A stretch of 58,443 nt of DNA. Source: Planctomycetota bacterium (GTDB taxonomy: Bacteria; Planctomycetota; Planctomycetia; Gemmatales; Gemmataceae). Each line of letters begins with the position of its first letter. The first letter of the stretch is position 1. The notes below the pieces were generated by a model, which was given only the letters and a program-made list of their open reading frames with translations, did not search any database and had not been told where the DNA came from. The stretch spans positions 1-58,443 of the forward strand of contig JAIOPV010000120.1 of assembly GCA_021413735.1 (NCBI GenBank), in the 5' to 3' direction. Shown in pieces: positions 1 to 58,443 of the stretch. Both the position numbers and the translations under genes were made by a program.

Positions 1-244
1 TTGATTCCGGGCGACTTCCCCACCCCACGTCCGGAAACAACCATTTCAGACCCGGAACCATCCACTCTCGTCCGGAAGAAACTCCATCAGAACGACGCTG
101 TTCGCCGCATCACACGACAACCAAATACCTTGCGATTCTGCTCTGCAATTCATGCGGCACAGAACCGACGAACACACTCCGGAATCAAGTGGCACACCCG
201 TCTTGGCGAGCGAGGATATGTGCCCGCTCGCCACAAGGTCAGCG

Positions 245-2467
245 TTACTTTCGGTCCCGCTTTTGATGCGGGCCTACTTTGGGGTGCGTTACCGGCTTTG
301 GTGTTGCCGGCATCGTAACGGGGCGAATCACATGCACCGGATTCGGAACGGCAACCGGCCGCACTCGGGCTAACGGCGCCCCTGCTGCTGGCAAGTTCGC
401 CATCGGCTTCGGTTCCACTTTCGGCTCGACCTTCGGAGGCAACTTCGGCAGTTCGACCTTGGGAGGGTGTTTTGGCTCCACCTTCGGCAGTTCGACCTTG
501 GGAGGGTGTTTTGGCTCCACCTTCGGCAGCGGCTCGACCTTCGGAGGCAGTTTTGGTTCCACCTTCGGAGGCAGTTTTGGTTCCACCTTCGGAGGTTCGA
601 CCTTTGGCAGCGGCTCGACCTTCGGAGGCAACTTTGGCAGTGGCTCAACCTTCGGAGGATCGACCTTCGGGTTCACTTTCGGGTCAATCTTGGGAATCAC
701 CTTGGGCTCAACTTTTGGCTCAACCTTGGGAATCACCTTGGGCTCAACTTTCGGCTCAACCTTGGGGATTATCTTCGGGTCGACCTTCGGGTTCGGGTCA
801 ACCTTTGGCCCCACCTTCGGATCAACCTTCGGATTCACCTTCGGGTCAATCTTCGGCGTGAACACCGGGTGCGGGTCAGGTTGGTGGTCGATCTTCGGGT
901 CAACCTTGAGAGCCGCTTTCAGATCCCTGTGAGGATTCGGCGGCGGAGCTTTCGTTTCGTCCTTCACGGGAGCCTGAGCCCTCGCGACGACCGTCTTCGG
1001 CACGTCCAGCTTCAGCGTCTGAGGAGCGTCGTTTCCCTTCGCCACCGGACCACGAACGACCGCAGCAGTCTCCAGCTTGTTCCGCTGAATACCCACGTCG
1101 CGGGTTTGGTTCGCGTGAACGGCTTCTTCTTTCCGCACCTGAGCCGATATCGGCTGAATTTTCGCATTCGGATGCAGATCCTTCGCCAACTTCGCCGGAG
1201 CCAGCATCGCCACATCCGTGACGTTGTGGTTGTTCACCGTCACGTGCTTGTTCACAACCGTCACATTGTTGGTCACGTTCGTCACGTTCGTCACATTCGT
1301 GATCTTGTTAATCACGGTGTTTTGCTGAACGAGGTTCACCGGTGGACGAGCAACCGTGCCGTTGTAACGGCCACCGTACAGGTGCGTCACACCAGCAGAC
1401 CACGCCGGGTTCTGGCGATGGTTGAACGAGTAGTAGCTCCACAACGGATCGTAGCCCCAGGTGCGACCGACACCGAAGCCGATTGCGAAGCCACCATTCG
1501 CCCCGACGGTGCCACACCACGCGGTGAAGCCAGCCGTGTTGTAACGCGGTGCAAAGTAGTCGCCGAAGTAATAGCTGCCGTAACCGCGGCGCACGAACAA
1601 CGCACCGACCATCGCGGGTTCGCTCACCACATACGCCGGCGTGTAGACGAACGCCGGGCGAGCATACACCGCAGGCGGAAAATACATCGGAGCGTACAGC
1701 ACACCACGGCTCGCCAGCGGATAATCCCAGTAACCGTCGATGAACACGTAGCCGACCGGCGACCAGCGATAATGAGCAGGCACCCACACCCAGTTCGGGC
1801 GGTGTTCGATCCAGAAGCCAGGACGCCAGAGGAACCTGTTCCGCCAGACCCAACTTCCCGGAACGTAAAAGCTCGTTGCGCTCACGGCCGGAGTCGTCGG
1901 GCCGACTTCAATCGAAGCTGGTGGCTGCGGCAGATACTGAATCTCGGGCTGCTGTTGAACTGGTTGCTGCGGTTGTTGGGGTGCGGGTTCTTGCCAGAAG
2001 CCGGGTGCCCACTGGTAGCCACCACGCACTTCACGCCATGAACCAGGCACCCAGATGCGTCCTGGCGGGCTGACTCGCCAGAAGCCGCTGATCCAGATGA
2101 AGCGATCCGCGTCGTCGTCCCAACTCCAGTAGCCGGGAATCCACTGAACGTTGTCGCCCTCGGGTTTCTCGTCGGGCGGAAGCTCCTCGATCGGGTCGGG
2201 GGGTTGCTTCGCAACGATCGGGCTTGCGACCGGAGCTTCGACCGTGGTCGCGAACGCTTCGTGAACCGGTCCGCGAGCCAGCACTTCGGGCTGATTCGGG
2301 TCGGCTGGGTTCGGCTGGTTTGGGTCAGGTTGACCCGGTTGGGCAGGCTGTGCGGGCGGTGGCAATTGCGGCAGTGGTTGTTGTGCCGGGGTAATGCCGG
2401 CGGTGAGGGCGAATATCAGCCCTATCAGCACGGCGGCGGGCAGGAGTCTGGGAAGGCTTGGGGTCAT
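245..2467 (-). CDS. Secreted YXWGXW-repeat protein with Lys/Pro-rich tail
   Basis: The protein is about 740 residues from the ATG at 2467; an upstream in-frame start at 2521 is possible, but the 2467 start places a signal peptide (hydrophobic run LLPAAVLIGLIFALTAG) directly at the N-terminus. After a Pro/Gln-rich linker come several WxPGxW-type units (IPGYWSWDDD, ISGFWRVSPPG, VPGSWREVRGG, APGFWQEP, VPGSWVWR, RPGFWIEH), the pattern of the YXWGXW repeats common in planctomycetal exported proteins. A Gly/Tyr/Phe-rich central part follows, then an Asn/Val/Thr-rich stretch, then about 180 residues of PKVEPK/PKVDPK-type low-complexity repeat. No enzymatic motif is visible. The role is probably structural, in the cell envelope; that is inference from composition. 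It is well separated from its neighbours. Confidence 0.85.
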   Translation of the reverse strand: MTPSLPRLLPAAVLIGLIFALTAGITPAQQPLPQLPPPAQPAQPGQPDPNQPNPADPNQPEVLARGPVHEAFATTVEAPVASPIVAKQPPDPIEELPPDEKPEGDNVQWIPGYWSWDDDADRFIWISGFWRVSPPGRIWVPGSWREVRGGYQWAPGFWQEPAPQQPQQPVQQQPEIQYLPQPPASIEVGPTTPAVSATSFYVPGSWVWRNRFLWRPGFWIEHRPNWVWVPAHYRWSPVGYVFIDGYWDYPLASRGVLYAPMYFPPAVYARPAFVYTPAYVVSEPAMVGALFVRRGYGSYYFGDYFAPRYNTAGFTAWCGTVGANGGFAIGFGVGRTWGYDPLWSYYSFNHRQNPAWSAGVTHLYGGRYNGTVARPPVNLVQQNTVINKITNVTNVTNVTNNVTVVNKHVTVNNHNVTDVAMLAPAKLAKDLHPNAKIQPISAQVRKEEAVHANQTRDVGIQRNKLETAAVVRGPVAKGNDAPQTLKLDVPKTVVARAQAPVKDETKAPPPNPHRDLKAALKVDPKIDHQPDPHPVFTPKIDPKVNPKVDPKVGPKVDPNPKVDPKIIPKVEPKVEPKVIPKVEPKVEPKVIPKIDPKVNPKVDPPKVEPLPKLPPKVEPLPKVEPPKVEPKLPPKVEPKLPPKVEPLPKVEPKHPPKVELPKVEPKHPPKVELPKLPPKVEPKVEPKPMANLPAAGAPLARVRPVAVPNPVHVIRPVTMPATPKPVTHPKVGPHQKRDRK

Positions 2468-2643
2468 GGGAACCTCGCTCGGGCGGCATGAGCAGTCTGA
2501 TGGCAGAACAGAAACACTCACCGCAGCAAAACTTGCGCCGGGGAATACGACTGCTCAGGAATGCAAACTATACCGATTGATGAGAAGCGGCGCGAACGCG
2601 AGATGGGGTCGATCGGTGCCGCGAGCGTTCGCGACACCGGTGG

Positions 2644-5600
2644 TCACGGAGTTGTCGGCACTTGCCAGTGAATATCGACGCGGGCATGTGGTGGGTGGTC
2701 GCCGGTCGCCATGTGCTGATACGCTTCCTTCGCGTTGGGTCCAAACTGCGGCAAACCTGCCAGAGCCAACTGCGGGTATTCCCGGTAGAAGCAGATATCG
2801 TCCGGAAGTAACGCGGGCGTCAGATCAATACCCGGAAGCGCATTCGTTGCGAGTTCCCTGAGTTCGTCGCCGGCCGGTCCGGCCGGTACGCCAAGCACGT
2901 TCATCTCGTAATGCGAACCGCCCTTCGGCATCAATTCCGGCGCAGCACCCTCGAATGCTTCGGCGAGCACCGGCTCCGCACTGCCATCCTCTGTTCGATA
3001 GCGGAAGAAGATCATCGCGGGGTCGGCGTGATCGAGATGCTTGTCGAGGAACTCACGCGACTGACGCAGCAGAATCTCGCGGAAGATCGGTCCCTTCTCG
3101 TTCGGATGCAGGCACACGCTGCCGACGCCCTTGAGCTTCCGGGTGATCTCCTTCTGAAGCCCCTGCTCGAACGTGAGCAACGCTTCGGGAGCAAGCCCGG
3201 CGAGGAACAGGTCGGCTGCTTCGTCCAGATTCGTGCAGCCCGGCGGAAGGATGAGCTTTCCGCCAACGGGGCTGCTCGGCACCGCGCCCGACGCTCCGAG
3301 AGCTGCGTGCAGCTCGGCCAAACTGCCACGACAGAAGTTGATCTCTCGCAGGTATTCCGGAGCGACTGCCAGCAACTTCCGATACAGCGACAGACAGCAA
3401 TCCGCGATGTGGAGCTTGAGCCGTTTGCGAGGATACTCCGCGAACAGATCGCGAATTTCCGCCGTGATTCGCGCCACTCCCCCCCGACCCGAGTTGAGCG
3501 CGCCGATGGTTGAGAACAACCGGCCGTAGATCGCGCGAACATCTTTCTCGAGATTGGCCCGCACAGGCTCCAGCCCATCGACCTGGGTCTTGAGTTTCGC
3601 CGTGATCTGACGAACCGCTTCCTCGGCCGCGGGTAGGCGGAACTGTGGCACTTCGATGAACGTCGCCGCCATCAACCCGATGTGCCCCTCGGCATCACGA
3701 ACCAGTCGTTCATACCTCGCGTGCAGCGGACCATGAACCAATCCGGGAGCCGAGCCATCCTCGGTGTCTGGCTTGCCAACGATCTTGAGGAGTTCGTCGA
3801 AGACGGTACAGGCACCGACGGCGTCGAATGTGCCACCGGATGGCGTCTGCGTGTTGAGCGGGGTGATGATCGCGTCGAACACCTTATCCGGGTCTTCGCG
3901 GAGCGTTTCCTGTACGGCGTGCCGAAGATCCTCGGCCATCGTCGCGAGATCGAATTGCCGATCGGTCCACTGCTGCGAAAGCCAGGTGGCGATCGGTTCG
4001 TGGAGGTGTGCCGCTTCCTTCGCGGTCCAGCGTTGAATCTGCCGCTGCGAAAACCGAGAGGTCGCCGCCATGAGCATTTCGGGACGCGGCCACGACAGCC
4101 TGAACATGCCGAAAGTCTGGCACATCGGCGCAGCTGCGGTGATGGCCTTCGCGTAAGCTTCGCGGCCTTCGTCGGCGACTCGCCCGATGGGGGTCAGCAG
4201 TTCGTTGAACAGCGCACGAGCGGCCAGCCCCGCCGAGGCGGCCTGACTCTTCGGGGTGATCGCCTTCGGCAGAGGCAACACCGCGACCCTGGCGAACGGT
4301 GGTTCGGAATCCACGATCGGCGGTTCCGTTTTGTCGAACATCGTCTGATAAATCGACTTCTTCGCCTGGAAGTGGTTCAACTCGGTGAACGCCGCGTAGG
4401 TGTTGCCGAGCGCCGCGTTGCGGGCCGTGGAACGAGTCGCTGGCGGCACGAAGAAGAACCCGTTAATCTCCGGCTTGAAGTAGCCGACCTGCCGCATCTC
4501 GTGCCGCAGCAGGAAAGCGATATCGAGGAACATACCGCTGCCAGTGCCGCCACCCAAACCGGTGACGATGTACGCACGGGGGCGGTTCGTTCGGAGCCCG
4601 AGCTTCGTGTTCTTGTTCGCCTCGTTGACCGGCGTCTCGATCATGAACGCTTCGATTTCCTGCCGAACTCGCTGGGCAATCACTCGGTAGTGATCGAACA
4701 ACGCGAGCCGACCGAATGCGCGAACCCCCTCGGCCGCGCCCGGATTTCGCGAGAGCTTGTAGAGCGTACCCGAAGGCATCCAACTATCGACGGGAGGCAG
4801 CGAATCGCGTTGGAGGTAGTGCCCTGGGCGATTGAGTCGCGCCAGGACCGCTTCGTGTGGCGCGATGTCCGCGGGGTTATCGCTCGCGCCCGATGGGACC
4901 GCTTCCGGGTCCGTGTCGAGGTACAGATAGCGGATATTCGGGATCTTGTCGGGGTGCGAGAAGCGATCGCAAATCAGCTTCTTGAAGGATTCGACGACTC
5001 GCTTTCCGGTCTGTCCGATGGCGAGAACGAGTGCCGGGAACAGGATTCCTTCACCTGTCTTTTCCGGCGGCGCGATCCCGAGACTTCCCATTCGCCCAGT
5101 CTGGAAAATGATCGGACGCTGAGACGTCATCGTCAGATTGTTCCCGCTGGCAGCACCCGGCGTTACCAACCGGGGACCAAACCCCCCAGGCAGCGGAGTG
5201 CCATTTTTTGCAGGAACAAGCGGCGGCAGTCGATTCGGCTGTGGGGTTTCGTTCTTGCCGGGCGCGGCCGGAGTCGCGCCAAAGCGACCCGCACTCCCCG
5301 GAGCCATACGGGTGATTTGAATCGAGTTCGGAGGGGCAGGAATCGCCGGATCGGCGGGTTGCTCCGTGAGAACGGTCGGTGGCGTTCCGCCTGGGCGAAG
5401 TTGCGAAAGAGCAGGCGCAGGAGGTTCACGCTGCGAGGCAAGCAGTTGAGCCAACGGCGACCCCGACATCTTCAACGCTTGCACAAGATCAGCGCAACGC
5501 GGGTAGCGGTCGTCGGGCCGCTTGCTCAGGCCACGACCGATGATGGCGGCATCGCTTTCCGAGAGGCTGCTGAGATCGGGCGACCCGTTCATGTGCTGCA

Positions 5601-6354
5601 TCAGCAGTTGACGGGTGTTCGCTCCGTTGAACGGGCGGTTGCCGGTGAGCAGTTCCTGGAACACGATGGCGAGGCTGTACTGATCCGAGAAGCGTGAAAT
5701 CCAGCCCTCGAACGTCTCCGGGGCCGCGTAAACCGGCGTGACTCCTCCGGTAACCGTGGCACGAACGCCTTCCAGCACTTTCGCAAGCCCGAAGTCCGCG
5801 ACCTTGATGTGATTGAAAACGAGGAACAGGTTCTGCGGTTTGATGTCGAGGTGCTGGATCTGATAGTGCGTGTTCATCAGATCGAGAGCTTCGGCCGCCT
5901 CCGACATGTAGCCGAGCAGTTCTTCACGCGGAATCCCGACAAGTCCTTGACCGCGGCACTCCCGGAAACGGTCCCACAGGTTGCGGTCGGCCAGCTCCAT
6001 GATGATAATGAGCTGACCTTCGATCGTGTCGTATCGCTCCAGAGAAAGGATGTACGGGTGACGGATCTCGCGGACCCGTTTCATGGCCTTGAGTTCTTGT
6101 TCAGCCGGTCGGCTCTCCTCGTCCATTGCGTCGAGGTCGCCGAAGACGAACTTCGCGGCTTTTTGCAGTCCGCCGGGGGCTTCGACTTTCCATACTTCCC
6201 CGAAACCGCCACGCCCAAGGCGTTCGATGAGCTTGTAGCCTAGTAGTGGGGCGGGAAGTTCTTCCCCGCTGACCATACGGACCGGCATCTGAGGACCGCC
6301 AGATTGGAGGGCGATGGCAGATGGATCGCCAAATGCGCAGACTCGCATCGGCAA
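2644..6354 (-). CDS. Ser/Thr protein kinase fused to tubulin-like GTPase domain
   Basis: A 1236-residue fusion. Residues 40-295 are a eukaryotic-type kinase: glycine loop GRGGFGEV near 48, the Lys of AAKF at 68, HLDIKPQN near 168 (catalytic loop, HLD in place of HRD), DFG at 187-189, and APE near 211. A Pro-rich linker (about 300-430) leads to a tubulin/FtsZ-superfamily-like region: a phosphate-binding-type strand-turn LAIGQTGKRV near 444 and the hallmark GGGTGSG at 601-607, as in the Tubulin_2 group. The remaining 600 residues are mostly helical and unassigned. There is no transmembrane segment, so it is probably cytoplasmic. Start: TTG at 6354, with ATG at 6348 and ATG at 6288 as alternatives; the kinase is complete in all three. 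It is divergent from the ASCH gene with only a 35-bp gap. Function unknown; nucleotide-dependent assembly under kinase control is inference. Confidence 0.9.
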   Translation of the reverse strand: MPMRVCAFGDPSAIALQSGGPQMPVRMVSGEELPAPLLGYKLIERLGRGGFGEVWKVEAPGGLQKAAKFVFGDLDAMDEESRPAEQELKAMKRVREIRHPYILSLERYDTIEGQLIIIMELADRNLWDRFRECRGQGLVGIPREELLGYMSEAAEALDLMNTHYQIQHLDIKPQNLFLVFNHIKVADFGLAKVLEGVRATVTGGVTPVYAAPETFEGWISRFSDQYSLAIVFQELLTGNRPFNGANTRQLLMQHMNGSPDLSSLSESDAAIIGRGLSKRPDDRYPRCADLVQALKMSGSPLAQLLASQREPPAPALSQLRPGGTPPTVLTEQPADPAIPAPPNSIQITRMAPGSAGRFGATPAAPGKNETPQPNRLPPLVPAKNGTPLPGGFGPRLVTPGAASGNNLTMTSQRPIIFQTGRMGSLGIAPPEKTGEGILFPALVLAIGQTGKRVVESFKKLICDRFSHPDKIPNIRYLYLDTDPEAVPSGASDNPADIAPHEAVLARLNRPGHYLQRDSLPPVDSWMPSGTLYKLSRNPGAAEGVRAFGRLALFDHYRVIAQRVRQEIEAFMIETPVNEANKNTKLGLRTNRPRAYIVTGLGGGTGSGMFLDIAFLLRHEMRQVGYFKPEINGFFFVPPATRSTARNAALGNTYAAFTELNHFQAKKSIYQTMFDKTEPPIVDSEPPFARVAVLPLPKAITPKSQAASAGLAARALFNELLTPIGRVADEGREAYAKAITAAAPMCQTFGMFRLSWPRPEMLMAATSRFSQRQIQRWTAKEAAHLHEPIATWLSQQWTDRQFDLATMAEDLRHAVQETLREDPDKVFDAIITPLNTQTPSGGTFDAVGACTVFDELLKIVGKPDTEDGSAPGLVHGPLHARYERLVRDAEGHIGLMAATFIEVPQFRLPAAEEAVRQITAKLKTQVDGLEPVRANLEKDVRAIYGRLFSTIGALNSGRGGVARITAEIRDLFAEYPRKRLKLHIADCCLSLYRKLLAVAPEYLREINFCRGSLAELHAALGASGAVPSSPVGGKLILPPGCTNLDEAADLFLAGLAPEALLTFEQGLQKEITRKLKGVGSVCLHPNEKGPIFREILLRQSREFLDKHLDHADPAMIFFRYRTEDGSAEPVLAEAFEGAAPELMPKGGSHYEMNVLGVPAGPAGDELRELATNALPGIDLTPALLPDDICFYREYPQLALAGLPQFGPNAKEAYQHMATGDHPPHARVDIHWQVPTTP

Positions 6355-6389
6355 AGATTCATCTAATTCCTTAGCTCAGGGTAACACAT

Positions 6390-6872
6390 TTGGCAACAAA
6401 TGCACCACAGGAAGAATTGAGGTTTGGCCCTGGCGCGAATCTCCAGCCCCAACCTGAACCGCTTGTCGCACTTTCGGTGAAGCAGCCGTGGGCTGCGTTG
6501 CTCGTGGCGGGCGTGAAAACCGTCGAAGTGCGGACGTGGCAAACTCGTCGGCGTGGTCGCGTTTTGATTCATGCGTCGAAGATTGCGGATGAGCGGCCCG
6601 AGGGTTGGGCGCTCATCTCAACGCCGGAACTCCTCGATTTGGCCCGTTTGCGTGGCGGTTTGATTGGCGTGGGGAACCTGACGGACTGCGTGCGTTATTC
6701 GACGGCAGAGGAATTCGCGGCGACAACGGAACAGCACCGGAACGCTCCGGAATGGTTTCTGCCTGCCGGTCTGTTCGGGTTCGTGTTCCAGAACATACGC
6801 CCGATCGCGTATCATGCGTATTCGGGGCAAACGATGTTCTTTGCGGTGGAAGGCTACACCCCTCCGGGGTAG
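6390..6872 (+). CDS. ASCH domain-containing protein
   Basis: 160 residues. The segment starting LSVKQPWAALLVAGVKTVE and running through TWQTRRRGRVLIHASK is the classic opening of the ASCH fold, a beta-barrel related to PUA that is thought to bind RNA or to handle nucleoside substrates. The C-terminal half (LIGVGNLTDCVRY, PAGLFGFVFQNIRPI) fits the later strands. The start appears to be a TTG at 6390; there is no in-frame ATG before the domain, but the first 25 residues are not conserved-looking, so a later GTG start cannot be excluded. Divergently transcribed from the kinase gene. A perfect hairpin lies just past the stop codon. The specific substrate is unknown. Confidence 0.85.
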   Translation: MATNAPQEELRFGPGANLQPQPEPLVALSVKQPWAALLVAGVKTVEVRTWQTRRRGRVLIHASKIADERPEGWALISTPELLDLARLRGGLIGVGNLTDCVRYSTAEEFAATTEQHRNAPEWFLPAGLFGFVFQNIRPIAYHAYSGQTMFFAVEGYTPPG

Positions 6873-6875
6873 CGG

Positions 6876-6910
6876 TTTTTGCCCTCTCCCCTTGCGGGAG
6901 AGGGCAAAAA
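6876..6910. terminator. Perfect 15-bp hairpin, bidirectional terminator-like
   Basis: Two arms of 15 bases (6876-6890 and 6896-6910) pair perfectly around a 5-base loop. The GC-rich core (GCCCTCTCCC) is flanked by five T on the left and five A on the right, so either strand has a U-tract after the stem. It follows the ASCH stop codon by three bases. The CTCTCCCCTT core recurs at 7750-7757, so it may also be a dispersed repeat. Confidence 0.75.
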
Positions 6911-6984
6911 CAAAGGCACGACGAGCCACGTGGTCACGATTTCTCGTGGTTCGAATTTGGTTTCCAGGAAGGAATCACGCTGTC

Positions 6985-7683
6985 ATGAGCACCAAGACAG
7001 GACTTCTCGTAAGCGTGCGCTCGGCCGATGAGGTCGCGGCGGCGCTGGCAGGTGGAGCCGACCTGATCGACGTGAAGGAGCCATCTAAAGGCTCGCTCGC
7101 GCCCGCCGAGGCCGAAGTGGTCGCTTCTGTCATCGAGGCCGTTGGCGGGAAGGTGCCCGTGAGCGCTGCGCTTGGCGAATGGACGCCGAACGCTTTGACC
7201 GAGGCGCACTGGCATCTCGAACTGAAACTGAATTATGTGAAATGGGGGCTGGCGAACTATTCGCCTGTGCCCGGTTGGGGCGAAGACCTCCTCGACACGC
7301 GGCGAGAGTTGCCGGTCGGGATGGAGATGGTGGCGGTGGCGTATGCCGACTGGGAACGTGCGAAGTCGGTGCCGCCGGTGGAGATGGCGAAGTTCGCGAA
7401 ACGATTCCGCTTCAAGGCGTTTCTGCTCGACACCTGGAACAAGGACGGCAAGACGCTGCTGGACTTCATGACCGCAGCGGAAGTGCAGGAGATGGTCGAG
7501 AGCTTGCAGCGCGTTTACACGATCGTGGCGGTGGGCGGTTCGTTGCGTCCTGAGCAGATGAAGCAACTCAAGGGCGTGACGCCAGACTTTTTCGCGGTGC
7601 GTTCGTCGGTGTGTGCTGCGGGCAAGCGTGACGGCGTGATCGACGAAGCTCGCGTGAAGAAGTGGAAAGAAGCGATTGGGTAG
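6985..7683 (+). CDS. mfnB: (5-formylfuran-3-yl)methyl phosphate synthase
   Basis: A 232-residue TIM-barrel protein of the MfnB (DUF556) family, which condenses two glyceraldehyde 3-phosphate molecules to 4-(hydroxymethyl)-2-furancarboxaldehyde phosphate, the furan precursor of methanofuran. The N-terminus is diagnostic: TGLLVSVRSADE followed by GGADLIDVKEPSKGSL, with Lys31 in the position of the catalytic Schiff-base lysine. Later motifs YVKWGL and FLLDTWNKDGKTLLDF also fit. An ATG at 6985 with AGGAAGGA at 6966-6973 is clearly the start; a longer reading upstream would run through the terminator hairpin. Planctomycetes carry H4MPT/methanofuran-type C1 enzymes, so the gene fits the host. No other gene of that pathway is adjacent. 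Confidence 0.9.
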   Translation: MSTKTGLLVSVRSADEVAAALAGGADLIDVKEPSKGSLAPAEAEVVASVIEAVGGKVPVSAALGEWTPNALTEAHWHLELKLNYVKWGLANYSPVPGWGEDLLDTRRELPVGMEMVAVAYADWERAKSVPPVEMAKFAKRFRFKAFLLDTWNKDGKTLLDFMTAAEVQEMVESLQRVYTIVAVGGSLRPEQMKQLKGVTPDFFAVRSSVCAAGKRDGVIDEARVKKWKEAIG

Positions 7684-7695
7684 CTCCGAAACCTA

Positions 7696-7777
7696 ACCCC
7701 CCAACCCCCTTCCCTAAGAAGGAAGGGGGAGCCGGATTTTTAAGCCCCTCTCCCCTTGGTGGAGGGGTTGGGGAGAG
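7696..7777. repeat. Intergenic GC-rich hairpin pair
   Basis: Between mfnB and the next gene are two adjacent stem-loops. The first has 9-bp arms CCCCCTTCC (7705-7713) and GGAAGGGGG (7721-7729). The second is built from CTCCCC and GGGGAG around 7751-7776. It shares the CTCTCCCCTT word with the hairpin at 6876-6910, which suggests a dispersed element. The first stem is followed by a short T-run (7737-7741), so it could terminate mfnB. Confidence 0.55.
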
Positions 7778-7783
7778 GTTCTT

Positions 7784-8299
7784 GTGACTCATCCGTTCCA
7801 GGCACTTGTTGTTGAAGCGCTCAATCTGATGCATCCGCGGTTCGCCGCGGCTCACGGACGAGAATACACGCCCACCGAAGCCGAGGAACCGCCGGCCGCA
7901 CGCAAAGTTCGCGAACGCTCATTCGTGATGGAGTTCTATCACGAATTCCGCCGCATGTGGGACAAGGCCATTCCGGTTCAACGCGGTCTCGGGCACATCA
8001 TCGTTCAAGGCGACCCCGACGCCCCTGCACGTCAGCCCGATCTGCTGTTCTGGCAACTCGGCGAACACGGCGCACCAGATCGACGCTTCGGAGCGGTGGC
8101 GCTGGTGTTTCGCACGAACCCGAGCGCGGTTGCCGCTGACCTGAAGCAACTCGCACGCTTCCACAGCGACCTCGGCTACCCGCACGCCATCTGTGTGCTG
8201 ATTGGAAAGTCGCCGGAAGCGGAACCGCCCGTGGATGGCGTCACGCAAATCTTGTTCGACACGGACCGTTGGCACGTCGTCACGCAACCGGTCTTGTGA
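7784..8299 (+). CDS. Hypothetical protein, possible nuclease-like fold
   Basis: 171 residues starting at GTG 7784, with GGGAGAGG just upstream. I do not recognise the family with certainty. The central part (ARQPDLLFWQLGE, then GAVALVFRTNPSAV and a helix with DLKQLARFHSDLGYPHAICVLIG) has the alternating strand-helix layout and a buried Asp seen in degenerate PD-(D/E)XK-type proteins, but the usual Glu-x-Lys is missing (ALVF), so catalytic activity is doubtful. No signal peptide or membrane segment. The stop codon lies inside a long inverted repeat. Likely a host-lineage-specific cytoplasmic protein. Confidence 0.7.
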   Translation: MTHPFQALVVEALNLMHPRFAAAHGREYTPTEAEEPPAARKVRERSFVMEFYHEFRRMWDKAIPVQRGLGHIIVQGDPDAPARQPDLLFWQLGEHGAPDRRFGAVALVFRTNPSAVAADLKQLARFHSDLGYPHAICVLIGKSPEAEPPVDGVTQILFDTDRWHVVTQPVL

Positions 8300-8383
8300 G
8301 CGTCGAGCCGTCAGGCCGACGGTAGTTTTGGTGAACCCAATGGTTCTCTCAAGGCACCGTCGAGCTAACGCTTCGACGCTCAC
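8296..8383. repeat. Inverted repeat family B, copy 1
   Basis: An imperfect inverted repeat with arms 8296-8323 and 8356-8383. The outer GTGAGCGTCGAG pairs with CTTCGACGCTCAC and the inner GACGGT with ACCGTC. The left arm contains the stop codon of the 7784 gene and the right arm ends 9 bp from the stop of the converging 8392 gene. A second copy lies at 38797-38875. Probably a REP-like element that also terminates transcription. Confidence 0.75.
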
Positions 8384-8391
8384 GTTGATTT

Positions 8392-8877
8392 TTAGATGCT
8401 GGTTTTCTCGTGCGGTGTTTCTCCGGCGCTCGCGATAAACACCCAATACATGAAGACCGCCAGAGTCACGCCGAGGATGATGGCAATCCACGGATTGTAC
8501 GTATCCGGGGCGGCTACAAATCGCTCCCACTTCACCCAATCAACGACGCCATCTGGCTTCAAATACCACTGGTTGTCGGGACCATATAGTCCATCGGCGA
8601 CTGTGATTGTTCCTTGATATGTCGTCCAGGAAATCTCATTTGGGGTGGCGTTCCCACTGATTCGGAAATTGGTCCGTGGTCTACCGAACGTGTAACTTCC
8701 AGGGGGACAACCGATGATTTGTTCCGCTTCGGCGAGCGTCATTCCTGGCTGAATCTTCTGTGCGGTTGCTTCGGAAGCGTCGAGGAACCAACCACGCCAG
8801 ACCGACGAGAACCCGACCACAAACACGAGAACCGAAACCACGACCATGCCAACGACCGTTCGGAATCGGATTCGCAT
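8392..8877 (-). CDS. Membrane protein with BamE/SmpA-like segment
   Basis: About 161 residues starting at ATG 8877, chosen because AGGAG sits 8-9 bases upstream; an ATG at 8892 and longer readings lack a good site. Layout: an N-terminal transmembrane segment (VVGMVVVSVLVFVVGF), an extracytoplasmic part with KIQPGMTLAEAEQIIGCPP, then a C-terminal transmembrane helix (WIAIILGVTLAVFMYWVFIAS). The GMTLAEAEQIIG string is the pattern of the BamE/SmpA-type fold (GMT..EV...LG.P) found in envelope proteins. Exact role unknown. It converges with the preceding gene and is divergent from the next membrane protein gene. Confidence 0.75.
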   Translation of the reverse strand: MRIRFRTVVGMVVVSVLVFVVGFSSVWRGWFLDASEATAQKIQPGMTLAEAEQIIGCPPGSYTFGRPRTNFRISGNATPNEISWTTYQGTITVADGLYGPDNQWYLKPDGVVDWVKWERFVAAPDTYNPWIAIILGVTLAVFMYWVFIASAGETPHEKTSI

Positions 8878-9007
8878 GGTTGGGCTCCTCATCGCGTTTC
8901 GCCGCGAAACCCCAAGACTGCCCGTAGCCGTGGGCGTGCGGCGCTGGTAGGCTTTCCGCGTTCTCTTTATTAGTATCCTTTCCTGCACGACGCCCCGGAA
9001 CTACGCC

Positions 9008-9859
9008 GTGACCCTGACGATCATTCTCGTTCTTGTAACGCTCGTGCTGTTCGGCATATTCCTTGGCGGCGGCCTCATCGCGCAAGGCTATCTCTATCAG
9101 GCACCTGCCGAACGATTGCCGCTGCGAGCGCTCGCAGCCGCGGCCCTTGTCAGCGTTTTCCTCACCATGTGGGTGTGGATCGACGCACGTAATCCCCGAA
9201 AATACGACACGTTCTTCGAGTTCAGTTCTTACGAAACCAAGAAGTTCGACGAGATGGAAGCCATTCGCTGGGTCTCGCCCGACGGCAGCAAACTGAAAGT
9301 GGACCCGAGCGGTAATCCGAGCGAAGTGTCGATGAAGTTCAAGCGAGGCGTCGGCGACAAGAAGACCATCTTCTTCGATGACGCTGGCGAGCCGTTCATG
9401 TTGAACAGCACTGGCAAAACTGCCCAGTCATACATGACGGCAGCGATCAAGGTGAAAACGGAAGGCGACAACGAGCCGATACGTTACAACGCTCAGTTGA
9501 CGAAGGACAAACGGACCTACGTCAACAGTCCGGACGGTCGCAAGTTCATCGAGGAAAAGGGAAGCCGTGAGGTCTTGGCGGATCAACTTGGTGTGTTGTA
9601 CGTTCCGAGTCGCGGGACGATCGTGGTGGCGCTGTTCATCAATTTGCTGCACTTCGTGGTGTGGTTCGTGGCCTTCTGGCTGATCCTCCAGTTCACTCGC
9701 GGGCATGCCGCGATCATGGCCGCTTCGTTCGGGCTTATCACGATGTTGATGGTGTTGCCTTTGCTGTTCGGGCCGAATCGCAAACCGAAGACGCCCGAGG
9801 AAGCCCCGAAAGTGGCGCTCGCCTTTCCCGCGCTATCACCAAACACCGATCACGTTTAG
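9008..9859 (+). CDS. Hypothetical multi-pass membrane protein
   Basis: 283 residues from a GTG start at 9008. Two hydrophobic helices occupy the N-terminus (IILVLVTLVLFGIFLGGGLIA and LRALAAAALVSVFLTMWVW). A 130-residue soluble domain follows, rich in Lys, Asp and Gly (DGSKLKVDPSGNPSEV, KRGVGDKKTIFFDDAGEP), and then two more helices (TIVVALFINLLHFVVWFVAFWLIL and IMAASFGLITMLMVLPLLFG). I do not recognise the family. The soluble part is probably beta-rich and exposed outside the membrane. The stop codon is inside the left arm of an inverted repeat shared with the converging DUF885 gene. Confidence 0.75.
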   Translation: MTLTIILVLVTLVLFGIFLGGGLIAQGYLYQAPAERLPLRALAAAALVSVFLTMWVWIDARNPRKYDTFFEFSSYETKKFDEMEAIRWVSPDGSKLKVDPSGNPSEVSMKFKRGVGDKKTIFFDDAGEPFMLNSTGKTAQSYMTAAIKVKTEGDNEPIRYNAQLTKDKRTYVNSPDGRKFIEEKGSREVLADQLGVLYVPSRGTIVVALFINLLHFVVWFVAFWLILQFTRGHAAIMAASFGLITMLMVLPLLFGPNRKPKTPEEAPKVALAFPALSPNTDHV

Positions 9860-9928
9860 CGACCGCCCCTTCGGGGCGGCGCGTTGACATCACCGGACGC
9901 ACCGCCCCGTTGGGGCGGTGGCTAAACG
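9853..9928. terminator. Nested palindromes between converging genes
   Basis: Two hairpins with the same core (CCGCCCC-TTC-GGGGCGG at 9863-9879 and ACCGCCCC-GTT-GGGGCGGT at 9901-9919) sit inside a larger inverted repeat whose 17-base outer arms, 9853-9869 and 9912-9928, differ at one position. The left outer arm overlaps the stop codon of the 9008 gene; the right one ends 8 bp before the DUF885 stop. It probably terminates both genes. Confidence 0.65.
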
Positions 9929-9936
9929 TCGTCAAC

Positions 9937-11706
9937 TCACTTCACCAATTCGGTCAGATACTTCACCGGCAGCGTGCCGTGGCTCAACACCGACTCGTGA
10001 AACTTCGCGAGATCGAACCTGTCGCCGCGTGACCGCTGCACTTCCTGCCGCAACTTGTAGAACGCCGTGCGGCCCACGAAGTACGTCGAAAGCTGCGTGC
10101 TGCTCTGCTTCGCTCGCGAAATCTTGCCGACTGCCTCTGCTTCGGTCTGGAAGCCACGTTCCATCAGCAGCTTCTTGGCGTCCGCGTCGGCGAGGTTGTC
10201 GCAGTGCATCTTGTGGTCGAGAATCGCGTTGATGACCGCCCGTTGGTAGAACTTCAACTGATGTAATCGCAGCGACAGGTCGCCGTCGCCGTAGCCCTGG
10301 TCGAGCATCATCTGCTCGGTATACACGGCCCACCCTTCCGCAAAGGTCCCCGACGAAAGCACCTTCCGCACGAGCGACGGATTGCGATTCGAGTACGCCA
10401 ATTGCACGTAATGGCCGGGGTACGCTTCGTGGATCGTCAGCACTTGCAGCATTGCCGAGTTGTATTCGCGGAGCAGAGCTTCCACGCGCTCGGGGCTCCA
10501 ATCGGCAGGCGGCGGCGCGACGGCATACAGGCTGTCGGCTTTCGGATCGAGCGGCGGGGCCGGGTTCAGGTACGCGAGTGAGAACCCACGCTGGAACTCG
10601 GGCATCTCGACGATTTTGCACGTATCCGGATCGGGCAGCGTGAGGATCTTCTTCTCGGTGATGAAGGTCTTGATCTTCGCGACGGTCTTGCGGGCATCGC
10701 TCACGAGGTCTCCGGGTTTGCCGTGATCCTTGCCGAGTTCCGCGAGCACAGCCTGAATCGCAGCACGCCGGCCAACGGGATCGTCGGCCGGCACCGGCAC
10801 GCCCGGGAACAACTTCGCGAACAATTGCTTCGAGACGTACCACATCTCACGCTCAACGCGATCGGCTTCGTCCTCGGCGAGTTTCAGCACGGCGTCGGCG
10901 TTCAACCCGGCATCGAGTTCGAGTTCGAGCTTCTTGCTGAACTTCTCTTTGCCGAGTCGCCATTCGCCCTTCGACTTCGCGAGCAGTTCTGTTTCGAGGA
11001 ATGTCTGGTAGTCCTGCAATGCCTTGACGGCAGCACGGCACGGCGAGGCGAGCGGTTCGCTGCCTGGAGTTTCGCCGGAGACGGTGTAGATCTCCTTCTC
11101 GAAGAACGCGATCGCTCCGAGGTTCCGCTTGATGGCGACCTGCGTGAGTTCCTTCGGCGGGTTCTTCAGGCTGGCCTTCGCTGCCGCGATGACCTTCGGA
11201 ATGTGGGTGATGCGTTTCGCGGCGTTCTGCACATTGCGCTCGCGTGGGAGCGTCGATTGCGTGAACAGCAGGAAGACGCCGTCTGAGATGTATTCGCCGT
11301 AGACGCGAGGATCGTACACGAAGCGGTTGTCGTTCTCGGCGGACCACACGGCGTAGTTGAGGTTGGCCATCCAGATATCGAGGTCGATTTGGACGCTGCG
11401 TGGGAGTTCGTCGCGTTCGAGCGACTTCGGCAGGCGAGCGAGCCAGGTGCGGGCGCGGTCGATGTCTCGGGTGCGTGCGGCGGGTGACAGATCATCGAGT
11501 TGGTCGTCGTGTTCGTGGTTGCCCTGTTGGGTGGCGAACAGCGGATGGTTCTCGAATTCCTCGGCGAGCCACGCCTTGAAGAGTTTGTCGAACACGACGT
11601 CTTCCTTGACTGGAGCTGGGGGCTTCTGCGCCGCGGGGGTGGGGTTGGGTATGGTCATCAGTGCTGCTCCCGCGAGCAGGACGAAGCAGAGCATGACACG
11701 GCGCAT
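9937..11706 (-). CDS. DUF885 family peptidase-like exported protein
   Basis: About 589 residues from ATG 11706, with CAGGA 8 bases upstream. A signal peptide (RRVMLCFVLLAGAALMTIP) indicates export. The body matches the DUF885 family: FKAWLAEEFENHPLFATQQGNHEHDDQLDDLSP near the N-terminus, and near residue 450 the HEAYPGH motif followed by a downstream FAEGWAVYTEQMM helix. His, His and the later Glu would form a gluzincin-like zinc site, so a metallopeptidase activity on peptides or amino-acid derivatives is likely, but the substrate is not known. It runs against the 9008 gene, and is downstream of the transposase-like gene with a REP palindrome in between. Confidence 0.85.
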   Translation of the reverse strand: MRRVMLCFVLLAGAALMTIPNPTPAAQKPPAPVKEDVVFDKLFKAWLAEEFENHPLFATQQGNHEHDDQLDDLSPAARTRDIDRARTWLARLPKSLERDELPRSVQIDLDIWMANLNYAVWSAENDNRFVYDPRVYGEYISDGVFLLFTQSTLPRERNVQNAAKRITHIPKVIAAAKASLKNPPKELTQVAIKRNLGAIAFFEKEIYTVSGETPGSEPLASPCRAAVKALQDYQTFLETELLAKSKGEWRLGKEKFSKKLELELDAGLNADAVLKLAEDEADRVEREMWYVSKQLFAKLFPGVPVPADDPVGRRAAIQAVLAELGKDHGKPGDLVSDARKTVAKIKTFITEKKILTLPDPDTCKIVEMPEFQRGFSLAYLNPAPPLDPKADSLYAVAPPPADWSPERVEALLREYNSAMLQVLTIHEAYPGHYVQLAYSNRNPSLVRKVLSSGTFAEGWAVYTEQMMLDQGYGDGDLSLRLHQLKFYQRAVINAILDHKMHCDNLADADAKKLLMERGFQTEAEAVGKISRAKQSSTQLSTYFVGRTAFYKLRQEVQRSRGDRFDLAKFHESVLSHGTLPVKYLTELVK

Positions 11707-11762
11707 CTGGGATTCCTGAATGTGTGAAAAACAGTTCACGATAGCCGAACGAGCGTGACACT

Positions 11763-11820
11763 TCCGAGCCCGAGCGCCAGCGAGGAATGCGTTCAACCCT
11801 CGCTGGCGCTCGGGCTCGGA
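11763..11820. repeat. REP-like palindrome, copy 1 (family D)
   Basis: Two 23-base arms, 11763-11785 and 11798-11820, are perfectly complementary; the core reads GAGCCCGAGCGCCAGCGAGG. The right arm overlaps the 3' end of the transposase-like gene and encodes its last residues (PSASEG). A second copy is on the other side of that gene (12430-12481) and a diverged third copy is at 24909-24970. Confidence 0.85.
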
Positions 11821-12383
11821 CCGGATGAACTCGGAACGGGTGAACTCGGAACGGGTGAACCCGCACCGAGCATACTCGACTCCGGTGCCGCATACATAGC
11901 CATCGGCTCGCCCTGCCGGTAGAGCGTATAACTCACCGCCGACGCAACTGCATCTTCATGCCACAAATACTTCGTGCTGCCGTGCGCTGTCCACCGCTTC
12001 CGGTCAGGGTGATCGAAACCGGCCTCGTTCAACCGTTTGCTCGCGGCCGCTTTGCACGACCGCATAACGAACTCGGGTTCCCGCGAGGCATTCACGACCA
12101 AATGGACGTGATTGGAACGGACGTGGAGGGCAAGGAGCGACCACCCGCGGAATTGGCATTCCTCGACGATCGCGTCGCGTGTAACTCCTCGCTGCGGGGT
12201 ATCGAGCCAGAACGGGTCCTGTGTCATCTGGCCGCGAGCGACTGCCCGCCGTTTCGGATCGACAGGCAACCACGGTGAGCCAAACTGATTGCGTTCCCGA
12301 TCCACTGAGCCGGGCTCGTCGCCATGCAACCATGTGCCGTCGGTCGTGAACGTGATGAAATAAGCCAGCGGGTGATCTGGCAT
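11793..12383 (-). CDS. REP-associated (RAYT-like) Y1-type transposase
   Basis: 196 residues with the fold pattern of Y1/HUH single-strand nucleases: the opening AYFITFTTDGTWLHGD, the HUH pair in SNHVHLVVNA (His92 and His94), and a late tyrosine helix VSYTLYRQGEP (Tyr152 or Tyr155) that would carry the nucleophile. RAYT proteins nick and join single-stranded REP palindromes. Here a palindrome of one family lies directly on each side of the gene, the arrangement typical of a REPtron. The last about 25 residues (Ser/Pro-rich, ending PSASEG) are encoded partly by the repeat itself. No IS-like terminal repeats were found, so this looks like a resident gene, not an insertion sequence. Confidence 0.85.
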   Translation of the reverse strand: MPDHPLAYFITFTTDGTWLHGDEPGSVDRERNQFGSPWLPVDPKRRAVARGQMTQDPFWLDTPQRGVTRDAIVEECQFRGWSLLALHVRSNHVHLVVNASREPEFVMRSCKAAASKRLNEAGFDHPDRKRWTAHGSTKYLWHEDAVASAVSYTLYRQGEPMAMYAAPESSMLGAGSPVPSSPVPSSSGPSPSASEG

Positions 12384-12427
12384 GGCATCACCGGGTGAAT
12401 GCGGCTTCGTTCGAGCCGGGGTTCTAT

Positions 12428-12483
12428 CCGAGCCCGAGCGCCAGCGAGGACATACGCTCCTCCTCGCTGGCGCTCGGGCTCAG
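12428..12483. repeat. REP-like palindrome, copy 2 (family D)
   Basis: Perfect 21-base arms (12430-12450 and 12461-12481) carry the same GAGCCCGAGCGCCAGCGAGG core as the copy at 11763-11820. It sits upstream of the transposase-like gene and downstream of the dihydrolipoyl dehydrogenase gene. Confidence 0.85.
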
Positions 12484-12520
12484 ACAATTAATTCGCCGAC
12501 AACTCAATCACTTCGTCACA

Positions 12521-13945
12521 TTACTTCGCCACCTTGCGGGGCTTCGCCAGGTGCGTCGCGCCGCCGTAGGCCAACTCGGCGCTCTCCATCACCGTTTCCG
12601 ATAGCGTCGGGTGCGGGTGAATGCTCTCCATCACGTCACGAGCCACCGCTCCCATCTCCACCGCCAACACGCCCTCCGAAATCATCTCGCCCGCTCCCGC
12701 ACCCACAATACCCACACCCAGAACTCGCTTGCTCTCCGGGTCGATCAGCATCTTCGTCAGCCCCTCCGTGCGGGCAATGCTCACCGCGCGACCACTCGCC
12801 GCCCACGGGAACTTCAGCACCTCATGCGGAACATTCTGGGCTTCCGCTTCCTTCTGCGTGATCCCTGCCCACGCGATCTCCGGATCGGTGAAGATCACAG
12901 CCGGTATCGCTCGCGGGCTCCACTCCGCAGGCTCGCCCAGAATCACATCCACCGCGACCCGTGCCTCGGCCGTCGCCTTGTGAGCTAGCCCGGGCTCCTC
13001 GCCGACATCCCCGATTGCGAAGATGTGCGGCACGTTCGTGCGGCGTTGCTTGTCGATCGGAATGAACCCCCGATCGGTCGCCTTCACGCCGGCCTTGTCG
13101 AGTCCGAGGTTCGCCGAGTTCGGACGACGCCCCACCGAGATCAGCACGCGGTCGAACGTGATCGACGCTGGCGTATCCTTTCCTTCGAGCGTGACGACGA
13201 TTCCCTCAGGCGTCGCCGTGAGTGCCGCGACCTTCGTGCTGGTGTAAATCGCCTCGAACTCCGCTTTCAGCTTCTTGGCGAGCGGCGCGACGAGATCGGC
13301 GTCGGCCATCGCGAGCAGGCTATCGAGCGCTTCGACCACCGTAACCTTGCTGCCGAGAGCCGCGTAGACGCTGCCGATTTCCAGGCCGATGTAGCCGCCG
13401 CCAATGACGAGCAACTTCTTCGGCACGTCCGGCAACAGAAGCGCCGCTGTGCTGTCCATCACCCGCGGATCGTTCAGTTGCCACGGCTTCGGCACAATCG
13501 GAAGCGAACCCGTCGCGATGATCGCGTTCTGGAATTTGATCGTGCAGGGATTCTCTCCAGTCACTTCGACCGTGTTCGCATCGGTGAACGTGGCATGTCC
13601 CCTAATCACATCGACGCCGCGGCCCTTCGTCAGACTCGCGATGCCCGACGTGAGCTTGCCGACGACCGTTTGCTGTACGAACGCCCGCAGTTTGTCCATG
13701 TCGATCTTCGGGTCGCCGAACGTGACACCGTACTTGGCCATCTCGTGCGCTTCGCGAATGATCTTCGCCGTGTGCAGCAACGCCTTGCTCGGAATGCAGC
13801 CACGGTTCAGGCAGACGCCGCCGAGCTTGGGGTCGGAGTCCACGAGCGTGACCTTGATCCCGTGATCGGCCGCGTGAAGCGCCGCCGGGTAACCGCCTGG
13901 CCCGCCACCAATGACAAGTAGTTGCGTTTCGCGAATATCGGGCAT
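12521..13945 (-). CDS. lpdA: Dihydrolipoyl dehydrogenase
   Basis: A 474-residue flavoprotein disulfide reductase, the E3 component that reoxidises dihydrolipoamide in 2-oxoacid dehydrogenase or glycine cleavage complexes. Visible features: the FAD-binding GGGPGGY at 13-19; the redox pair in GGVCLNRGCIPSK (Cys45 and Cys50); a second nucleotide fold GGGYIGLEIGSVYAALG for NAD; the GDV motif in HIFAIGDVGEEPGLAHKA; and the C-terminal HPHPTLSE with the catalytic His-Glu. ATG 13945 is preceded by AGGA; a TTG 18 bases upstream is a less likely start. Length is normal for the family. No E1 or E2 gene is adjacent, so the complex it serves cannot be told from context. Confidence 0.95.
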   Translation of the reverse strand: MPDIRETQLLVIGGGPGGYPAALHAADHGIKVTLVDSDPKLGGVCLNRGCIPSKALLHTAKIIREAHEMAKYGVTFGDPKIDMDKLRAFVQQTVVGKLTSGIASLTKGRGVDVIRGHATFTDANTVEVTGENPCTIKFQNAIIATGSLPIVPKPWQLNDPRVMDSTAALLLPDVPKKLLVIGGGYIGLEIGSVYAALGSKVTVVEALDSLLAMADADLVAPLAKKLKAEFEAIYTSTKVAALTATPEGIVVTLEGKDTPASITFDRVLISVGRRPNSANLGLDKAGVKATDRGFIPIDKQRRTNVPHIFAIGDVGEEPGLAHKATAEARVAVDVILGEPAEWSPRAIPAVIFTDPEIAWAGITQKEAEAQNVPHEVLKFPWAASGRAVSIARTEGLTKMLIDPESKRVLGVGIVGAGAGEMISEGVLAVEMGAVARDVMESIHPHPTLSETVMESAELAYGGATHLAKPRKVAK

Positions 13946-13983
13946 GTGTTGCGTTCCTGGCAAACGGCCGGTTGGAATAACGG

Positions 13984-14009
13984 GAACAGCCGGCGTTGGC
14001 CGGCTGTTC
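13984..14009. other. GC-rich hairpin upstream of lpdA
   Basis: Arms GAACAGCCGGC (13984-13994) and GCCGGCTGTTC (13999-14009) are perfectly complementary around four bases. It lies 38 bp upstream of the lpdA start on the minus strand, so it would fall in the leader or near the promoter; no T-run follows it. Confidence 0.5.
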
Positions 14010-14147
14010 GCCTACGGGAATTGTATTCACGATGTTCCTGGGGCAACGCGCAAGAGACTCCTCAGCACGATTGTCTCGCCGATTTAGGGCTTCATCTCTC
14101 CCAGTTGCCCCGTGCGTTGTATCCTGACCGGATTGACTGCCGTCCGG

Positions 14148-15188
14148 ATGTCGTTCATGTACGAACCGCCCGAAGAACCCGAACCCGCACCGACCGAGTA
14201 CGGGCCTGAACCCCACTACGGCTCGGGCTACGACAGCATCGGCTTCCGGGGCATCGGTGCCGACCTGCTCAAGACATTCCCATCGCTCACGCCGCCCGTG
14301 CTCCCCAAAGCTGACATGCCGATCGTGCCGGCAGTTCACGGGTCGCATCTCGTCTCGCCGATGCAAGCGGGCTCGGATGGATATCGGGTTTCGTCGTGCC
14401 CCGTGTGCCTGGCGCATTCCGTTGTGCCGCAACTCGCCGGCGGCTGGGTGCCGTTGCGGTGCGCCTCGTGCGGCACCGAGTTCGTGGCATCCGATGGAAG
14501 CCCACCACCGGCACCAACGATCGCGAAGCCGGTTGCCGCTGTGAGTCCGTCGAAGGGCGAATCACGCTGGCTTTCGGTCATCTTGCTCGGCGACGGCGGT
14601 CAGCGGTTATCTCGCTGCCCGGCGTGCTATACCATCGAAATCGTGCCAGGCTCAGGCACTCGTGTCGACATGCGATGTGGAACCTGCGGCAGCGAATACA
14701 CAGCGACCGCAACGCTTCCAGCGCACTCGCCACCACCATCGCCGCGACCCGCAACGCTGCCTCCTCCGCGACCCGGACCGATTCCACCACTTCGAGGGTT
14801 CGCACCGCCACCGCCTCCCTCTTCACCCACGAGGCACACCGATGACGTGCTCACGGATTCGGCGGGGAGAAAGTCCGTCATCTGTCCGTTGTGCCGAAAA
14901 TTCAAGGTTGACCTTCCGCGAGTGTCGCCGACGTTTACGCTGTCGGTAACGTGTCCGGGGTGCCGCAATCCGTTCACGGTGAACCTTCGCGGTGCCAAGA
15001 AGCCGTCACCCTTTGCAACGCCCGAGTCGTCGAGGCCGAAGAAACGGAAACTGTTTCGAGGCACGCCCGGATGGGAACGGATTCTAACGATCATATTCGC
15101 CTTCTGTGCCACGCTGTTTCTGGTCGGACTGTTCTTCAAGCCGCTGCTGTCATGGCTGTGGGATTACCTCCCCTCGCTGGGAGGCTGA
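14148..15188 (+). CDS. Membrane-anchored protein with three zinc ribbons
   Basis: About 346 residues; ATG 14148 is used, with ATG 14157 as an alternative. Three CPxC...CxxC units are separated by Pro-rich linkers: CPVCLAHSVVPQ...CASCGTEF, CPACYTIEIVPG...CGTCGSEY, and CPLCRKFKVDLP...CPGCRNPF. A single transmembrane helix near the C-terminus (ILTIIFAFCATLFLVGLFFK) would anchor it. The zinc-ribbon units probably mediate protein or nucleic-acid contacts; no catalytic motif is present. The next gene, two bases downstream, is a shorter paralog with one ribbon almost identical to the first one here, so the two probably arose by duplication and are co-transcribed. Confidence 0.75.
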   Translation: MSFMYEPPEEPEPAPTEYGPEPHYGSGYDSIGFRGIGADLLKTFPSLTPPVLPKADMPIVPAVHGSHLVSPMQAGSDGYRVSSCPVCLAHSVVPQLAGGWVPLRCASCGTEFVASDGSPPPAPTIAKPVAAVSPSKGESRWLSVILLGDGGQRLSRCPACYTIEIVPGSGTRVDMRCGTCGSEYTATATLPAHSPPPSPRPATLPPPRPGPIPPLRGFAPPPPPSSPTRHTDDVLTDSAGRKSVICPLCRKFKVDLPRVSPTFTLSVTCPGCRNPFTVNLRGAKKPSPFATPESSRPKKRKLFRGTPGWERILTIIFAFCATLFLVGLFFKPLLSWLWDYLPSLGG

Positions 15189-15189
15189 C

Positions 15190-15657
15190 GTGCCCGAGTC
15201 ACCTCACGGACCGCACCTTGTCGCCCTGATCCTCTCCACAGCAGATGGAGTCAGACTTGCGGCGTGTCCGGTGTGTTTGGTGAAAGCAGATTTGTCTGGC
15301 ACGCCGGGTGGTTGGGTGCCGTTGCGATGTGCTGCGTGCGGAACCGATTTCGTCGCGTCTGACGGCAGCCCGCCTCCGTTGCCTCCGCCGGCTCCGCCAC
15401 CGCCTCCGATGCCAGCCCACAAACCCGAGTCGCCTGAACCGAAGCCGCCGATACCGCCGCCGTTGCCCGCGTTTCCAACGTTGCCTCCGTTGCTGCCGCG
15501 TGCCCCCTGGCCACCAACATTGCGAGAAGAACCGGCGATCAGATTGCCGTTTTCGTCGAAGCTCACCATCGCGTGCTGCTCACTGCCGTTTGCGATGTGT
15601 CTCTTACCGATGATCTTCGGCACACTCTGGAAATTCCTGCAATCCTTTCGAGGCTAA
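15190..15657 (+). CDS. Single zinc-ribbon membrane protein, paralog of previous gene
   Basis: About 155 residues from GTG 15190, one base after the preceding stop codon; an upstream in-frame ATG at 15106 would lie inside the previous gene. One zinc ribbon (CPVCLVKADLSG...CAACGTDFVASDGSPP) repeats the first ribbon of the preceding protein, including the WVPLRC and FVASDGSPP segments. A long Pro-rich linker follows, then a hydrophobic C-terminal segment (LTIACCSLPFAMCLLPMIFG) likely to span the membrane. The DUF6734 gene starts four bases downstream, so the three genes look like one transcription unit. Function unknown. Confidence 0.75.
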   Translation: MPESPHGPHLVALILSTADGVRLAACPVCLVKADLSGTPGGWVPLRCAACGTDFVASDGSPPPLPPPAPPPPPMPAHKPESPEPKPPIPPPLPAFPTLPPLLPRAPWPPTLREEPAIRLPFSSKLTIACCSLPFAMCLLPMIFGTLWKFLQSFRG

Positions 15658-15660
15658 CCC

Positions 15661-16581
15661 GTGCGGGCTGTGTGGTCGTTTTGGACCGAACCGTTCCGCC
15701 GTGGCGAAGGCTCCGGCTGGCTGTCGCCGTATCACGCGTACCTCGCGTGGGGACTTTCGGTTCAATGTGCGAGCCGGCATTACCCCGACACGATGCTCGT
15801 CACCGATGATGCGGGCGTGGAGCTGCTCGTCGGCAAACTCGGCCTGAAGTTTACACACGTCTCGCGGGAACTGAATCGCCTTGGCGGCAGGTCGCCGGAC
15901 TGGTGGGCACTTGGCAAGCTCTACGCCTATCGCATGCAAACCGACCCGTTCGTTCACATCGACGGCGACGTGTTCTTGTGGAAGCGACTCCCTGAAGAAC
16001 TCGAAACGGCACCCGTGTTCGCACAAAGCCCCGAACAGTTCGACCCGGACAACGCGGCTGGTTACTACCCCGTGCGAGCAGTGGAACGCACGTTTCCTGC
16101 TGCTGGTGCTGGCTGGCTGCCGGACGCATGGCGACGTTACACGGACGGCGCAGGCACGCGAACGGCAAGTTGCTGCGGCATCGTGGGCGGCACACGAATT
16201 GACTTGCTGACGGAGTTCGCACAGCTTGGCATTCGCATCGCGGAGGTCGAGTCGAACGCCCCCGGATGGGCGACGTGGGGAAATAAAGGACTGTGCAATG
16301 TGCTGATCGAGCAGATGATGCTCGACGCAGTGGTGGCACATCGGCGGACGTTCCCGCGTTCGTGGGCCGACGCGACGTTACGGGTTCAGCATCTCTTCGC
16401 GGAAGCGGCCGATCCGTATGACGCGGCGAAGTCTGCTGCCGTGGGGTACACGCATCTCATCAGTTCGGCGAAACGAAATCGCGAGGTGCTGGCCGATCTC
16501 GAAGCCCGCGTGTGCCGTGACTTCCCGGAGTTGGCCGAACGTTGCCGGGTGGCAGCACTCGTCACAGCGTCCGGAACATGA
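15661..16581 (+). CDS. DUF6734-like, glycosyltransferase-like protein
   Basis: 306 residues from GTG 15661. The N-terminus (VWSFWTEPFRRG, HAYLAWGLSVQCASRHYPDTMLVTDDAGVELL) and the block WWALGKLYAYRMQTDPFVHIDGDVFLWKRLP match the DUF6734 pattern as I remember it. The HIDGDVFLW string resembles the DxD metal-site strand of GT-A glycosyltransferases, and the protein keeps the strand-helix order of that fold, so a glycosyltransferase-related role is plausible but unproven. No membrane segment. It follows the zinc-ribbon pair with a 3-bp gap and its last 20 bases overlap the converging GNAT gene. Confidence 0.7.
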   Translation: MRAVWSFWTEPFRRGEGSGWLSPYHAYLAWGLSVQCASRHYPDTMLVTDDAGVELLVGKLGLKFTHVSRELNRLGGRSPDWWALGKLYAYRMQTDPFVHIDGDVFLWKRLPEELETAPVFAQSPEQFDPDNAAGYYPVRAVERTFPAAGAGWLPDAWRRYTDGAGTRTASCCGIVGGTRIDLLTEFAQLGIRIAEVESNAPGWATWGNKGLCNVLIEQMMLDAVVAHRRTFPRSWADATLRVQHLFAEAADPYDAAKSAAVGYTHLISSAKRNREVLADLEARVCRDFPELAERCRVAALVTASGT

Positions 16582-17044
16582 CGAGTGAATCGACGAAGCC
16601 GAGTTCGGCGTGTCGGAATGCGCCAGGCAACCGACCAACCACCGAAAAGCCGCACGCTTCCCAGACTCGCACCGCAGCCACGTTCGTCGCCACAACGAAG
16701 TTGAATTGCATGGCGGAGTATCCGAGTTGTCGAGTTGTGTCGAGCGAGTGTTCGCACATCGTGCGAGCAAGCCCGCGACCGCGAAACGACGGCGACACCA
16801 TGTAGCCGGCGTTCGCAACGTGACTTCCCCTGCCAGCGGCGTTCGGTCGGACGTAGTACGTGCCCGCGAACTGCTCATCAAGTTCCGCGATGTAGCACAC
16901 AGTGGGCGCATCGAACCACAGTCGGCGGGCGATATCTTCGGTGGTGGATTCGTCGTAAGCGAACACGTCGCCGCTTGCCGCGACGAGGCGAAACAACTCC
17001 CAGACATGCGGCCAATCGGCATCGGTTGCAGAACGGATGAGCAT
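16562..17044 (-). CDS. GNAT family N-acetyltransferase
   Basis: A 160-residue single-domain acetyltransferase. The start IRSATDADWPHVWELF, the strand VCYIAELDEQFAGTYYVRP, the acetyl-CoA loop SPSFRGRGLARTMCEHSL (V/S-x-x-x-x-R-G-x-G-x type), and the closing NVAAVRVWEACGFSVVGRLPGAF are all family hallmarks. The acceptor substrate cannot be told. It lies 15 bp downstream of the ATP-grasp gene on the same strand, so the two are probably one operon; coupled ligation and acetylation is conceivable. Its 3' end overlaps the DUF6734 gene by 20 bases in opposite orientation. Confidence 0.9.
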   Translation of the reverse strand: MLIRSATDADWPHVWELFRLVAASGDVFAYDESTTEDIARRLWFDAPTVCYIAELDEQFAGTYYVRPNAAGRGSHVANAGYMVSPSFRGRGLARTMCEHSLDTTRQLGYSAMQFNFVVATNVAAVRVWEACGFSVVGRLPGAFRHAELGFVDSLVMFRTL

Positions 17045-17059
17045 GGTCCGGCCTCCTCT

Positions 17060-17803
17060 TCAACTCAGCCCGACAATCTCGCACCAACGGGCTTCGAGCA
17101 TCTCCGCGTAAACCACCGCGTCGAGTCCGTAACATCCGAGTGCGAAGCCATCATTCGCTTCGATGAGGAGCGTTCGGCCGTCGGCAGTCACGCCGAGGTC
17201 GAGGCCATACGCGACTGGCGCGGCGGCGTACTCGGCCACCGCACGGCGAACGGTCACGGCGTCCGGATGGATGAAGCAATCGCCCTTGTAGTGGGCCGCT
17301 TCCACGACCACGCCACGCAGCACAAAGTACCGCCATTCCGAGACGAACACGACCACTTCCGCAGCCTGCAACGGCAACTCGTCATCAAGGTGTTGAACAC
17401 GTTTCAAGTCATCCGGTTTGCTCAACACGAGTCCGGCGAACTCTTTCGCCAACGCGAGCGGCTTCACGAACACTGGCTGGCTCGATCCCGACATGAACTG
17501 CCGGCGAACCTCGCCGAGCGTGGTCGGCCACACTTGCCGCCCTGCGAATGCTGTGAGTGATTCTGGAATGTTCAACGGCAACGGCACCGCGACGCCGAGC
17601 TGCTTTAGCGCGAGTTGCACCGCCACGGTGCCCCCGACGACAAGCGTATCGCGGCTCAACGGCAGGTGTCGCCCGGTGAGTTCGTCCCACTCGAAGAAGT
17701 CGAGCGGATATCCTTTCGCAGAGAAGCCTTTCCACGCGGCATAGCACGCTTCCGAGCCAATCTCGCCACCCGCACGCTTGATGTAAACTCGTTTCAGCTT
17801 CAT
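17060..17803 (-). CDS. ATP-grasp domain protein (DUF4343-like)
   Basis: About 247 residues from ATG 17803, with GGGAG upstream. The C-terminal two thirds have ATP-grasp features: the Lys-bearing strand SQPVFVKPLALAKEFAGLVL, the hinge VFVSEWRYFVLRG, and the metal-binding end LLIEANDGFALGCYGLD. The N-terminal part resembles the short pre-ATP domain of DUF4343-type proteins. Such enzymes form carboxylate-amine bonds through an acyl-phosphate; the substrate here is unknown. It is first in a two-gene unit with a GNAT acetyltransferase and is divergent from a toxin-antitoxin-like pair with an 83-bp gap. Confidence 0.8.
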   Translation of the reverse strand: MKLKRVYIKRAGGEIGSEACYAAWKGFSAKGYPLDFFEWDELTGRHLPLSRDTLVVGGTVAVQLALKQLGVAVPLPLNIPESLTAFAGRQVWPTTLGEVRRQFMSGSSQPVFVKPLALAKEFAGLVLSKPDDLKRVQHLDDELPLQAAEVVVFVSEWRYFVLRGVVVEAAHYKGDCFIHPDAVTVRRAVAEYAAAPVAYGLDLGVTADGRTLLIEANDGFALGCYGLDAVVYAEMLEARWCEIVGLS

Positions 17804-17886
17804 GGGTGTTGGCTCCCGCGTGCTCTCGGTAGTGGTCGCAACCCCACTGTGGTAGAATAGCCACATCCCGCGCTGGAGGTTTTCGT

Positions 17887-18135
17887 ATGGTTATGGTCTA
17901 CGTCGGTGGGAAAGCTGTGAGTTGGGCCGATGCCGAGAAACTTTTCGCCGAAGCAGCTCGCACGCAAGCGGTCGAGTTCCGCGACGGATCGGGGCACGTT
18001 TTCGCCACGAGCGTTCCAAATTCCGCTCCAATTCCCGATTGGGAGGCTGCGATTACGCCGGAAGAAACCGCCCGCCGAATGGCCGGTCCGTTTCTCACCC
18101 TCGCTGAATACCGCAAGCAAACGGGCCAACAATGA
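17887..18135 (+). CDS. Small antitoxin-like protein
   Basis: 82 residues; GGAGG sits 7 bases before ATG 17887 and a TAGAAT hexamer at 17853-17858 may be its -10 box. The protein has no strong motif; the middle alternates strands (AVEFRDGSGHVFATSVP) and the C-terminus is helical and charged (TPEETARRMAGPFLTLAEYRKQTGQ). Its stop codon overlaps the next start by four bases (ATGA), and that gene encodes a RelE/ParE-like small protein, so this one is in the usual antitoxin position. The assignment rests on context, not on recognised homology. Confidence 0.65.
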   Translation: MVMVYVGGKAVSWADAEKLFAEAARTQAVEFRDGSGHVFATSVPNSAPIPDWEAAITPEETARRMAGPFLTLAEYRKQTGQQ

Positions 18136-18392
18136 CGTTTTCCGTCGTCTGGTCGCTGTTCGCCTTGCAAACGGTGACCCGCCTGGAACAACTCGCCGAC
18201 GATCCGAAAAGGATACTTGTGGCGCAAGACCGTATTGACTGGGCCTTGCGTCGAACCCCACGAGACATGGGCGAATCGCGAGATCCTAACTTCCGGATCT
18301 GGTACGAAGACGTTCTCGGGGTCTATTACCGGATCGATGAAAACGCTCTCCGCGTCGAAGTGTTGTATGCCGGACCTGCTCGACGTCGGTGA
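18132..18392 (+). CDS. RelE/ParE-like small protein (possible toxin)
   Basis: 86 residues. The middle IDWALRRTPRDMGESRD followed by RIWYEDVLGVYYRIDENALRVEVLYA is the pattern of the RelE/ParE-like superfamily in planctomycetes: an amphipathic helix ending in P-x-x-x-G-E-S, then paired strands with the R...GVYYRID...V.V turn. The N-terminal helix (TFSVVWSLFALQTVTRLEQLADD) fits as well. Such proteins cleave mRNA on the ribosome or poison gyrase, but the residues present do not say which, and an inactive homolog is possible. Four-base overlap with the preceding gene indicates translational coupling. Confidence 0.7.
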   Translation: MTFSVVWSLFALQTVTRLEQLADDPKRILVAQDRIDWALRRTPRDMGESRDPNFRIWYEDVLGVYYRIDENALRVEVLYAGPARRR

Positions 18393-18408
18393 ACAGGTCG
18401 CGTTTCTC

Positions 18409-18436
18409 TTGGAGAGGCTGCCTTCACTCGTATAAT
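18409..18436 (+). promoter_or_regulatory. Sigma-70-type promoter before rimO
   Basis: TTGGAG (18409-18414), a 16-base spacer and a perfect TATAAT (18431-18436). Transcription would start near 18443, about 36 bases before the rimO ATG at 18479. Confidence 0.6.
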
Positions 18437-18478
18437 GACCGTTCGACTTTCGCCGCACCACCGACGGACCCGCACCGG

Positions 18479-19894
18479 ATGACGACCAAGAGTTTACCAC
18501 TCGCAACGGAATCGTCGGCTCACGCTGACCACACGCACAAAGGCAACTTCGCATTCATTTCGCTGGGGTGCCCGAAGAACCTCGTCGATTCCGAACGTAT
18601 GCTCGGCAAGCTCGCACAAGATGGCTACGCCCTCCAACCCGACGCCGAAGGTGCCGACGTCGTGGTCATCAACACCTGCGGCTTCATCGAACCAGCCCGG
18701 CAGGAATCGCTGTCCGTCATTCGCGAAATGCTTGCTCTGAAGGCTGCTGGCAAGGTCGGCTCCGTGGTCGTCGCTGGCTGCATGGCCGAACGGCAACGCG
18801 ATGTGCTGCTGGAGAACGTGCCCGAAGTCGATCAGATCGTCGGCGTGTTCGGTCGCGAAGAAATCGCCGCGGTCGTCAATCGTGCGACGCATCGGCAACC
18901 ACAACTCGCTGACGAACAGCGTTCGCTGTTCCGTCCCGCTCCGGTGCGTGCCCTCGAAGATACCTCCCGCCTTCGCATCACGCCGAAGCACTACGCATAC
19001 CTCAAGATCAGCGAAGGCTGCGACCGCCTCTGCACGTACTGCGCGATTCCCAAGATGCGCGGCAAGCACGTCACGAAGCCGATCGAGGAAGTGATCCGCG
19101 AGGCGAACGAACTCGTGGCCGACGGCGTTCGCGAACTCATTATCGTCGCCCAGGACACGACCTACTACGGCATGGATCTCTACGGTCGCACGCGGTTGGT
19201 GGAACTGCTCCGCGAACTCGACAAGGTCGAGGGGTTGGAGTGGATCCGCACGTTGTATGCGTACCCCGAACACATCTCGGACGAGTTGATCGACACGTTC
19301 GCAGGCGCGAAGAAGATCATTCCGTACCTCGACATGCCGTTGCAGCACATCAGCGACCGCGTGCTGAAACGCATGATTCGCCGCGTCGATCGTGCTTCGA
19401 CGGAGAAATTGCTCCACCGTCTGCGGGCGAAGTGGCCGGACCTCGCGATTCGCACCACATTCATCGCGGGATTCCCTGGCGAAACCGACGCGGAGTTCGA
19501 GGAGCTTCGCCAGTTCGTCGCGGACTTCAAATTCGAGCGAATGGGCGTGTTCCCGTACTCGCTGGAGCCCGGCACGCCAGCCGAAAAGCTCGACGACCGC
19601 ATCCCCGAAGATGTGAAGGCGGCGCGGGTGGCAGCGATCATGGAAGTGCAGCAGCAGGTTGCGTTCGGCTGGGCTGCGGCACAGGTCGGCAAGGAACATC
19701 CCGTCATCATCGACGGTCCGGACCCGGAGTTCGCGGGGCACGCTCGCGGTCGCACGACCGCCGACACCCCCGACATAGACTGTGCCGTGCGAGTGAAGGG
19801 CAAGAACCTGCGTCCCGGTGACTTCGTTCGCGTGAAGGTGACCGCCGCCGACGGCTACGATCTCGCGGGCCGTGCCATCGGTCAACCGTGGTAA
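18479..19894 (+). CDS. rimO: Ribosomal protein S12 methylthiotransferase
   Basis: A 471-residue radical-SAM enzyme that adds a methylthio group to the conserved aspartate of ribosomal protein S12. The N-terminal MTTase domain has its three cluster cysteines: SLGCPKN (Cys31), INTCGFI (Cys67) and AGCMAE (Cys101). The radical-SAM motif is CDRLCTYCAIPKMRG (Cys181, Cys185, Cys188). The string GCPKNLVDSE is characteristic of RimO as opposed to MiaB. A TRAM domain closes the protein (ends ADGYDLAGRAIGQP). The start is ATG 18479, just after a strong promoter; an upstream reading from 18389 would cross that promoter. Length is slightly above the usual 440 because of a 20-residue N-terminal extension. 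Confidence 0.93.
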   Translation: MTTKSLPLATESSAHADHTHKGNFAFISLGCPKNLVDSERMLGKLAQDGYALQPDAEGADVVVINTCGFIEPARQESLSVIREMLALKAAGKVGSVVVAGCMAERQRDVLLENVPEVDQIVGVFGREEIAAVVNRATHRQPQLADEQRSLFRPAPVRALEDTSRLRITPKHYAYLKISEGCDRLCTYCAIPKMRGKHVTKPIEEVIREANELVADGVRELIIVAQDTTYYGMDLYGRTRLVELLRELDKVEGLEWIRTLYAYPEHISDELIDTFAGAKKIIPYLDMPLQHISDRVLKRMIRRVDRASTEKLLHRLRAKWPDLAIRTTFIAGFPGETDAEFEELRQFVADFKFERMGVFPYSLEPGTPAEKLDDRIPEDVKAARVAAIMEVQQQVAFGWAAAQVGKEHPVIIDGPDPEFAGHARGRTTADTPDIDCAVRVKGKNLRPGDFVRVKVTAADGYDLAGRAIGQPW

Positions 19895-20064
19895 CTTCTC
19901 TTCGGCGCGAACCCGCTCGCGCTGTCTGGCTCTCTCTTCACTCGTAACATGCTTGTGACGCTCAGGGAGGTTCCGGCTGTATGACCGGGTGCCACGGGCG
20001 TCGGCGGACGAGCCTATTTCGGCTCTGCGAAATCGGGCGAGTCTCAAAGCAAGGATCTCATCAC

Positions 20065-21945
20065 ATGGCAACCGAAGCCGAACTCAAGGCCGCTGGCGAC
20101 AAGTACATCCCCAAAGACTACGACCCCACCCTCTACAAGCTCCGGCACTCCCTCGCGCACGTTCTGGCGCAGGCCGTCGTCGAGAAATTCCCGCAGGCGA
20201 AGCCGACAATCGGGCCGCCGATCGAGTACGGCTTCTACTACGACTTCGACCTCGACGTGAACCCCACCGACGGCGACCTCGAATGGATCTCCAACCGGAT
20301 GAAGCAAATCATCAAGGGGAAGTACCCGTTCAAGGTGCGGGAGATTAGCGCCGATGAGGGTCGCGAACTCTTCAAGGACAACCCATACAAGGTCGAACTC
20401 ATCGACGGCTTAACCAAGGGCAAGGACGAGTACGGCAACGAGGCCGCGACCAATCCGACGATCACCGTTTACCAGCAGGACACGTTCACCGATTTGTGTC
20501 GCGGGCCGCACGTCGAAACTACCGGCAACCTCGATGGCAAAGGCTTCAAGATCACTCAGGTGACCGGCTCATACTGGCGCGGCGACAGCAAGAACAAGAT
20601 GCTGAAACGCTTCCACGCGACCGCATGGGCCAACGCCGACGACCTGAAAGCCCACCTCGCACGCGTTGAGGAAGCCGCGAAGCGAGACCACCGCAAGATC
20701 GGTCGCGAACTCGACCTGTTCTCCAACGAACAAGTCTTCGGTGCCGGCTTCCCGATGTTGCTGCCGAAGGGGGCGACCGTTCGCCGGTTGCTGGAAGCGT
20801 TCATCACCGATTACGAACGCAAGGCGGGCTACCTGCACGTCTACACCCCGGACGCGGCGAAGGTGGAGCTGTACAAGATTTCCGGCCACTGGGAGCACTA
20901 CAAGGACAGCATGTTCCCGCAGATGGACATGGGGGAGAGCGGAAACGAAAACGAGGACGAAAACCTCGTGTTACGGCCGATGTGCTGCCCACACCACATT
21001 CAGGTGTTCAAGTCGAAGCCGCGGAGCTATCGCGACCTGCCGATCCGTATTGCCGAACTCGGCAAGATGTATCGCTATGAGCGGTCCGGTGTGGTCGGCG
21101 GGTTGAGTCGCGTTCGCTGCATGACTCTGAACGACGCGCACTTGTTCGTGCGCCCAGATCAGATCAAGGGCGAAATCGCGGGCGTGCTGTCGTTGATGAA
21201 GAAGGCTTACGCCGACCTCGGCATCACCGAGTACCGGTTCCGCCTCTCCAAGAATGATGACCCCGCAACTCCGCTGCCCCCCGAGACGAAAAGCAAATAC
21301 GCCGATGACCCGGAGATGTGGGAGAGCAGCATTCGGATTCTACGGGAAGCACTCGTGGAATCGGGTTTGCCGTTTTTCGAAGCGTGGAACGAGGCCGCAT
21401 TCTACGGGCCGAAGGTCGACGTGCAGGTCAAGGACACGATGGGCCGCGAGGAAACTCTCTCGACCATCCAACTCGACCAACACTTGCCGAAGCAGTTCAA
21501 GCTCGAGTTCAAGGACTCGGACGATACCCCGAAGCGGCCCGTGATGATTCACCGCGGCGTGATTAGCACAATGGAACGCATGATGTCGTACCTGATCGAG
21601 CTGTACGCGGGGGCGTTCCCGGTGTGGCTCGCACCCGTGCAGGTCGCGATCGTGCCCATCGCGGATCGACACTTCGAGTTCGCTCAGAAGCTCGGCGACT
21701 CGCTGCTTGAACAGGATTACCGCGTTGACGTCGATCTCGGCGACAAGCGAATGCAAGCGAAGATTCGCGATGCTCAGTTGCAGAAGGTGCCGTATGTGCT
21801 GGTCGTCGGCGACAAGGAAATGGAAGCGAACGCGGTAGCGGTACGGCTCCGCAGTGGCGAAGACCTCGGCGCGAAGCCCGTGGCCGAGTTCGTCGCGATG
21901 CTGGAGAAGGTTGTTCGGTCGCGGACGCTGAAATTGGTGCCGTGA
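20065..21945 (+). CDS. thrS: Threonine-tRNA ligase without TGS domain
   Basis: 626 residues from ATG 20065, with AAGGA upstream. The protein charges tRNA-Thr. The editing domain begins almost at once with LRHSLAHVLAQAVVEKFP (HxxxH near 28-32) and includes DTFTDLCRGPHVETTG; the catalytic core has LLPKGATVRRLLE, the zinc and motif 2 region RPMCCPHHIQVF and YRYERSGVVGGLSRVR, motif 3 PVMIHRGVISTMERMMSYLIE, and the anticodon-binding domain VQVAIVPIADRHFEFA. In E. coli the TGS domain occupies about 60 residues before the editing domain; here only about 22 residues precede it, so TGS is absent. An upstream in-frame ATG at 19981 would add 28 residues that do not resemble TGS. Confidence 0.95.
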   Translation: MATEAELKAAGDKYIPKDYDPTLYKLRHSLAHVLAQAVVEKFPQAKPTIGPPIEYGFYYDFDLDVNPTDGDLEWISNRMKQIIKGKYPFKVREISADEGRELFKDNPYKVELIDGLTKGKDEYGNEAATNPTITVYQQDTFTDLCRGPHVETTGNLDGKGFKITQVTGSYWRGDSKNKMLKRFHATAWANADDLKAHLARVEEAAKRDHRKIGRELDLFSNEQVFGAGFPMLLPKGATVRRLLEAFITDYERKAGYLHVYTPDAAKVELYKISGHWEHYKDSMFPQMDMGESGNENEDENLVLRPMCCPHHIQVFKSKPRSYRDLPIRIAELGKMYRYERSGVVGGLSRVRCMTLNDAHLFVRPDQIKGEIAGVLSLMKKAYADLGITEYRFRLSKNDDPATPLPPETKSKYADDPEMWESSIRILREALVESGLPFFEAWNEAAFYGPKVDVQVKDTMGREETLSTIQLDQHLPKQFKLEFKDSDDTPKRPVMIHRGVISTMERMMSYLIELYAGAFPVWLAPVQVAIVPIADRHFEFAQKLGDSLLEQDYRVDVDLGDKRMQAKIRDAQLQKVPYVLVVGDKEMEANAVAVRLRSGEDLGAKPVAEFVAMLEKVVRSRTLKLVP

Positions 21946-21950
21946 TGTTT

Positions 21951-22001
21951 TCGCCGCTTGCGGCGTAGCGCTAACCGGAGTGGCTACGCCGCAAGCGGCG
22001 A
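21951..22001. repeat. Inverted repeat family A, copy 1
   Basis: Perfect 19-base arms (21951-21969 TCGCCGCTTGCGGCGTAGC, and 21983-22001). It lies 5 bp after the thrS stop codon and 8 bp from the stop of the converging ABC ATPase gene, so it can terminate both. Confidence 0.85.
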
Positions 22002-22008
22002 ATACCAC

Positions 22009-23067
22009 CTACGCCGGCTCGCCTTTCGCCTCGCTGTCGGTGAATCCGTGGCCGACCAACTCGATGAACACGTCTTCGAGCGTCGGCTCCACTTTCTTCA
22101 AACTCAGAATGCGACCCCCCGAAGTCACCAGAGACTGCACCACGGTGCCGATCGCCGACTCCTCCAACAACGATACCTTCAGTTCCACCGTCGTCGGCGT
22201 CGTGGATGCCTTCGACTGATGCACCCCCGCCAACTTCTCCAGATGCGACCAGTCATCGGTTGCGCCCGGAGCGAGTGATAGTTCGTAAAGCGGATACTTC
22301 TGCACGCGGCGTTTCAGGTTCGTCGGCGTGTCGCAGGCCAGCACGCGTCCCTGGTCGATGATCGCGAGTCGATCGCACAGTTCATCGGCTTCCGCCATGT
22401 AGTGCGTCGTCAGCAACAGCGTGCGCTCGGGCCGCTCCCGCATCCATTCTTTGATGAACGCACGGATGGCGCGAGCGCTAGTCACGTCGAGGCCAAGCGT
22501 TGGCTCATCGAGAAACAGAATCTTCGGATCGGTGATGAAGCCGCGACAGAAGTTCATCTTCTGCCGCTGTCCCGTCGAGAGATGGCTCACACGGCTCTTC
22601 GCCTTGTCGGTAAGCCCGACGACATCGAGCATCTTGTCGATGCGTTCGTGAGCGAGGGCGGTTGGCACGCCGTAGATGCGAGCGAAGAGCCAGAGGTTTT
22701 CGCGGACGTTCAGAATGCCGTAGCCGGAGGATTCGCCACCCGAAACCATGTTGATGAGCGGGCGAATCTTCGCAGCGTCGGCGGTGACATCGAGATCGTC
22801 GACGAACGCGGTGCCGGTGCTGGGAGCCAGCAGAGTGGTGAGGATCTTGATGAGCGTGGTTTTGCCGGCACCGTTGGGGCCGAGCAAGCCGAAGAGTTCG
22901 CCGGGTCGAACTTCGAGGTTCACGCCGTTGAGCGCGACGAACTCGGTGGGTTCTACAGTTGTGGGCTTCTTGCTCCACCACCAACGCCGCTTACGCGGTT
23001 TGGAATACGTGCGGGTGAGAGCGTCGGTGCGAATTGCGGTTGGTGCAGTCGGTTCCATCTCTGGCAT
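22009..23067 (-). CDS. ABC transporter ATP-binding protein
   Basis: About 352 residues. Walker [10 protein letters not shown], the LSTGQRQKM signature, Walker B ILFLDEPTLGLD and the switch TTHYMAEADELCDR are complete. The N-terminal 30 residues, with WWWSKKPTT, and the C-terminal 90 residues are extensions seen in the ATPases of ABC-2-type drug, polysaccharide or lipid exporters. No permease gene is adjacent, so the partner must be elsewhere. Start: ATG 23067 is reported, but a TATAAT on the minus strand at 23066-23071 lies right over it; if that is a real -10 box, translation would begin at ATG 23058 on an almost leaderless message. Confidence 0.9.
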   Translation of the reverse strand: MPEMEPTAPTAIRTDALTRTYSKPRKRRWWWSKKPTTVEPTEFVALNGVNLEVRPGELFGLLGPNGAGKTTLIKILTTLLAPSTGTAFVDDLDVTADAAKIRPLINMVSGGESSGYGILNVRENLWLFARIYGVPTALAHERIDKMLDVVGLTDKAKSRVSHLSTGQRQKMNFCRGFITDPKILFLDEPTLGLDVTSARAIRAFIKEWMRERPERTLLLTTHYMAEADELCDRLAIIDQGRVLACDTPTNLKRRVQKYPLYELSLAPGATDDWSHLEKLAGVHQSKASTTPTTVELKVSLLEESAIGTVVQSLVTSGGRILSLKKVEPTLEDVFIELVGHGFTDSEAKGEPA

Positions 23068-23100
23068 TATAGGCACGGCATAACCACGAAGCCCAAAGAC

Positions 23101-23119
23101 CCCAGGCCGTTGGCCTGGG
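23101..23119. repeat. Short palindrome, family C
   Basis: CCCAGGCCGTTGGCCTGGG is self-complementary with a 3-base centre. The same sequence occurs twice at 40685-40794. It sits between the ABC ATPase gene and the small lysine-rich protein gene. Confidence 0.7.
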
Positions 23120-23144
23120 TGCTTTATGGGGAAAACCAATCGGC

Positions 23145-23306
23145 TCACTTCTTCTTCGCGGCCTTCTTGGCAGGCTTCTTGGCCTCGGGCTTCTTGGCCT
23201 CGGGCTTCTTGGCCTCGGCAGGCTTGGCGGTCTTCTTGCCGAAGATCGCTTCGTAGCCGTCACCGAACTTGCCGTCTTCAGCCATACCCATGCGAACGAT
23301 GCTCAC
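23145..23306 (-). CDS. Small lysine/alanine-rich basic protein
   Basis: About 53 residues from GTG 23306, chosen because GGAGA lies 7 bases upstream; an ATG reading from 23342 lacks a site. The first 25 residues (start VSIVRMGMAEDGK, then FGDGYEAIFGKK) form a short conserved-looking head; the rest is AKKPEAKKPE-type repeat ending PAKKAAKKK, strongly basic and like histone H1 tails. DNA or RNA binding, or neutralisation of an acidic partner, is possible but unproven. I have the impression of similar short proteins in other planctomycetes; this should be checked by search. Confidence 0.7.
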   Translation of the reverse strand: MSIVRMGMAEDGKFGDGYEAIFGKKTAKPAEAKKPEAKKPEAKKPAKKAAKKK

Positions 23307-23393
23307 GGTTGTCTCCGCGGTGGTGTGATGTTGGTGCCTCACTCGTCAGTGTAAGTCACAACTCGCGGGTTGTCACGGGGAAGGCTGTCTTTG

Positions 23394-23443
23394 TCGCCGC
23401 TTGTGACGTAGCGTGATCACGATCGCTACGCCGCAAGCGGCGA
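23394..23443. repeat. Inverted repeat family A, copy 2
   Basis: The left arm (23394-23413) has two changes against the family A consensus and pairs imperfectly with the right arm (23424-23443), which is canonical. It ends 8 bp before the stop codon of the Gfo/Idh/MocA gene, downstream of that gene on the minus strand. Confidence 0.75.
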
Positions 23444-23450
23444 AGATTGG

Positions 23451-24797
23451 TTATCCAGGGAACTTGTACGGATCGCGATAGTCGTAGCTCAGCAGCTTGT
23501 TCGCTGCGACGCTGTTCGTGAAACGCTCGGCTTTCGCGTCCCATTCGAGGAACGTGCGAGTGCGATGGGCGAGGTTGCCGATGATCGCGGCCGTCGTGCA
23601 ACGATGACCGTACTCCACATCGCAACTCGGCGTCTTGCGTGACTTCACACAATCGAGGAAGTTGCGGGCGTGGTCCGCGTCCTTGATGGGAGCGTCGAGT
23701 TTCTTCGGTTCGATCTGAGCCTTCGCCCCCTCTCGCCAGCCCTTTTCGAGTGCGCGATTCACCGGCGAGCGAGCCGCGAACTCGTTCTGCGTGATGACTT
23801 CTGGCACGACTTCGTAGCCGCCCGTGCGGAAGTAGAGTGTGCCCTTCGTGCCGCGAAACTCGATCTCGCACGGCTTCGCCGCTGGTGGCGCACCTGTCGC
23901 GTTGAACTGCGAGAACGTCACGAGCGTGTCGTTCGGGTAGTGCCAGACCACTTCCATCGTGTCGGGTACTTCGCGGTTGTCGTAGTTCGCGTACTTGCCG
24001 CCAACGGCCACCACCGACAACGGTGCATCGACGCCGAGTGACCTATGAATCTGTGCGAGGTAGTGGACGCCGAAGTTGGTGAGTTGACCGCCGGAGTAAT
24101 CGTAGAACCAGCGGAAGCGGTAGAAGCTGCGGTTCTTGTTGTACTTTCGCAGCGGTGCCGGGCCGGTCCACGCATCCCAGTCGAAGTCCTTCGGAGCGTC
24201 CTCGTCGGCAGGCGAACCAATCCCCTTCGGCCATTCGTTCTGAACGTGGAAGCAGCGAACCGCCGTCACCTTGCCAATGCCGCCACTTCGCACGACCTCG
24301 GCCGCTTCCGCACACATCGGGCTTGAGAGCCGTTGGATGCCACACTGCACGACTCGCTTGTTGTCGCGGCCCGCCTTCACCATCGCGCGGCCCTCGGCCA
24401 CGCAGAGGCTCAACGGCTTCTCGACGTACACATCCTTTTGCGCTTCGCAGGCGTGAATGCATTGCAGGGCGTGCCAGTGGTCGGGGGTACCGATCACGAC
24501 GCCGTCGAGATCCTTGCGGGCGAGCAGTTTCCGATAGTCGCGGAACTGTTCGGGGTTGCCGCCGATCTTCTTCGAGGCGAAGTCGAGGTATGGCTGATAG
24601 ATGTCGCAGATGGCAACAACGTCGGCATCTTTGTGTTCGAGGAACGCGCTGAGAACCTGGTCGCCACGATTGCCGATGCCAATGAAGCCGAGGCGAATGC
24701 GGTCGTTCGCACCGTGGACTCGCTTCGCGGAAATAGCGGTGGCGATTCCGGCAGCGGTGGCAGTTTTCGAGAACTCTCGACGTGTGATGCGGGGCAC
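23451..24797 (-). CDS. Tat-exported Gfo/Idh/MocA family oxidoreductase
   Basis: 448 residues from GTG 24797 (GGAG upstream). A twin-arginine signal (RITRREFSK, then a hydrophobic stretch [12 protein letters not shown]) suggests export of the folded, NAD(P)-bound protein. The Rossmann domain begins with [16 protein letters not shown], continues with [11 protein letters not shown], and includes the family's [16 protein letters not shown] and [10 protein letters not shown] with the catalytic-region Lys. The C-terminal alpha/beta domain has the [18 protein letters not shown] segment. Planctomycetes have many such proteins, presumed to act on sugars; the substrate is not evident. It stands alone on its strand. 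Confidence 0.93.
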
Positions 24798-24908
24798 GGG
24801 ATACTCCGAGGCGAGGAACAGGGAATGTTCCTGTCAGAGTACCCGATCTGCGACGTGAAAGCATCTCTGGCGAGCGGGCGTCCAACCAAGACTGGTTAAT
24901 CAGTAGAC

Positions 24909-24970
24909 GTCCGAGCCGGAGCGCCAAGCGAGGGTTTTGCTATTTCCTCGCTTGGCGCTCCGGCTCGGAC
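24909..24970. repeat. REP-like palindrome, copy 3 (family D variant)
   Basis: Perfect 25-base arms (24909-24933 and 24946-24970). The core GAGCCGGAGCGCCAAGCGAGG differs from the copies at 11763 and 12430 by compensated changes in both arms, which points to selection for pairing. It sits between the porin-like gene (stop at 24996) and the start region of the oxidoreductase gene. Confidence 0.8.
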
Positions 24971-24995
24971 CAAGAACACCCCAAGACCAAGACAA

Positions 24996-26696
24996 TCACC
25001 AACGGTAGTTGATAATCATCGCCAGCGTGCTCGTGTTCGCCGAGCCCGAGCCGGCAGGCTGCGTCTTCTGGAGGAACTCCCCCGCGAACAGGTACGAGTA
25101 CGACACCAGCAAGTCGGTCCGCTTGTTCAGGTGGAAGTTCACGATCGTGTCGAGTTCGTTCCCGACGAAGTTCCCAGCCGCACCCGTCGGATCGCGACGC
25201 AACGCAACACCCGCCGGACCGTACAACGCATCCTTCGAGCTTGCGAGCCAGAAGTTGTGAGCCTGGAACCACAGGGTCATCCACTTCGCCGGATACAGCG
25301 TTAGCGAAGCGTTGATGTCGTGGATGTTCTGTCGGCCAACAACGTCGGCCCAACCCAGGTAGTAGTGTCCGAACGGGAACAACTGGTTGAAGGTCGTGAA
25401 CGTGCCGTTGTTCGGGTTGTTGTCGCCGCTGGCGTAGTCGTAGTACAGCCAGAACGTCGGGTTCCAGGCGACGTCCTTCGGATGGTAGCCCAACCCGGCG
25501 GTGGCCATGCCCGCGAAGAGGTTGTGCGTCCCCTGCTGACCGAGCTGCAACGCACCTTCAAAGTCCCACAGGAATCGATTGTCCTTGTCACCGACGTATC
25601 GCGACCCGAACGTGTTCACCGTGTTCGGAGCGCGGTTAATTCCGCTCTGCACGATCGTGGCCCGGTTGTCGAACAGCAAGTAGTACAGGTCAACCGCCGT
25701 GCCCTTCTTCGGTTTGTAAGTACCCCACACGCCCGCGAAGTTCACGTTCGTGTCCACCGAGTCGATGCCCTTCGCATTCGGAAGCACCGGCTGCAACCAG
25801 AACGCATCGAAGTTGAACTTCTCTGCCGTCGTCATGATGCGAGCACCCTGGAACGTCCGGCGAGTGTTCGCCCATTCCAGCGGAGACACCAACCGTTGCG
25901 AGCCGAGCAGGATTTCCTGGCGACCAACGCGAGCGTAAACCGGATGGTCCGCGATCTCGGCAATCTTCAGGTCGATGAACAGGTTGAGGAAGTCGTTCTG
26001 GTTGGTGTCGATCGGCAGAGGCGGAAGATCGATCCCTTGGGTGCCCGAGAAGATGCCTTCAGCGTAGATGCGGAAGAAGTCCTTGTACCACAAGTCGCCG
26101 TACACGCGGGTTCGGTACTGGCCGTAGTCGTTGTTCTTGCCCGTGAGGCGGCTGTTGGTTTCGGAGAAGTACCGATACCACGCCTGGCCGCCGGTCGAGA
26201 ACATCCAGTTATCGCCGATACGCATTCGCTTCAGCCGTTCGGACCAGTCCGGCGGCGGGCTCTTGGGATCGTCGAGGTAACTGAAGTCGACATCGTAGTA
26301 CGATTGCCCCTTCAGCGCGAACGGCAGGTAGCCGTACTGCGGCGGCTTCTCTCGGATCTCACCCCGTAGAGCATCGAGAGCGCTGTAGTAGCCAGGGCCA
26401 CTGGGCGCAATCGCGAACATGCCCTGCCGTGCAGGCACGCGAATAGGCGGCACCCCCTTGAAGTTAAACCCACTATCGCACGCCGCGCATGGAGCCGCAG
26501 CCGGGGCAATCGGCGGTGGTGGAGCTGGTGGCGATGGATCTACACCCGGAGACGCGACCACGGAAGGTGATTCATCCGGAATCGGCAGAGTCGCGGGAGG
26601 CTGCGCCGACGCAACCCCCGTTCCGAGAGAGAGTCCGAGAACTGCGAGCGAACGTCGCAGCCAGTATTTTGAGATCAGCATGGGTATCCATTCCAT
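24996..26696 (-). CDS. Alginate export-type outer-membrane porin
   Basis: About 566 residues. ATG 26696 is used; ATG 26681 five codons later is an equally good start and opens directly into the signal peptide (MLISKYWLRRSLAVLGLSL, ending VASA). A Pro-rich linker with a CAAC motif follows. The rest is typical beta-barrel: alternating strands rich in Tyr, Trp, Asn and Gly, with QAWYRYFSETNSRL, VYARVGRQEILLGSQRLV, ATLRTFQGARI-like and FWLYYDYASGDNNPNNGTF segments of the AlgE-type (alginate_exp) family, and a terminal aromatic-ending strand (AMIINYRW). Located in the outer membrane; the transported substrate is unknown, since no polysaccharide genes are adjacent. Confidence 0.85.
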   Translation of the reverse strand: MEWIPMLISKYWLRRSLAVLGLSLGTGVASAQPPATLPIPDESPSVVASPGVDPSPPAPPPPIAPAAAPCAACDSGFNFKGVPPIRVPARQGMFAIAPSGPGYYSALDALRGEIREKPPQYGYLPFALKGQSYYDVDFSYLDDPKSPPPDWSERLKRMRIGDNWMFSTGGQAWYRYFSETNSRLTGKNNDYGQYRTRVYGDLWYKDFFRIYAEGIFSGTQGIDLPPLPIDTNQNDFLNLFIDLKIAEIADHPVYARVGRQEILLGSQRLVSPLEWANTRRTFQGARIMTTAEKFNFDAFWLQPVLPNAKGIDSVDTNVNFAGVWGTYKPKKGTAVDLYYLLFDNRATIVQSGINRAPNTVNTFGSRYVGDKDNRFLWDFEGALQLGQQGTHNLFAGMATAGLGYHPKDVAWNPTFWLYYDYASGDNNPNNGTFTTFNQLFPFGHYYLGWADVVGRQNIHDINASLTLYPAKWMTLWFQAHNFWLASSKDALYGPAGVALRRDPTGAAGNFVGNELDTIVNFHLNKRTDLLVSYSYLFAGEFLQKTQPAGSGSANTSTLAMIINYRW

Positions 26697-27012
26697 TGAA
26701 ACAGCCGTCGGCAGCCTGCCGGCGGAAATAGCTCTGGATACGGATATCGACAATTAAAAATGGCCCAGTGATGAAGTGGCGCAAACCTGTTCTGAGCAAT
26801 GCGTGGTCCCCCACATCATTCCGCACGGCCGGATCAAACTGCCCCCTTTAACCTTTCTCCACTGAATCGCATGAATCCGCATGTGCCGACTTTGCCGGTT
26901 ATCCCAATCGCGACCTGGCCTGATCTCTTCGCTCGACGCTTCCCGCATCACCCGCAGCATCGCCACAGGCCGATATTCCGGTTGAATCGTCATCCTCATG
27001 GAAGATCGGCCG
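26697..27012. other. 316-bp intergenic region, no gene seen
   Basis: The gap separates the divergent porin-like gene and the 27013 gene, so promoters for both are expected here. I see no convincing sigma-70 pair, no hairpin and no coding pattern; short open frames on both strands lack ribosome sites and have poor codon periodicity. Confidence 0.4.
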
Positions 27013-27348
27013 ATGGCCACGTTCTACCTGCTACCCCCGCGTTCATGCCTTGAGCAAGCACTCAGCGATATCCTCGCCCGGCTGCTCCCTGGCTTGCCCC
27101 TTCCAGCGGAGACGTGGGAAGCGATCACGGATCGCGTCGGCGCTGCCGCGAACTGGCCGGCCGACGTGTTCCTTGTGCCCCGCGATGATCTGCCCGACGG
27201 CGAACCCGTCGGCGAAGCGCTCTCGGCAGCGTTTGGAGCCGAACCCGGTGACCGGGTGGTGGAAGTGAGCCTCGCACGCGGGCCGTCGGCGGCTCGGTCG
27301 TGGCTGTTGGGGTCAGCGGATGTTTCCAGCTTGTCCGCAGCGCGATAG
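27013..27348 (+). CDS. Hypothetical protein
   Basis: 111 residues from ATG 27013, chosen because GGAAGA lies 8 bases upstream; an ATG at 26998 would add five residues. The protein starts ATFYLLPPRSCLEQALSDIL and contains two helices and a short strand pair (WPADVFLVPRDDLPDG, GDRVVEVSLARG). I do not recognise the family. No signal peptide or membrane segment. The gene is followed by a candidate promoter for the acidic protein downstream. The GC3 pattern is like that of its neighbours, which supports real coding. Confidence 0.65.
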   Translation: MATFYLLPPRSCLEQALSDILARLLPGLPLPAETWEAITDRVGAAANWPADVFLVPRDDLPDGEPVGEALSAAFGAEPGDRVVEVSLARGPSAARSWLLGSADVSSLSAAR

Positions 27349-27351
27349 AAT
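27323..27351 (+). promoter_or_regulatory. Candidate sigma-70 promoter
   Basis: TTTCCA (27323-27328), a 17-base spacer and TAGAAT (27346-27351), overlapping the end of the 27013 gene. It would give the acidic-protein message a leader of about 80 bases. Confidence 0.4.
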
Positions 27352-27439
27352 CATTTGTATCACGGCCGAACATTCCGACCGTGTGCCCTGGGCGTGAAAG
27401 CCTGGGGCCACGGCGTTTTGCATTTCCTACCTGGACATC

Positions 27440-27988
27440 ATGACTGATTCCACACAACCCGACGACGACTGGGCAGAACTCGCTCGGGAACTCGACCGCG
27501 ACACTCAGCCAGCCGCCGCGCCTGAACCCGTTGCCAGCCACGAAGAATCATCCGAATCGTTCCCAGAGAACGAGAACGACAACGATGAATTCGAGGACGC
27601 CGATTCGGAAGGCGGATCGGAGTCGGGTGAAGGCGAAGAAACCGGCAGCGAAGGCGAACAGGAACCCGGCGACGGCACGCCCGGCACCGGACGCAAACGC
27701 CGTCGTCGTCGTCGCCGTCGCCGCAAGGGCGGGCCGGGCCAACCGGCCGACGCTACGGAAACCGCCGAGGGTGAATCTGGCGAGGCGGCGGAAGTCGCTG
27801 AGGGTGAGGCCGATCCCGCGCCTGAAGCGGTGGATGATGAAGCGGAATACGACGAGTCGAGTCGTGGTGAGTCCGAGGTCGAAGCAGCGGAGGAAGCGGG
27901 TGGGGAATTGCTCCGCGAGTTGATCGCGAACTGGAATGTGCCGTCATGGGATGACATTGTGTCGGGCCTCCATCGGCCTGACCGCTGA
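27440..27988 (+). CDS. Acidic low-complexity protein with polyarginine block
   Basis: 182 residues. Most of the chain is disordered, Glu/Asp/Gly-rich (ENENDNDEFEDADSEGGSES type), but residues 94-107 are a nearly pure arginine block (RKRRRRRRRRRKGG). The C-terminus has a short conserved-looking element, LLRELIANWNVPSWDDIVSGL, that could be a docking helix. The split between acidic and basic segments is like that of some RNA-degradosome or chromatin-associated scaffolds; that comparison is by composition only. No enzymatic motif, signal peptide or membrane segment. A GNAT gene begins 32 bp downstream on the same strand. Confidence 0.7.
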   Translation: MTDSTQPDDDWAELARELDRDTQPAAAPEPVASHEESSESFPENENDNDEFEDADSEGGSESGEGEETGSEGEQEPGDGTPGTGRKRRRRRRRRRKGGPGQPADATETAEGESGEAAEVAEGEADPAPEAVDDEAEYDESSRGESEVEAAEEAGGELLRELIANWNVPSWDDIVSGLHRPDR

Positions 27989-28020
27989 TTCACCCGAATT
28001 ACCTTCATTGAGGGGTTCAC

Positions 28021-28476
28021 ATGGCGGATGCTGTTATAGACGTGGTTGGGGTGGATGAGTTACCCCTGATCGTGGAGATGTACAATCAGGTTTTTCGCCC
28101 CGCGAAGAACCTTGAGTCGTTCAAACGGCGATATCTGGGGCGTTACAACATCCTCCAGATGGTTGCCCGAGTGAAGGACAAGCCGGCCGGCTTCTTCCTG
28201 GGATTCGAGTTGAAGCCGGACACGTTCTTCGGCTGGTTTTACGGTGTGATGTCCGAATATCGACGGATGGGAATCGGTTCGCAGCTCATGGACGCGGCTC
28301 ACAGTTGGGCGAGTCAGCACGACTACGAGACGTTTCGGGTGGAGTGTCACAACACGCACCGCCCGATGATGCATCTTGCGATCGAATTGGGTTACGATGT
28401 GGTGGGTATCCGCTGGGACGCCGACCGTGGCGACAACCTCGTGTTGTTCGAGAAGAGTTTGACCGCAGGAAAGTGA
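28021..28476 (+). CDS. GNAT family N-acetyltransferase
   Basis: 151 residues with the single GNAT domain: N-terminal strand-helix AVIDVVGVDELPLIVEMYNQVF, central strands ARVKDKPAGFFLGFEL, the acetyl-CoA loop MSEYRRMGIGSQLMDAAHSWA (R-x-x-G-x-G), and the closing HRPMMHLAIELGYDVVGIRWD. The acceptor is unknown. It follows the acidic protein gene on the same strand and converges with the amidotransferase gene across a family A palindrome, so it may be the last gene of a short unit. Confidence 0.88.
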   Translation: MADAVIDVVGVDELPLIVEMYNQVFRPAKNLESFKRRYLGRYNILQMVARVKDKPAGFFLGFELKPDTFFGWFYGVMSEYRRMGIGSQLMDAAHSWASQHDYETFRVECHNTHRPMMHLAIELGYDVVGIRWDADRGDNLVLFEKSLTAGK

Positions 28477-28486
28477 ACTGTCTTGG

Positions 28487-28538
28487 TATTTGCCGCTTGC
28501 GGCGTTGCAAATGAGTGCAACGCCGCAAGCGGCAAATA
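28487..28538. repeat. Inverted repeat family A, copy 3
   Basis: Perfect 23-base arms (28487-28509 and 28516-28538). Compared with copy 1 the core is GCCGCTTGCGGCGTTGCA, and the change from TAGC to TTGCA is compensated in both arms. It lies in the 65-bp gap between two converging genes. Confidence 0.85.
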
Positions 28539-28541
28539 CAT

Positions 28542-29123
28542 TTACACCGGTGCAAGCTCCAGGAAGTTCCGCAGGATCTTCGGCCCTTCCACCGTCAGGA
28601 AGCTCTCCGGGTGGAACTGGACGCCGTGCAATGGCCACGTCTTGTGCCGCACGCCCATGATCTCGCCTTCATCGGTCCACGCGGTCACCTCGAAGTCCGG
28701 GTTGTTCCACGTTTCCTTCTTGATGACCAGCGAGTGATACCGCGTCGCGTCGAACGGGTTTGACAGCCCCGCGAACACGCCCTTCGCGTCGTGGTGAATC
28801 TGCGACACCTTCCCGTGCATGATGCGGTAATTGCGAATCACTTCGCCGCCGAACGTGTGGCCGATGCACTGGTGCCCGAGGCACACGCCAAAGATCGGGG
28901 TCGTCGGGGCGAACCGTTTCAGCACGTCGTTGCAGATGCCAGCTTCTTTCGGCGTGCACGGTCCCGGCGACAGGATGATGTGTGTCGGGGCCATCGCCGC
29001 GATTTCGTCGAGGGTGATTTGATCGTTGCGGACAACCTTCATGGGCAGCGACGCATCAAGCTCGCCGAACCGCTGCACGAGGTTGTAAGTGAACGAATCG
29101 TAGTTATCGATCAGCAGGATCAT
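28542..29123 (-). CDS. trpG: Anthranilate/aminodeoxychorismate synthase glutamine amidotransferase
   Basis: 193 residues from ATG 29123; a longer reading to 29252 lacks family similarity. It supplies ammonia from glutamine to anthranilate synthase (TrpE) or 4-amino-4-deoxychorismate synthase (PabB). The glutaminase triad is complete: Cys81 in GVCLGHQC, and His171 with Glu173 in QFHPESFLT. The opening MILLIDNYDSFTYNLVQ and LSPGPCTPKEAGICNDVL are diagnostic. Some bacteria use one protein for both pathways (trpG/pabA); nothing nearby decides. The synthase subunit is not in the window. Confidence 0.93.
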   Translation of the reverse strand: MILLIDNYDSFTYNLVQRFGELDASLPMKVVRNDQITLDEIAAMAPTHIILSPGPCTPKEAGICNDVLKRFAPTTPIFGVCLGHQCIGHTFGGEVIRNYRIMHGKVSQIHHDAKGVFAGLSNPFDATRYHSLVIKKETWNNPDFEVTAWTDEGEIMGVRHKTWPLHGVQFHPESFLTVEGPKILRNFLELAPV

Positions 29124-29148
29124 GGTGGTGATTTGGGTTGCGACTTGA

Positions 29149-29400
29149 TCAACGGGGTGAGCCATTCGAGATTGTTCGAGCGAGATAGACAACGCTGCCG
29201 AAGACGCCCCCGATAACAGTGAACAGCAGCAGCACAAAGAAGGCGACCTCAAAAAACACGGCGTCTTGCGCCGCGGCTGGCACGATCCTCGACTCTCTTT
29301 TGCCCTCGTAGAGAGCGACTGGGAGCCCGATGCTTGCAGCGATCGCGACGCACGCGAGAATCGTCCGTCGGTACGACGGCCGGTTTGGAGGCAGCCTCAT
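29149..29400 (-). CDS. Small two-helix membrane protein
   Basis: 83 residues from ATG 29400; upstream in-frame residues are out of character. Two hydrophobic segments: TILACVAIAASIGLPVALY near the N-terminus and VAFFVLLLFTVIGGVFGSVVYL near the C-terminus, joined by a short charged loop. No recognised family. It lies between the trpG gene and a small protein gene on the same strand, with gaps of about 25 bp on either side, so these may be co-transcribed. Confidence 0.55.
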   Translation of the reverse strand: MRLPPNRPSYRRTILACVAIAASIGLPVALYEGKRESRIVPAAAQDAVFFEVAFFVLLLFTVIGGVFGSVVYLARTISNGSPR

Positions 29401-29428
29401 GAGGTACTCACTGGCGTGCCACCGATTG

Positions 29429-29716
29429 TCACCCCTGTCTCGCGGGGAGCTTCTGGGCGCTGTTCGCCGTGGCGTCGTACTTGCCCTTCGCTTCCTCGTC
29501 AGGCACCACTTCAAGATACTCGGCCAACGCCGGGATGTCGTACCACGCACCGTCCGCGAAATCGACAATCGCCTGACCGCCGTAGTTCACCGTCACCACG
29601 CGGCCAATCTTGCCGGCGAACCGCTCGTAACGCGGCTGCCCCGGCTTCACGCGGACGAACTTGTCCGTCCAGGTTCGCTTCAGTTCCTCGGCAGCCGTAA
29701 AGGTTGGGAAACGCAT
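29429..29716 (-). CDS. Small hypothetical protein, SH3/KOW-like
   Basis: About 95 residues from ATG 29716, which has GGAG six bases upstream; a GTG at 29728 is a weaker alternative. The core DKFVRVKPGQPRYERFAGKI continuing GRVVTVNYGGQAIVDFADG has the strand-turn pattern of a small SH3-like barrel (as in KOW-type domains), with a Trp-Tyr following and an acidic stretch. It may be a small binding module; no catalytic residues are visible. On the same strand as the sugar isomerase/epimerase gene, 35 bp downstream of it. Confidence 0.65.
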   Translation of the reverse strand: MRFPTFTAAEELKRTWTDKFVRVKPGQPRYERFAGKIGRVVTVNYGGQAIVDFADGAWYDIPALAEYLEVVPDEEAKGKYDATANSAQKLPARQG

Positions 29717-29751
29717 CGGATTCTCCACGCTCCCTTTGGGTCGCGGCTCAA

Positions 29752-30735
29752 CTAGGTTTTCCGTCCACGTTGCGGTGGGTCGAAATCAATCGCTTTCACG
29801 AATCGACACGCATCGATCGCCCCATACTCACGATCCATTCCAGGGTCGTGCCAGTCAACCGACAACGCTCCCTCGTATCCAATCGCATTCAACGCGCGAA
29901 TGATCGCGGGCCAGTCGATGCCGCCGTGCCCCGGCGAACGGAACTGCCAGCCCGCTCGCGAGTCGCCACTCGGCCAGTAACCGGCCAGGATACCCGCACG
30001 TCCGTTCAGCGTCAGTTGCGCATCCTTCACATGGACATGATAGATGCGATCCGGGAATCGTCGCAAGAACTCGACCGGATCGAACCCCTGCCAGTGCATG
30101 TGACTCGGGTCAAACGTGAAGCCGAACTCCTCGCGGTGGTCGAGCGCATCCAGCACCAACTCGGCGGAATACAGGTCGAACGCGAGCTGTCCGGGGTGGA
30201 TTTCGCACGCGAACCGCACGCCGCACTCGCGTGCAACGTCGAGAATCGGATTCCACTGCTTCGCAAACTGCGCCATAGCGTCCGAAATGATCTCGGCCTT
30301 CGGTGCCGGATAGCCCGCGACATACCCCCAGATCGACGACCCCGTGAAGCCACTGACAACGCCGGCCCCGAGTCGCTCGGCGATTCGGAAGGTCGCCATC
30401 ATTTCCTCGGCTGCACGCTGCTGCACGCCGGATGGGTCGCCGTCACCCCAGACATATTCCGGCACGAGCGCCTGATGTCGGCGGTCGATCAGATCGCACA
30501 CCGCCTGCCCGGCCTTGTGGTTGGCGATCACCGGAACTTGCAGATCGTGGCGAGTCAGAAGATCGAGACGTGCAGGGCCATATTCGTCGTCGCTGAGACC
30601 GCGTTGAACTTCGAGATGGTCGCCCCAACAGCACAACTCGAAGCCGGAGTAGCCCCAACCCGCAGCCTTGGCCGCGAGCGTTTCCAGGGGCTGATCGGCC
30701 CACGGACCACTGAAGAGAAGCACTTGGCGAGGCAT
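29752..30735 (-). CDS. Sugar phosphate isomerase/epimerase family protein
   Basis: 327 residues from ATG 30735 with GGAG upstream. It is a xylose-isomerase-like TIM barrel. Metal- and substrate-binding residues are in the usual order: Glu in [13 protein letters not shown], Asp and His in [15 protein letters not shown], His in [11 protein letters not shown], and the closing strand [15 protein letters not shown]. Members interconvert sugars or keto-sugar derivatives; the substrate cannot be told from sequence. It often occurs in planctomycetes alongside Gfo/Idh/MocA proteins, one of which is 6 kb away. Confidence 0.9.
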
Positions 30736-30768
30736 GTTTCTCCATCCGTGGGAAAGGCCCGAATTGAT

Positions 30769-30818
30769 TTCGCCGCTTGCAGCGTAGCGTAATCACACGC
30801 TACACCGCAAGCGGCGAA
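30769..30818. repeat. Inverted repeat family A, copy 4
   Basis: Arms 30769-30790 and 30797-30818 with two mismatches. It lies upstream of the isomerase gene and downstream of the membrane protein gene at 30838, so it could terminate the latter. Confidence 0.8.
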
Positions 30819-30837
30819 AAACGAGGCTGCCGAAACA

Positions 30838-32598
30838 TCAACCCATCGGCGGTGGCGCTTCGCCTTCAGGTTGCTTCGGTTCTTCGATCGCCTTCGGAGC
30901 CTCAATCGCAGGCGGTTGACTGAACGGAAGAGTCGCGGGTGGCGGTGGCGGCGACACATCAACCACCGGGATCGGCGGCAACGGCGGCGGAGGGACCGGC
31001 ACCGACGGCGAGGGCGGCGACGCTGGTGCCGAGATGACCGGCAGCGATGTCATCGGCGAAGGCGGAACGCCAGTTCCTTCCGCGATCTTCGGCGGCGCTG
31101 GCGGCACTTCTGGTTCTTCGTCGTCGATGAACACCTCGTCGAGTTCAGCCTCATCGACCTTCTTCCGCATGAGGAAGTAGATCACTGTCGCGGCGGTCCA
31201 GAAGAAGCTGTAGCTGAAGCCGAGCATCATCAGGAACATCAGCGTCAGCCAGAAGCAGACAATGCCCGCACCCCAGGCGTTGTACGACCAGAACTCCGAG
31301 CGTGCTTGCCTGTACGCTTCCGGGTCTTTCGGCTTGTAGGTGTACACGAGCCGCTTGCTTTCCTTGTCCTGTTCCTTCCACTCGCCGACAACTTCGTATG
31401 GGCTGTCCTTCGTCAGCAGTTCCTTCCAGCCGAACGATTCGGGGGCGTAGATGAACAGATACTCCGGCTTGCGATCAGTCCAGACAGTGCTCGCGGTCAG
31501 CCCAACTGCCCACTTCCCGACGTAAACCGTCAGCGAGAAGAAGAACAGGATGAACAGGGTGACAGCCGCCCCGTAGAAGATCGCCACGAGCCAGTACCAG
31601 ATGTAGTGCCAGGGCGACTGGTACACATAGTTGATCGACCGACTCAACGCATCGAAGGTGTCGCTCTGATCGCCCTCGGCGCTCAACGTGGTGTACATCA
31701 GCGGGTAGCCGACCAACCCCACGAGGAACACGGCCATCACCGCACCACCGATGATGATGACCGGCAGGCCGAGGCCGAAGATCACCAGATCGCCGAAGAT
31801 CGGGATCAGTCCGAGCAGACCGTACAGGATCAAACCGACGATGCAGGCCGAGATGATGATGAGCGGAACCAACGGAGCGCCGAGATACGCGGTGTAGCGC
31901 TTGCAGACGAACTTCGTCGCTTGCTTCAACGAGATCGGGCCCTTGTTAGCCAGTTGGACAGCAGCGAGCCGAGTGATGATGCCCGCACAGAACGCCCAAA
32001 CCGCGATGTTGCACAGCAAAATCAGGAACAGGTAAAACCGGGTAAGTGGGCTGACTCCGGGCGAAATCAGCTTCGCCACCGGCAGCAACATCTTCACGAG
32101 CGGTTCGATCAGAACCGGCACCGACCCAGAAAGGAACCCGCCGATCGCCACCGAGCGATCCTGTGCCGAACCGCTCAGAACATCAGTGACGAACAAGAAC
32201 GGGTTCGGGCCACGATATTCGTACCACGGCATCGTGCGAAGCCGACCACCGGGGCCAGCCAGTGAGTCGAGAACCTTCCACTGGTCGAGGTCGGTTGCGT
32301 ATCGCTCAGAGGCGATTCGGCGGAAATCGTCTTCGGTGTAGCCCGAGCCGTCTGGTTTCTTTTTGTCGCCGTATTCCTTGGAGATGGTGCTGTTCTGGTA
32401 CTCAGCGGCGCTCGGGTCGGGCATCTTGTAGTAGAAGACGACCGAGAGCAGCCACCACAGGAACGACATCGCGAGGATGCCGGCGGCAGCGACGAGCAGT
32501 TTCCGGGGGTCGAGTGCAACCTGGAAACAGCGGAATATCTCCATCCAAGAGGCGGAGCGGTCGCTGATTGCGGGATTCGGGGCGCGGCCGTCGGCCAT
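30838..32598 (-). CDS. Large polytopic membrane protein
   Basis: 586 residues from ATG 32598 with GAGGAG upstream. Hydrophobic segments suggest about eight transmembrane helices: LLVAAAGILAMSFLWWLLSV, FYLFLILLCNIAVWAFCAGI, a long run LVPLIIISACIVGLILYGLL continuing through GDLVIFGLGLPVIIIGG, WYWLVAIFYGAAVTLFILFF and VCFWLTLMFLMMLGFSYSFF. An extracytoplasmic loop after the first helix (about residues 60-140) is charged. The C-terminal 100 residues are a Pro-rich, acidic tail (PPAPPKIAEGTGVPPSPM type). I do not recognise the family. A strong promoter is present upstream. Confidence 0.8.
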   Translation of the reverse strand: MADGRAPNPAISDRSASWMEIFRCFQVALDPRKLLVAAAGILAMSFLWWLLSVVFYYKMPDPSAAEYQNSTISKEYGDKKKPDGSGYTEDDFRRIASERYATDLDQWKVLDSLAGPGGRLRTMPWYEYRGPNPFLFVTDVLSGSAQDRSVAIGGFLSGSVPVLIEPLVKMLLPVAKLISPGVSPLTRFYLFLILLCNIAVWAFCAGIITRLAAVQLANKGPISLKQATKFVCKRYTAYLGAPLVPLIIISACIVGLILYGLLGLIPIFGDLVIFGLGLPVIIIGGAVMAVFLVGLVGYPLMYTTLSAEGDQSDTFDALSRSINYVYQSPWHYIWYWLVAIFYGAAVTLFILFFFSLTVYVGKWAVGLTASTVWTDRKPEYLFIYAPESFGWKELLTKDSPYEVVGEWKEQDKESKRLVYTYKPKDPEAYRQARSEFWSYNAWGAGIVCFWLTLMFLMMLGFSYSFFWTAATVIYFLMRKKVDEAELDEVFIDDEEPEVPPAPPKIAEGTGVPPSPMTSLPVISAPASPPSPSVPVPPPPLPPIPVVDVSPPPPPATLPFSQPPAIEAPKAIEEPKQPEGEAPPPMG

Positions 32599-32672
32599 GC
32601 TGGCTCCTCAGTCGGGGAAAGTGCCCTGGTCTCTTCGCGGCTCCGCAAAGGCGGTCTGCCGTGGACGGGCAA

Positions 32673-32700
32673 ATTATACCCGGAGTGTCGGTCATGGCAA
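32673..32700 (-). promoter_or_regulatory. Strong sigma-70-type promoter
   Basis: On the minus strand TTGCCA (32695-32700), a 16-base spacer and a perfect TATAAT (32673-32678). It would start the message for the 30838 membrane protein gene about 70 bases before its ATG. Confidence 0.65.
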
Positions 32701-32708
32701 TCTAGAGC

Positions 32709-32757
32709 GAAAATCGGTGTTTGGTGTTGAGTGTTTCGTGTTGAGTGTTTGGCGTTG
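32709..32757. repeat. GTGTTGAGTGTTT direct repeats, family E
   Basis: Two to three copies of a 20-base unit (core GTGTTGAGTGTTTCG) in tandem, with a related inverted fragment (AACACCAAACGCCAAT) at 32819-32834. The same unit forms a large inverted repeat at 46958-47069. Confidence 0.65.
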
Positions 32758-32844
32758 TTTGATTGAGAGTGGAGGGTCTTGCGAAGGGGAAGTGGGGCGT
32801 GCAGGAAGCGTCGAACCACAACACCAAACGCCAATAAACAAGCC

Positions 32845-32891
32845 GACCCCGACGGCCTTCTCGCAACAAATGCGAGGAGGTCGGCGGGGTC
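32845..32891. terminator. Long imperfect hairpin after the beta-barrel gene
   Basis: Arms 32845-32865 and 32871-32891 pair over 21 positions with three mismatches and a 5-base loop. It begins 47 bases past the stop codon of the 32939 gene on the minus strand, in the terminator position; no clear T-run follows. Confidence 0.55.
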
Positions 32892-32938
32892 AGAGGCTCG
32901 GGGATTAAAGGGGCGGGGTCGTCCGCCCGGATCCGGTT

Positions 32939-34189
32939 TTAGAAGAAGAACCCGATTCCGAGGTTGAACCCGTGCAGAAGACGGAATGCCTTGAATTCAT
33001 ACTGCGGGGCGATGTTCCCGAAGTTGAAGCCAACGGGATTAATCATGTACTGCGTGTTGTAGAACGTCATCGCCTGATACCCGACTCGCATCTGAACGCC
33101 TTCGATCGGATACCACCAGGCGTTCACGGCGATGTTCGCGTTCGGCGTGATCTGGAAGTCCTGATTACCCCACTTCGACTGAACCGTGTCGTCGCCCAGC
33201 TTGTACTTCGCACGTTCCTTCTCCACGTTGAGGAGCAACGCACCGGTCAGTTCGCAACTGAGCGAGAACTGGTTGGCGACGAAGATCTCATGACCGCAGC
33301 CCAGCATCGGACCGTACATACGTTGCGACAACGTGTTCGTGTAGTTCGCCGCGTTCTGCGGGAGCAGGTTGCCAGTCTGATCGGTCGACACCGTTCGCCA
33401 GAAGAACCGTTCAAAGAACCACGAGAACTGACCGCCGGCGATACCGTAGACCCGGCTGTAGTCGGTCATCAGCATTGGCACACGCGCACCAACCTGAGCC
33501 TGCTGATATCGCTGTGTGAACTTGATATCCATCTGGGTGGCCGCGTTCCAGATTCCGTACACCGAGTTATCGTTGACGCCGCTCACCTTGCCGGCTGGTC
33601 CCGAGAAGAACGAGTTGAAACTGTACACCGGCGACGACACGAACGAGTCGGCCAGGGTGATCTGGCCATTCTGCCCCAACGGCACAGCGTAGTGCGGCGG
33701 AACTGAACTCGCCCCCACAGTGTAGTGGGCATCGTACAGTTGCAGGTAGTTCGCGAAGATTCGGGTACCGTCTTCGAGTCGGTAGCCGATCTCGATGTTA
33801 AAACCTGGCTGGAACGTTGGCCCGTTCCTGAACATGCTCGGATTGATCGCCTCGCGACCACTGCCGACAATCTGACCCGGCTTTCCGCCGTTTGATTGCC
33901 CCGTGAGGTCGTAGAACCCGTAACGAGCGATCGTCTGGTTCCCGATTGCTCGCGTCTGCGCGAGCATCACATACTCGAAGCTCGAGTAGAACCCGGCATC
34001 ACCCGCTTGCCCCGTCGGTATGTGTGGTACCACCGCCGGATTGCGAGGAGTTTGGAACCCCCCGTCTGATCCGTCCGTGGACGGCACACTGCCGTTTCCA
34101 ATCTGAGCACGGGCGACTGCTGGACCTGCCAGCACAGATGCCGCCGCGAGCAAAGCTCCCCCGATGTACCGATAACACATAACCCGCAT
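32939..34189 (-). CDS. Outer-membrane beta-barrel protein (BBP7-like)
   Basis: 416 residues from ATG 34189 with a strong GAAGGGGG site. A signal peptide (YRYIGGALLAAASVLAGPAVARA) precedes a disordered linker; the segment GFYSSFEYVMLAQTRAIGNQ then opens a beta-barrel with alternating hydrophobic strands (FNIEIGYRLEDGTRIFANYLQLYDAHYT, FSLSCELTGALLLNVEKE, VQMRVGYQAMTFYNT) and ends in an aromatic residue (LGIGFFF). The pattern fits planctomycetal barrel proteins of the BBP7 type, but I cannot confirm the family. Probably in the outer membrane; function unknown. Confidence 0.8.
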   Translation of the reverse strand: MRVMCYRYIGGALLAAASVLAGPAVARAQIGNGSVPSTDGSDGGFQTPRNPAVVPHIPTGQAGDAGFYSSFEYVMLAQTRAIGNQTIARYGFYDLTGQSNGGKPGQIVGSGREAINPSMFRNGPTFQPGFNIEIGYRLEDGTRIFANYLQLYDAHYTVGASSVPPHYAVPLGQNGQITLADSFVSSPVYSFNSFFSGPAGKVSGVNDNSVYGIWNAATQMDIKFTQRYQQAQVGARVPMLMTDYSRVYGIAGGQFSWFFERFFWRTVSTDQTGNLLPQNAANYTNTLSQRMYGPMLGCGHEIFVANQFSLSCELTGALLLNVEKERAKYKLGDDTVQSKWGNQDFQITPNANIAVNAWWYPIEGVQMRVGYQAMTFYNTQYMINPVGFNFGNIAPQYEFKAFRLLHGFNLGIGFFF

Positions 34190-34580
34190 CCCCCTTCACT
34201 GCGTGGACGACCGGTCTGCGGTAGGCTCCCCAACCTATCGCTGACCCGACACCCTGCCGGGCGTCGTTCCCCTGTCAAAATCATTTTCGCGCACTAGGGC
34301 GGAAAGTCGCGGCACGATAGCGGGCGGCCCAATGCGGTCAAGCGCGTTTGGCCGGAAATCGCGCCCGATCCGGGGATTTCCCTCACGATTTTCTCCCATT
34401 TTGCGAAGCTGGGTGAGAGCGGACCGGACAGCGAATGTGCGGCGAATTATGTGCTGAGAGAGAGGAGGGGAACAGGACGATGTGGGGATGTGATTTGGTA
34501 GTTTGGCGTCTCGGTGCTGCTACGGTTATTGTGGATGCACCGACTTCCTGAAGGTTGTCACTCCCATCTGCAAGGCTCGG
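34190..34580. other. 391-bp divergent promoter region
   Basis: It separates the beta-barrel gene from the serine hydrolase gene. A perfect TTGACA lies on the minus strand at 34273-34278, but there is no good -10 box 16-18 bases further, so a sigma factor with a different -10 preference or a chance match is possible. No hairpin or coding pattern was seen. Confidence 0.45.
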
Positions 34581-36059
34581 ATGCTCCGATTCATCGCGAT
34601 TCTCGTCTTACTGACGTTCTCCGCAAGGTCGGTCGCGGCCGAGCCCGATCCTGCTGTCGCGGAGAAGCTCGTTGCTGACGCACTGAAAGCGTGGGATGTG
34701 CCAGGCGTTGCCGTGGTTGTTGTGCGTGGCGACGACACCCTTCTCCTAAAGGGATTCGGAAAGCGTGAACTCGGCGCGGCTGCCCCTGTGACCGCGGATA
34801 CTGTCTTCCCGCTCGCGTCGTGCTCGAAGGCATTCACGACGACACTGCTCGCGATGCTCGCCGACGACGGTGCCATGAACTGGGACGATTCTGTTCACAA
34901 GCATCTATCTGGCTTCAAGCTCTCCGATCCGAACGCCGACGCACTCCTGACAATGCGTGACCTGCTGTGCCATCGGTGCGGCATCGGCGGTCACGATATC
35001 CTCTGGTATCGCGCTCCGTGGGGCATCGACGAGACGTTGAAACGAGCACAGTTGCTGCCGCTCGATTATCCGTTCCGGAGCGGCTTCCAGTATTCGAGCA
35101 TCCCGTATCTCGCGGCCGGTCGAGCCATCGAGAAGCGAACGGGCGAAAAGTGGGAGAAGTTGGTTCGCACGCGAATCTGTGAACCGCTTGGCATGAAAGG
35201 GGTCACGTTCACCACGATCGCCATTCCGAAAGATGCGGACCGGGCAAGCGGTCACAAACTGGGGAAAGACGGCAAGGTGGGGCGCGTGCCTGGGTACGAA
35301 ATCCGCGAACCGAATCCGTCTGGCTCCGTGAACGCGACGGCTACTGATGTCGCGGCATGGCTGAAGTTCCACCTTTCCGACGGCCTCGACCCGAACGGTA
35401 CGCGGCTCGTCTCGATCAAACACCTCGATGAGACGAAGACGCCACAGAACATCATTCGGCTCGAAGGGCTGGCCAAGCAACTGAACCCCGACACGGTGCA
35501 ACTCAGTTACGCGATGGGCTGGCTGGTCTACGATCATCGCGGCAAGAAGGTGATTTCGCACGGCGGCATGATTGACGGCTTCCGTGTCCAGATCACGATG
35601 CTTCCGAACGAGAACCTGGGCATCGCGGTGCTGGCGAATTTGCAAGAAACGCGGATGAACGCGGCACTGACGAACTCGCTGATCGACCTTTACTGCGGCC
35701 TGCCAGCGAAGGACTGGAACGCGTATTTTCGGAAGATCGTGGAACAAGAGGCCGCCGACCGCAAGGCCACGCTCGAAGCTCGCAACGCGGCCCGCGACCC
35801 AAACGCGAAGCCGACACTTCCCCTAACTGGCTACGCGGGCGAGTACACGCACCCTGCGTATGGCTCACTCAAGGTGGCTATCGTGAATGGCAGGCTCGTG
35901 CTGACGTGGGGCGGCTTCGAGTGTGTGTTGGAGCATTTCGAGGCCGATACGTTTCGGATCACCGAGGGATTCTTCGCCGATCGACTGGTGCCGTTCACCG
36001 TGGCGGACGGGAAGGCAACGCGATTGAAGTTCTCGGATCAGCAATTCGAGCGGAAATGA
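34581..36059 (+). CDS. Exported serine hydrolase (class C beta-lactamase fold)
   Basis: 492 residues from ATG 34581 (AAGGCTCGG before it). Signal peptide LRFIAILVLLTFSARSVAA. The penicillin-binding fold carries the nucleophile in ASCSK (Ser80-x-x-Lys83), a Tyr-Ser-Ser in place of the usual Tyr-x-Asn (FQYSSIPYLAAGRAIEK), and SHGG in place of the K-T-G box. The C-terminal 90 residues (LPLTGYAGEYTHPAYGSLKV) are a DUF3471-type beta domain. Such proteins are D-alanyl peptidases, esterases or amidases acting in the periplasm; beta-lactam resistance is not implied. It stands alone and converges with an ABC ATPase gene across a short hairpin. Confidence 0.92.
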   Translation: MLRFIAILVLLTFSARSVAAEPDPAVAEKLVADALKAWDVPGVAVVVVRGDDTLLLKGFGKRELGAAAPVTADTVFPLASCSKAFTTTLLAMLADDGAMNWDDSVHKHLSGFKLSDPNADALLTMRDLLCHRCGIGGHDILWYRAPWGIDETLKRAQLLPLDYPFRSGFQYSSIPYLAAGRAIEKRTGEKWEKLVRTRICEPLGMKGVTFTTIAIPKDADRASGHKLGKDGKVGRVPGYEIREPNPSGSVNATATDVAAWLKFHLSDGLDPNGTRLVSIKHLDETKTPQNIIRLEGLAKQLNPDTVQLSYAMGWLVYDHRGKKVISHGGMIDGFRVQITMLPNENLGIAVLANLQETRMNAALTNSLIDLYCGLPAKDWNAYFRKIVEQEAADRKATLEARNAARDPNAKPTLPLTGYAGEYTHPAYGSLKVAIVNGRLVLTWGGFECVLEHFEADTFRITEGFFADRLVPFTVADGKATRLKFSDQQFERK

Positions 36060-36068
36060 AGTTAGCGG

Positions 36069-36086
36069 CAGCCCCAACGGGGCTGC
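36069..36086. terminator. Short GC-rich hairpin between converging genes
   Basis: CAGCCCC-AACG-GGGCTG around 36069-36086, nine bases after the hydrolase stop and just before the stop of the ABC ATPase gene; a short T-run (36087-36090) follows on the plus strand. Confidence 0.5.
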
Positions 36087-36088
36087 GT

Positions 36089-36814
36089 TTACGACACCAG
36101 CGCAAAAAACAGCTCTTCCAGATCGTCTTGCTTGTACATCGACCGCAGTTCTTCGAGCGTGCCGCAACACACGATCTTGCCGTGAGCCATGATCGCCACG
36201 CGGTCGCACAATCGCTCGACCTCACGCATGATGTGCGTCGAGAACAGGATCGTCTTGCCGCGTCCACGAAGCTGCTTGATGTTCTCCAACACGGCACGCT
36301 GAATCAGCACATCAAGCCCCGCTGTCGGCTCATCGAAGATCAACACCGGCGGGTCGTTCACCAATGCCCGAGCAATCGACACCTTCTGCTTCATCCCGGT
36401 GCTCATCTTGCCGCCGACCACATTGCGGAAGTCATTCATCTTGAGCGTCGTGAACAGTTCTTCGAGTCTGGGCTCCAGCACATCGGGCGGAAGTTGATGA
36501 AGCTGCCCGTAATACTTGACCATTTCCCACGCGGTCATGCGGTCGTAGACGCCAGTGTTCGCGGACAGGAACCCGACGTGTCGGCGAACCTCCGACGCCT
36601 GCGTGACCACATCGTAGCCGGCGACGGTCGCGGCTCCCTGCGTCGGCTTCAGGACCGTGCAGAGCATTCGCAGCGTGGTCGTTTTGCCGGCTCCGTTCGG
36701 TCCGAGCAAGCCCAGCACTTCGCCGGGACGCACGATGAAGCGAACCGAGTCCACGGCCGTTTTGATGCCGTTCGGTGACGGGAACGACTTCGACAGATCG
36801 CAGACTTCGATCAT
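36089..36814 (-). CDS. ABC transporter ATP-binding protein (NatA-type)
   Basis: 241 residues. Walker [15 protein letters not shown], signature [14 protein letters not shown], Walker [13 protein letters not shown], switch [14 protein letters not shown]. The sequence order and the [21 protein letters not shown] segment resemble NatA-type ATPases of ABC-2 exporters. Its start overlaps the stop of the upstream membrane protein gene by four bases (ATGA), so the two are translationally coupled; the partner has several transmembrane helices, but its sequence is not a typical ABC-2 permease. A true permease may lie elsewhere. Confidence 0.92.
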
Positions 36815-37599
36815 GAGTTACCGGCGATTGAGGTTGGTTCCGCTGGCAGTGGGTAAGCGATTCGCCATTTCTGGTAGTTTGCCCAGCTCGCGTCGGCGAT
36901 CTCGAACTCCGGGTGCGGGACATCGTAAATCGAGAACAGAGCCTTGCGTCGGCCGGTCCCGCGGTCGGCCTTCTCACGCAAAATCTCGAAGTCGTGCGGC
37001 CCGGCAATCAACACTGTGTGCCCTCGCGTGGCAACAAAGAAGACCGTCGTTCCGAGCAGTTTCCCTTTCCAGTGCGGATCGGTCGGCAGGTCGAGAGCCA
37101 GTTCATCGGACTGCGGATCGGCTGCGCGAATTTCCGCGACGAGATCATCGAACCAGGCCATGTGCTCGGCACTCGGTCGTTGCGCGAACATGCGACGGAG
37201 TTGACCGTATGCCTTGAACCGTCCGATTGCTCCCCAGAGCATGAAAAGCCCCAGGAGGATCGCCCAGCCAGGCGGACGAACACCGCCCAGAAAACCGAGA
37301 AAGTTGTAACCCACGAACACCAACAGCACGATGCCGTCGAGGAGAACGCCCTCGGCTGAGGGCAGCAGCCATTTGAAGAGTCCAACAAACAACTCGCCGA
37401 GCGCGAGCAAACCGTACAGAACGAGAGCCACGACCGCAGCGGGGCGTCCGTTGCCGTTTTCCCAGGCGAGGTATGCGAAGAGAAGTAGGATCAGGGCGAA
37501 GAAGACGTTCTCACGCCCGGAGCGACGAACGCTCCGGCACAATTCGCGGTAGGCGACCACTTTTTGGAGTTGCAACCGCATCGCGAAGTCGTCGGACAT
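36811..37599 (-). CDS. Membrane protein coupled to ABC ATPase
   Basis: 262 residues from ATG 37599. The N-terminal third has three to four hydrophobic segments ([55 protein letters not shown] and [15 protein letters not shown]); the remaining 130 residues are soluble ([42 protein letters not shown]). The family is not recognised. The four-base overlap with the ATP-binding protein gene makes a functional link likely. Upstream, mqnC ends 53 bp away on the same strand, but with an independent function. Confidence 0.8.
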
Positions 37600-37652
37600 G
37601 CAGACCCCGCATCAAAACTGAAGAGTTTCGTCTGTGGGGTCATTGTGCCGAC

Positions 37653-38768
37653 TCAGACGAGAACCGGCAACGCGGTCTCCGGTTTCGGTTTCGGCTGACG
37701 CTCCTCAACGAGTTGATAAAAGACGTTGCGTTGTCGCGGTTCCCAGCCGGCTTCGCGAATGCTTCGCTTGATCTCTTCGAGCGTCAGATAGTGAACAGTG
37801 CCCGCCGACGCGACTACGTTTTCCTCGATCATCAGCGAGCCCATGTCGTTCGCACCGAAGAACAACGCGACCTGCCCGATCTTGCCGCCTTGCGTCACCC
37901 ACGACGACTGAATGTTCGGGATGTTGTCGAGGTACAACCGGGCGATGGCTTGCGTCCGCAGGTACTCGAACGCCCCAGACTCGGGAGCGTCGGCCATCTT
38001 GTGCCCGGGTTGCATCGTCCAGCAAATGAAAGCCGTGAAGCCGCCAGTCTCGTCTTGCAGATCACGTAGTCGCGTCAAGTGTTCGATGCGTTCTGCTTCT
38101 GTCTCGATGTGACCGAACATCATGGTGCAGGTCGAACGGCCGCCAAGCTGGTGCCAGACTCGCGACACTTCCAGCCATTCCTCGGTGAGCGCTTTGTTCT
38201 TGGTGAGTTCCTTGCGAACGCGGTCAACGAGGATTTCGCCGCCGCCGCCGGGAAGGCTGCCCATGCCCGCGTCTTTGAGGCGTTGCAGCACCTCCCGCAA
38301 CGGCAGCTTGTTGATCTTGTGGAAGTGCCAGAGTTCCGGCGGACTGAAAGCGTGAAGGTTCACTTTCGGGAAGCGTGTTCGCAGATCGCGGAGCAGTTCC
38401 TCGTACCATTCGAGCTTCAGCGACGGATGCATTCCACCCTGCATGAGAATCTGATCGCCACCGAGCGCGATGGTTTCCTCGATCTTCTTGTAGAGTTCTT
38501 CCCGCGGCAGCACATACGCCTCGGCATCGCCGGACTTGCGGTAGAAGGCGCAGAAGTCGCACACGGCGGCGCAGACGTTCGTGTAGTTCACGTTCCGGTC
38601 GATGTTGAACGTGCGGTACGGCTCGGGGTGCAGTCGCATCGTGACAGCGTGTGCCGCTCGCCCGAGTTTGTGCAGATCGCGACACTGAAACAGCTCGACG
38701 CCCTCGGCGGGCGTGAGGCGGACGCCGTTGACGGCTTTCGCGAGAATCGTGTCGATAGTTGTGGTCAT
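37653..38768 (-). CDS. mqnC: Cyclic dehypoxanthinyl futalosine synthase
   Basis: 371 residues from ATG 38768 with GGAGA upstream. A radical-SAM enzyme of the futalosine menaquinone route that cyclises dehypoxanthinyl futalosine. The cluster motif is CAAVCDFCAFYR (Cys66, Cys70, Cys73), preceded by NRNV-type NVNYTNV. The segments ALGGDQILMQGGMHP and GMGSLPGGGGEIL are typical of MqnC; MqnE differs in the first motif. Upstream on the same strand is mqnA, the first enzyme of the route, separated by a family B inverted repeat. mqnB, mqnD and mqnE are not in the window. Confidence 0.92.
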   Translation of the reverse strand: MTTTIDTILAKAVNGVRLTPAEGVELFQCRDLHKLGRAAHAVTMRLHPEPYRTFNIDRNVNYTNVCAAVCDFCAFYRKSGDAEAYVLPREELYKKIEETIALGGDQILMQGGMHPSLKLEWYEELLRDLRTRFPKVNLHAFSPPELWHFHKINKLPLREVLQRLKDAGMGSLPGGGGEILVDRVRKELTKNKALTEEWLEVSRVWHQLGGRSTCTMMFGHIETEAERIEHLTRLRDLQDETGGFTAFICWTMQPGHKMADAPESGAFEYLRTQAIARLYLDNIPNIQSSWVTQGGKIGQVALFFGANDMGSLMIEENVVASAGTVHYLTLEEIKRSIREAGWEPRQRNVFYQLVEERQPKPKPETALPVLV

Positions 38769-38796
38769 GTGAAAATTCTCCGCAAACGAACTGCTT

Positions 38797-38875
38797 GTGA
38801 GCGTCGAGGCGTAAGCCCGACGGTGCTTGCATCTCGAACGGCGTTCGACCGTCGGCCTCACGGCTCGACGCTCAC
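38797..38875. repeat. Inverted repeat family B, copy 2
   Basis: Arms 38797-38824 and 38848-38875, matching the copy at 8296-8383. The right arm covers the stop codon of mqnA and its last five codons. It may weaken read-through from mqnA into mqnC. Confidence 0.75.
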
Positions 38876-39658
38876 GAGGTCCGCAATTGGCTCCGGAACC
38901 AAATCCAGTTCAGCCGCGAGTTCCTGATATCGCCGCAACCCCGCGAGTTCCGCCGCCCCGAGATCGTAGCGAATCACCGTTTCGAGATATCGCCGACAGA
39001 AGCCCGCGTCGAGGCTCAGCCCTGCCGCTTCACGTTGAGCAATCGCCCCGGCTGCCGCGAGCCCGTGTTCCTTCGCCTTGTGGAAGCCACGTTCCGCAGC
39101 ACCCAACTCGACACCGCCACGAACCGCCCACACCGCGTACACCATCGGCAGACCGGTCCACGCAGTCCATGCTTCGCCGAGGTCGAAGGCGTAGCGATGC
39201 CCCGGCAAGCACGCTCGCATCGCACGATCACCGATGAGCAGCACCGCGTCGGTCTTCACAGACTCGGCAGGAACATCGATCGGCAGTTGCTCGAAGCGTG
39301 GGTTCAGTCCGTGCTTCGTTCGCAGCAGAATCTTCGTGAGTGCGGCACTCGTGCGGGAACCTTCATCGAGCGCGACCGACCGAATCTCGGCCCACGGCAC
39401 CCGGCTAAATAGCGTGACGCTGAGAACGGGCCCGCGGGAAGCGATGGCGATGTTTGGGATGAAGGTGTAGCCGTCGCCGCGAAAGAACTCGACCACGGGG
39501 ATCAGCCCGACATCGAGGTCGCCGGCCGCCATTTGATCGGCGAGCCTGCTCGGCAGATCGAGCGATAATTCGATTGACGGCGCGAAGTCTGTGAGCCGTT
39601 CGATGAGCGGCTTGGAGTTCAGGTAGTTGACCGCACCGACGCGGAGTTTGCTGGCCAT
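38858..39658 (-). CDS. mqnA: Chorismate dehydratase
   Basis: 266 residues from ATG 39658. MqnA dehydrates chorismate to 3-enolpyruvylbenzoate, the first committed step of futalosine-dependent menaquinone synthesis. The periplasmic-binding-protein-like fold is visible in LRVGAVNYLNSKPLI, DLDVGLIPVVEFFR, and ALDEGSRTSAALTKILL, all family hallmarks. Length is normal. The last residues (LVSVEP) are encoded inside an inverted repeat, which suggests the repeat replaced or trimmed the original 3' end. mqnC lies downstream on the same strand. Confidence 0.92.
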   Translation of the reverse strand: MASKLRVGAVNYLNSKPLIERLTDFAPSIELSLDLPSRLADQMAAGDLDVGLIPVVEFFRGDGYTFIPNIAIASRGPVLSVTLFSRVPWAEIRSVALDEGSRTSAALTKILLRTKHGLNPRFEQLPIDVPAESVKTDAVLLIGDRAMRACLPGHRYAFDLGEAWTAWTGLPMVYAVWAVRGGVELGAAERGFHKAKEHGLAAAGAIAQREAAGLSLDAGFCRRYLETVIRYDLGAAELAGLRRYQELAAELDLVPEPIADLVSVEP

Positions 39659-39796
39659 CGTTTCCGACCTTTTCCGGCTCAATCGGAGTGGATGAGAACC
39701 CAGCAGGCCGCGTTCTCATCCGACGGCTTCGTGAGTAGCCGTCGTTATAAGAACCGAAAACGGTCGAGGAAATGCAACAACGCCACCAGATTGGTT

Positions 39797-39848
39797 TCGC
39801 CGCTTGCGGCGTAGCGATTTCTAAAGAGCGCTACGCCGCAAGCGGCGA
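39797..39848. repeat. Inverted repeat family A, copy 5
   Basis: Perfect 20-base arms (39797-39816 and 39829-39848) with the TCGCCGCTTGCGGCGTAGCG consensus. It is four bases past the stop codon of pyrK on the minus strand. Confidence 0.85.
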
Positions 39849-39851
39849 CAA

Positions 39852-40673
39852 TCAGTTCCACACCAACTGAGCGGCGTCGAACGCGGGGCCGTCCATGCAC
39901 ACCCGCTTGTAATCCCAGCCGTCGGGGGTGGTCACCTTCGCCACGCAACTGAAGCAGATGCCGACGCCGCACGCCATCGGCGTTTCCAGCGACACCTGAC
40001 ACGGCACCTGCCACGCCGCAGCGACCTTCGCCAAGGCGTGCAACATTGGTTCAGGTCCGCAGCCCACGAGCGGCCCCGTCTTGCCATGCGACGCGAGAAG
40101 TTGCGTCACGAACCCCTTCGTTCCGATGCTGCCGTCGTCGCTCGCCAGTTGAACATCAACACCAGCCGCATGGAAATCCTCGACGCCAGCGGCAAGCGAA
40201 GCGGTCCGCACTCCGTAGTAGAGCGACACCTTCTCGGTCCGTTTGCGGGGTGCGTCGCCACCGAAGCCGCGGGTGCCGAGCAGTTCCCGTGCGAACGCCA
40301 GGAAAGGCGTCTGCCCGATGCCGCCGGCGACGAACGTGACCCGCTCAGGCGTGCCGACGTCGAGGAATGGCTTGCCGAGCGGCCCACAGACTTCGAGCGA
40401 CTTACCCGCCTCAACGCCAGGCAACCGTGCTGTCATCTTCCCGACGACGAGATACACGACATCGATGCAAACGGGCGTTCCCGACGCATCGAGAACGGTG
40501 TCGTAGAGCGCGAAAGGGCGGCCGAGGAGCGGATCGGTGGTGCCGGGGAGCCTGAGCATCACGAACTGTCCGGGCCGAATCGCGGCCGCAAGTTCGGGAC
40601 ATTCGAGCCGCACGCGGTGGGTGCGTTCGGCGAGTCGGACGTGTTCGATGACGCGGGCCGTGCGGTGGAACAT
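39852..40673 (-). CDS. pyrK: Dihydroorotate dehydrogenase electron transfer subunit
   Basis: 273 residues. An FAD/2Fe-2S reductase that passes electrons from class 1B dihydroorotate dehydrogenase to NAD+. FAD-binding segment LLGRPFALYD; nucleotide-binding GGIGQTPFLAFA and VGCGPEPML; and the iron-sulfur ligand region CGVGICFSCVAKV with the later CMDGPAF. Unusually, pyrD lies 9 kb away, not adjacent. A short-chain ferredoxin reductase with another partner is the alternative, but the CGxGxCxxC and CxDGPxF motifs are those of PyrK. Confidence 0.9.
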   Translation of the reverse strand: MFHRTARVIEHVRLAERTHRVRLECPELAAAIRPGQFVMLRLPGTTDPLLGRPFALYDTVLDASGTPVCIDVVYLVVGKMTARLPGVEAGKSLEVCGPLGKPFLDVGTPERVTFVAGGIGQTPFLAFARELLGTRGFGGDAPRKRTEKVSLYYGVRTASLAAGVEDFHAAGVDVQLASDDGSIGTKGFVTQLLASHGKTGPLVGCGPEPMLHALAKVAAAWQVPCQVSLETPMACGVGICFSCVAKVTTPDGWDYKRVCMDGPAFDAAQLVWN

Positions 40674-40684
40674 GCGGAATAGTC

Positions 40685-40794
40685 CCCAGGCCGTTGGCCT
40701 GGGCTCAGGAAGCGCGGTCCTTCAGACCGCAAAGACACACCGGATTTTGAGGTCTGAAGGACCGATCTCTCTCAGCCCAGGCCAACGGCCTGGG
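40685..40794. repeat. Nested double palindrome with family C arms
   Basis: The outer units, 40685-40705 and 40774-40794, each contain the family C palindrome and are also complementary to each other. Inside them CGGTCCTTCAGACC (40715-40728) pairs with GGTCTGAAGGACCG (40751-40764). The whole could form one cruciform or several small hairpins. It lies upstream of pyrK and past the pseudouridine synthase stop codon. Confidence 0.75.
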
Positions 40795-40800
40795 TTCTTT

Positions 40801-41592
40801 TTATTTCGGGCCGTCGCCAGAACGTTTTTCCAGCAACCGCTGCCGTGCCGTTTCGATCTTCGTCTTCGACGCGACCACGAACTTTCGCAGGTCCGCCAAC
40901 TCAGGTTCGCTGATTCGGCGAGCCTTGCCCTTCGGCAACTTATCCAACTTGATCGGGCCGATCGCCACGCGACGCAGCTTCATCACCTTGTGGCCGAGCT
41001 TCGCGAGCATTCGCCGAATCTCGCGGTTCTTCCCCTCCGTCAGCACGACACGCAGCCAGGTGCTGTTCCCCTGTGCCTTCATCCGCCGGACGCTGCGAGC
41101 CTTCACCTTTCCGTCGCTCAGCCAGACGCCATCGAGCAACTTCTGAAGATCGTCGGGACCGGGCTTCCCAGCGACCAACACGAAATACATCTTCGGGATG
41201 CCGAAACGCGGGTGCATCAGCGACACGGCAAGGTCGCCGTCGTTCGTCATGAGCAGCAGCCCTTCGCTGCCTTCATCGAGCCGCCCGACGGTGTAAACTC
41301 GTTGTTCGACGTGCGGCAACAGATCAATGGCACGCGGGCGACCGGCTGGGTCGTCGTTCGTGCAAAGATGCCCAACCGGTTTGTTGACGGCCCAGTAGAC
41401 GAGCTTCTCGGCCTTCACGGGTTGGTCATCGACCGCAATTTGGTGAGCGCTTGGCTCGATTTTCAGGCCGAGTTCGGTGACGCGAACGCCGTCCACCTTG
41501 ACACGCCCCGCGGCGATGAGGGTGTCGCAGAATCGCCGCGAGCCGACGCCAGCATGTGCCAGATATTTGTTGAGACGTTCCATGAAGTGCAT
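40801..41592 (-). CDS. Pseudouridine synthase, RsuA/RluB family
   Basis: About 263 residues from ATG 41592; ATG 41583 (three codons later) is also possible and opens directly into the S4 domain ERLNKYLAHAGVGSRRFC. The catalytic domain includes VNKPVGHLCTNDD, the active-site VGRLDEGSEGLLLMTNDG (Asp of RLD), and KNREIRRMLAKLGHKVMKLRRVAIGPI. These enzymes modify 16S or 23S rRNA. The family cannot be split between RsuA, RluB and RluE from the sequence alone, though RluB is most widespread. A TACAAT on the minus strand overlaps ATG 41592 and may be a -10 box, favouring the later start. Confidence 0.92.
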   Translation of the reverse strand: MHFMERLNKYLAHAGVGSRRFCDTLIAAGRVKVDGVRVTELGLKIEPSAHQIAVDDQPVKAEKLVYWAVNKPVGHLCTNDDPAGRPRAIDLLPHVEQRVYTVGRLDEGSEGLLLMTNDGDLAVSLMHPRFGIPKMYFVLVAGKPGPDDLQKLLDGVWLSDGKVKARSVRRMKAQGNSTWLRVVLTEGKNREIRRMLAKLGHKVMKLRRVAIGPIKLDKLPKGKARRISEPELADLRKFVVASKTKIETARQRLLEKRSGDGPK

Positions 41593-41748
41593 TGTATCCG
41601 ACGAGCCGTAACTGCGCCAGAACCGAATCCGTTTCACTCATTCCCAGGCTATCTGGGGACGCAAGGGGCCGAATGTGGAATGTGGTTGACGCCACTTGCT
41701 TTGCAGAGTCTCATGAACACGCCATGCCATCGTCTTCGAGGTGCAACG

Positions 41749-44700
41749 ATGCTTCGCTCCCTGATTCTGGCCGCGGGACTGGGGTTCATTATCACACAGA
41801 CCCAGGCTCAGGACGCGATTCCTGCCGACACGGTTGTGGCAGTGAAAAAAGCCACCGTGTTCGTTCGCGTGCAGGCCGGACCCCTCAAAGGCAGTGGCTC
41901 CGGATTCGTCGTCTCAGCAGACAAAGATAGCGTTCTCATCGCTACGAATTATCACGTCATCGCCGGCGCGGAATTCGACAAAAAGCGACTCTCACCCGCT
42001 GAATTCGCCAAGAACTTGAAATCACCGACGATCACGGTCGTGTTCGACGGCGGCACCACGACCGAACTCTCCGCGCCGGCTGAAGCCATCGCCGCGGACC
42101 CGGACGCCGATCTCGCGATTCTTCGCGTCACTGGCCTGAAAGCTCCGCCAAAACCAATCGACTATGCCGCGTTGCCGAAACTGTCGGAAACGATGTCGGT
42201 CTACACCTTCGGCTATCCGTTCGGGCAGGCGCTCGCCACGGGTAAGGGCGCGCCGGCGATCACCGTCGGCAAAGGCTCGGTTTCTAGCCTCCGCAACGAC
42301 GACAACGGCGAACTCTCCGTCGTGCAGATCGACGGCTCGCTGAATCCCGGAAACAGCGGCGGTCCGGTCGTGGACACCAAGGGTCAACTCGTTGGTGTCG
42401 CGGTCGCAACGATCAAGAACGGGCAGGGCATCGGGTTCGCGGTTCCCGCTGCCGAGCTTGGGAAGGTGCTGAAGGGTCGGCTCGGTGGCTTCCAAATGAC
42501 GGCAACCAAAGCAGCCGACGGTAAGCTCACAATCAAGGCCGAAGTCGGCGTGATCGACCCCGTCGCGGCGCTTCGTGGTGTCACGCTGCATTACGTTGTC
42601 GTCGATGCCAAGGCGAAGAAGCCAGACAGCAAGGAAGCCATCGAGAAGCAAACCGGAGCCAAGAAAGCGCTCCTGAAGATCGAAAGTGGCGTCGCATCCG
42701 GTGAAGTCATCCTCGATGCGATCGAGGGCGAACTCTTCGTGCAGGCTGTGCCCGATGGGGGTCTGGGTGCTGCGGGCGTCAGCACCGTTCGCAGTTTCGG
42801 GCTGGTGGCTCCCAAGGGTGCGTCCGGTGCGGTGGTCCTTGGTGCGCCGGGGGCCGTGCCTGGAGGCAGTGGTGCAGGTGACGTTCCGGCGCCGGCCGGT
42901 TGGAAGGAGTACACGGCGACCAACAAGACCTACAAGGTGTGGATACCGGAGAAGGCCAACACCAGCGAGAAACAGCGAACCTCGGGCAAGTTTCCCGCAC
43001 AGCGAGTGAACTTCAACTCGGTCGTCGCCGACATGCCCGGCGGCGCGACGTACATCGTCGAACAACTCATTCTCATTCCGCCGCCTCGCATGATTAACCG
43101 CGAGGAGGTCATGAAACTGCTGCGTGACGTGTCTGTCGGCGAAGGCGTCGGTGCGAAAGTAGTCCGCGAGAACGACACGAAGATGGGGAAGTTCAACGGC
43201 ACGGAATTCCTGATCGAACGCGGCGGGTCGGCAACTCGGGCACGTGGGTTCGTCATCGGCAGCAGCATCTACCTGCTTCGTGCGATTGGAACCCGCGATC
43301 AGGTCGATTCCACCGAGAGCATGTTGTTCCTCGACTCGTGCCGATTGCAGGTCATCACTCACCAATCCGGCAATTCGGGCTCGGTGATCGCGGGCAGCGG
43401 TGGCGACCCGGAATTCAAGGAAATGGTGCCCGCTGGCGGTACGCTGGTCGGGTTGGAAATCGGTCTCGGGAAGCACGGCACCAAAGATGTCGTGAAGGCG
43501 ATGCGACCGATCTATCTGGTGGGGGACAAGGAGTCCACGGGCGAGTGGCAAGGCCCGACATCGGCCGAGATCGTGAAGGAAACCAAGAAGGTGATCGCCA
43601 AGCCGGGGTATGCGATCGGCGGGTTGTCGGTCCGGTTCGGGCCGGCTCTTTACGGGGTTTCCATCACGTTCATGAAACTGGCAGACGGCAAACTCGACCC
43701 CAAGGACAGCTACGACAGCGAATGGATTGGGACCGAATTTGGTGCTGGCCCAACCAAGATCGGCGGCACGGGCGAGTTGGCACTCGGCTTCATCGGGAAG
43801 AAGAACGCCAACGCCACGATGGGGGTCGGGCTGCTGTACAAGGAAGTCGCGGTGCAGATTCCACCGCCGCCGGTAAATCGTGGCCCTCGCATCCAGGGCG
43901 GCGGCAACACGGAGAACAGGGACCTCGCACCCGAAGGCGGCTTGCTCGTCGGGGTGGAGGTGGCCCTCGGGAAGTTCGGCCCTAACGACACCATCGCTGC
44001 AGTTCGGCCGATCTTCCGCGTTGGTGACAAGGAAACGCAAGGCGAGCAGTACGGCACCAATAACGCCCGCATCGTGAAGGTCGTGGCGAAGCCTGGGTAC
44101 GCCGTGGGTTCGATGACGGTGAAAACGGGGCTTGGGATGGATGGTTTGTCGCTAACATTCATGAAGGTTCTGGATGGCAAGCTCGACCCGAAGGACAGCT
44201 ACGAGAGCGACTGGCTCGGCGGCAAGGGCGGCGGTGGTCCCGTGCGGATGGGTGGCGATGGCACGCAAGTGATCGGACTTCTCGTGCGGACGAACCCCAA
44301 GGACGTCAGCGGGTTGGGGCTGGCGTATCTGGGTGAGAAGCCATGGCCGGCAGGCAAGCCCGACAAGATTCTGGGCGGCGGTGACGTCGAGTTCCGCGTC
44401 GGCGGTCCCGCTGGCAGCCTGCTGGTCGGGTTGGAGGTGGGCCTGGGCAAGTCGTTCAACAACGATGTTGTGCGTGCTGTGCGTCCGATCTATCGCGTGG
44501 GAGACAAGGACACCGTTGGCGACCCAGTTGGGGTGGAGTTCGGTCAGGTGGTGAAGGTTGTGGCGAAGCCTGGTTACGCGATCGGTGCGTTGAGCGCGAA
44601 GGGCGGCCTCTACGCCGACGGGCTCTCGGTGACGTTCATGAAGGTGCTGGACGGCAAACTCGACCCCAAGGACGCTTACGAGAGCGAGTGGGTGGGTAGC

Positions 44701-44826
44701 AAGGGCGGTGCCGGTCCGACGACGTCCGGCGGCAGCGGCACGTTGGTGGTTGGCGTGATCGGGCGAATGCGCAACAAGGACATCGCCGCCTGGGGTTTGC
44801 TGCTGAAGGACGAGCCGAAGAAGTGA
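41749..44826 (+). CDS. Trypsin-like serine protease with three C-terminal repeats
   Basis: 1025 residues from ATG 41749 (GAGG upstream); the same frame is open for 1.2 kb upstream, but that part is antisense to other genes. Signal peptide LRSLILAAGLGFIITQTQA. The protease domain is HtrA/trypsin-like with the triad His69 (ATNYHVI), Asp121 (DADLAIL) and Ser203 (PGNSGGPVV). A linker of 250 residues follows, with a second domain around YTATNKTYKVWIPEK. Residues about 553-673, 718-830 and 876-993 are three copies of a 115-residue unit, each ending in FMKxxDGKLDPKDSYxSEW. No PDZ domain is visible. Probably exported; the repeats may bind a surface ligand, by inference. Confidence 0.9.
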   Translation: MLRSLILAAGLGFIITQTQAQDAIPADTVVAVKKATVFVRVQAGPLKGSGSGFVVSADKDSVLIATNYHVIAGAEFDKKRLSPAEFAKNLKSPTITVVFDGGTTTELSAPAEAIAADPDADLAILRVTGLKAPPKPIDYAALPKLSETMSVYTFGYPFGQALATGKGAPAITVGKGSVSSLRNDDNGELSVVQIDGSLNPGNSGGPVVDTKGQLVGVAVATIKNGQGIGFAVPAAELGKVLKGRLGGFQMTATKAADGKLTIKAEVGVIDPVAALRGVTLHYVVVDAKAKKPDSKEAIEKQTGAKKALLKIESGVASGEVILDAIEGELFVQAVPDGGLGAAGVSTVRSFGLVAPKGASGAVVLGAPGAVPGGSGAGDVPAPAGWKEYTATNKTYKVWIPEKANTSEKQRTSGKFPAQRVNFNSVVADMPGGATYIVEQLILIPPPRMINREEVMKLLRDVSVGEGVGAKVVRENDTKMGKFNGTEFLIERGGSATRARGFVIGSSIYLLRAIGTRDQVDSTESMLFLDSCRLQVITHQSGNSGSVIAGSGGDPEFKEMVPAGGTLVGLEIGLGKHGTKDVVKAMRPIYLVGDKESTGEWQGPTSAEIVKETKKVIAKPGYAIGGLSVRFGPALYGVSITFMKLADGKLDPKDSYDSEWIGTEFGAGPTKIGGTGELALGFIGKKNANATMGVGLLYKEVAVQIPPPPVNRGPRIQGGGNTENRDLAPEGGLLVGVEVALGKFGPNDTIAAVRPIFRVGDKETQGEQYGTNNARIVKVVAKPGYAVGSMTVKTGLGMDGLSLTFMKVLDGKLDPKDSYESDWLGGKGGGGPVRMGGDGTQVIGLLVRTNPKDVSGLGLAYLGEKPWPAGKPDKILGGGDVEFRVGGPAGSLLVGLEVGLGKSFNNDVVRAVRPIYRVGDKDTVGDPVGVEFGQVVKVVAKPGYAIGALSAKGGLYADGLSVTFMKVLDGKLDPKDAYESEWVGSKGGAGPTTSGGSGTLVVGVIGRMRNKDIAAWGLLLKDEPKK

Positions 44827-44852
44827 TTGCGGTGAAGTGGATTTCACATTGT

Positions 44853-44885
44853 GGGTTCGGCAGGTCAGCGTGACCTGTCGAACCC
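44853..44885. terminator. Hairpin between converging genes
   Basis: Arms 44853-44867 and 44871-44885 pair with one mismatch around a 3-base loop. It lies 26 bases after the protease stop and 17 bases before the stop of the converging coiled-coil gene. Confidence 0.6.
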
Positions 44886-44901
44886 CCGCCGTTGATTCGC
44901 T

Positions 44902-45753
44902 TCACATCCCGTCGGGCTTCGCAGTCGTGGCCGCCTTGCTCGTTCCAGCACCCGAATCGTTCGCGCTCTTCGGTTCCACAGGCGTGCTGCGTGCGCCCTC
45001 CATGCGAGCCAGCTTCTCGCGGCAATCCTGTAAGCCCCTCTGCAACTCCTTCAGCGATTCCTCGACCTGCTTGCACTGCGCATCACGACTTACCTTCCGC
45101 TCCGATTCACTCAGCTTCGTGCGGTCCTGCTCCTGCTGAATCTTCACCATCTCATCGTGAACTGACTTCAGTTCCGCGACCGTCGCCGTCAGCTTCTCCT
45201 TCAAAACCTCCAACCCAACGGCGTCCTTCTTCCCCGCCTCCAGCGCAACCACCCGTTCCTTCAACACGTCAATCGTGGCAGCGTCTTTCTTCACCGCGTC
45301 GGATGCCGCGACCGCTTCCTTCTTGACCGAATCCACGCTTGTCGCGGTGTCTTTCTTCAGGGAATCCAGTGCCGCAACGTTCGCGTTCACTCGCTCCTTG
45401 AAGCCCTCGAATTCCGCCTTCAGCCCCTCGAACGAACGGATGCGTTCATACTGCGATGAGGTGCGTGTGTTGAATTCGTCCTTCTTCACCAACTCCGCAC
45501 GAGCTTCGCGTTCGTGGTTCAAGTCGGATCGCAGTTCGGCGATGCTCGATGAGATGCTGTTGTACAGTGTGATTGTGCCCAGCGCGACCATGCTCAAGAG
45601 GGTGCCGCCGAAGACTCGCCAAAAAACGGAGATCTTCTCGTCGTCGCTTTTCGTGGCTTTCTGATCTGCGGACTGCGAGGCAGTTCGAGCCGCCTCCGAC
45701 ATTCCAACGATGATATCCTGGTCCTGGTCCTGTCCGGAACGTTTCTGAGACAC
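44902..45753 (-). CDS. Membrane-anchored coiled-coil protein
   Basis: 283 residues from GTG 45753, with AGGAAG upstream. A short cytoplasmic head with a Lys/Asp-rich stretch is followed by one transmembrane helix (VFGGTLLSMVALGTITLYNSI, about residues 48-68). About 200 residues then show strong heptad periodicity (AELRSDLNHEREARAELVKK, VDSVKKEAVAASDAVKKDAA with repeated SVKK/DAVKK units). The C-terminal tail is disordered. The layout resembles envelope-spanning coiled-coil proteins, but no family is recognised. Single gene on its strand. Confidence 0.8.
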   Translation of the reverse strand: MSQKRSGQDQDQDIIVGMSEAARTASQSADQKATKSDDEKISVFWRVFGGTLLSMVALGTITLYNSISSSIAELRSDLNHEREARAELVKKDEFNTRTSSQYERIRSFEGLKAEFEGFKERVNANVAALDSLKKDTATSVDSVKKEAVAASDAVKKDAATIDVLKERVVALEAGKKDAVGLEVLKEKLTATVAELKSVHDEMVKIQQEQDRTKLSESERKVSRDAQCKQVEESLKELQRGLQDCREKLARMEGARSTPVEPKSANDSGAGTSKAATTAKPDGM

Positions 45754-45905
45754 GGCTTCCTACCCCCACTCGGGCGCGTCATCGTGACAGCGCGAAGATG
45801 TAGAATCCCTGGATATCGGGGTGTATAGCGAGCCTTCCCCCAGCCCGCAACCCGATCCGGTGATGCGAATGAACGGTGGGAAACGGGCGACTTGCGCTCC
45901 CTGAG

Positions 45906-45982
45906 CTTGCGAGCCACGGGGTTTATCCCCGTGGTCTTCGATGAAGCAAAAGACCACGGGGATAAACCCCGTGGCTCGCAAG
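45906..45982. repeat. 32-base inverted repeat, family H
   Basis: Perfect arms 45906-45937 and 45951-45982, each itself containing a CACGGGG...CCCCGTG palindrome. It lies 14 bases downstream of the asparaginase stop on the minus strand. It could act as a bidirectional terminator. Confidence 0.8.
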
Positions 45983-45996
45983 TATTTCAAGTTGCA

Positions 45997-46950
45997 TCAC
46001 ATATCCGGGCCGATCTCTTTCGCCTGGAGCATCTCGACCTTCTCCCCACGGCCCACCGCATACTTGAAGTTCGTCTTCGCGGTACACGCAGCCCCCACGT
46101 TCCCCTTCGGATCGAGCGCCAGAAACGCCACCGCTGCCGGGTGAACTCCGCGTCGGCCGGCTGTTGCGTTCACTCGCTTGCAGGCGAGTTCGCACGCTTC
46201 TTGTGGCGACTTCCCACCACGCATTAACTCCACGACGAAGCTACTTCCGCTGATGCGAATGATTTCCTCGCCGACGCCGGTTGCACCAGCGGCTCCCGCG
46301 AGATCGTCCACGTACAGCCCCGCTCCGATGATCGGTGAATCACCGACTCGGCCCGGCAGCTTGTAGGCCAGCCCGCTCGTCGTGCAGACACCGCCCAGAT
46401 TGCCCTTCTTGTCGCGTGTCAGCACCGTCACCGTGTCGTGGTTATGTTCATCGACGTTGATATCGGATGGGTTGTCGTAGCGCACCGGTTGCGTCTTCGG
46501 AGGGCCGGCCTCGCTTTTCTCCTTCTTCTTGAAGTCCGGGTGCTTCTCCAGCCATTCCTTGATGGCCTCCGCGGTATACGGCACTTCCAACGGGAAGCCC
46601 TGTTGCAACGCGAACCACTTGGCCGCTTCGCCAACGAGGAAGATGTGCGGCGTCTTCTCCATGACCCGTCGAGCGAGCGCCGCGGGGTGCTTGATGTGTT
46701 CAACGCCCGCCACGGCCCCACACGAGAGCGTTTTGCCGTCCATCACGCAGGCGTCGAGCGTCAACCGGCCGAGCCGGTCAGGAAGGCTGCCGAAGCCAAC
46801 CGATGTGCGAACGCTGTAATCGTCCTCGACGGCCTGTGCCCCGATGAGGGCTGCGTCGAGAGCGGCATCGCCCTGAGTGAGCGATTTCAGCGAGGCTTCC
46901 GCTGCGACCTTTCCGAATGGCCAAGTGGCAATGACGATGGGGTCGGGCAT
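45997..46950 (-). CDS. N-terminal nucleophile asparaginase-like protein (T2 family)
   Basis: 317 residues. The enzyme family includes isoaspartyl peptidase, L-asparaginase and N4-(beta-N-acetylglucosaminyl)-asparaginase. The autocleavage site is HNHDTVTVL, with Thr173 as nucleophile after cleavage. The downstream GVCTTSGLAYKLPGRVGDSPIIGAGLYVDD is the family's substrate-binding core. The N-terminus (IVIATWPFGKVAAEASLKSL) fits the glycosylasparaginase subgroup best. No signal peptide is visible, so it is cytoplasmic or uses an unrecognised route. Upstream is a family E inverted repeat. Confidence 0.9.
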   Translation of the reverse strand: MPDPIVIATWPFGKVAAEASLKSLTQGDAALDAALIGAQAVEDDYSVRTSVGFGSLPDRLGRLTLDACVMDGKTLSCGAVAGVEHIKHPAALARRVMEKTPHIFLVGEAAKWFALQQGFPLEVPYTAEAIKEWLEKHPDFKKKEKSEAGPPKTQPVRYDNPSDINVDEHNHDTVTVLTRDKKGNLGGVCTTSGLAYKLPGRVGDSPIIGAGLYVDDLAGAAGATGVGEEIIRISGSSFVVELMRGGKSPQEACELACKRVNATAGRRGVHPAAVAFLALDPKGNVGAACTAKTNFKYAVGRGEKVEMLQAKEIGPDM

Positions 46951-46957
46951 ATTCGTG

Positions 46958-47069
46958 TTTGGTGTTTTGTGTTGAGTGTTTTGTGTTTCGTCCGGTCCCG
47001 CGAATCGCGATTCGAGCGGAAGCGGGAATACCCAACACTAAACACGAAACACTCAACACGAAACACCAA
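46958..47069. repeat. Large inverted repeat, family E
   Basis: Arms 46958-46991 and 47036-47069 match over 34 positions with three mismatches and are made of the GTGTTGAGTGTTT unit seen at 32709-32757. The inner spacer holds another palindrome (GAATCGCGATTC). It starts eight bases upstream of the asparaginase start. Confidence 0.75.
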
Positions 47070-47227
47070 AAGAAACAAACCGGCGGACGCGCTCTTCGAC
47101 GTGAAGCGCATCCGCCGGAGTTGTTCATCGGAGGAGTGAAGACGAATCGCCCGTTCCAGCGAATCCACGAACCGCCCCAGCGGTCAGGACTACGAGCCGG
47201 AGGGGATAATGAAGGATGAGTCCGAAC

Positions 47228-47425
47228 TTAGGACACAGCCGGCAAATTCGTCTGCCCTTCCGTTTTCTGTTGGTGCAGGGGGAGCAACTCCTGCCGGTAA
47301 ATCGGCACGTCGCGCGGAGCTTCGATCCCTAAACGGATCTTGCCGCGGTCGATGTCGACCACCGTAATACAGATGTTGTCTCCGATGAAAATCTTTTCCC
47401 CGAGCTTGCGACTGAGTACTAGCAT
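47228..47425 (-). CDS. csrA: Carbon storage regulator, mRNA-binding protein
   Basis: 65 residues with GGAGGACAG before ATG 47425. The full CsrA pattern is present: MLVLSRKLGEKIFIGDNICITVV, DIDRGKIRLGIEAPRDVPIYRQEL. CsrA dimers bind GGA motifs in mRNA leaders and block or alter translation. Residues Leu4, Arg6 and Arg44-region of the RNA-binding faces are conserved (LSRK and APRDVPIYR). The C-terminal tail QTNLPAVS is unremarkable. No fliW gene is adjacent. The upstream 430-bp gap may hold its promoter (TAGAAT on the minus strand at 47472-47477). Confidence 0.95.
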   Translation of the reverse strand: MLVLSRKLGEKIFIGDNICITVVDIDRGKIRLGIEAPRDVPIYRQELLPLHQQKTEGQTNLPAVS

Positions 47426-47858
47426 GGGGCTGTCCTCCGTTGAGCGCCAGTCGTCCTGAAAACGCTTTTCAATTCTACGCCATGAATCTCACGCAAATGG
47501 GAGCCAGCGAGAAATGCGAGGCTCGCTATTTGGTCGGGCGAGCGCACCGTCGGTACAACGGGCGCACCCCCACCCCAAAACCGCCAACGCATCACAATCC
47601 CCCGTGTGTATGCATGTTACGCTCGCGATTGTGAGGTCAATGTCCCACAATGACCAAGAAGTGACCAAACTTGCCCATTCCCCCGGAATAACCCCACCAA
47701 ACAGACCCCGACCGGACACCTTGGGTTCGGAACAACTGTGACAGCGTGTTGTCACTCTGAAAACGCCGAATCCCATCCGTGGGCAACGGATGGGATTCGG
47801 GGAGAACCGAGATCGTCGCTTCCTGCGACCCCGATTCATGATCCGTTTTGCGATCTCA
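47426..47858. other. 433-bp intergenic region
   Basis: The csrA side holds a candidate -10 box (TAGAAT on the minus strand at 47472-47477). A strong hairpin is at 47766-47800. The middle portion, 47500-47750, shows no gene, repeat or obvious RNA structure; the short open frames there have no ribosome site. Confidence 0.5.
47766..47800. terminator. Perfect 15-bp hairpin
   Basis: Arms 47766-47780 (CCGAATCCCATCCGT) and 47786-47800 are perfectly complementary. It is 59 bases downstream of the stop codon of the 47859 gene on the minus strand, in terminator position; no clear T-run follows. Confidence 0.6.
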
Positions 47859-48179
47859 TCACGCGGCGACGGCTTGCGTTTTCAGGAATTCGTGCGGACG
47901 GGCATCGCCTGCGAAGCGAGCGTCGGCTGGGTGGAAGAGAGCCTGCTTCAGCTTCGCGCGTTGTTCGAGAACGGCGAGTTTTTCAGGCGTGCCGGGTGCA
48001 GCCGTCGTTGGTGCCGACGGAAGCGGAGCGTTTCCGCTGAAGTTGCCAACCCCGCGTCGGGCGTACTTGCTCGTGGACGGGAACATTTCTTTCACGCCTG
48101 GGGTGTAGTAACAACTCCAGCACAGACCCCGAGGGCGGTTCACTTTCGACTTCGAGCAGTGACGACATGTGGCGATCAT
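47859..48179 (-). CDS. Small zinc-finger-like protein
   Basis: 106 residues from ATG 48179. The N-terminal half has CRHCSKSKVNRPRGLCWSCYYTPGV, a C-x2-C...C-x2-C pattern that could hold zinc, followed by PSTSKYARRGVGN. The second half is Ala/Pro-rich with a Lys-rich helix (EKLAVLEQRAKLKQALFH). I have the impression that the CWSCYYTPGV string recurs among small Gemmataceae proteins; this needs a search. It lies 50 bp downstream of the next gene on the same strand and may be co-transcribed. Function unknown; nucleic-acid binding is possible. Confidence 0.7.
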   Translation of the reverse strand: MIATCRHCSKSKVNRPRGLCWSCYYTPGVKEMFPSTSKYARRGVGNFSGNAPLPSAPTTAAPGTPEKLAVLEQRAKLKQALFHPADARFAGDARPHEFLKTQAVAA

Positions 48180-48229
48180 GACTCTCTCTCCGCATTACGA
48201 TTGTTATTGTTTGATTTTGGTGGAAGTTA

Positions 48230-48676
48230 TTACGCTGCTGCTGTTTCAGTCTTGTCTGCTATTTCGACTTTTTGCGTTGCGGGTTCGATCGGAACTCGCT
48301 CGGAAAGCTCGCGTTCGACTTCGGCGAGCAGTTCGCGACGCATTTCGGATCGTGGGGTATCGTCGAACCAGTTCAGGAACCACCGGCACGCGGCAGGTTC
48401 GCCGAGTCGCTGATCGGCCTCGAAACACAGCCGAGCGAAGAATTCCTCGACCTGCCCAACCGTCTCCAGATCGTCGCCTTGCCAGCCGCAGAAACCGAGG
48501 GCACAGGCGGCTTCGACCGGCCAATCTTGCACGCACATGAGAGGTGGTGGCGTGGTTGTGCTGCCTTGAGTCAACCGCGGATCGTCGCTTTGCAGTGCGG
48601 CTCGCAGCGATTCCAGCCCGGTCGTCGAAACGACGGGTGCAAACCCTTCTCGCCAAACTAAACGCCAGCTTTCCAT
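48230..48676 (-). CDS. Hypothetical accessory protein with Cys-rich centre
   Basis: 148 residues. N-terminal WRLVWREGFAPVVSTTGLESLRAALQSDDPRL, then TTPPPLMCVQDWPVEAACALGFCGW, which contains three conserved-looking Cys, then an acidic helical end with FFARLCFEADQ and RWFLNWFDDTPRSEM. The opening and the CVQDWPVEAAC segment look like a lineage-specific family in planctomycetes that often sits near the small zinc-finger-like protein; this is impression, not a search result. No signal peptide or membrane segment. Probably the first gene of a two-gene unit. Confidence 0.7.
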   Translation of the reverse strand: MESWRLVWREGFAPVVSTTGLESLRAALQSDDPRLTQGSTTTPPPLMCVQDWPVEAACALGFCGWQGDDLETVGQVEEFFARLCFEADQRLGEPAACRWFLNWFDDTPRSEMRRELLAEVERELSERVPIEPATQKVEIADKTETAAA

Positions 48677-49006
48677 GGTTGTCCCTCCGCTCCTCTGCGG
48701 CTTTCGCCGCCCCCTGGTGTCCCACCCCGTCGGTGCTCAACTCCTCAGTTGCATCCGACACGATTACTTATACGCCTGTTCACTATGTGTGTCAACCGAA
48801 CGGCGGCGGAATTTGTCACTTTTCTCCCCGAAAAACCGATTCGAGAGGAATTCTCCACGATAAATGGCAGTTGTTGGTGCCACTGAGACGACTAAATTAT
48901 ACATTTCTATACATTTCGACGGTCGGAACTGAGGAGTTGGGCAAACTCGACGGGCGGGAGACCGCTTCAACGCAGACCTTGCGCGGCGTAGGAATACGAA
49001 GCGCGT
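48677..49006. other. 330-bp AT-richer intergenic region
   Basis: GC content falls clearly against the neighbourhood. Two direct copies of TATACATTTC lie at 48898-48917, and a TATAAT lies on the minus strand at 48896-48901, possibly a -10 box for the 48230 gene without a good -35. A short open frame on the minus strand (48764-49042) has no ribosome site and no protein-like pattern. The region may have been acquired separately. Confidence 0.45.
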
Positions 49007-49315
49007 TTGCGGATCAGGGAAGTGGAGTGTGAAATCAGCCAAGAGGCAGCAAGGAGCGTCGTCAAAACAATTCTTGTGCTGCTCGCCGTGGTTGGCTCAA
49101 TTGGCTCAATTTGCTTTGTTCTTGTCAGTTTCGTGGTTGCGATTCTGACTTCACTCGCGGTGCAACTCGTGCCTCCGGTGATCGTTGCAGTAACCAAGCC
49201 TGTGGAGGGACTCAACCAGACAGTTGAAGCGATCTGCCTGCTCGTCTTCTGTGTGGGCTGGGGTTCCGAACTTATGCCGTGCGTATCACGGCTGCTGAGG
49301 CACTATGGCGAATGA
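49007..49315 (+). CDS. Small membrane protein, uncertain
   Basis: Up to 102 residues from TTG 49007 (GTG 49022 is possible). One long hydrophobic segment (VVKTILVLLAVVGSIGSICF continuing FVLVSFVVAILTSL) and a second one (VEAICLLVFCVGWGSELM) suggest two or three transmembrane helices. There is no good ribosome site. Its 3' end overlaps the HEAT-repeat fragment in another frame by 37 bases. It could be a genuine small gene or the damaged 5' part of the HEAT gene; I cannot decide. Confidence 0.4.
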   Translation: MRIREVECEISQEAARSVVKTILVLLAVVGSIGSICFVLVSFVVAILTSLAVQLVPPVIVAVTKPVEGLNQTVEAICLLVFCVGWGSELMPCVSRLLRHYGE

Positions 49316-49566
49316 ACAAGGACGAGCGTGTTGTGCCGTTGCTGGTGCGGACGCTGGAAGAATCGAACCTTCACGGGAGCGGTCGCACTGAGAACGAGCG
49401 CTACATGGCTGTGCGAGCGATCGGTCGGATTGGTGTTCCCGCGAAGGCTGCGGTGCCCGAACTGCTGAAACTGGTGAACCACCACGATGTCGCGCTGGCG
49501 ACGACAGCCGCAGCAGCGATCAAAGCGATCTCGCCGGAGCCGCCCAAGAAGCCCGACGCGAAATGA
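49279..49566 (+). pseudogene. HEAT-repeat protein fragment
   Basis: 95 residues from GTG 49279 (FRTYAVRITAAEALWRM if read further upstream). The segments VRITAAEALWRMNKDERVVPLLVRTLEE and YMAVRAIGRIGVPAKAAVPELLKLV are two clear HEAT-type helical pairs, and a third starts DVALATTAAAAIKAI. HEAT proteins normally have many such units; here only the C-terminal end remains, with no start site of its own. The upstream frame carries membrane helices. I read it as the remnant of a longer gene, truncated at the 5' side, though a short functional protein is possible. It converges with pyrD with a 2-bp gap. Confidence 0.55.
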
Positions 49567-49568
49567 CG

Positions 49569-50483
49569 CTATGCGTTCAGGGTGCCGACTACTTCCGCAA
49601 GACTCGCGGCACCGAGCGAACGCAACGCCTCGGGTAACGCTTCCGCGATCCGCACGCTCGCCGTCGGATCGTAGAAGTTCGCCGTGCCGACCTGAATCGC
49701 GTTCGCTCCCGCAACGATGAAATCCATCGCGTCGTCGAGCGTCGCGATGCCGCCCACACCGATCACCGGAATCGCTTTCAACTTCGCGATTCGCCACACA
49801 GCCCGCAACGCCAATGGCTTGATCGCTGGCCCGCTCAAGCCGCCCGTCACGTTCCCCAAAATCGCCTTCCGTCGTCGCCAATCGACCGCCATGCCGACGA
49901 ACGTGTTCACCGCACTCACAGCATCGGCCCCTGCATCGGCTGCGGCACGAGCGATCAGCGTGATATCAGTGACGTTCGGCGTGAGCTTCGCGATCAGCGG
50001 AATGTTCGGGCACGCATCGCGACACTTGCGAATGATACGGCGAGTCACTTCCGGATCGGTGGCGAAGTCGAGGCCGCCGGAAACGTTTGGGCACGACAGG
50101 TTCAGTTCCAATCCTGCAAGCCCCTGACCCAACTCCGCGACACGCGTGGCCATCGCGACGAACTCGTCTTCGGTCTTGCCGGCGATGTTGCCGATCACAG
50201 CAGTCGGCAGCGTTCGCAGATACGGCAAGTGATGGCTCAGGAAGTGTTCGAGGCCGTCGTTGTCGAGGCCGATGGCGTTCAACATGCCCGACGCGGTTTC
50301 GACCGTTCGCGGTGGCGTGTTCCCCGCTCGCGATGCCTGCGTGACCGTTTTCGGAATCACGCCACCGAGCTTGGCGAAGTCCACGAAGTGCGTCATTTCC
50401 TTGGCGTAGCCGAACGTGCCCGATGCAACGAGGACAGGGTTGCGGAGAATCAGGCGACCGAGCGTGACAGACAGGTCTGGCAT
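49569..50483 (-). CDS. pyrD: Dihydroorotate dehydrogenase, class 1B catalytic subunit
   Basis: 304 residues from ATG 50483; an in-frame ATG four codons upstream is possible. It oxidises dihydroorotate to orotate. Class 1 hallmark: catalytic Cys131 in [13 protein letters not shown]. Other features: [40 protein letters not shown], and the FMN-phosphate site [27 protein letters not shown]. Class 1B enzymes use NAD+ through the PyrK subunit, whose gene is at 39852. The gene is single on its strand and converges with the HEAT fragment. Confidence 0.95.
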
Positions 50484-50578
50484 GAGGCTACCCACTGACG
50501 ACGAGATCGCGGAACCGTCCCCGCGTTGCGGTGTTTAATGAGGTGAGCACGTTCGTTTCCAGACCACTGGAGGTTTGA

Positions 50579-50881
50579 ATGTTTCGCAAGTCACTTGCAG
50601 CACTCTTATTCACGCTGGGATGTTCGATCACGCTCTACGCTGAAGCAGCCGAGGAAGCTCCGGCCCCGCGTGCCGTTGAAGCCAAGAAACCCGAGGGTGC
50701 CGCTGGGAAATTCGGCGGCAAGTTCGGTGGCAAGCTGGACCCCGAGAAGATGGCGAAGCTCAAGGAAAAGCTCAAGAATATCGACCCCGAGAAGCTGAAG
50801 GAACTCAAGGAAAAGTTCGGCGGCAAGATCGATCTGGAGAAGCTGAAAGAGAAACTCAAGAAGGCCGACGGCAACGAGTGA
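50579..50881 (+). CDS. Small secreted lysine/glycine repeat protein
   Basis: 100 residues from ATG 50579 with GAGG upstream. A signal peptide (FRKSLAALLFTLGCSITLYA, probably cleaved before EAAEE) is followed by an acidic-basic linker. Then GKFGGKFGGKLDPEKMAKLKEK and the related units LKNIDPEKLKELKEKFGGKI and DLEKLKEKLKKA repeat. The helices are strongly amphipathic. No known family. The repeated IDPEKLKEL pattern resembles small planctomycetal exported proteins rich in Lys and Glu. Divergent from pyrD with a 95-bp gap. Confidence 0.75.
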   Translation: MFRKSLAALLFTLGCSITLYAEAAEEAPAPRAVEAKKPEGAAGKFGGKFGGKLDPEKMAKLKEKLKNIDPEKLKELKEKFGGKIDLEKLKEKLKKADGNE

Positions 50882-50900
50882 ATCAGTGAAAGACAACAAT

Positions 50901-51038
50901 CGCCGCACGATCAGAGACAGATAAAAACACGATCAAAACGGAAGACAGAGTTTGAAAGCCAGTGTTCTGCGTCTTTCAAAACGAATTTTCTTGGTTTATG
51001 TTTGGATCGTGTCTTTATCTGTCTTTGATCGTGCGGCG
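50901..51038. repeat. 34-base inverted repeat, family G
   Basis: Arms 50901-50934 and 51005-51038 differ at two positions. The 70-base spacer contains another pair (TTTGAAAG and CTTTCAAA). It fills the gap between the converging genes at 50579 and 51058. The outer GCCGCACGATC also forms the hairpin at 51769-51798. Confidence 0.8.
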
Positions 51039-51057
51039 ATTTCTGCTGTTTTTGGTT

Positions 51058-51741
51058 TCATTTGTAGCGTGTCGGGTCGGACATGTGCGCCTCGGCGAAC
51101 CCCTTCTTCCGCAGCACGCACGAATCGCACCGACCACACGCACGGCCTTCCGCATCCGGGTCGTAACAACTCAGCGTCAGCGAATAATCGACGCCCAACT
51201 TCGCACCTTCGCGGATGATCTCCGCCTTCGTCAACTTCAACAGCGGTGAGTGAACGCGGAACCGGCCCGCACCTTCAACGCCCGCTTTAGTCGCGAGGTT
51301 CGCCAGGTTCTCGAACGCAGCGAGGAATTCTGGCCGGCAATCGGGATAGCCTGAGTAATCGAGAACGTTTGCCCCGATGAAGATGTCGAACGCGCCGACC
51401 GTCTCGGCATACCCCAGCGCCAGCCCCAGCAGAATCGTGTTACGGGCGGGCACATACGTCGTCGGAATGCCGTGGCTCATGTCGTCGGCTGAACGATCCT
51501 TGGGCACCGCGACATCCGCGGTCAGAGCCGATCCGCCGATCGCACGCAGATCGAGCTTCACGACGCGGTGATCGGCGACCCCGAGCGCTTTCGCCACGTC
51601 CGCAGCCCGTTCCAACTCGACACGGTGACGCTGCCCGTAATCGACGCTCAGGGCGAACGTGGTGAAGCCCTGAGCGTTCGCGAACGCAAGCGCTGTGGTG
51701 CTATCCAATCCGCCACTGAGTAGAACGACTGCTTTCGGCAT
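51058..51741 (-). CDS. queC: 7-cyano-7-deazaguanine synthase
   Basis: 227 residues from ATG 51741 with GGAAGGA upstream; a longer reading to 51825 crosses a hairpin. QueC converts 7-carboxy-7-deazaguanine to preQ0 with ATP and ammonia, en route to queuosine. The PP-loop motif is [13 protein letters not shown] (Ser9-Ser14). The zinc site is at the C-terminus: [20 protein letters not shown], giving four cysteines. [18 protein letters not shown] is another hallmark. No queD or queE is adjacent. The FHA gene lies upstream on the same strand, 84 bp away. Confidence 0.95.
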
Positions 51742-51768
51742 GGTTCCTTCCGATCCCGAGAAAAGACA

Positions 51769-51798
51769 AGCCGCACGATCCACGTTGATCGTGCGGCT
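51769..51798. other. Hairpin between FHA gene and queC
   Basis: AGCCGCACGATC (51769-51780) pairs perfectly with GATCGTGCGGCT (51787-51798) around six bases. It lies 27 bases upstream of the queC start on the minus strand. It could terminate the FHA message or shape the queC leader. The stem shares GCCGCACGATC with the inverted repeat at 50901-51038. Confidence 0.55.
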
Positions 51799-51825
51799 GT
51801 TCTTCTTGCTGTCGCACGCCCGCAA

Positions 51826-52593
51826 TCAAGCGAAGACGAGTTTCATCTGCACGGTGCCGACCTGCAACACGTCGCCGGGTTTGAGTTGCTTCGGTTGCTT
51901 TGGAGCAATGCGGGTTCCGTTCACCCACGTTCCGTTGAGACTGTTCAGATCCTCGACCGCGACAATACCACGCTCGAAAATCACCACCGCGTGCTGTCTG
52001 GAACACCAGATTTGTTCGAGCGATTCCTGCGTCATCAGGTCGATGTCCACCGGTTTGTCGGCGAACCGGCCGATCATGTTCCGGCCTTCGTAAAGCGGGT
52101 ATTCCATGTTGATCTTCATGCCGCGGAGCACCACCAGCTTGGGCTTGATCGCCGGTGCCGCGGGAACCGGTTGCACGGCCTCGTCGGCGCGAGCGGTTGC
52201 CGGGATGGTCACCGCCATGTTCTGTTGTGGATCGTTCATCGGATGTCCCGGAAGGCCAGGGAGAGCATGGGCGGTACCGTCACCATCGAGTTTTCGGCGG
52301 TCGCGAACGGAAGAACCACTACCTCGAGGGGGTGGCGGTGTAATTTCCAGACCAAAGCGAGCACCGTTGAATGCTCCGCTTGGCTTCTCATCGAGAAGGA
52401 GCGTCTTGGGTGCCTGCGCGGTTGGCAACCCGCCGTCGGGAACCTTCACCGGGGTGTGGATTGGTTCCACCATCGGGGCTGGCAGTCCTGCCAAGAGTGA
52501 GAGTGCCGAAAGGGTTAGCAGATCAGCCCCACACTGGCCACACAGTTCTGCGGAAGGGAGATTCGCGTGTTGGCAGCGCGGACAAGTGGCCAT
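51826..52593 (-). CDS. FHA domain protein with N-terminal zinc ribbon
   Basis: 255 residues. A zinc ribbon opens the protein (CPRCQHANLPSAELCGQCGADL). A 110-residue Pro-rich linker follows, then a C-terminal FHA domain (about residues 155-255): YPLYEGRNMIGRFADKPVDIDL with the binding Arg, CSRQHAVVIFERG with Ser and His, and DLNSLNGTWVNGTRI with the Asn pair. FHA domains bind phosphothreonine, so the protein may be a reader of Ser/Thr kinase signalling; a kinase fusion occurs in this window, but no direct link is shown. Single gene between queC and a small beta-rich protein gene. Confidence 0.9.
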   Translation of the reverse strand: MATCPRCQHANLPSAELCGQCGADLLTLSALSLLAGLPAPMVEPIHTPVKVPDGGLPTAQAPKTLLLDEKPSGAFNGARFGLEITPPPPRGSGSSVRDRRKLDGDGTAHALPGLPGHPMNDPQQNMAVTIPATARADEAVQPVPAAPAIKPKLVVLRGMKINMEYPLYEGRNMIGRFADKPVDIDLMTQESLEQIWCSRQHAVVIFERGIVAVEDLNSLNGTWVNGTRIAPKQPKQLKPGDVLQVGTVQMKLVFA

Positions 52594-52722
52594 CGCAGGC
52601 AGTCCTTCAGCAACGGGCGGTCTGATAAATGAAAATACCCATCCCCGCGGAAGTGTAGCTCACGATTTTCGAGCGTTGTTCGACTGAACCCTCAATCGGG
52701 CCGACCTGTTCACTCCTCCAGA

Positions 52723-53112
52723 TTACCCCAGCGGACTCCGGACTTCAAGAGTTACGTCGCCGAGCGATTCCGCAGCCTCGACCGCGAACACGACCGTGTT
52801 CCGTGGATGAACGACTTTCGTGATCTCGACTGCGAACGCTCCCGCAGCCACGCCGACGACAATCGGGTCGCCATTCAGGAGAACATCTGCCTGTCCTGGG
52901 ATGTGAGAGCAGACGAGCCAGAGTTGATCGCCGACGTCGAGCGGTTTGGGCCAGCCGAAGTTCCGGGAATGACAGGTTCGCGAATTGTCGGTGGTGGTGA
53001 TCCACGCACCGCGGAGACGAATCGAATGAGTAACGATGAATGATGAACGATGAACGATGAATGGGGGAACCCCTGGCGGGGGACACTCTTCCGTTCTTGA
53101 TTCATCGTTCAT
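52723..53112 (-). CDS. Beta-rich protein with repeat-derived N-terminus
   Basis: About 129 residues from ATG 53112. The body from residue 30 (RLRGAWITTTDNSRTC, FGWPKPLDVGDQLWLVCSHI, then PGQADVLLNGDPIVV) resembles the jellyroll region of glycoside-hydrolase-type sugar-binding domains, with RN-x-V-x-F-A-V-E and a closing LGDVTLEVR strand. The first 25 residues (MNDESRTEECPPPGV, then FIVHRSSFIV) are encoded by an inverted repeat, so the real start has probably been replaced. No in-frame ATG, GTG or TTG occurs inside the conserved part. It lies 17 bp downstream of the TPR gene on the same strand, perhaps co-translated. Function not known. Confidence 0.6.
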   Translation of the reverse strand: MNDESRTEECPPPGVPPFIVHRSSFIVTHSIRLRGAWITTTDNSRTCHSRNFGWPKPLDVGDQLWLVCSHIPGQADVLLNGDPIVVGVAAGAFAVEITKVVHPRNTVVFAVEAAESLGDVTLEVRSPLG

Positions 53113-53130
53113 CGTTCATCATTCATCGTT
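53032..53130. repeat. 31-base inverted repeat built of GATGAAC units, family F
   Basis: Arms 53032-53062 and 53100-53130 are perfectly complementary; each consists of four near-identical 7-base units (GATGAAC/GATGAAT). The right arm reaches into the stop codon of the TPR gene and provides the ATG of the 52723 gene; the left arm lies inside that gene. Confidence 0.85.
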
Positions 53131-54598
53131 ATGCAGACTGGAGGCGGTCGTTCCATTCGTCGAGCAACTTGCCGATGTTCTTGAACGTGAAGTCGAGGTT
53201 GGCGAGTTCATGGCCCAGGTCGATGGCTCGCGGCAAATCGCCATTCTCGGCGCACCCGCTCGCCAATTGGAACAGCAGCTCCTTCTTGCCGCCTTCCTCG
53301 CCTGGTGGCAACGCCGTCAACGCTTCCTCGAAGTTGCGTTGAGCGAGTCGCCAGTTGTTCCGCTTGCGGAAGCACACCCCCAGCAGCATCGCGGCCCGCC
53401 ACTTCAACTTCTCATCGCGACGAGCGACCTGCAGTTCCGTGATGGCCTCATCGATCAGATCAGCCTTGAGAAGTCGCGTTCCGAGTTCGATTCGATGCTG
53501 ATTCTCGCTCGGGAAGCGGTCGGCCTTCACGCGGTAAAGGTCGATCTCGCGGGTGTTGATCTCCTTCAGGAGTTTCACCCGAAGTTGCAACAGTTCCTTT
53601 TCCGAGAGGTCGCCCGTATCGGTGCTGTTCTCGGCCGTGTCGTCTTCTGCTGCGGTCTTGTCCTTGAGTTTGCGAATCCGGGCTTCGGTGAGTTCGAGAT
53701 TCTTGCGAACCGGTGCGAGGTCGAGATCCATCAGTTCCAGTTGCAACTGGAACGCATTCCCGGTTGGGCCAAGTCCTTGTTGAAGCGTGGCGCGTGCTCG
53801 ATCCGCATGTCCGTGACGGCGATACAGCGTCGCGAGTTGCACGTACAGTGACGGCTCGGTCGGGTCGGCTTCGATGCGTTTCCGCAGTGGGTCGGCATCG
53901 CGGGCGAGCTTATCCGGCTTCTCGGTTGCGCGGCTTTCGATGCGACCCAGCACCGGCGATTCCTGGCTACCCGAAGCTGTTTGTTCGTACTGCCCCTTGG
54001 CGATGGTGTCGCTCGCGGCGAGGTCTTTCGCCTTGTGCGCGGCTTCCACATCCGACGGGTTCGATTCCTTCACGATTTGCCAGAGAACGATCGCACTCTT
54101 GAAGTCACCTCGCTTCTCGAACTGACGGGCTAGGGCACGGTTCAGTGTCGCGTCTTTCGGATTCTTTTGACGTGCTTGATCGAGCGTGAACACGGCGAGA
54201 TCGCTCAGACCCAGAGCGTCGAACGCTTCAGCCATGTCGAGTTGTGTGCCGAGATCCCAGGGGTTGCGGCAGAGGACTTGTTCCGCGTGTTCGAGAGCCT
54301 TCAGGTAGTCACGGTTACGTTTCGCATTCTTGACCCGTGCCTTCAAGCGTGGCGTCGTGAGGAACGCGAACCGACTGCCTCGGAGGTTGTTGCCGAACTT
54401 CTCCTTCTGGGTTTTGCGAAGGTTCTGACGGTAGAAGAAGTTGGCCGGATCGAGACGGCAGCAGGTGAGCAGCAGGCTGATAGCGTAGTCGAGTTGCTCG
54501 TTGGCGATGGCTTCGCGGGCCTTGGCGAACGTGTCTTGCGCGATGCGCCGTTGGTCGGCTGTCGGCGACGGAACCTTCGGCGCGGGTTGTTCGGACAT
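53129..54598 (-). CDS. Tetratricopeptide repeat protein
   Basis: 489 residues from ATG 54598. TPR-type helical pairs are seen throughout: FAKAREAIANEQLDYAISLL, DYLKALEHAEQVLCRNPWDL, AEAFDALGLSDLAVFTLDQA, RQFEKRGDFKSAIVLWQIVK, LATLYRRHGHADRARATL and GVCFRKRNNWRLAQRNFEEA, with a basic insert near 70-100 and a charged coiled segment in the middle. There is no signal peptide, so it is cytoplasmic. It probably scaffolds other proteins; no partner is indicated. Its stop codon lies in a family F repeat shared with the next gene. Confidence 0.9.
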   Translation of the reverse strand: MSEQPAPKVPSPTADQRRIAQDTFAKAREAIANEQLDYAISLLLTCCRLDPANFFYRQNLRKTQKEKFGNNLRGSRFAFLTTPRLKARVKNAKRNRDYLKALEHAEQVLCRNPWDLGTQLDMAEAFDALGLSDLAVFTLDQARQKNPKDATLNRALARQFEKRGDFKSAIVLWQIVKESNPSDVEAAHKAKDLAASDTIAKGQYEQTASGSQESPVLGRIESRATEKPDKLARDADPLRKRIEADPTEPSLYVQLATLYRRHGHADRARATLQQGLGPTGNAFQLQLELMDLDLAPVRKNLELTEARIRKLKDKTAAEDDTAENSTDTGDLSEKELLQLRVKLLKEINTREIDLYRVKADRFPSENQHRIELGTRLLKADLIDEAITELQVARRDEKLKWRAAMLLGVCFRKRNNWRLAQRNFEEALTALPPGEEGGKKELLFQLASGCAENGDLPRAIDLGHELANLDFTFKNIGKLLDEWNDRLQSA

Positions 54599-55007
54599 GG
54601 AGAGGCTCTCCTAGCCGGGACGGCCGGCACACATTCAGCGTACCATACAGTTGTAGCAGAACCAACAGACACCTACCACTCCTCACAATCGCTACAAAAT
54701 AAGCCGCTTCTGTGGATCAAATGCAGTGACAACCGTGCCATTTGTGCCAGTGTTGCCACCTTTTGCACGGGTTGCCGTGCGGAATATCGTGCAGAGAATT
54801 TGCAGGCTTTCAGCGTCGATAATGGTGTTCAGCGGCTCCCAACACTCCCGAAAGACACCTGCTAAAAGAAAACCCCTGTCAGTGCCGGGGGGTATTTCAT
54901 TACTTCCAGCGTTCGGCGGTTGTTGACGAAACCTGAATGCCGCTGGCGATCGAGGCGATCGAGAAATCGAGTTCCTGGTTCGCTCGTGGAGCGATATTTC
55001 TATTTCC
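54599..55007. other. 409-bp region between TPR gene and integrase remnant
   Basis: No gene is seen. An open frame on the minus strand (54692-55060) has no family features and its codon usage does not look protein-like. A short GC-rich hairpin-like stretch (CCCCTGTCAGTGCCGGGGGG) is at 54871-54890. The region may be further debris of the element that left the integrase fragment. Confidence 0.4.
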
Positions 55008-55154
55008 TCAACCTGTCCGCCCGAAGATGTTGGCAGCACGATGGGCCAGGCGGAGTTCATCCGCGCTGCCGAGGCGAGTGTCGCCGCGTGCCTTCGTGAA
55101 CCAGTACACGGACTTGCCGATCGTCTTCTTGCGAAGTTGAGGCCGATGCGTCAT
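55008..55154 (-). pseudogene. Truncated integrase/tyrosine recombinase N-terminus
   Basis: A 48-residue frame from ATG 55154: MTHRPQLRKKTIGKSVYWFT, then KARGDTRLGSADEL. The KKxxGKSxYWFTKAxGDTxxG pattern is, to my knowledge, the start of planctomycetal phage-type integrases (the usual form has KSTYWFTKAGGDTYFG). The frame ends after FGRTG, where a full integrase would continue for more than 300 residues; no continuation is visible in other frames downstream. I read it as a decayed recombinase left beside the tRNA-Sec gene, 84 bp away. Alternatively it is a chance similarity in a short frame. Confidence 0.5.
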
Positions 55155-55238
55155 CGCCCGACTCGAAAGGAGAAAGGGGCTTCTTGCCCACGAGAATGAC
55201 AAGCTGTAAGATCATTACAATCAACGGTTTGAAACTTT

Positions 55239-55333
55239 GGGAGTGTTTGCACGGCTGGTGCCGGCCCTGGTCTTCAAAACCTGTGGGGGGTGTGAACAAC
55301 GCCCCCAGTCGGTTCGATTCCGATACACTCCCG
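55239..55333 (+). tRNA. selC: tRNA-Sec (anticodon TCA)
   Basis: 95 bases fold into a selenocysteine tRNA. Acceptor stem: GGGAGTGT (55239-55246) pairs perfectly over 8 bp with ACACTCCC (55325-55332), the 8-bp length typical of tRNA-Sec. D arm: a stem around GGC-TGGT-GCC. Anticodon arm: stem CTGGT/ACCTG with loop CTTCAAA; the anticodon TCA is 55274-55276. Long variable arm: TGGGGG and CCCCCA stem (55284-55307). T arm: GTCGG-TTCGATT-CCGAT (55308-55324). Discriminator base G at 55333; CCA is not encoded. One oddity is a T-T mismatch at the second pair of the anticodon stem. Confidence 0.9.
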
Positions 55334-55663
55334 CTGAACAACTGGACGGTAAAAGTCGACCTCAGCCGTGCCTCGCACCGAGACGCAGGGGCACTTTGAT
55401 CAGATGCCCAATCACTTCGCAATCGCAGCGAGCAGGAAGCTCTGAGCCAAATCGAATTCGCCCGAATCGCACAGCGAATGCCACAACCACATCTCCGGTT
55501 TTCAGAAGCACACCAGACAATCTTCCGGGCCTCGTCGGAATGCGATGCTCTCACCTCTCCAGCACATTTTTACACACAAACTGCTTGACGTTGGGGCATT
55601 ATGCAAAGACTATCAGTTGCTCATCATTAGCCCCACCACTCGTTCTCCAAGTGGATCACGCCC
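55334..55663. other. 330-bp region between tRNA-Sec and the ELWxxDGT gene
   Basis: Apart from the candidate promoter at 55585-55613 nothing is seen. An open frame on the minus strand (55057-55554) crosses the tRNA gene and is not regarded as coding. Confidence 0.5.
55585..55613 (+). promoter_or_regulatory. Candidate promoter for the ELWxxDGT protein gene
   Basis: TTGACG (55585-55590), a 17-base spacer and GACTAT (55608-55613), about 50 bases before ATG 55664. The -35 box is good, the -10 box is poor. Confidence 0.4.
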
Positions 55664-58443
55664 ATGCGTCGCCCTGTTCGCCCAGCGCTCGAAGAATTGG
55701 AAGATCGCACCATCCCTTCTGTGACTTTCATCAAAGACATCAACCCGGGGAGCGGCAGTTCAAGCCCCGGCGACAGCTATCTCACCAGTGAGACCGTCGG
55801 GGTGAATGTCAATGGTGTCCTGTTTTTTGCGGCGGACGATGGCCTCCACGGTCAAGAGTTGTGGAAAAGCGACGGCACGCCCGGGGGAACCGTTTTCGTC
55901 AAGGACATCTACCCCGGAAGCCACCCCTCGTATCTCGCCGATTTCACGAATGTGAATGGCACGCTGTACTTCGCGGCTAAGGACGACGTTCACGGCGTCG
56001 AATTGTGGAAAAGCGATGGCACAGCCGCCGGGACCGTCCTTGTAACCGACCTGGCTGTTGGGGTCTTCGGGTCCGACCCAAATAACCTCACGAACGTAAG
56101 TGGCACACTGTTCTTCGCTGCCAATGACCAGTTCACTGGGCCGGAGTTGTGGAAGATCGTCGGAAACGGCTTACCCACTCTCGTCAAGGATATTTCCGTA
56201 CCGGGTGGGTTTGGTTCCGCGCCCGCTTTCCTGGTGAACATGAATGGCGTTCTGTTCTTCCAGGCAGAAGATCCCACTCACGGTCACGAGTTGTGGAAGA
56301 GCGACGGCACGGAAGCCGGAACCGTTCTGGTCAAAGACATCAATCCCTCGGCCAACGGCAACATCTATAGCTCCTTTCCTCGCTACATGACGAATGTGAA
56401 CGGGACGTTGTTCTTCCAGGCCACCGACGACACTGCGATGGGTAGCATTTCTGGTGGCGAGTTGTGGAAGAGCGACGGCACGGAAGCCGGAACCGTGATA
56501 GTCAAGGACATCTTCCCTGGCAGCACGGGTTCGTATCCGAATCGTTTCACAGCCGTGAACGGGACCGTCTTCTTCGCTGCTCGCGACCCCGTTCATGAAG
56601 TTGAGTTATGGAAGAGCGACGGCACCAACGCCGGAACTGTTCTCGTCAAGGACATCAGACCGGGAATTTACTCCGGAGGCCCTTTCTACATGGAGAATGT
56701 AAACGGCACGTTGTTCTTCGAGGCCAGTGGTTCTGCAATCGGCCCCGAGTTGTGGAAGAGCGACGGGACCGATGCCGGGACCGTTCTCGTCAAAGACATC
56801 AACCCAGGCCCTGACACCGCGAGCCCACGCTTTTTGACAAACGTAAACGGGACGCTGTTCTTCACGGCCAGCGACCACACCAACCCGTCCGCGTTTGAAG
56901 TGTGGCAGAGCGACGGCACAGACGCGGGAACGTTTCGCCTCGACGTCGTCCCCGGAGCCGCTGGTTCCAACGCGGGCTATCTGGTGAATGTGGGCGGAAC
57001 CGTGTTCTTCGGGGCCAACGACGGCACAACTGGTCAGGAGTTGTGGAGCGTCACGTCGGCGAGTGTTCCGACCGACACCGCTGGCGCGAAGATTACGGCA
57101 GCGGCGTTCTCTGGGGTCGCCACGGAGACGTTCGACAAGGTGCGGCTCACGTTCAGCGAGGCAATGACCGCGAGCAGTTTCTCGACCAACGATATTGTGT
57201 TCAGCGGTCCCAACGGCTCGTTCAACGCGACGGCGGTGACTCTTGTCGGCGGTTCCACCACACAGTTCGACGTGACATTCCCCACTCAGACCGCGCCGGG
57301 AAAATACACGCTCATCACGAGTGTGGACATCCTCGACCTCGCCAGCAACCTGATGAACCAGGACGACGACGCATTCAACGGAGAGAACCCCGACGACGTG
57401 TTCACATTTTCGGCCACGATTGCGGCAGGATCGACTCCGCCGTTTTTCGCGGTTGGGGATAAGGGCGGCCGAGTTCGCCTCCTGAGCACCAACGGCGGAA
57501 CGCCCATCGCGGATTTCCGACCGCTCGATGTGGGTGTTCCGTACACGGGTGTCGTTGAAGTTGCTCTCGGCGATTTCAACGGCGATGCGGTGCCAGATCT
57601 CCTCGTCTCAGCAGCCGACCCCGCAGGGCTGAACGACTTGGCATTGAGCAAGTCGGGACAGGTGTTTGTGTACGACGGAGCCACACTCCTCACGGGCACG
57701 ATTCCCACCGACCCGTTCCGCAGATTCACCCCGTTCGCGACCACGGACGGACCCGGGGGCACGGGCGGATCCTACGTCAACGGCTTGAACATCGCGGTGG
57801 GCGACGTGAACGGCGACGGAACCCTCGATCTCATCGCGGGCAGTCGGGGTGGGTCGAATGTCGCTGGCCTCACGGAATACGGTCGCGTGTCGGTGATTGA
57901 TGGCACTTCACCCGCGGGCACCGATATCGTGATTGGCGGCATTCAGAAGCCGTTCGGAGCTGGCTATCAGAAGGGTGTGGTCGTTGCTGCGGGGAACGCA
58001 GACGGCGTTGGCGGCGACGAGATCGCAGTGACACGCGGCGGGCCGGTGGCGAGTCCCAACCCCGCTGTTCAACGGATCAAGGTGAAGGTGCTTCAACTCC
58101 AGGGCGGGGCGTTGACCGAACTTCACCTGTCGGCGGACGGATCGACATCCTTCGCGCCGTTTGGATCGCTGAGCGGCCCAGCAAAAGCCATCAATCGCGA
58201 TGGTCGAGTGGCGTTTGTGGACAACAACGGCGACGGCAAAGCCGAGTTAGTCTTCACGGCACTCGATCCGCTGACCAATCCCGCGAACAAGCAGATTCGA
58301 GTCGGCGTGTATGCGATCTCGGTTCTCAGTTCGGGAGCGGCAACGATCGTGAGCACGGGGCCAGACGCGGGACCTTATCTGACGGGGAAGGCCGTGGTGG
58401 ATCACGCCCCGACTCACGTTGCCGCGACGGGGGGACAACAGAA
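55664..58443 (+). CDS. Giant ELWxxDGT-repeat surface protein, 5' part
   Basis: The frame from ATG 55664 stays open to the window end (926 residues, incomplete). The N-terminus MRRPVRPALEELEDRTIPSV has the LEDRT/LEPR-type motif of planctomycetal exported giant proteins. Residues about 20-465 hold nine units of about 50 residues with the signature ELWKSDGTxAGTVLVKDI (ELWxxDGT repeats, beta-propeller-like); units three, eight and nine are degenerate (ELWKIVGN, EVWQSDGT, ELWSVTS). A bacterial Ig-like domain follows (about 465-585, TETFDKVRLTFSEAMTASSF). From residue 590 come FG-GAP/VCBS-type units with calcium-binding-like DFNGDAVPDL, DVNGDGTLDL and DNNGDGKAEL. Likely cell-surface or secreted. 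Its full length is not known. Confidence 0.9.
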   Translation, partial: MRRPVRPALEELEDRTIPSVTFIKDINPGSGSSSPGDSYLTSETVGVNVNGVLFFAADDGLHGQELWKSDGTPGGTVFVKDIYPGSHPSYLADFTNVNGTLYFAAKDDVHGVELWKSDGTAAGTVLVTDLAVGVFGSDPNNLTNVSGTLFFAANDQFTGPELWKIVGNGLPTLVKDISVPGGFGSAPAFLVNMNGVLFFQAEDPTHGHELWKSDGTEAGTVLVKDINPSANGNIYSSFPRYMTNVNGTLFFQATDDTAMGSISGGELWKSDGTEAGTVIVKDIFPGSTGSYPNRFTAVNGTVFFAARDPVHEVELWKSDGTNAGTVLVKDIRPGIYSGGPFYMENVNGTLFFEASGSAIGPELWKSDGTDAGTVLVKDINPGPDTASPRFLTNVNGTLFFTASDHTNPSAFEVWQSDGTDAGTFRLDVVPGAAGSNAGYLVNVGGTVFFGANDGTTGQELWSVTSASVPTDTAGAKITAAAFSGVATETFDKVRLTFSEAMTASSFSTNDIVFSGPNGSFNATAVTLVGGSTTQFDVTFPTQTAPGKYTLITSVDILDLASNLMNQDDDAFNGENPDDVFTFSATIAAGSTPPFFAVGDKGGRVRLLSTNGGTPIADFRPLDVGVPYTGVVEVALGDFNGDAVPDLLVSAADPAGLNDLALSKSGQVFVYDGATLLTGTIPTDPFRRFTPFATTDGPGGTGGSYVNGLNIAVGDVNGDGTLDLIAGSRGGSNVAGLTEYGRVSVIDGTSPAGTDIVIGGIQKPFGAGYQKGVVVAAGNADGVGGDEIAVTRGGPVASPNPAVQRIKVKVLQLQGGALTELHLSADGSTSFAPFGSLSGPAKAINRDGRVAFVDNNGDGKAELVFTALDPLTNPANKQIRVGVYAISVLSSGAATIVSTGPDAGPYLTGKAVVDHAPTHVAATGGQQ

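Follow-up and report, generated by a model that had tools for sequence, protein, structure and literature searches.

A kinase-fused FtsZl1 protein from Gemmataceae, with a tubulin fold that may be split by a helical insert

We analyzed a stretch of 58,443 nucleotides from a planctomycete of the family Gemmataceae (the window). By its sequence, one gene in the window belongs to the FtsZl1 (Tubulin_2) family and carries a fused kinase. This architecture is already published and is not new: Makarova and Koonin described the FtsZl1 family in 2010, including four members from planctomycetes that carry a kinase at the N terminus (PMC2875224), and papers from 2023 and 2024 also mention the kinase architecture. 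What is new here is a structural reading: our models suggest that the tubulin fold is split by a large helical insert. In the open-license literature that we searched, we found no structural account of a split domain in the FtsZl1 family.

Gemmataceae divide without FtsZ, and FtsZl1 is the only tubulin-superfamily protein in 95 of their genomes by the two profiles searched (PF00091 and PF13809). In many of the copies, a kinase is part of the same chain. Whether FtsZl1 has the parts that are needed to polymerize was left open in the 2010 description (PMC2875224). If the split-fold model is right, then filament formation can be tested directly by biochemistry, and the insert offers a well-delimited segment for deletion.

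The fusion gene

The gene and its parts are:

2644..6354, minus strand: kinase-FtsZl1 (Tubulin_2) fusion gene, with 1236 codons before the stop codon
5503..6237, minus strand: Ser/Thr protein kinase domain, residues 40-284 (Pfam PF00069, 7.9e-31, and conservation)
5830..5853, minus strand: catalytic loop HLDIKPQN, residues 168-175, with Leu replacing the Arg of HRD
5050..5460, minus strand: Pro/Ala/Gly-rich linker, residues 299-435, of variable length
4117..5049, minus strand: N-terminal tubulin GTPase domain, residues 436-746, with T1 GQTG (Tubulin_2 and models)
4534..4554, minus strand: GGGTGSG, T4 nucleotide loop, residues 601-607
4162..4197, minus strand: candidate T7/H8 region LTPIGRVADEGR, with a putative T7
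4024..4116, minus strand: predicted S7 and H9 of the C-terminal tubulin domain, residues 747-777 (both models)
2905..4023, minus strand: helical insert of 373 residues (778-1150) between H9 and S8 (models)
2779..2904, minus strand: predicted S8-H10-S9-S10, where the C-terminal tubulin domain resumes, residues 1151-1192 (models)

The open reading frame (6354..2644, 1236 residues) is on the minus strand; an earlier note on this DNA had given the same coordinates without naming a strand. Translation probably starts at the ATG at 6286-6288 (residue 23), because an alignment of 36 family members has methionine at this position in 94% of them, and the codon here is ATG.

Could the motifs have arisen by chance, or could the frame be misread or decaying? 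We found no evidence for this and consider it extremely unlikely. It conflicts with curated domain scores that are far over their cut-offs. It also conflicts with the recurrence of the kinase-Tubulin_2 fusion across Gemmataceae: of the 30 Tubulin_2 loci that we fetched (the family's 30 best-scoring matches), 27 have both parts in a single frame, so the joint frame is not due to chance. And judging from dN/dS against two orthologues, which is well below 1 throughout, every part of the gene is under purifying selection (0.04-0.05 for the kinase, 0.07-0.13 for the GTPase part, about 0.12 for the insert, and 0.15 for the linker; these ratios are rough because dS is 0.8-1.8).

A mobile or phage origin is not favored either, because the gene clusters with orthologues that have common neighbors. 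A search of viral contigs for relatives gave 22 stretches that fit a pattern, none of which was confirmed. Among 342 plasmid records, no match spans 80% of the query, and the 15 listed matches are confined to residues 7-404, which are the kinase and the linker.

An active-looking kinase

The kinase domain (PF00069, residues 40-284) scores 107.8 bits against a cut-off of 31.7 (7.9e-31). Its motifs are K68, E87, HLDIKPQN (168-175), DFG (187-189), and APE (211-213). Across 36 family members, K68, E87, D170, K172, N175, D187, and E213 are each conserved at 95% or more. The catalytic residues are intact, which supports the complete eukaryotic-type kinase that the earlier note had described. The note had also remarked on the leucine in place of the HRD arginine, and every one of the 41 fused ORFs examined keeps this leucine (they represent 40 genes, since one was counted twice). 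The profile for the PASTA kinase PknB (NF033483) gives 87 bits, far under the NCBIfam equivalog cut-off of 450.

The window's genome has 152 kinase matches; the best 30 comprise 22 with HRD, one with HCD, and 7 that do not fit the pattern. A degenerate DNA pattern for HL-D-(I/V)-K-P (with CTN leucine codons only) has 5 sites in this genome. These are the three fused genes, one other kinase on contig C89, and a site on contig C230, where we saw no kinase ORF.

The tubulin GTPase domain

The earlier note had placed a tubulin-superfamily domain around GGGTGSG and had suggested Tubulin_2 and FtsZ profiles as a check. Tubulin_2 (PF13809) does match at residues 446-771, with 132.4 bits against a cut-off of 27 (3.1e-38), but Pfam's "Tubulin" (PF00091) gives 20.2 bits, which is under its cut-off of 33. 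Residues of the nucleotide site (G447, G450, D480, D482, G602, G605, and G607) also reach 95% or more across the 36 family members, which further supports the assignment. GGTGxG is not matched in 6 of 41 fused ORFs. The usual T7 signature is NxDxx(D/E). This signature was not seen in the fusion protein; the sole candidate residue is D728 (in 89% of 36 family members), in a region where G724 and R731 are each present in at least 95%. Over about the same span as the linker in the window's protein, the 39 fused members have 50-146 residues.

A tubulin fold with a helical insert

We built AlphaFold2 models for two proteins, the window's (pLDDT 71.4, pTM 0.44) and a paralogue at 29% identity (pLDDT 73.8, pTM 0.58). 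Both were built on one common alignment of nine rows and are of moderate confidence. In both models, GGGTGSG is in a loop that leads into a helix and sits where a tubulin fold has its T4, rather than lying in some other fold. For the window's model, the 50 listed PDB rows from Foldseek (of 529) all have a probability of 1.00, and they are FtsZ, tubulin, microtubule, and gamma-tubulin entries, plus two mouse oocyte lattice rows. The E-values are weak (0.001 or less in two matches for the window's model and in one for the paralogue's).

The alignment of CetZ (3zid_B) to the paralogue model has Z = 25.4 and rmsd = 3.3, with 292 of 342 residues aligned, and it runs from residue 10 to residue 841 of the model, across an insert of about 370 residues. 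Because of this alignment, we think that the C-terminal tubulin domain is probably present but split between H9 and S8 by the helical insert. The two-domain fold is clear in the paralogue model and weak in the window's own model, whose alignments cover about 180 residues if limited to the GTPase domain; low-rmsd alignments that reach further cover only about 190. In both models, the elements around the insert are ordered strand-helix, insert, strand-helix-strand-strand, which agrees with the FtsZ order, S7-H9-S8-H10-S9-S10. FtsZl1 proteins are characterized by an extended coiled coil and a largely helical stretch behind the GTPase domain; at that place, the window's model has helices of 28, 50, and 64 residues, and the helices of the insert are up to 64 residues long.

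Overall, the tubulin fold appears to be complete in the models, with a GTPase domain, H7, and a C-terminal activation domain. The earlier note had described a single stretch of about 600 helical residues; in the models these are instead divided among the remainder of the tubulin core, the helical insert (about 370 residues), and the closing section of the tubulin fold. Counting against the split-fold reading, profile searches of PDB sequences with the tubulin part or with the last 100 residues found weak unrelated matches only, and no link to FtsZ.

Distribution and origin of the fusion

Tubulin_2 genes, with or without a kinase, are found in 82 of 95 genomes of Gemmataceae (kinase status was read in the fetched loci), and 68 of the 95 have two to four copies. 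The earlier note had stated that most planctomycetes, Gemmata included, lack FtsZ, and our searches agree: PF00091 has no match in the window's own genome and finds no separate FtsZ in the 95 family genomes, where the lone match lies inside a kinase-Tubulin_2 gene. The fused relative G364 reaches 36.4 bits for PF00091 (cut-off 33).

The main groups are common to the kinase tree and the tubulin tree, and 39 fused members are set apart from 7 kinase-less ones (support 99/98). The trees are consistent with one ancient fusion. They omit L018, L019, and L023-L027, which are incomplete, highly divergent, or lack a BLAST match, as well as the partial L010 and L051; L001-L004 are duplicates of other rows. 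In the kinase tree, several forks are open, and L013 and L020 drew a long-branch warning.

Proposed function

We propose that the fusion is a GTP-dependent, self-associating cytoplasmic scaffold, which would combine a split tubulin fold with a PknB-like kinase and be tuned by phosphorylation. This seems to us moderately probable. In this reading, the Pro-rich linker would tether an active-looking kinase that lacks the RD arginine to a protein of tubulin fold that has a putative GTP site. GTP bound at T1 and T4 would lead to head-to-tail contacts, and the helical arm (about 370 residues) may bind partners or bundle subunits. Clustering would bring the kinases together, so that they might phosphorylate each other, the arm, or clients, and this phosphorylation would tune assembly. 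For kinase-fused members, the open-license literature that we searched yielded no data on GTP, polymers, or phosphorylation.

We also considered that the tubulin part might be a non-polymerizing nucleotide switch or dimerizer, with kinase signaling as the output and the insert as a docking arm. Makarova and Koonin left open the possibility that FtsZl1 forms no filaments (PMC2875224), and the 373 residues inserted into the C-terminal domain could keep subunits from contacting each other. Also, the kinase is the better-conserved half (49-94% identity to the fused ORFs in the loci, versus 20-86% from residue 425 onward), and the 152 kinase matches indicate an expanded signaling repertoire in this genome. 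However, the GTP-site residues are mostly retained, and to all appearances the fold is complete. Some members have the tubulin part but no kinase, which argues that its function is independent of a fused kinase. So although a switch or dimerizer is possible, we find it doubtful.

The gene neighborhoods raise a more specific role, as a chromosome-segregation factor that acts with the condensin subunit ScpA. In at least 10 genomes of ten genera, scpA lies downstream of a Tubulin_2 gene on the same strand, and the starts of scpA and of the Tubulin_2 match are 2.1-3.3 kb apart (the number of genomes is a lower bound; match lists were compared by eye, and distances were computed for 18 genomes). 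In the 6 of these 10 genomes whose loci were fetched, scpA comes directly after a single kinase fusion or a pair of them, and the genes are separated by 21-80 bases or predicted to overlap (Pfam for four). But slow decay of gene order explains this linkage equally well, because the other flank is conserved as widely: 4-HFC-P synthase, which has no known tie to segregation, is found in 15 of 28 loci (L011 among them is a kinase-less gene, and three are from the genome G304). Upstream of the window's gene, the closest neighbors are the divergent ASCH and 4-HFC-P synthase genes, and the next downstream gene has no Pfam match. In the window's genome, scpA is on another contig, and among the matches listed, the linkage was not seen in other family genomes, many of whose assemblies are fragmented. 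A role with ScpA thus seems very unlikely. A broader speculation, which we also think unlikely, is that FtsZl1 proteins are full tubulins with a helical arm in the C-terminal domain, and that the fused branch is a self-phosphorylating polymer that does part of the work of FtsZ or of a partition filament (in division or, with ScpA, in segregation) in the FtsZ-less Gemmataceae.

Comparison with known systems

The fusion protein shares its kinase domain with PknB-type bacterial Ser/Thr kinases (the best PDB match is 7naa_A, 5.7e-26). It differs from them in having HLD instead of HRD and a fused Tubulin_2 domain. Most of the chain of CetZ (3zid, 4b46), TubZ (2xkb), and the BtubABC entry 5o09 aligns to the paralogue model, with Z of 21.5-25.4, but these proteins have no sequence-profile similarity to the family's tubulin part. 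None of them is known to have a kinase or an insert of about 370 residues.

Outside Planctomycetes, in Synechocystis, interrupting the Tubulin_2 gene sll0445 impairs phototaxis, and so does interrupting sll0446, the gene for an actin-like protein with an FtsA domain (PMC9880817). Sll0445 is thus a Tubulin_2 protein clustered with an actin-like one; similarly, the kinase-less copy in the window's genome lies near an Hsp70/actin-like protein. Compared by description rather than by sequence, Sll0445 differs from the fusion in having a Tubulin_2 domain only and a role in phototaxis (PMC9880817).

The kinase-fused branch of FtsZl1 has its domains in the same order and is alike in its N-terminal kinase, its FtsZ-like GTPase domain with GGGTG(S/T)G, its long helices, and its helical C-terminal part. 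An operon with a vWA protein is a usual, though not universal, trait of FtsZl1, but the window's gene is outside any vWA operon; the kinase-less Tubulin_2 copy on contig C120 has a MIDAS-bearing neighbor without a Pfam vWA match. The authors of the 2010 paper were unable to identify T6-H7 in FtsZl1, or a C-terminal domain like that of FtsZ (PMC2875224), whereas our models suggest that both are present, the latter in split form.

A conserved kinase-tubulin fusion

A single minus-strand ORF fills the interval that the earlier note had described as a kinase joined to a tubulin-like domain. Counted from the TTG at 6354, it has 1,236 residues; the ATG at 6288 is the more likely start and gives 1,214. 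Pfam places two domains in it, both far above their cutoffs:

residues 40-284, minus strand: protein kinase domain (7.9e-31)
residues 446-771, minus strand: Tubulin_2 domain (3.1e-38)

PF00091 (FtsZ/tubulin) scored 20.2 bits in the Pfam search, under its cutoff. These matches, along with the models discussed below, bear out the domain reading, and on re-reading the sequence, the kinase and GGGTGSG motifs had been named correctly. Leucine also replaces the HRD arginine as reported, in all 41 fused ORFs examined. The kinase's catalytic lysine, glutamate, and both aspartates are kept in at least 95% of 36 aligned family members. The neighboring gene (248-2521, minus strand) encodes a 758-residue protein with long Pro/Lys/Val-Glu repeats and no Pfam match at 0.01.

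The fusion is real and conserved, and it is not a discovery, because it was described previously. Makarova and Koonin (PMC2875224, from 2010) describe FtsZl1, with an N-terminal kinase in four planctomycete members, and propose membrane remodeling. A 2023 superfamily study (PMC9871819) mentions the planctomycete kinase again, and an excerpt of a 2024 kinase survey (PMC11032199) gives tubulin-like domains as the most common accessory domains exclusive to cytoplasmic kinases. The Gemmata massiliana genome paper (PMC4672568) counts FtsZl1 with cell-division and cytoskeleton proteins.

Of the four Tubulin_2 genes in the window's genome (9.8 Mb, 96% complete), three are kinase fusions and one, on contig C120, lacks a kinase. 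A profile search of this genome found no PF00091 match. Among 95 genomes of Gemmataceae, 82 have Tubulin_2, with or without a kinase (kinase status was read in the fetched loci), and 68 of these have two to four copies. The sole PF00091 match in the 95 falls within a kinase-Tubulin_2 gene. In a sample of 294 genomes from the phylum, including the window's, 14 had a Tubulin_2 match (11 above the cutoff). Three genomes of the same class, outside the family, also have the fusion. In a tree built from 46 tubulin domains, the 39 fused members are set apart from the 7 kinase-less ones (support 99/98). The main groups in the kinase tree of those 39 agree with the tubulin tree, with some forks unresolved and one long-branch warning. 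The simplest reading of these sequences is a single fusion event, followed by duplication and co-divergence.

The window's genome has 152 protein kinase matches. On its contig C230, positions 12052-12068 match a DNA pattern for HLD(I/V)KP exactly, and no kinase ORF was seen there. Loci L024, L025, and L026, from three genomes of a single planctomycete genus, encode 445-460-residue proteins with GAGGGTGGGSAAE. These score under the Tubulin_2 cutoff and are possibly FtsZ- or CetZ-like, within a phylum said to lack FtsZ.

A predicted split tubulin fold

The part of the finding that deserves specialists' attention is the fold. Makarova and Koonin state that T6-H7 and any FtsZ-like C-terminal domain were not confidently identifiable in FtsZl1 (PMC2875224, in part). 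Our first AlphaFold2 model (residues 425-1236, nine-row alignment; pLDDT 71.4, pTM 0.44) puts GGGTGSG within a GTPase core, at its T4 position, in the loop that leads into a helix, as expected if the motif belongs to a tubulin fold. The 50 PDB rows listed, of 529, belong to FtsZ, tubulin, microtubule, and gamma-tubulin entries, with two further rows from a mouse oocyte lattice; all have probability 1.00 and weak E-values. The core is followed by one strand and one helix, then by about 370 helical residues, and finally by strand-helix-strand-strand. This order recurs in a second, better model, led by a 29%-identical paralogue with the same nine sequences (pTM 0.58; pLDDT about 80 at residues 771-820). 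On this paralogue model, CetZ (3zid_B) aligned over 292 of 342 residues at 3.3 Å (Z 25.4; model residues 10 to 841), TubZ (2xkb) over 314 of 404 (Z 21.5), and a BtubABC chain (5o09) over 331 of 410 (Z 22.2). From the models, we infer that the family's tubulin fold is complete, with its C-terminal domain broken between H9 and S8 by an insert. In 40 aligned members, including the kinase-less C120 copy, the insert is 329-454 residues long, with a median of 379. Against this, both models were built on one shared alignment, Foldseek scores were weak for both, the last part of the fold is weakly supported in the window protein's own model, and the sequence profile searches did not see the split fold.

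Gene neighborhood

Divergent genes upstream of the fusion encode an ASCH protein and 4-HFC-P synthase, with relatives in 8 and 15 of 28 loci examined, respectively. In at least 10 genomes from ten genera, a Tubulin_2 match has scpA (condensin subunit ScpA) downstream of it, on its own strand. In the six of those ten that we fetched (L090, L091, L093, L094, L101, and L105), one or two kinase fusions directly precede scpA on the same strand, which suggests that two fusion genes plus scpA is an old arrangement. This linkage is suggestive rather than proof, because the unrelated upstream flank is conserved too and because scpA and the fusion gene are on different contigs in the window's genome.

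Proposed function and related systems

We favor a GTP-dependent scaffold or polymer, with a putative GTP site and predicted assembly, whose state would be tuned by its own kinase. The main rival is that the tubulin part is a non-polymerizing switch. The scaffold or polymer is favored because GTP-site residues are mostly retained among family members (GGTGxG is unmatched in 6 of 41 fused ORFs), the candidate T7 acid D728 is 89% conserved (36 members), the linker is proline-rich and varies in length, as expected of a flexible tether, and the RD arginine is missing. Kinases without this arginine often do not need activation-loop phosphorylation, so control of the kinase may come from clustering or partners.

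The kinase-less gene on C120 lies in a six-gene cluster (L011:321-15008) in which Pfam recognizes only the Tubulin_2 gene. By motif reading rather than profile matches, the cluster also encodes a large protein with a MIDAS motif of the vWA type, an Hsp70/actin-like protein that begins with a zinc-ribbon-like segment, a small protein that probably has membrane segments, and a further zinc-ribbon-like protein. The cluster is similar to the FtsZl1 operons that Makarova and Koonin described. The experimental hint about function comes from outside the Planctomycetes: an article on Synechocystis (PMC9880817, in part) reports that interrupting the Tubulin_2 gene sll0445 impaired phototaxis and that the Sll0445 protein associates with proteins of pilus assembly. 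In sll0445-sll0446, as in the C120 cluster, tubulin-fold and actin-fold proteins are found together.
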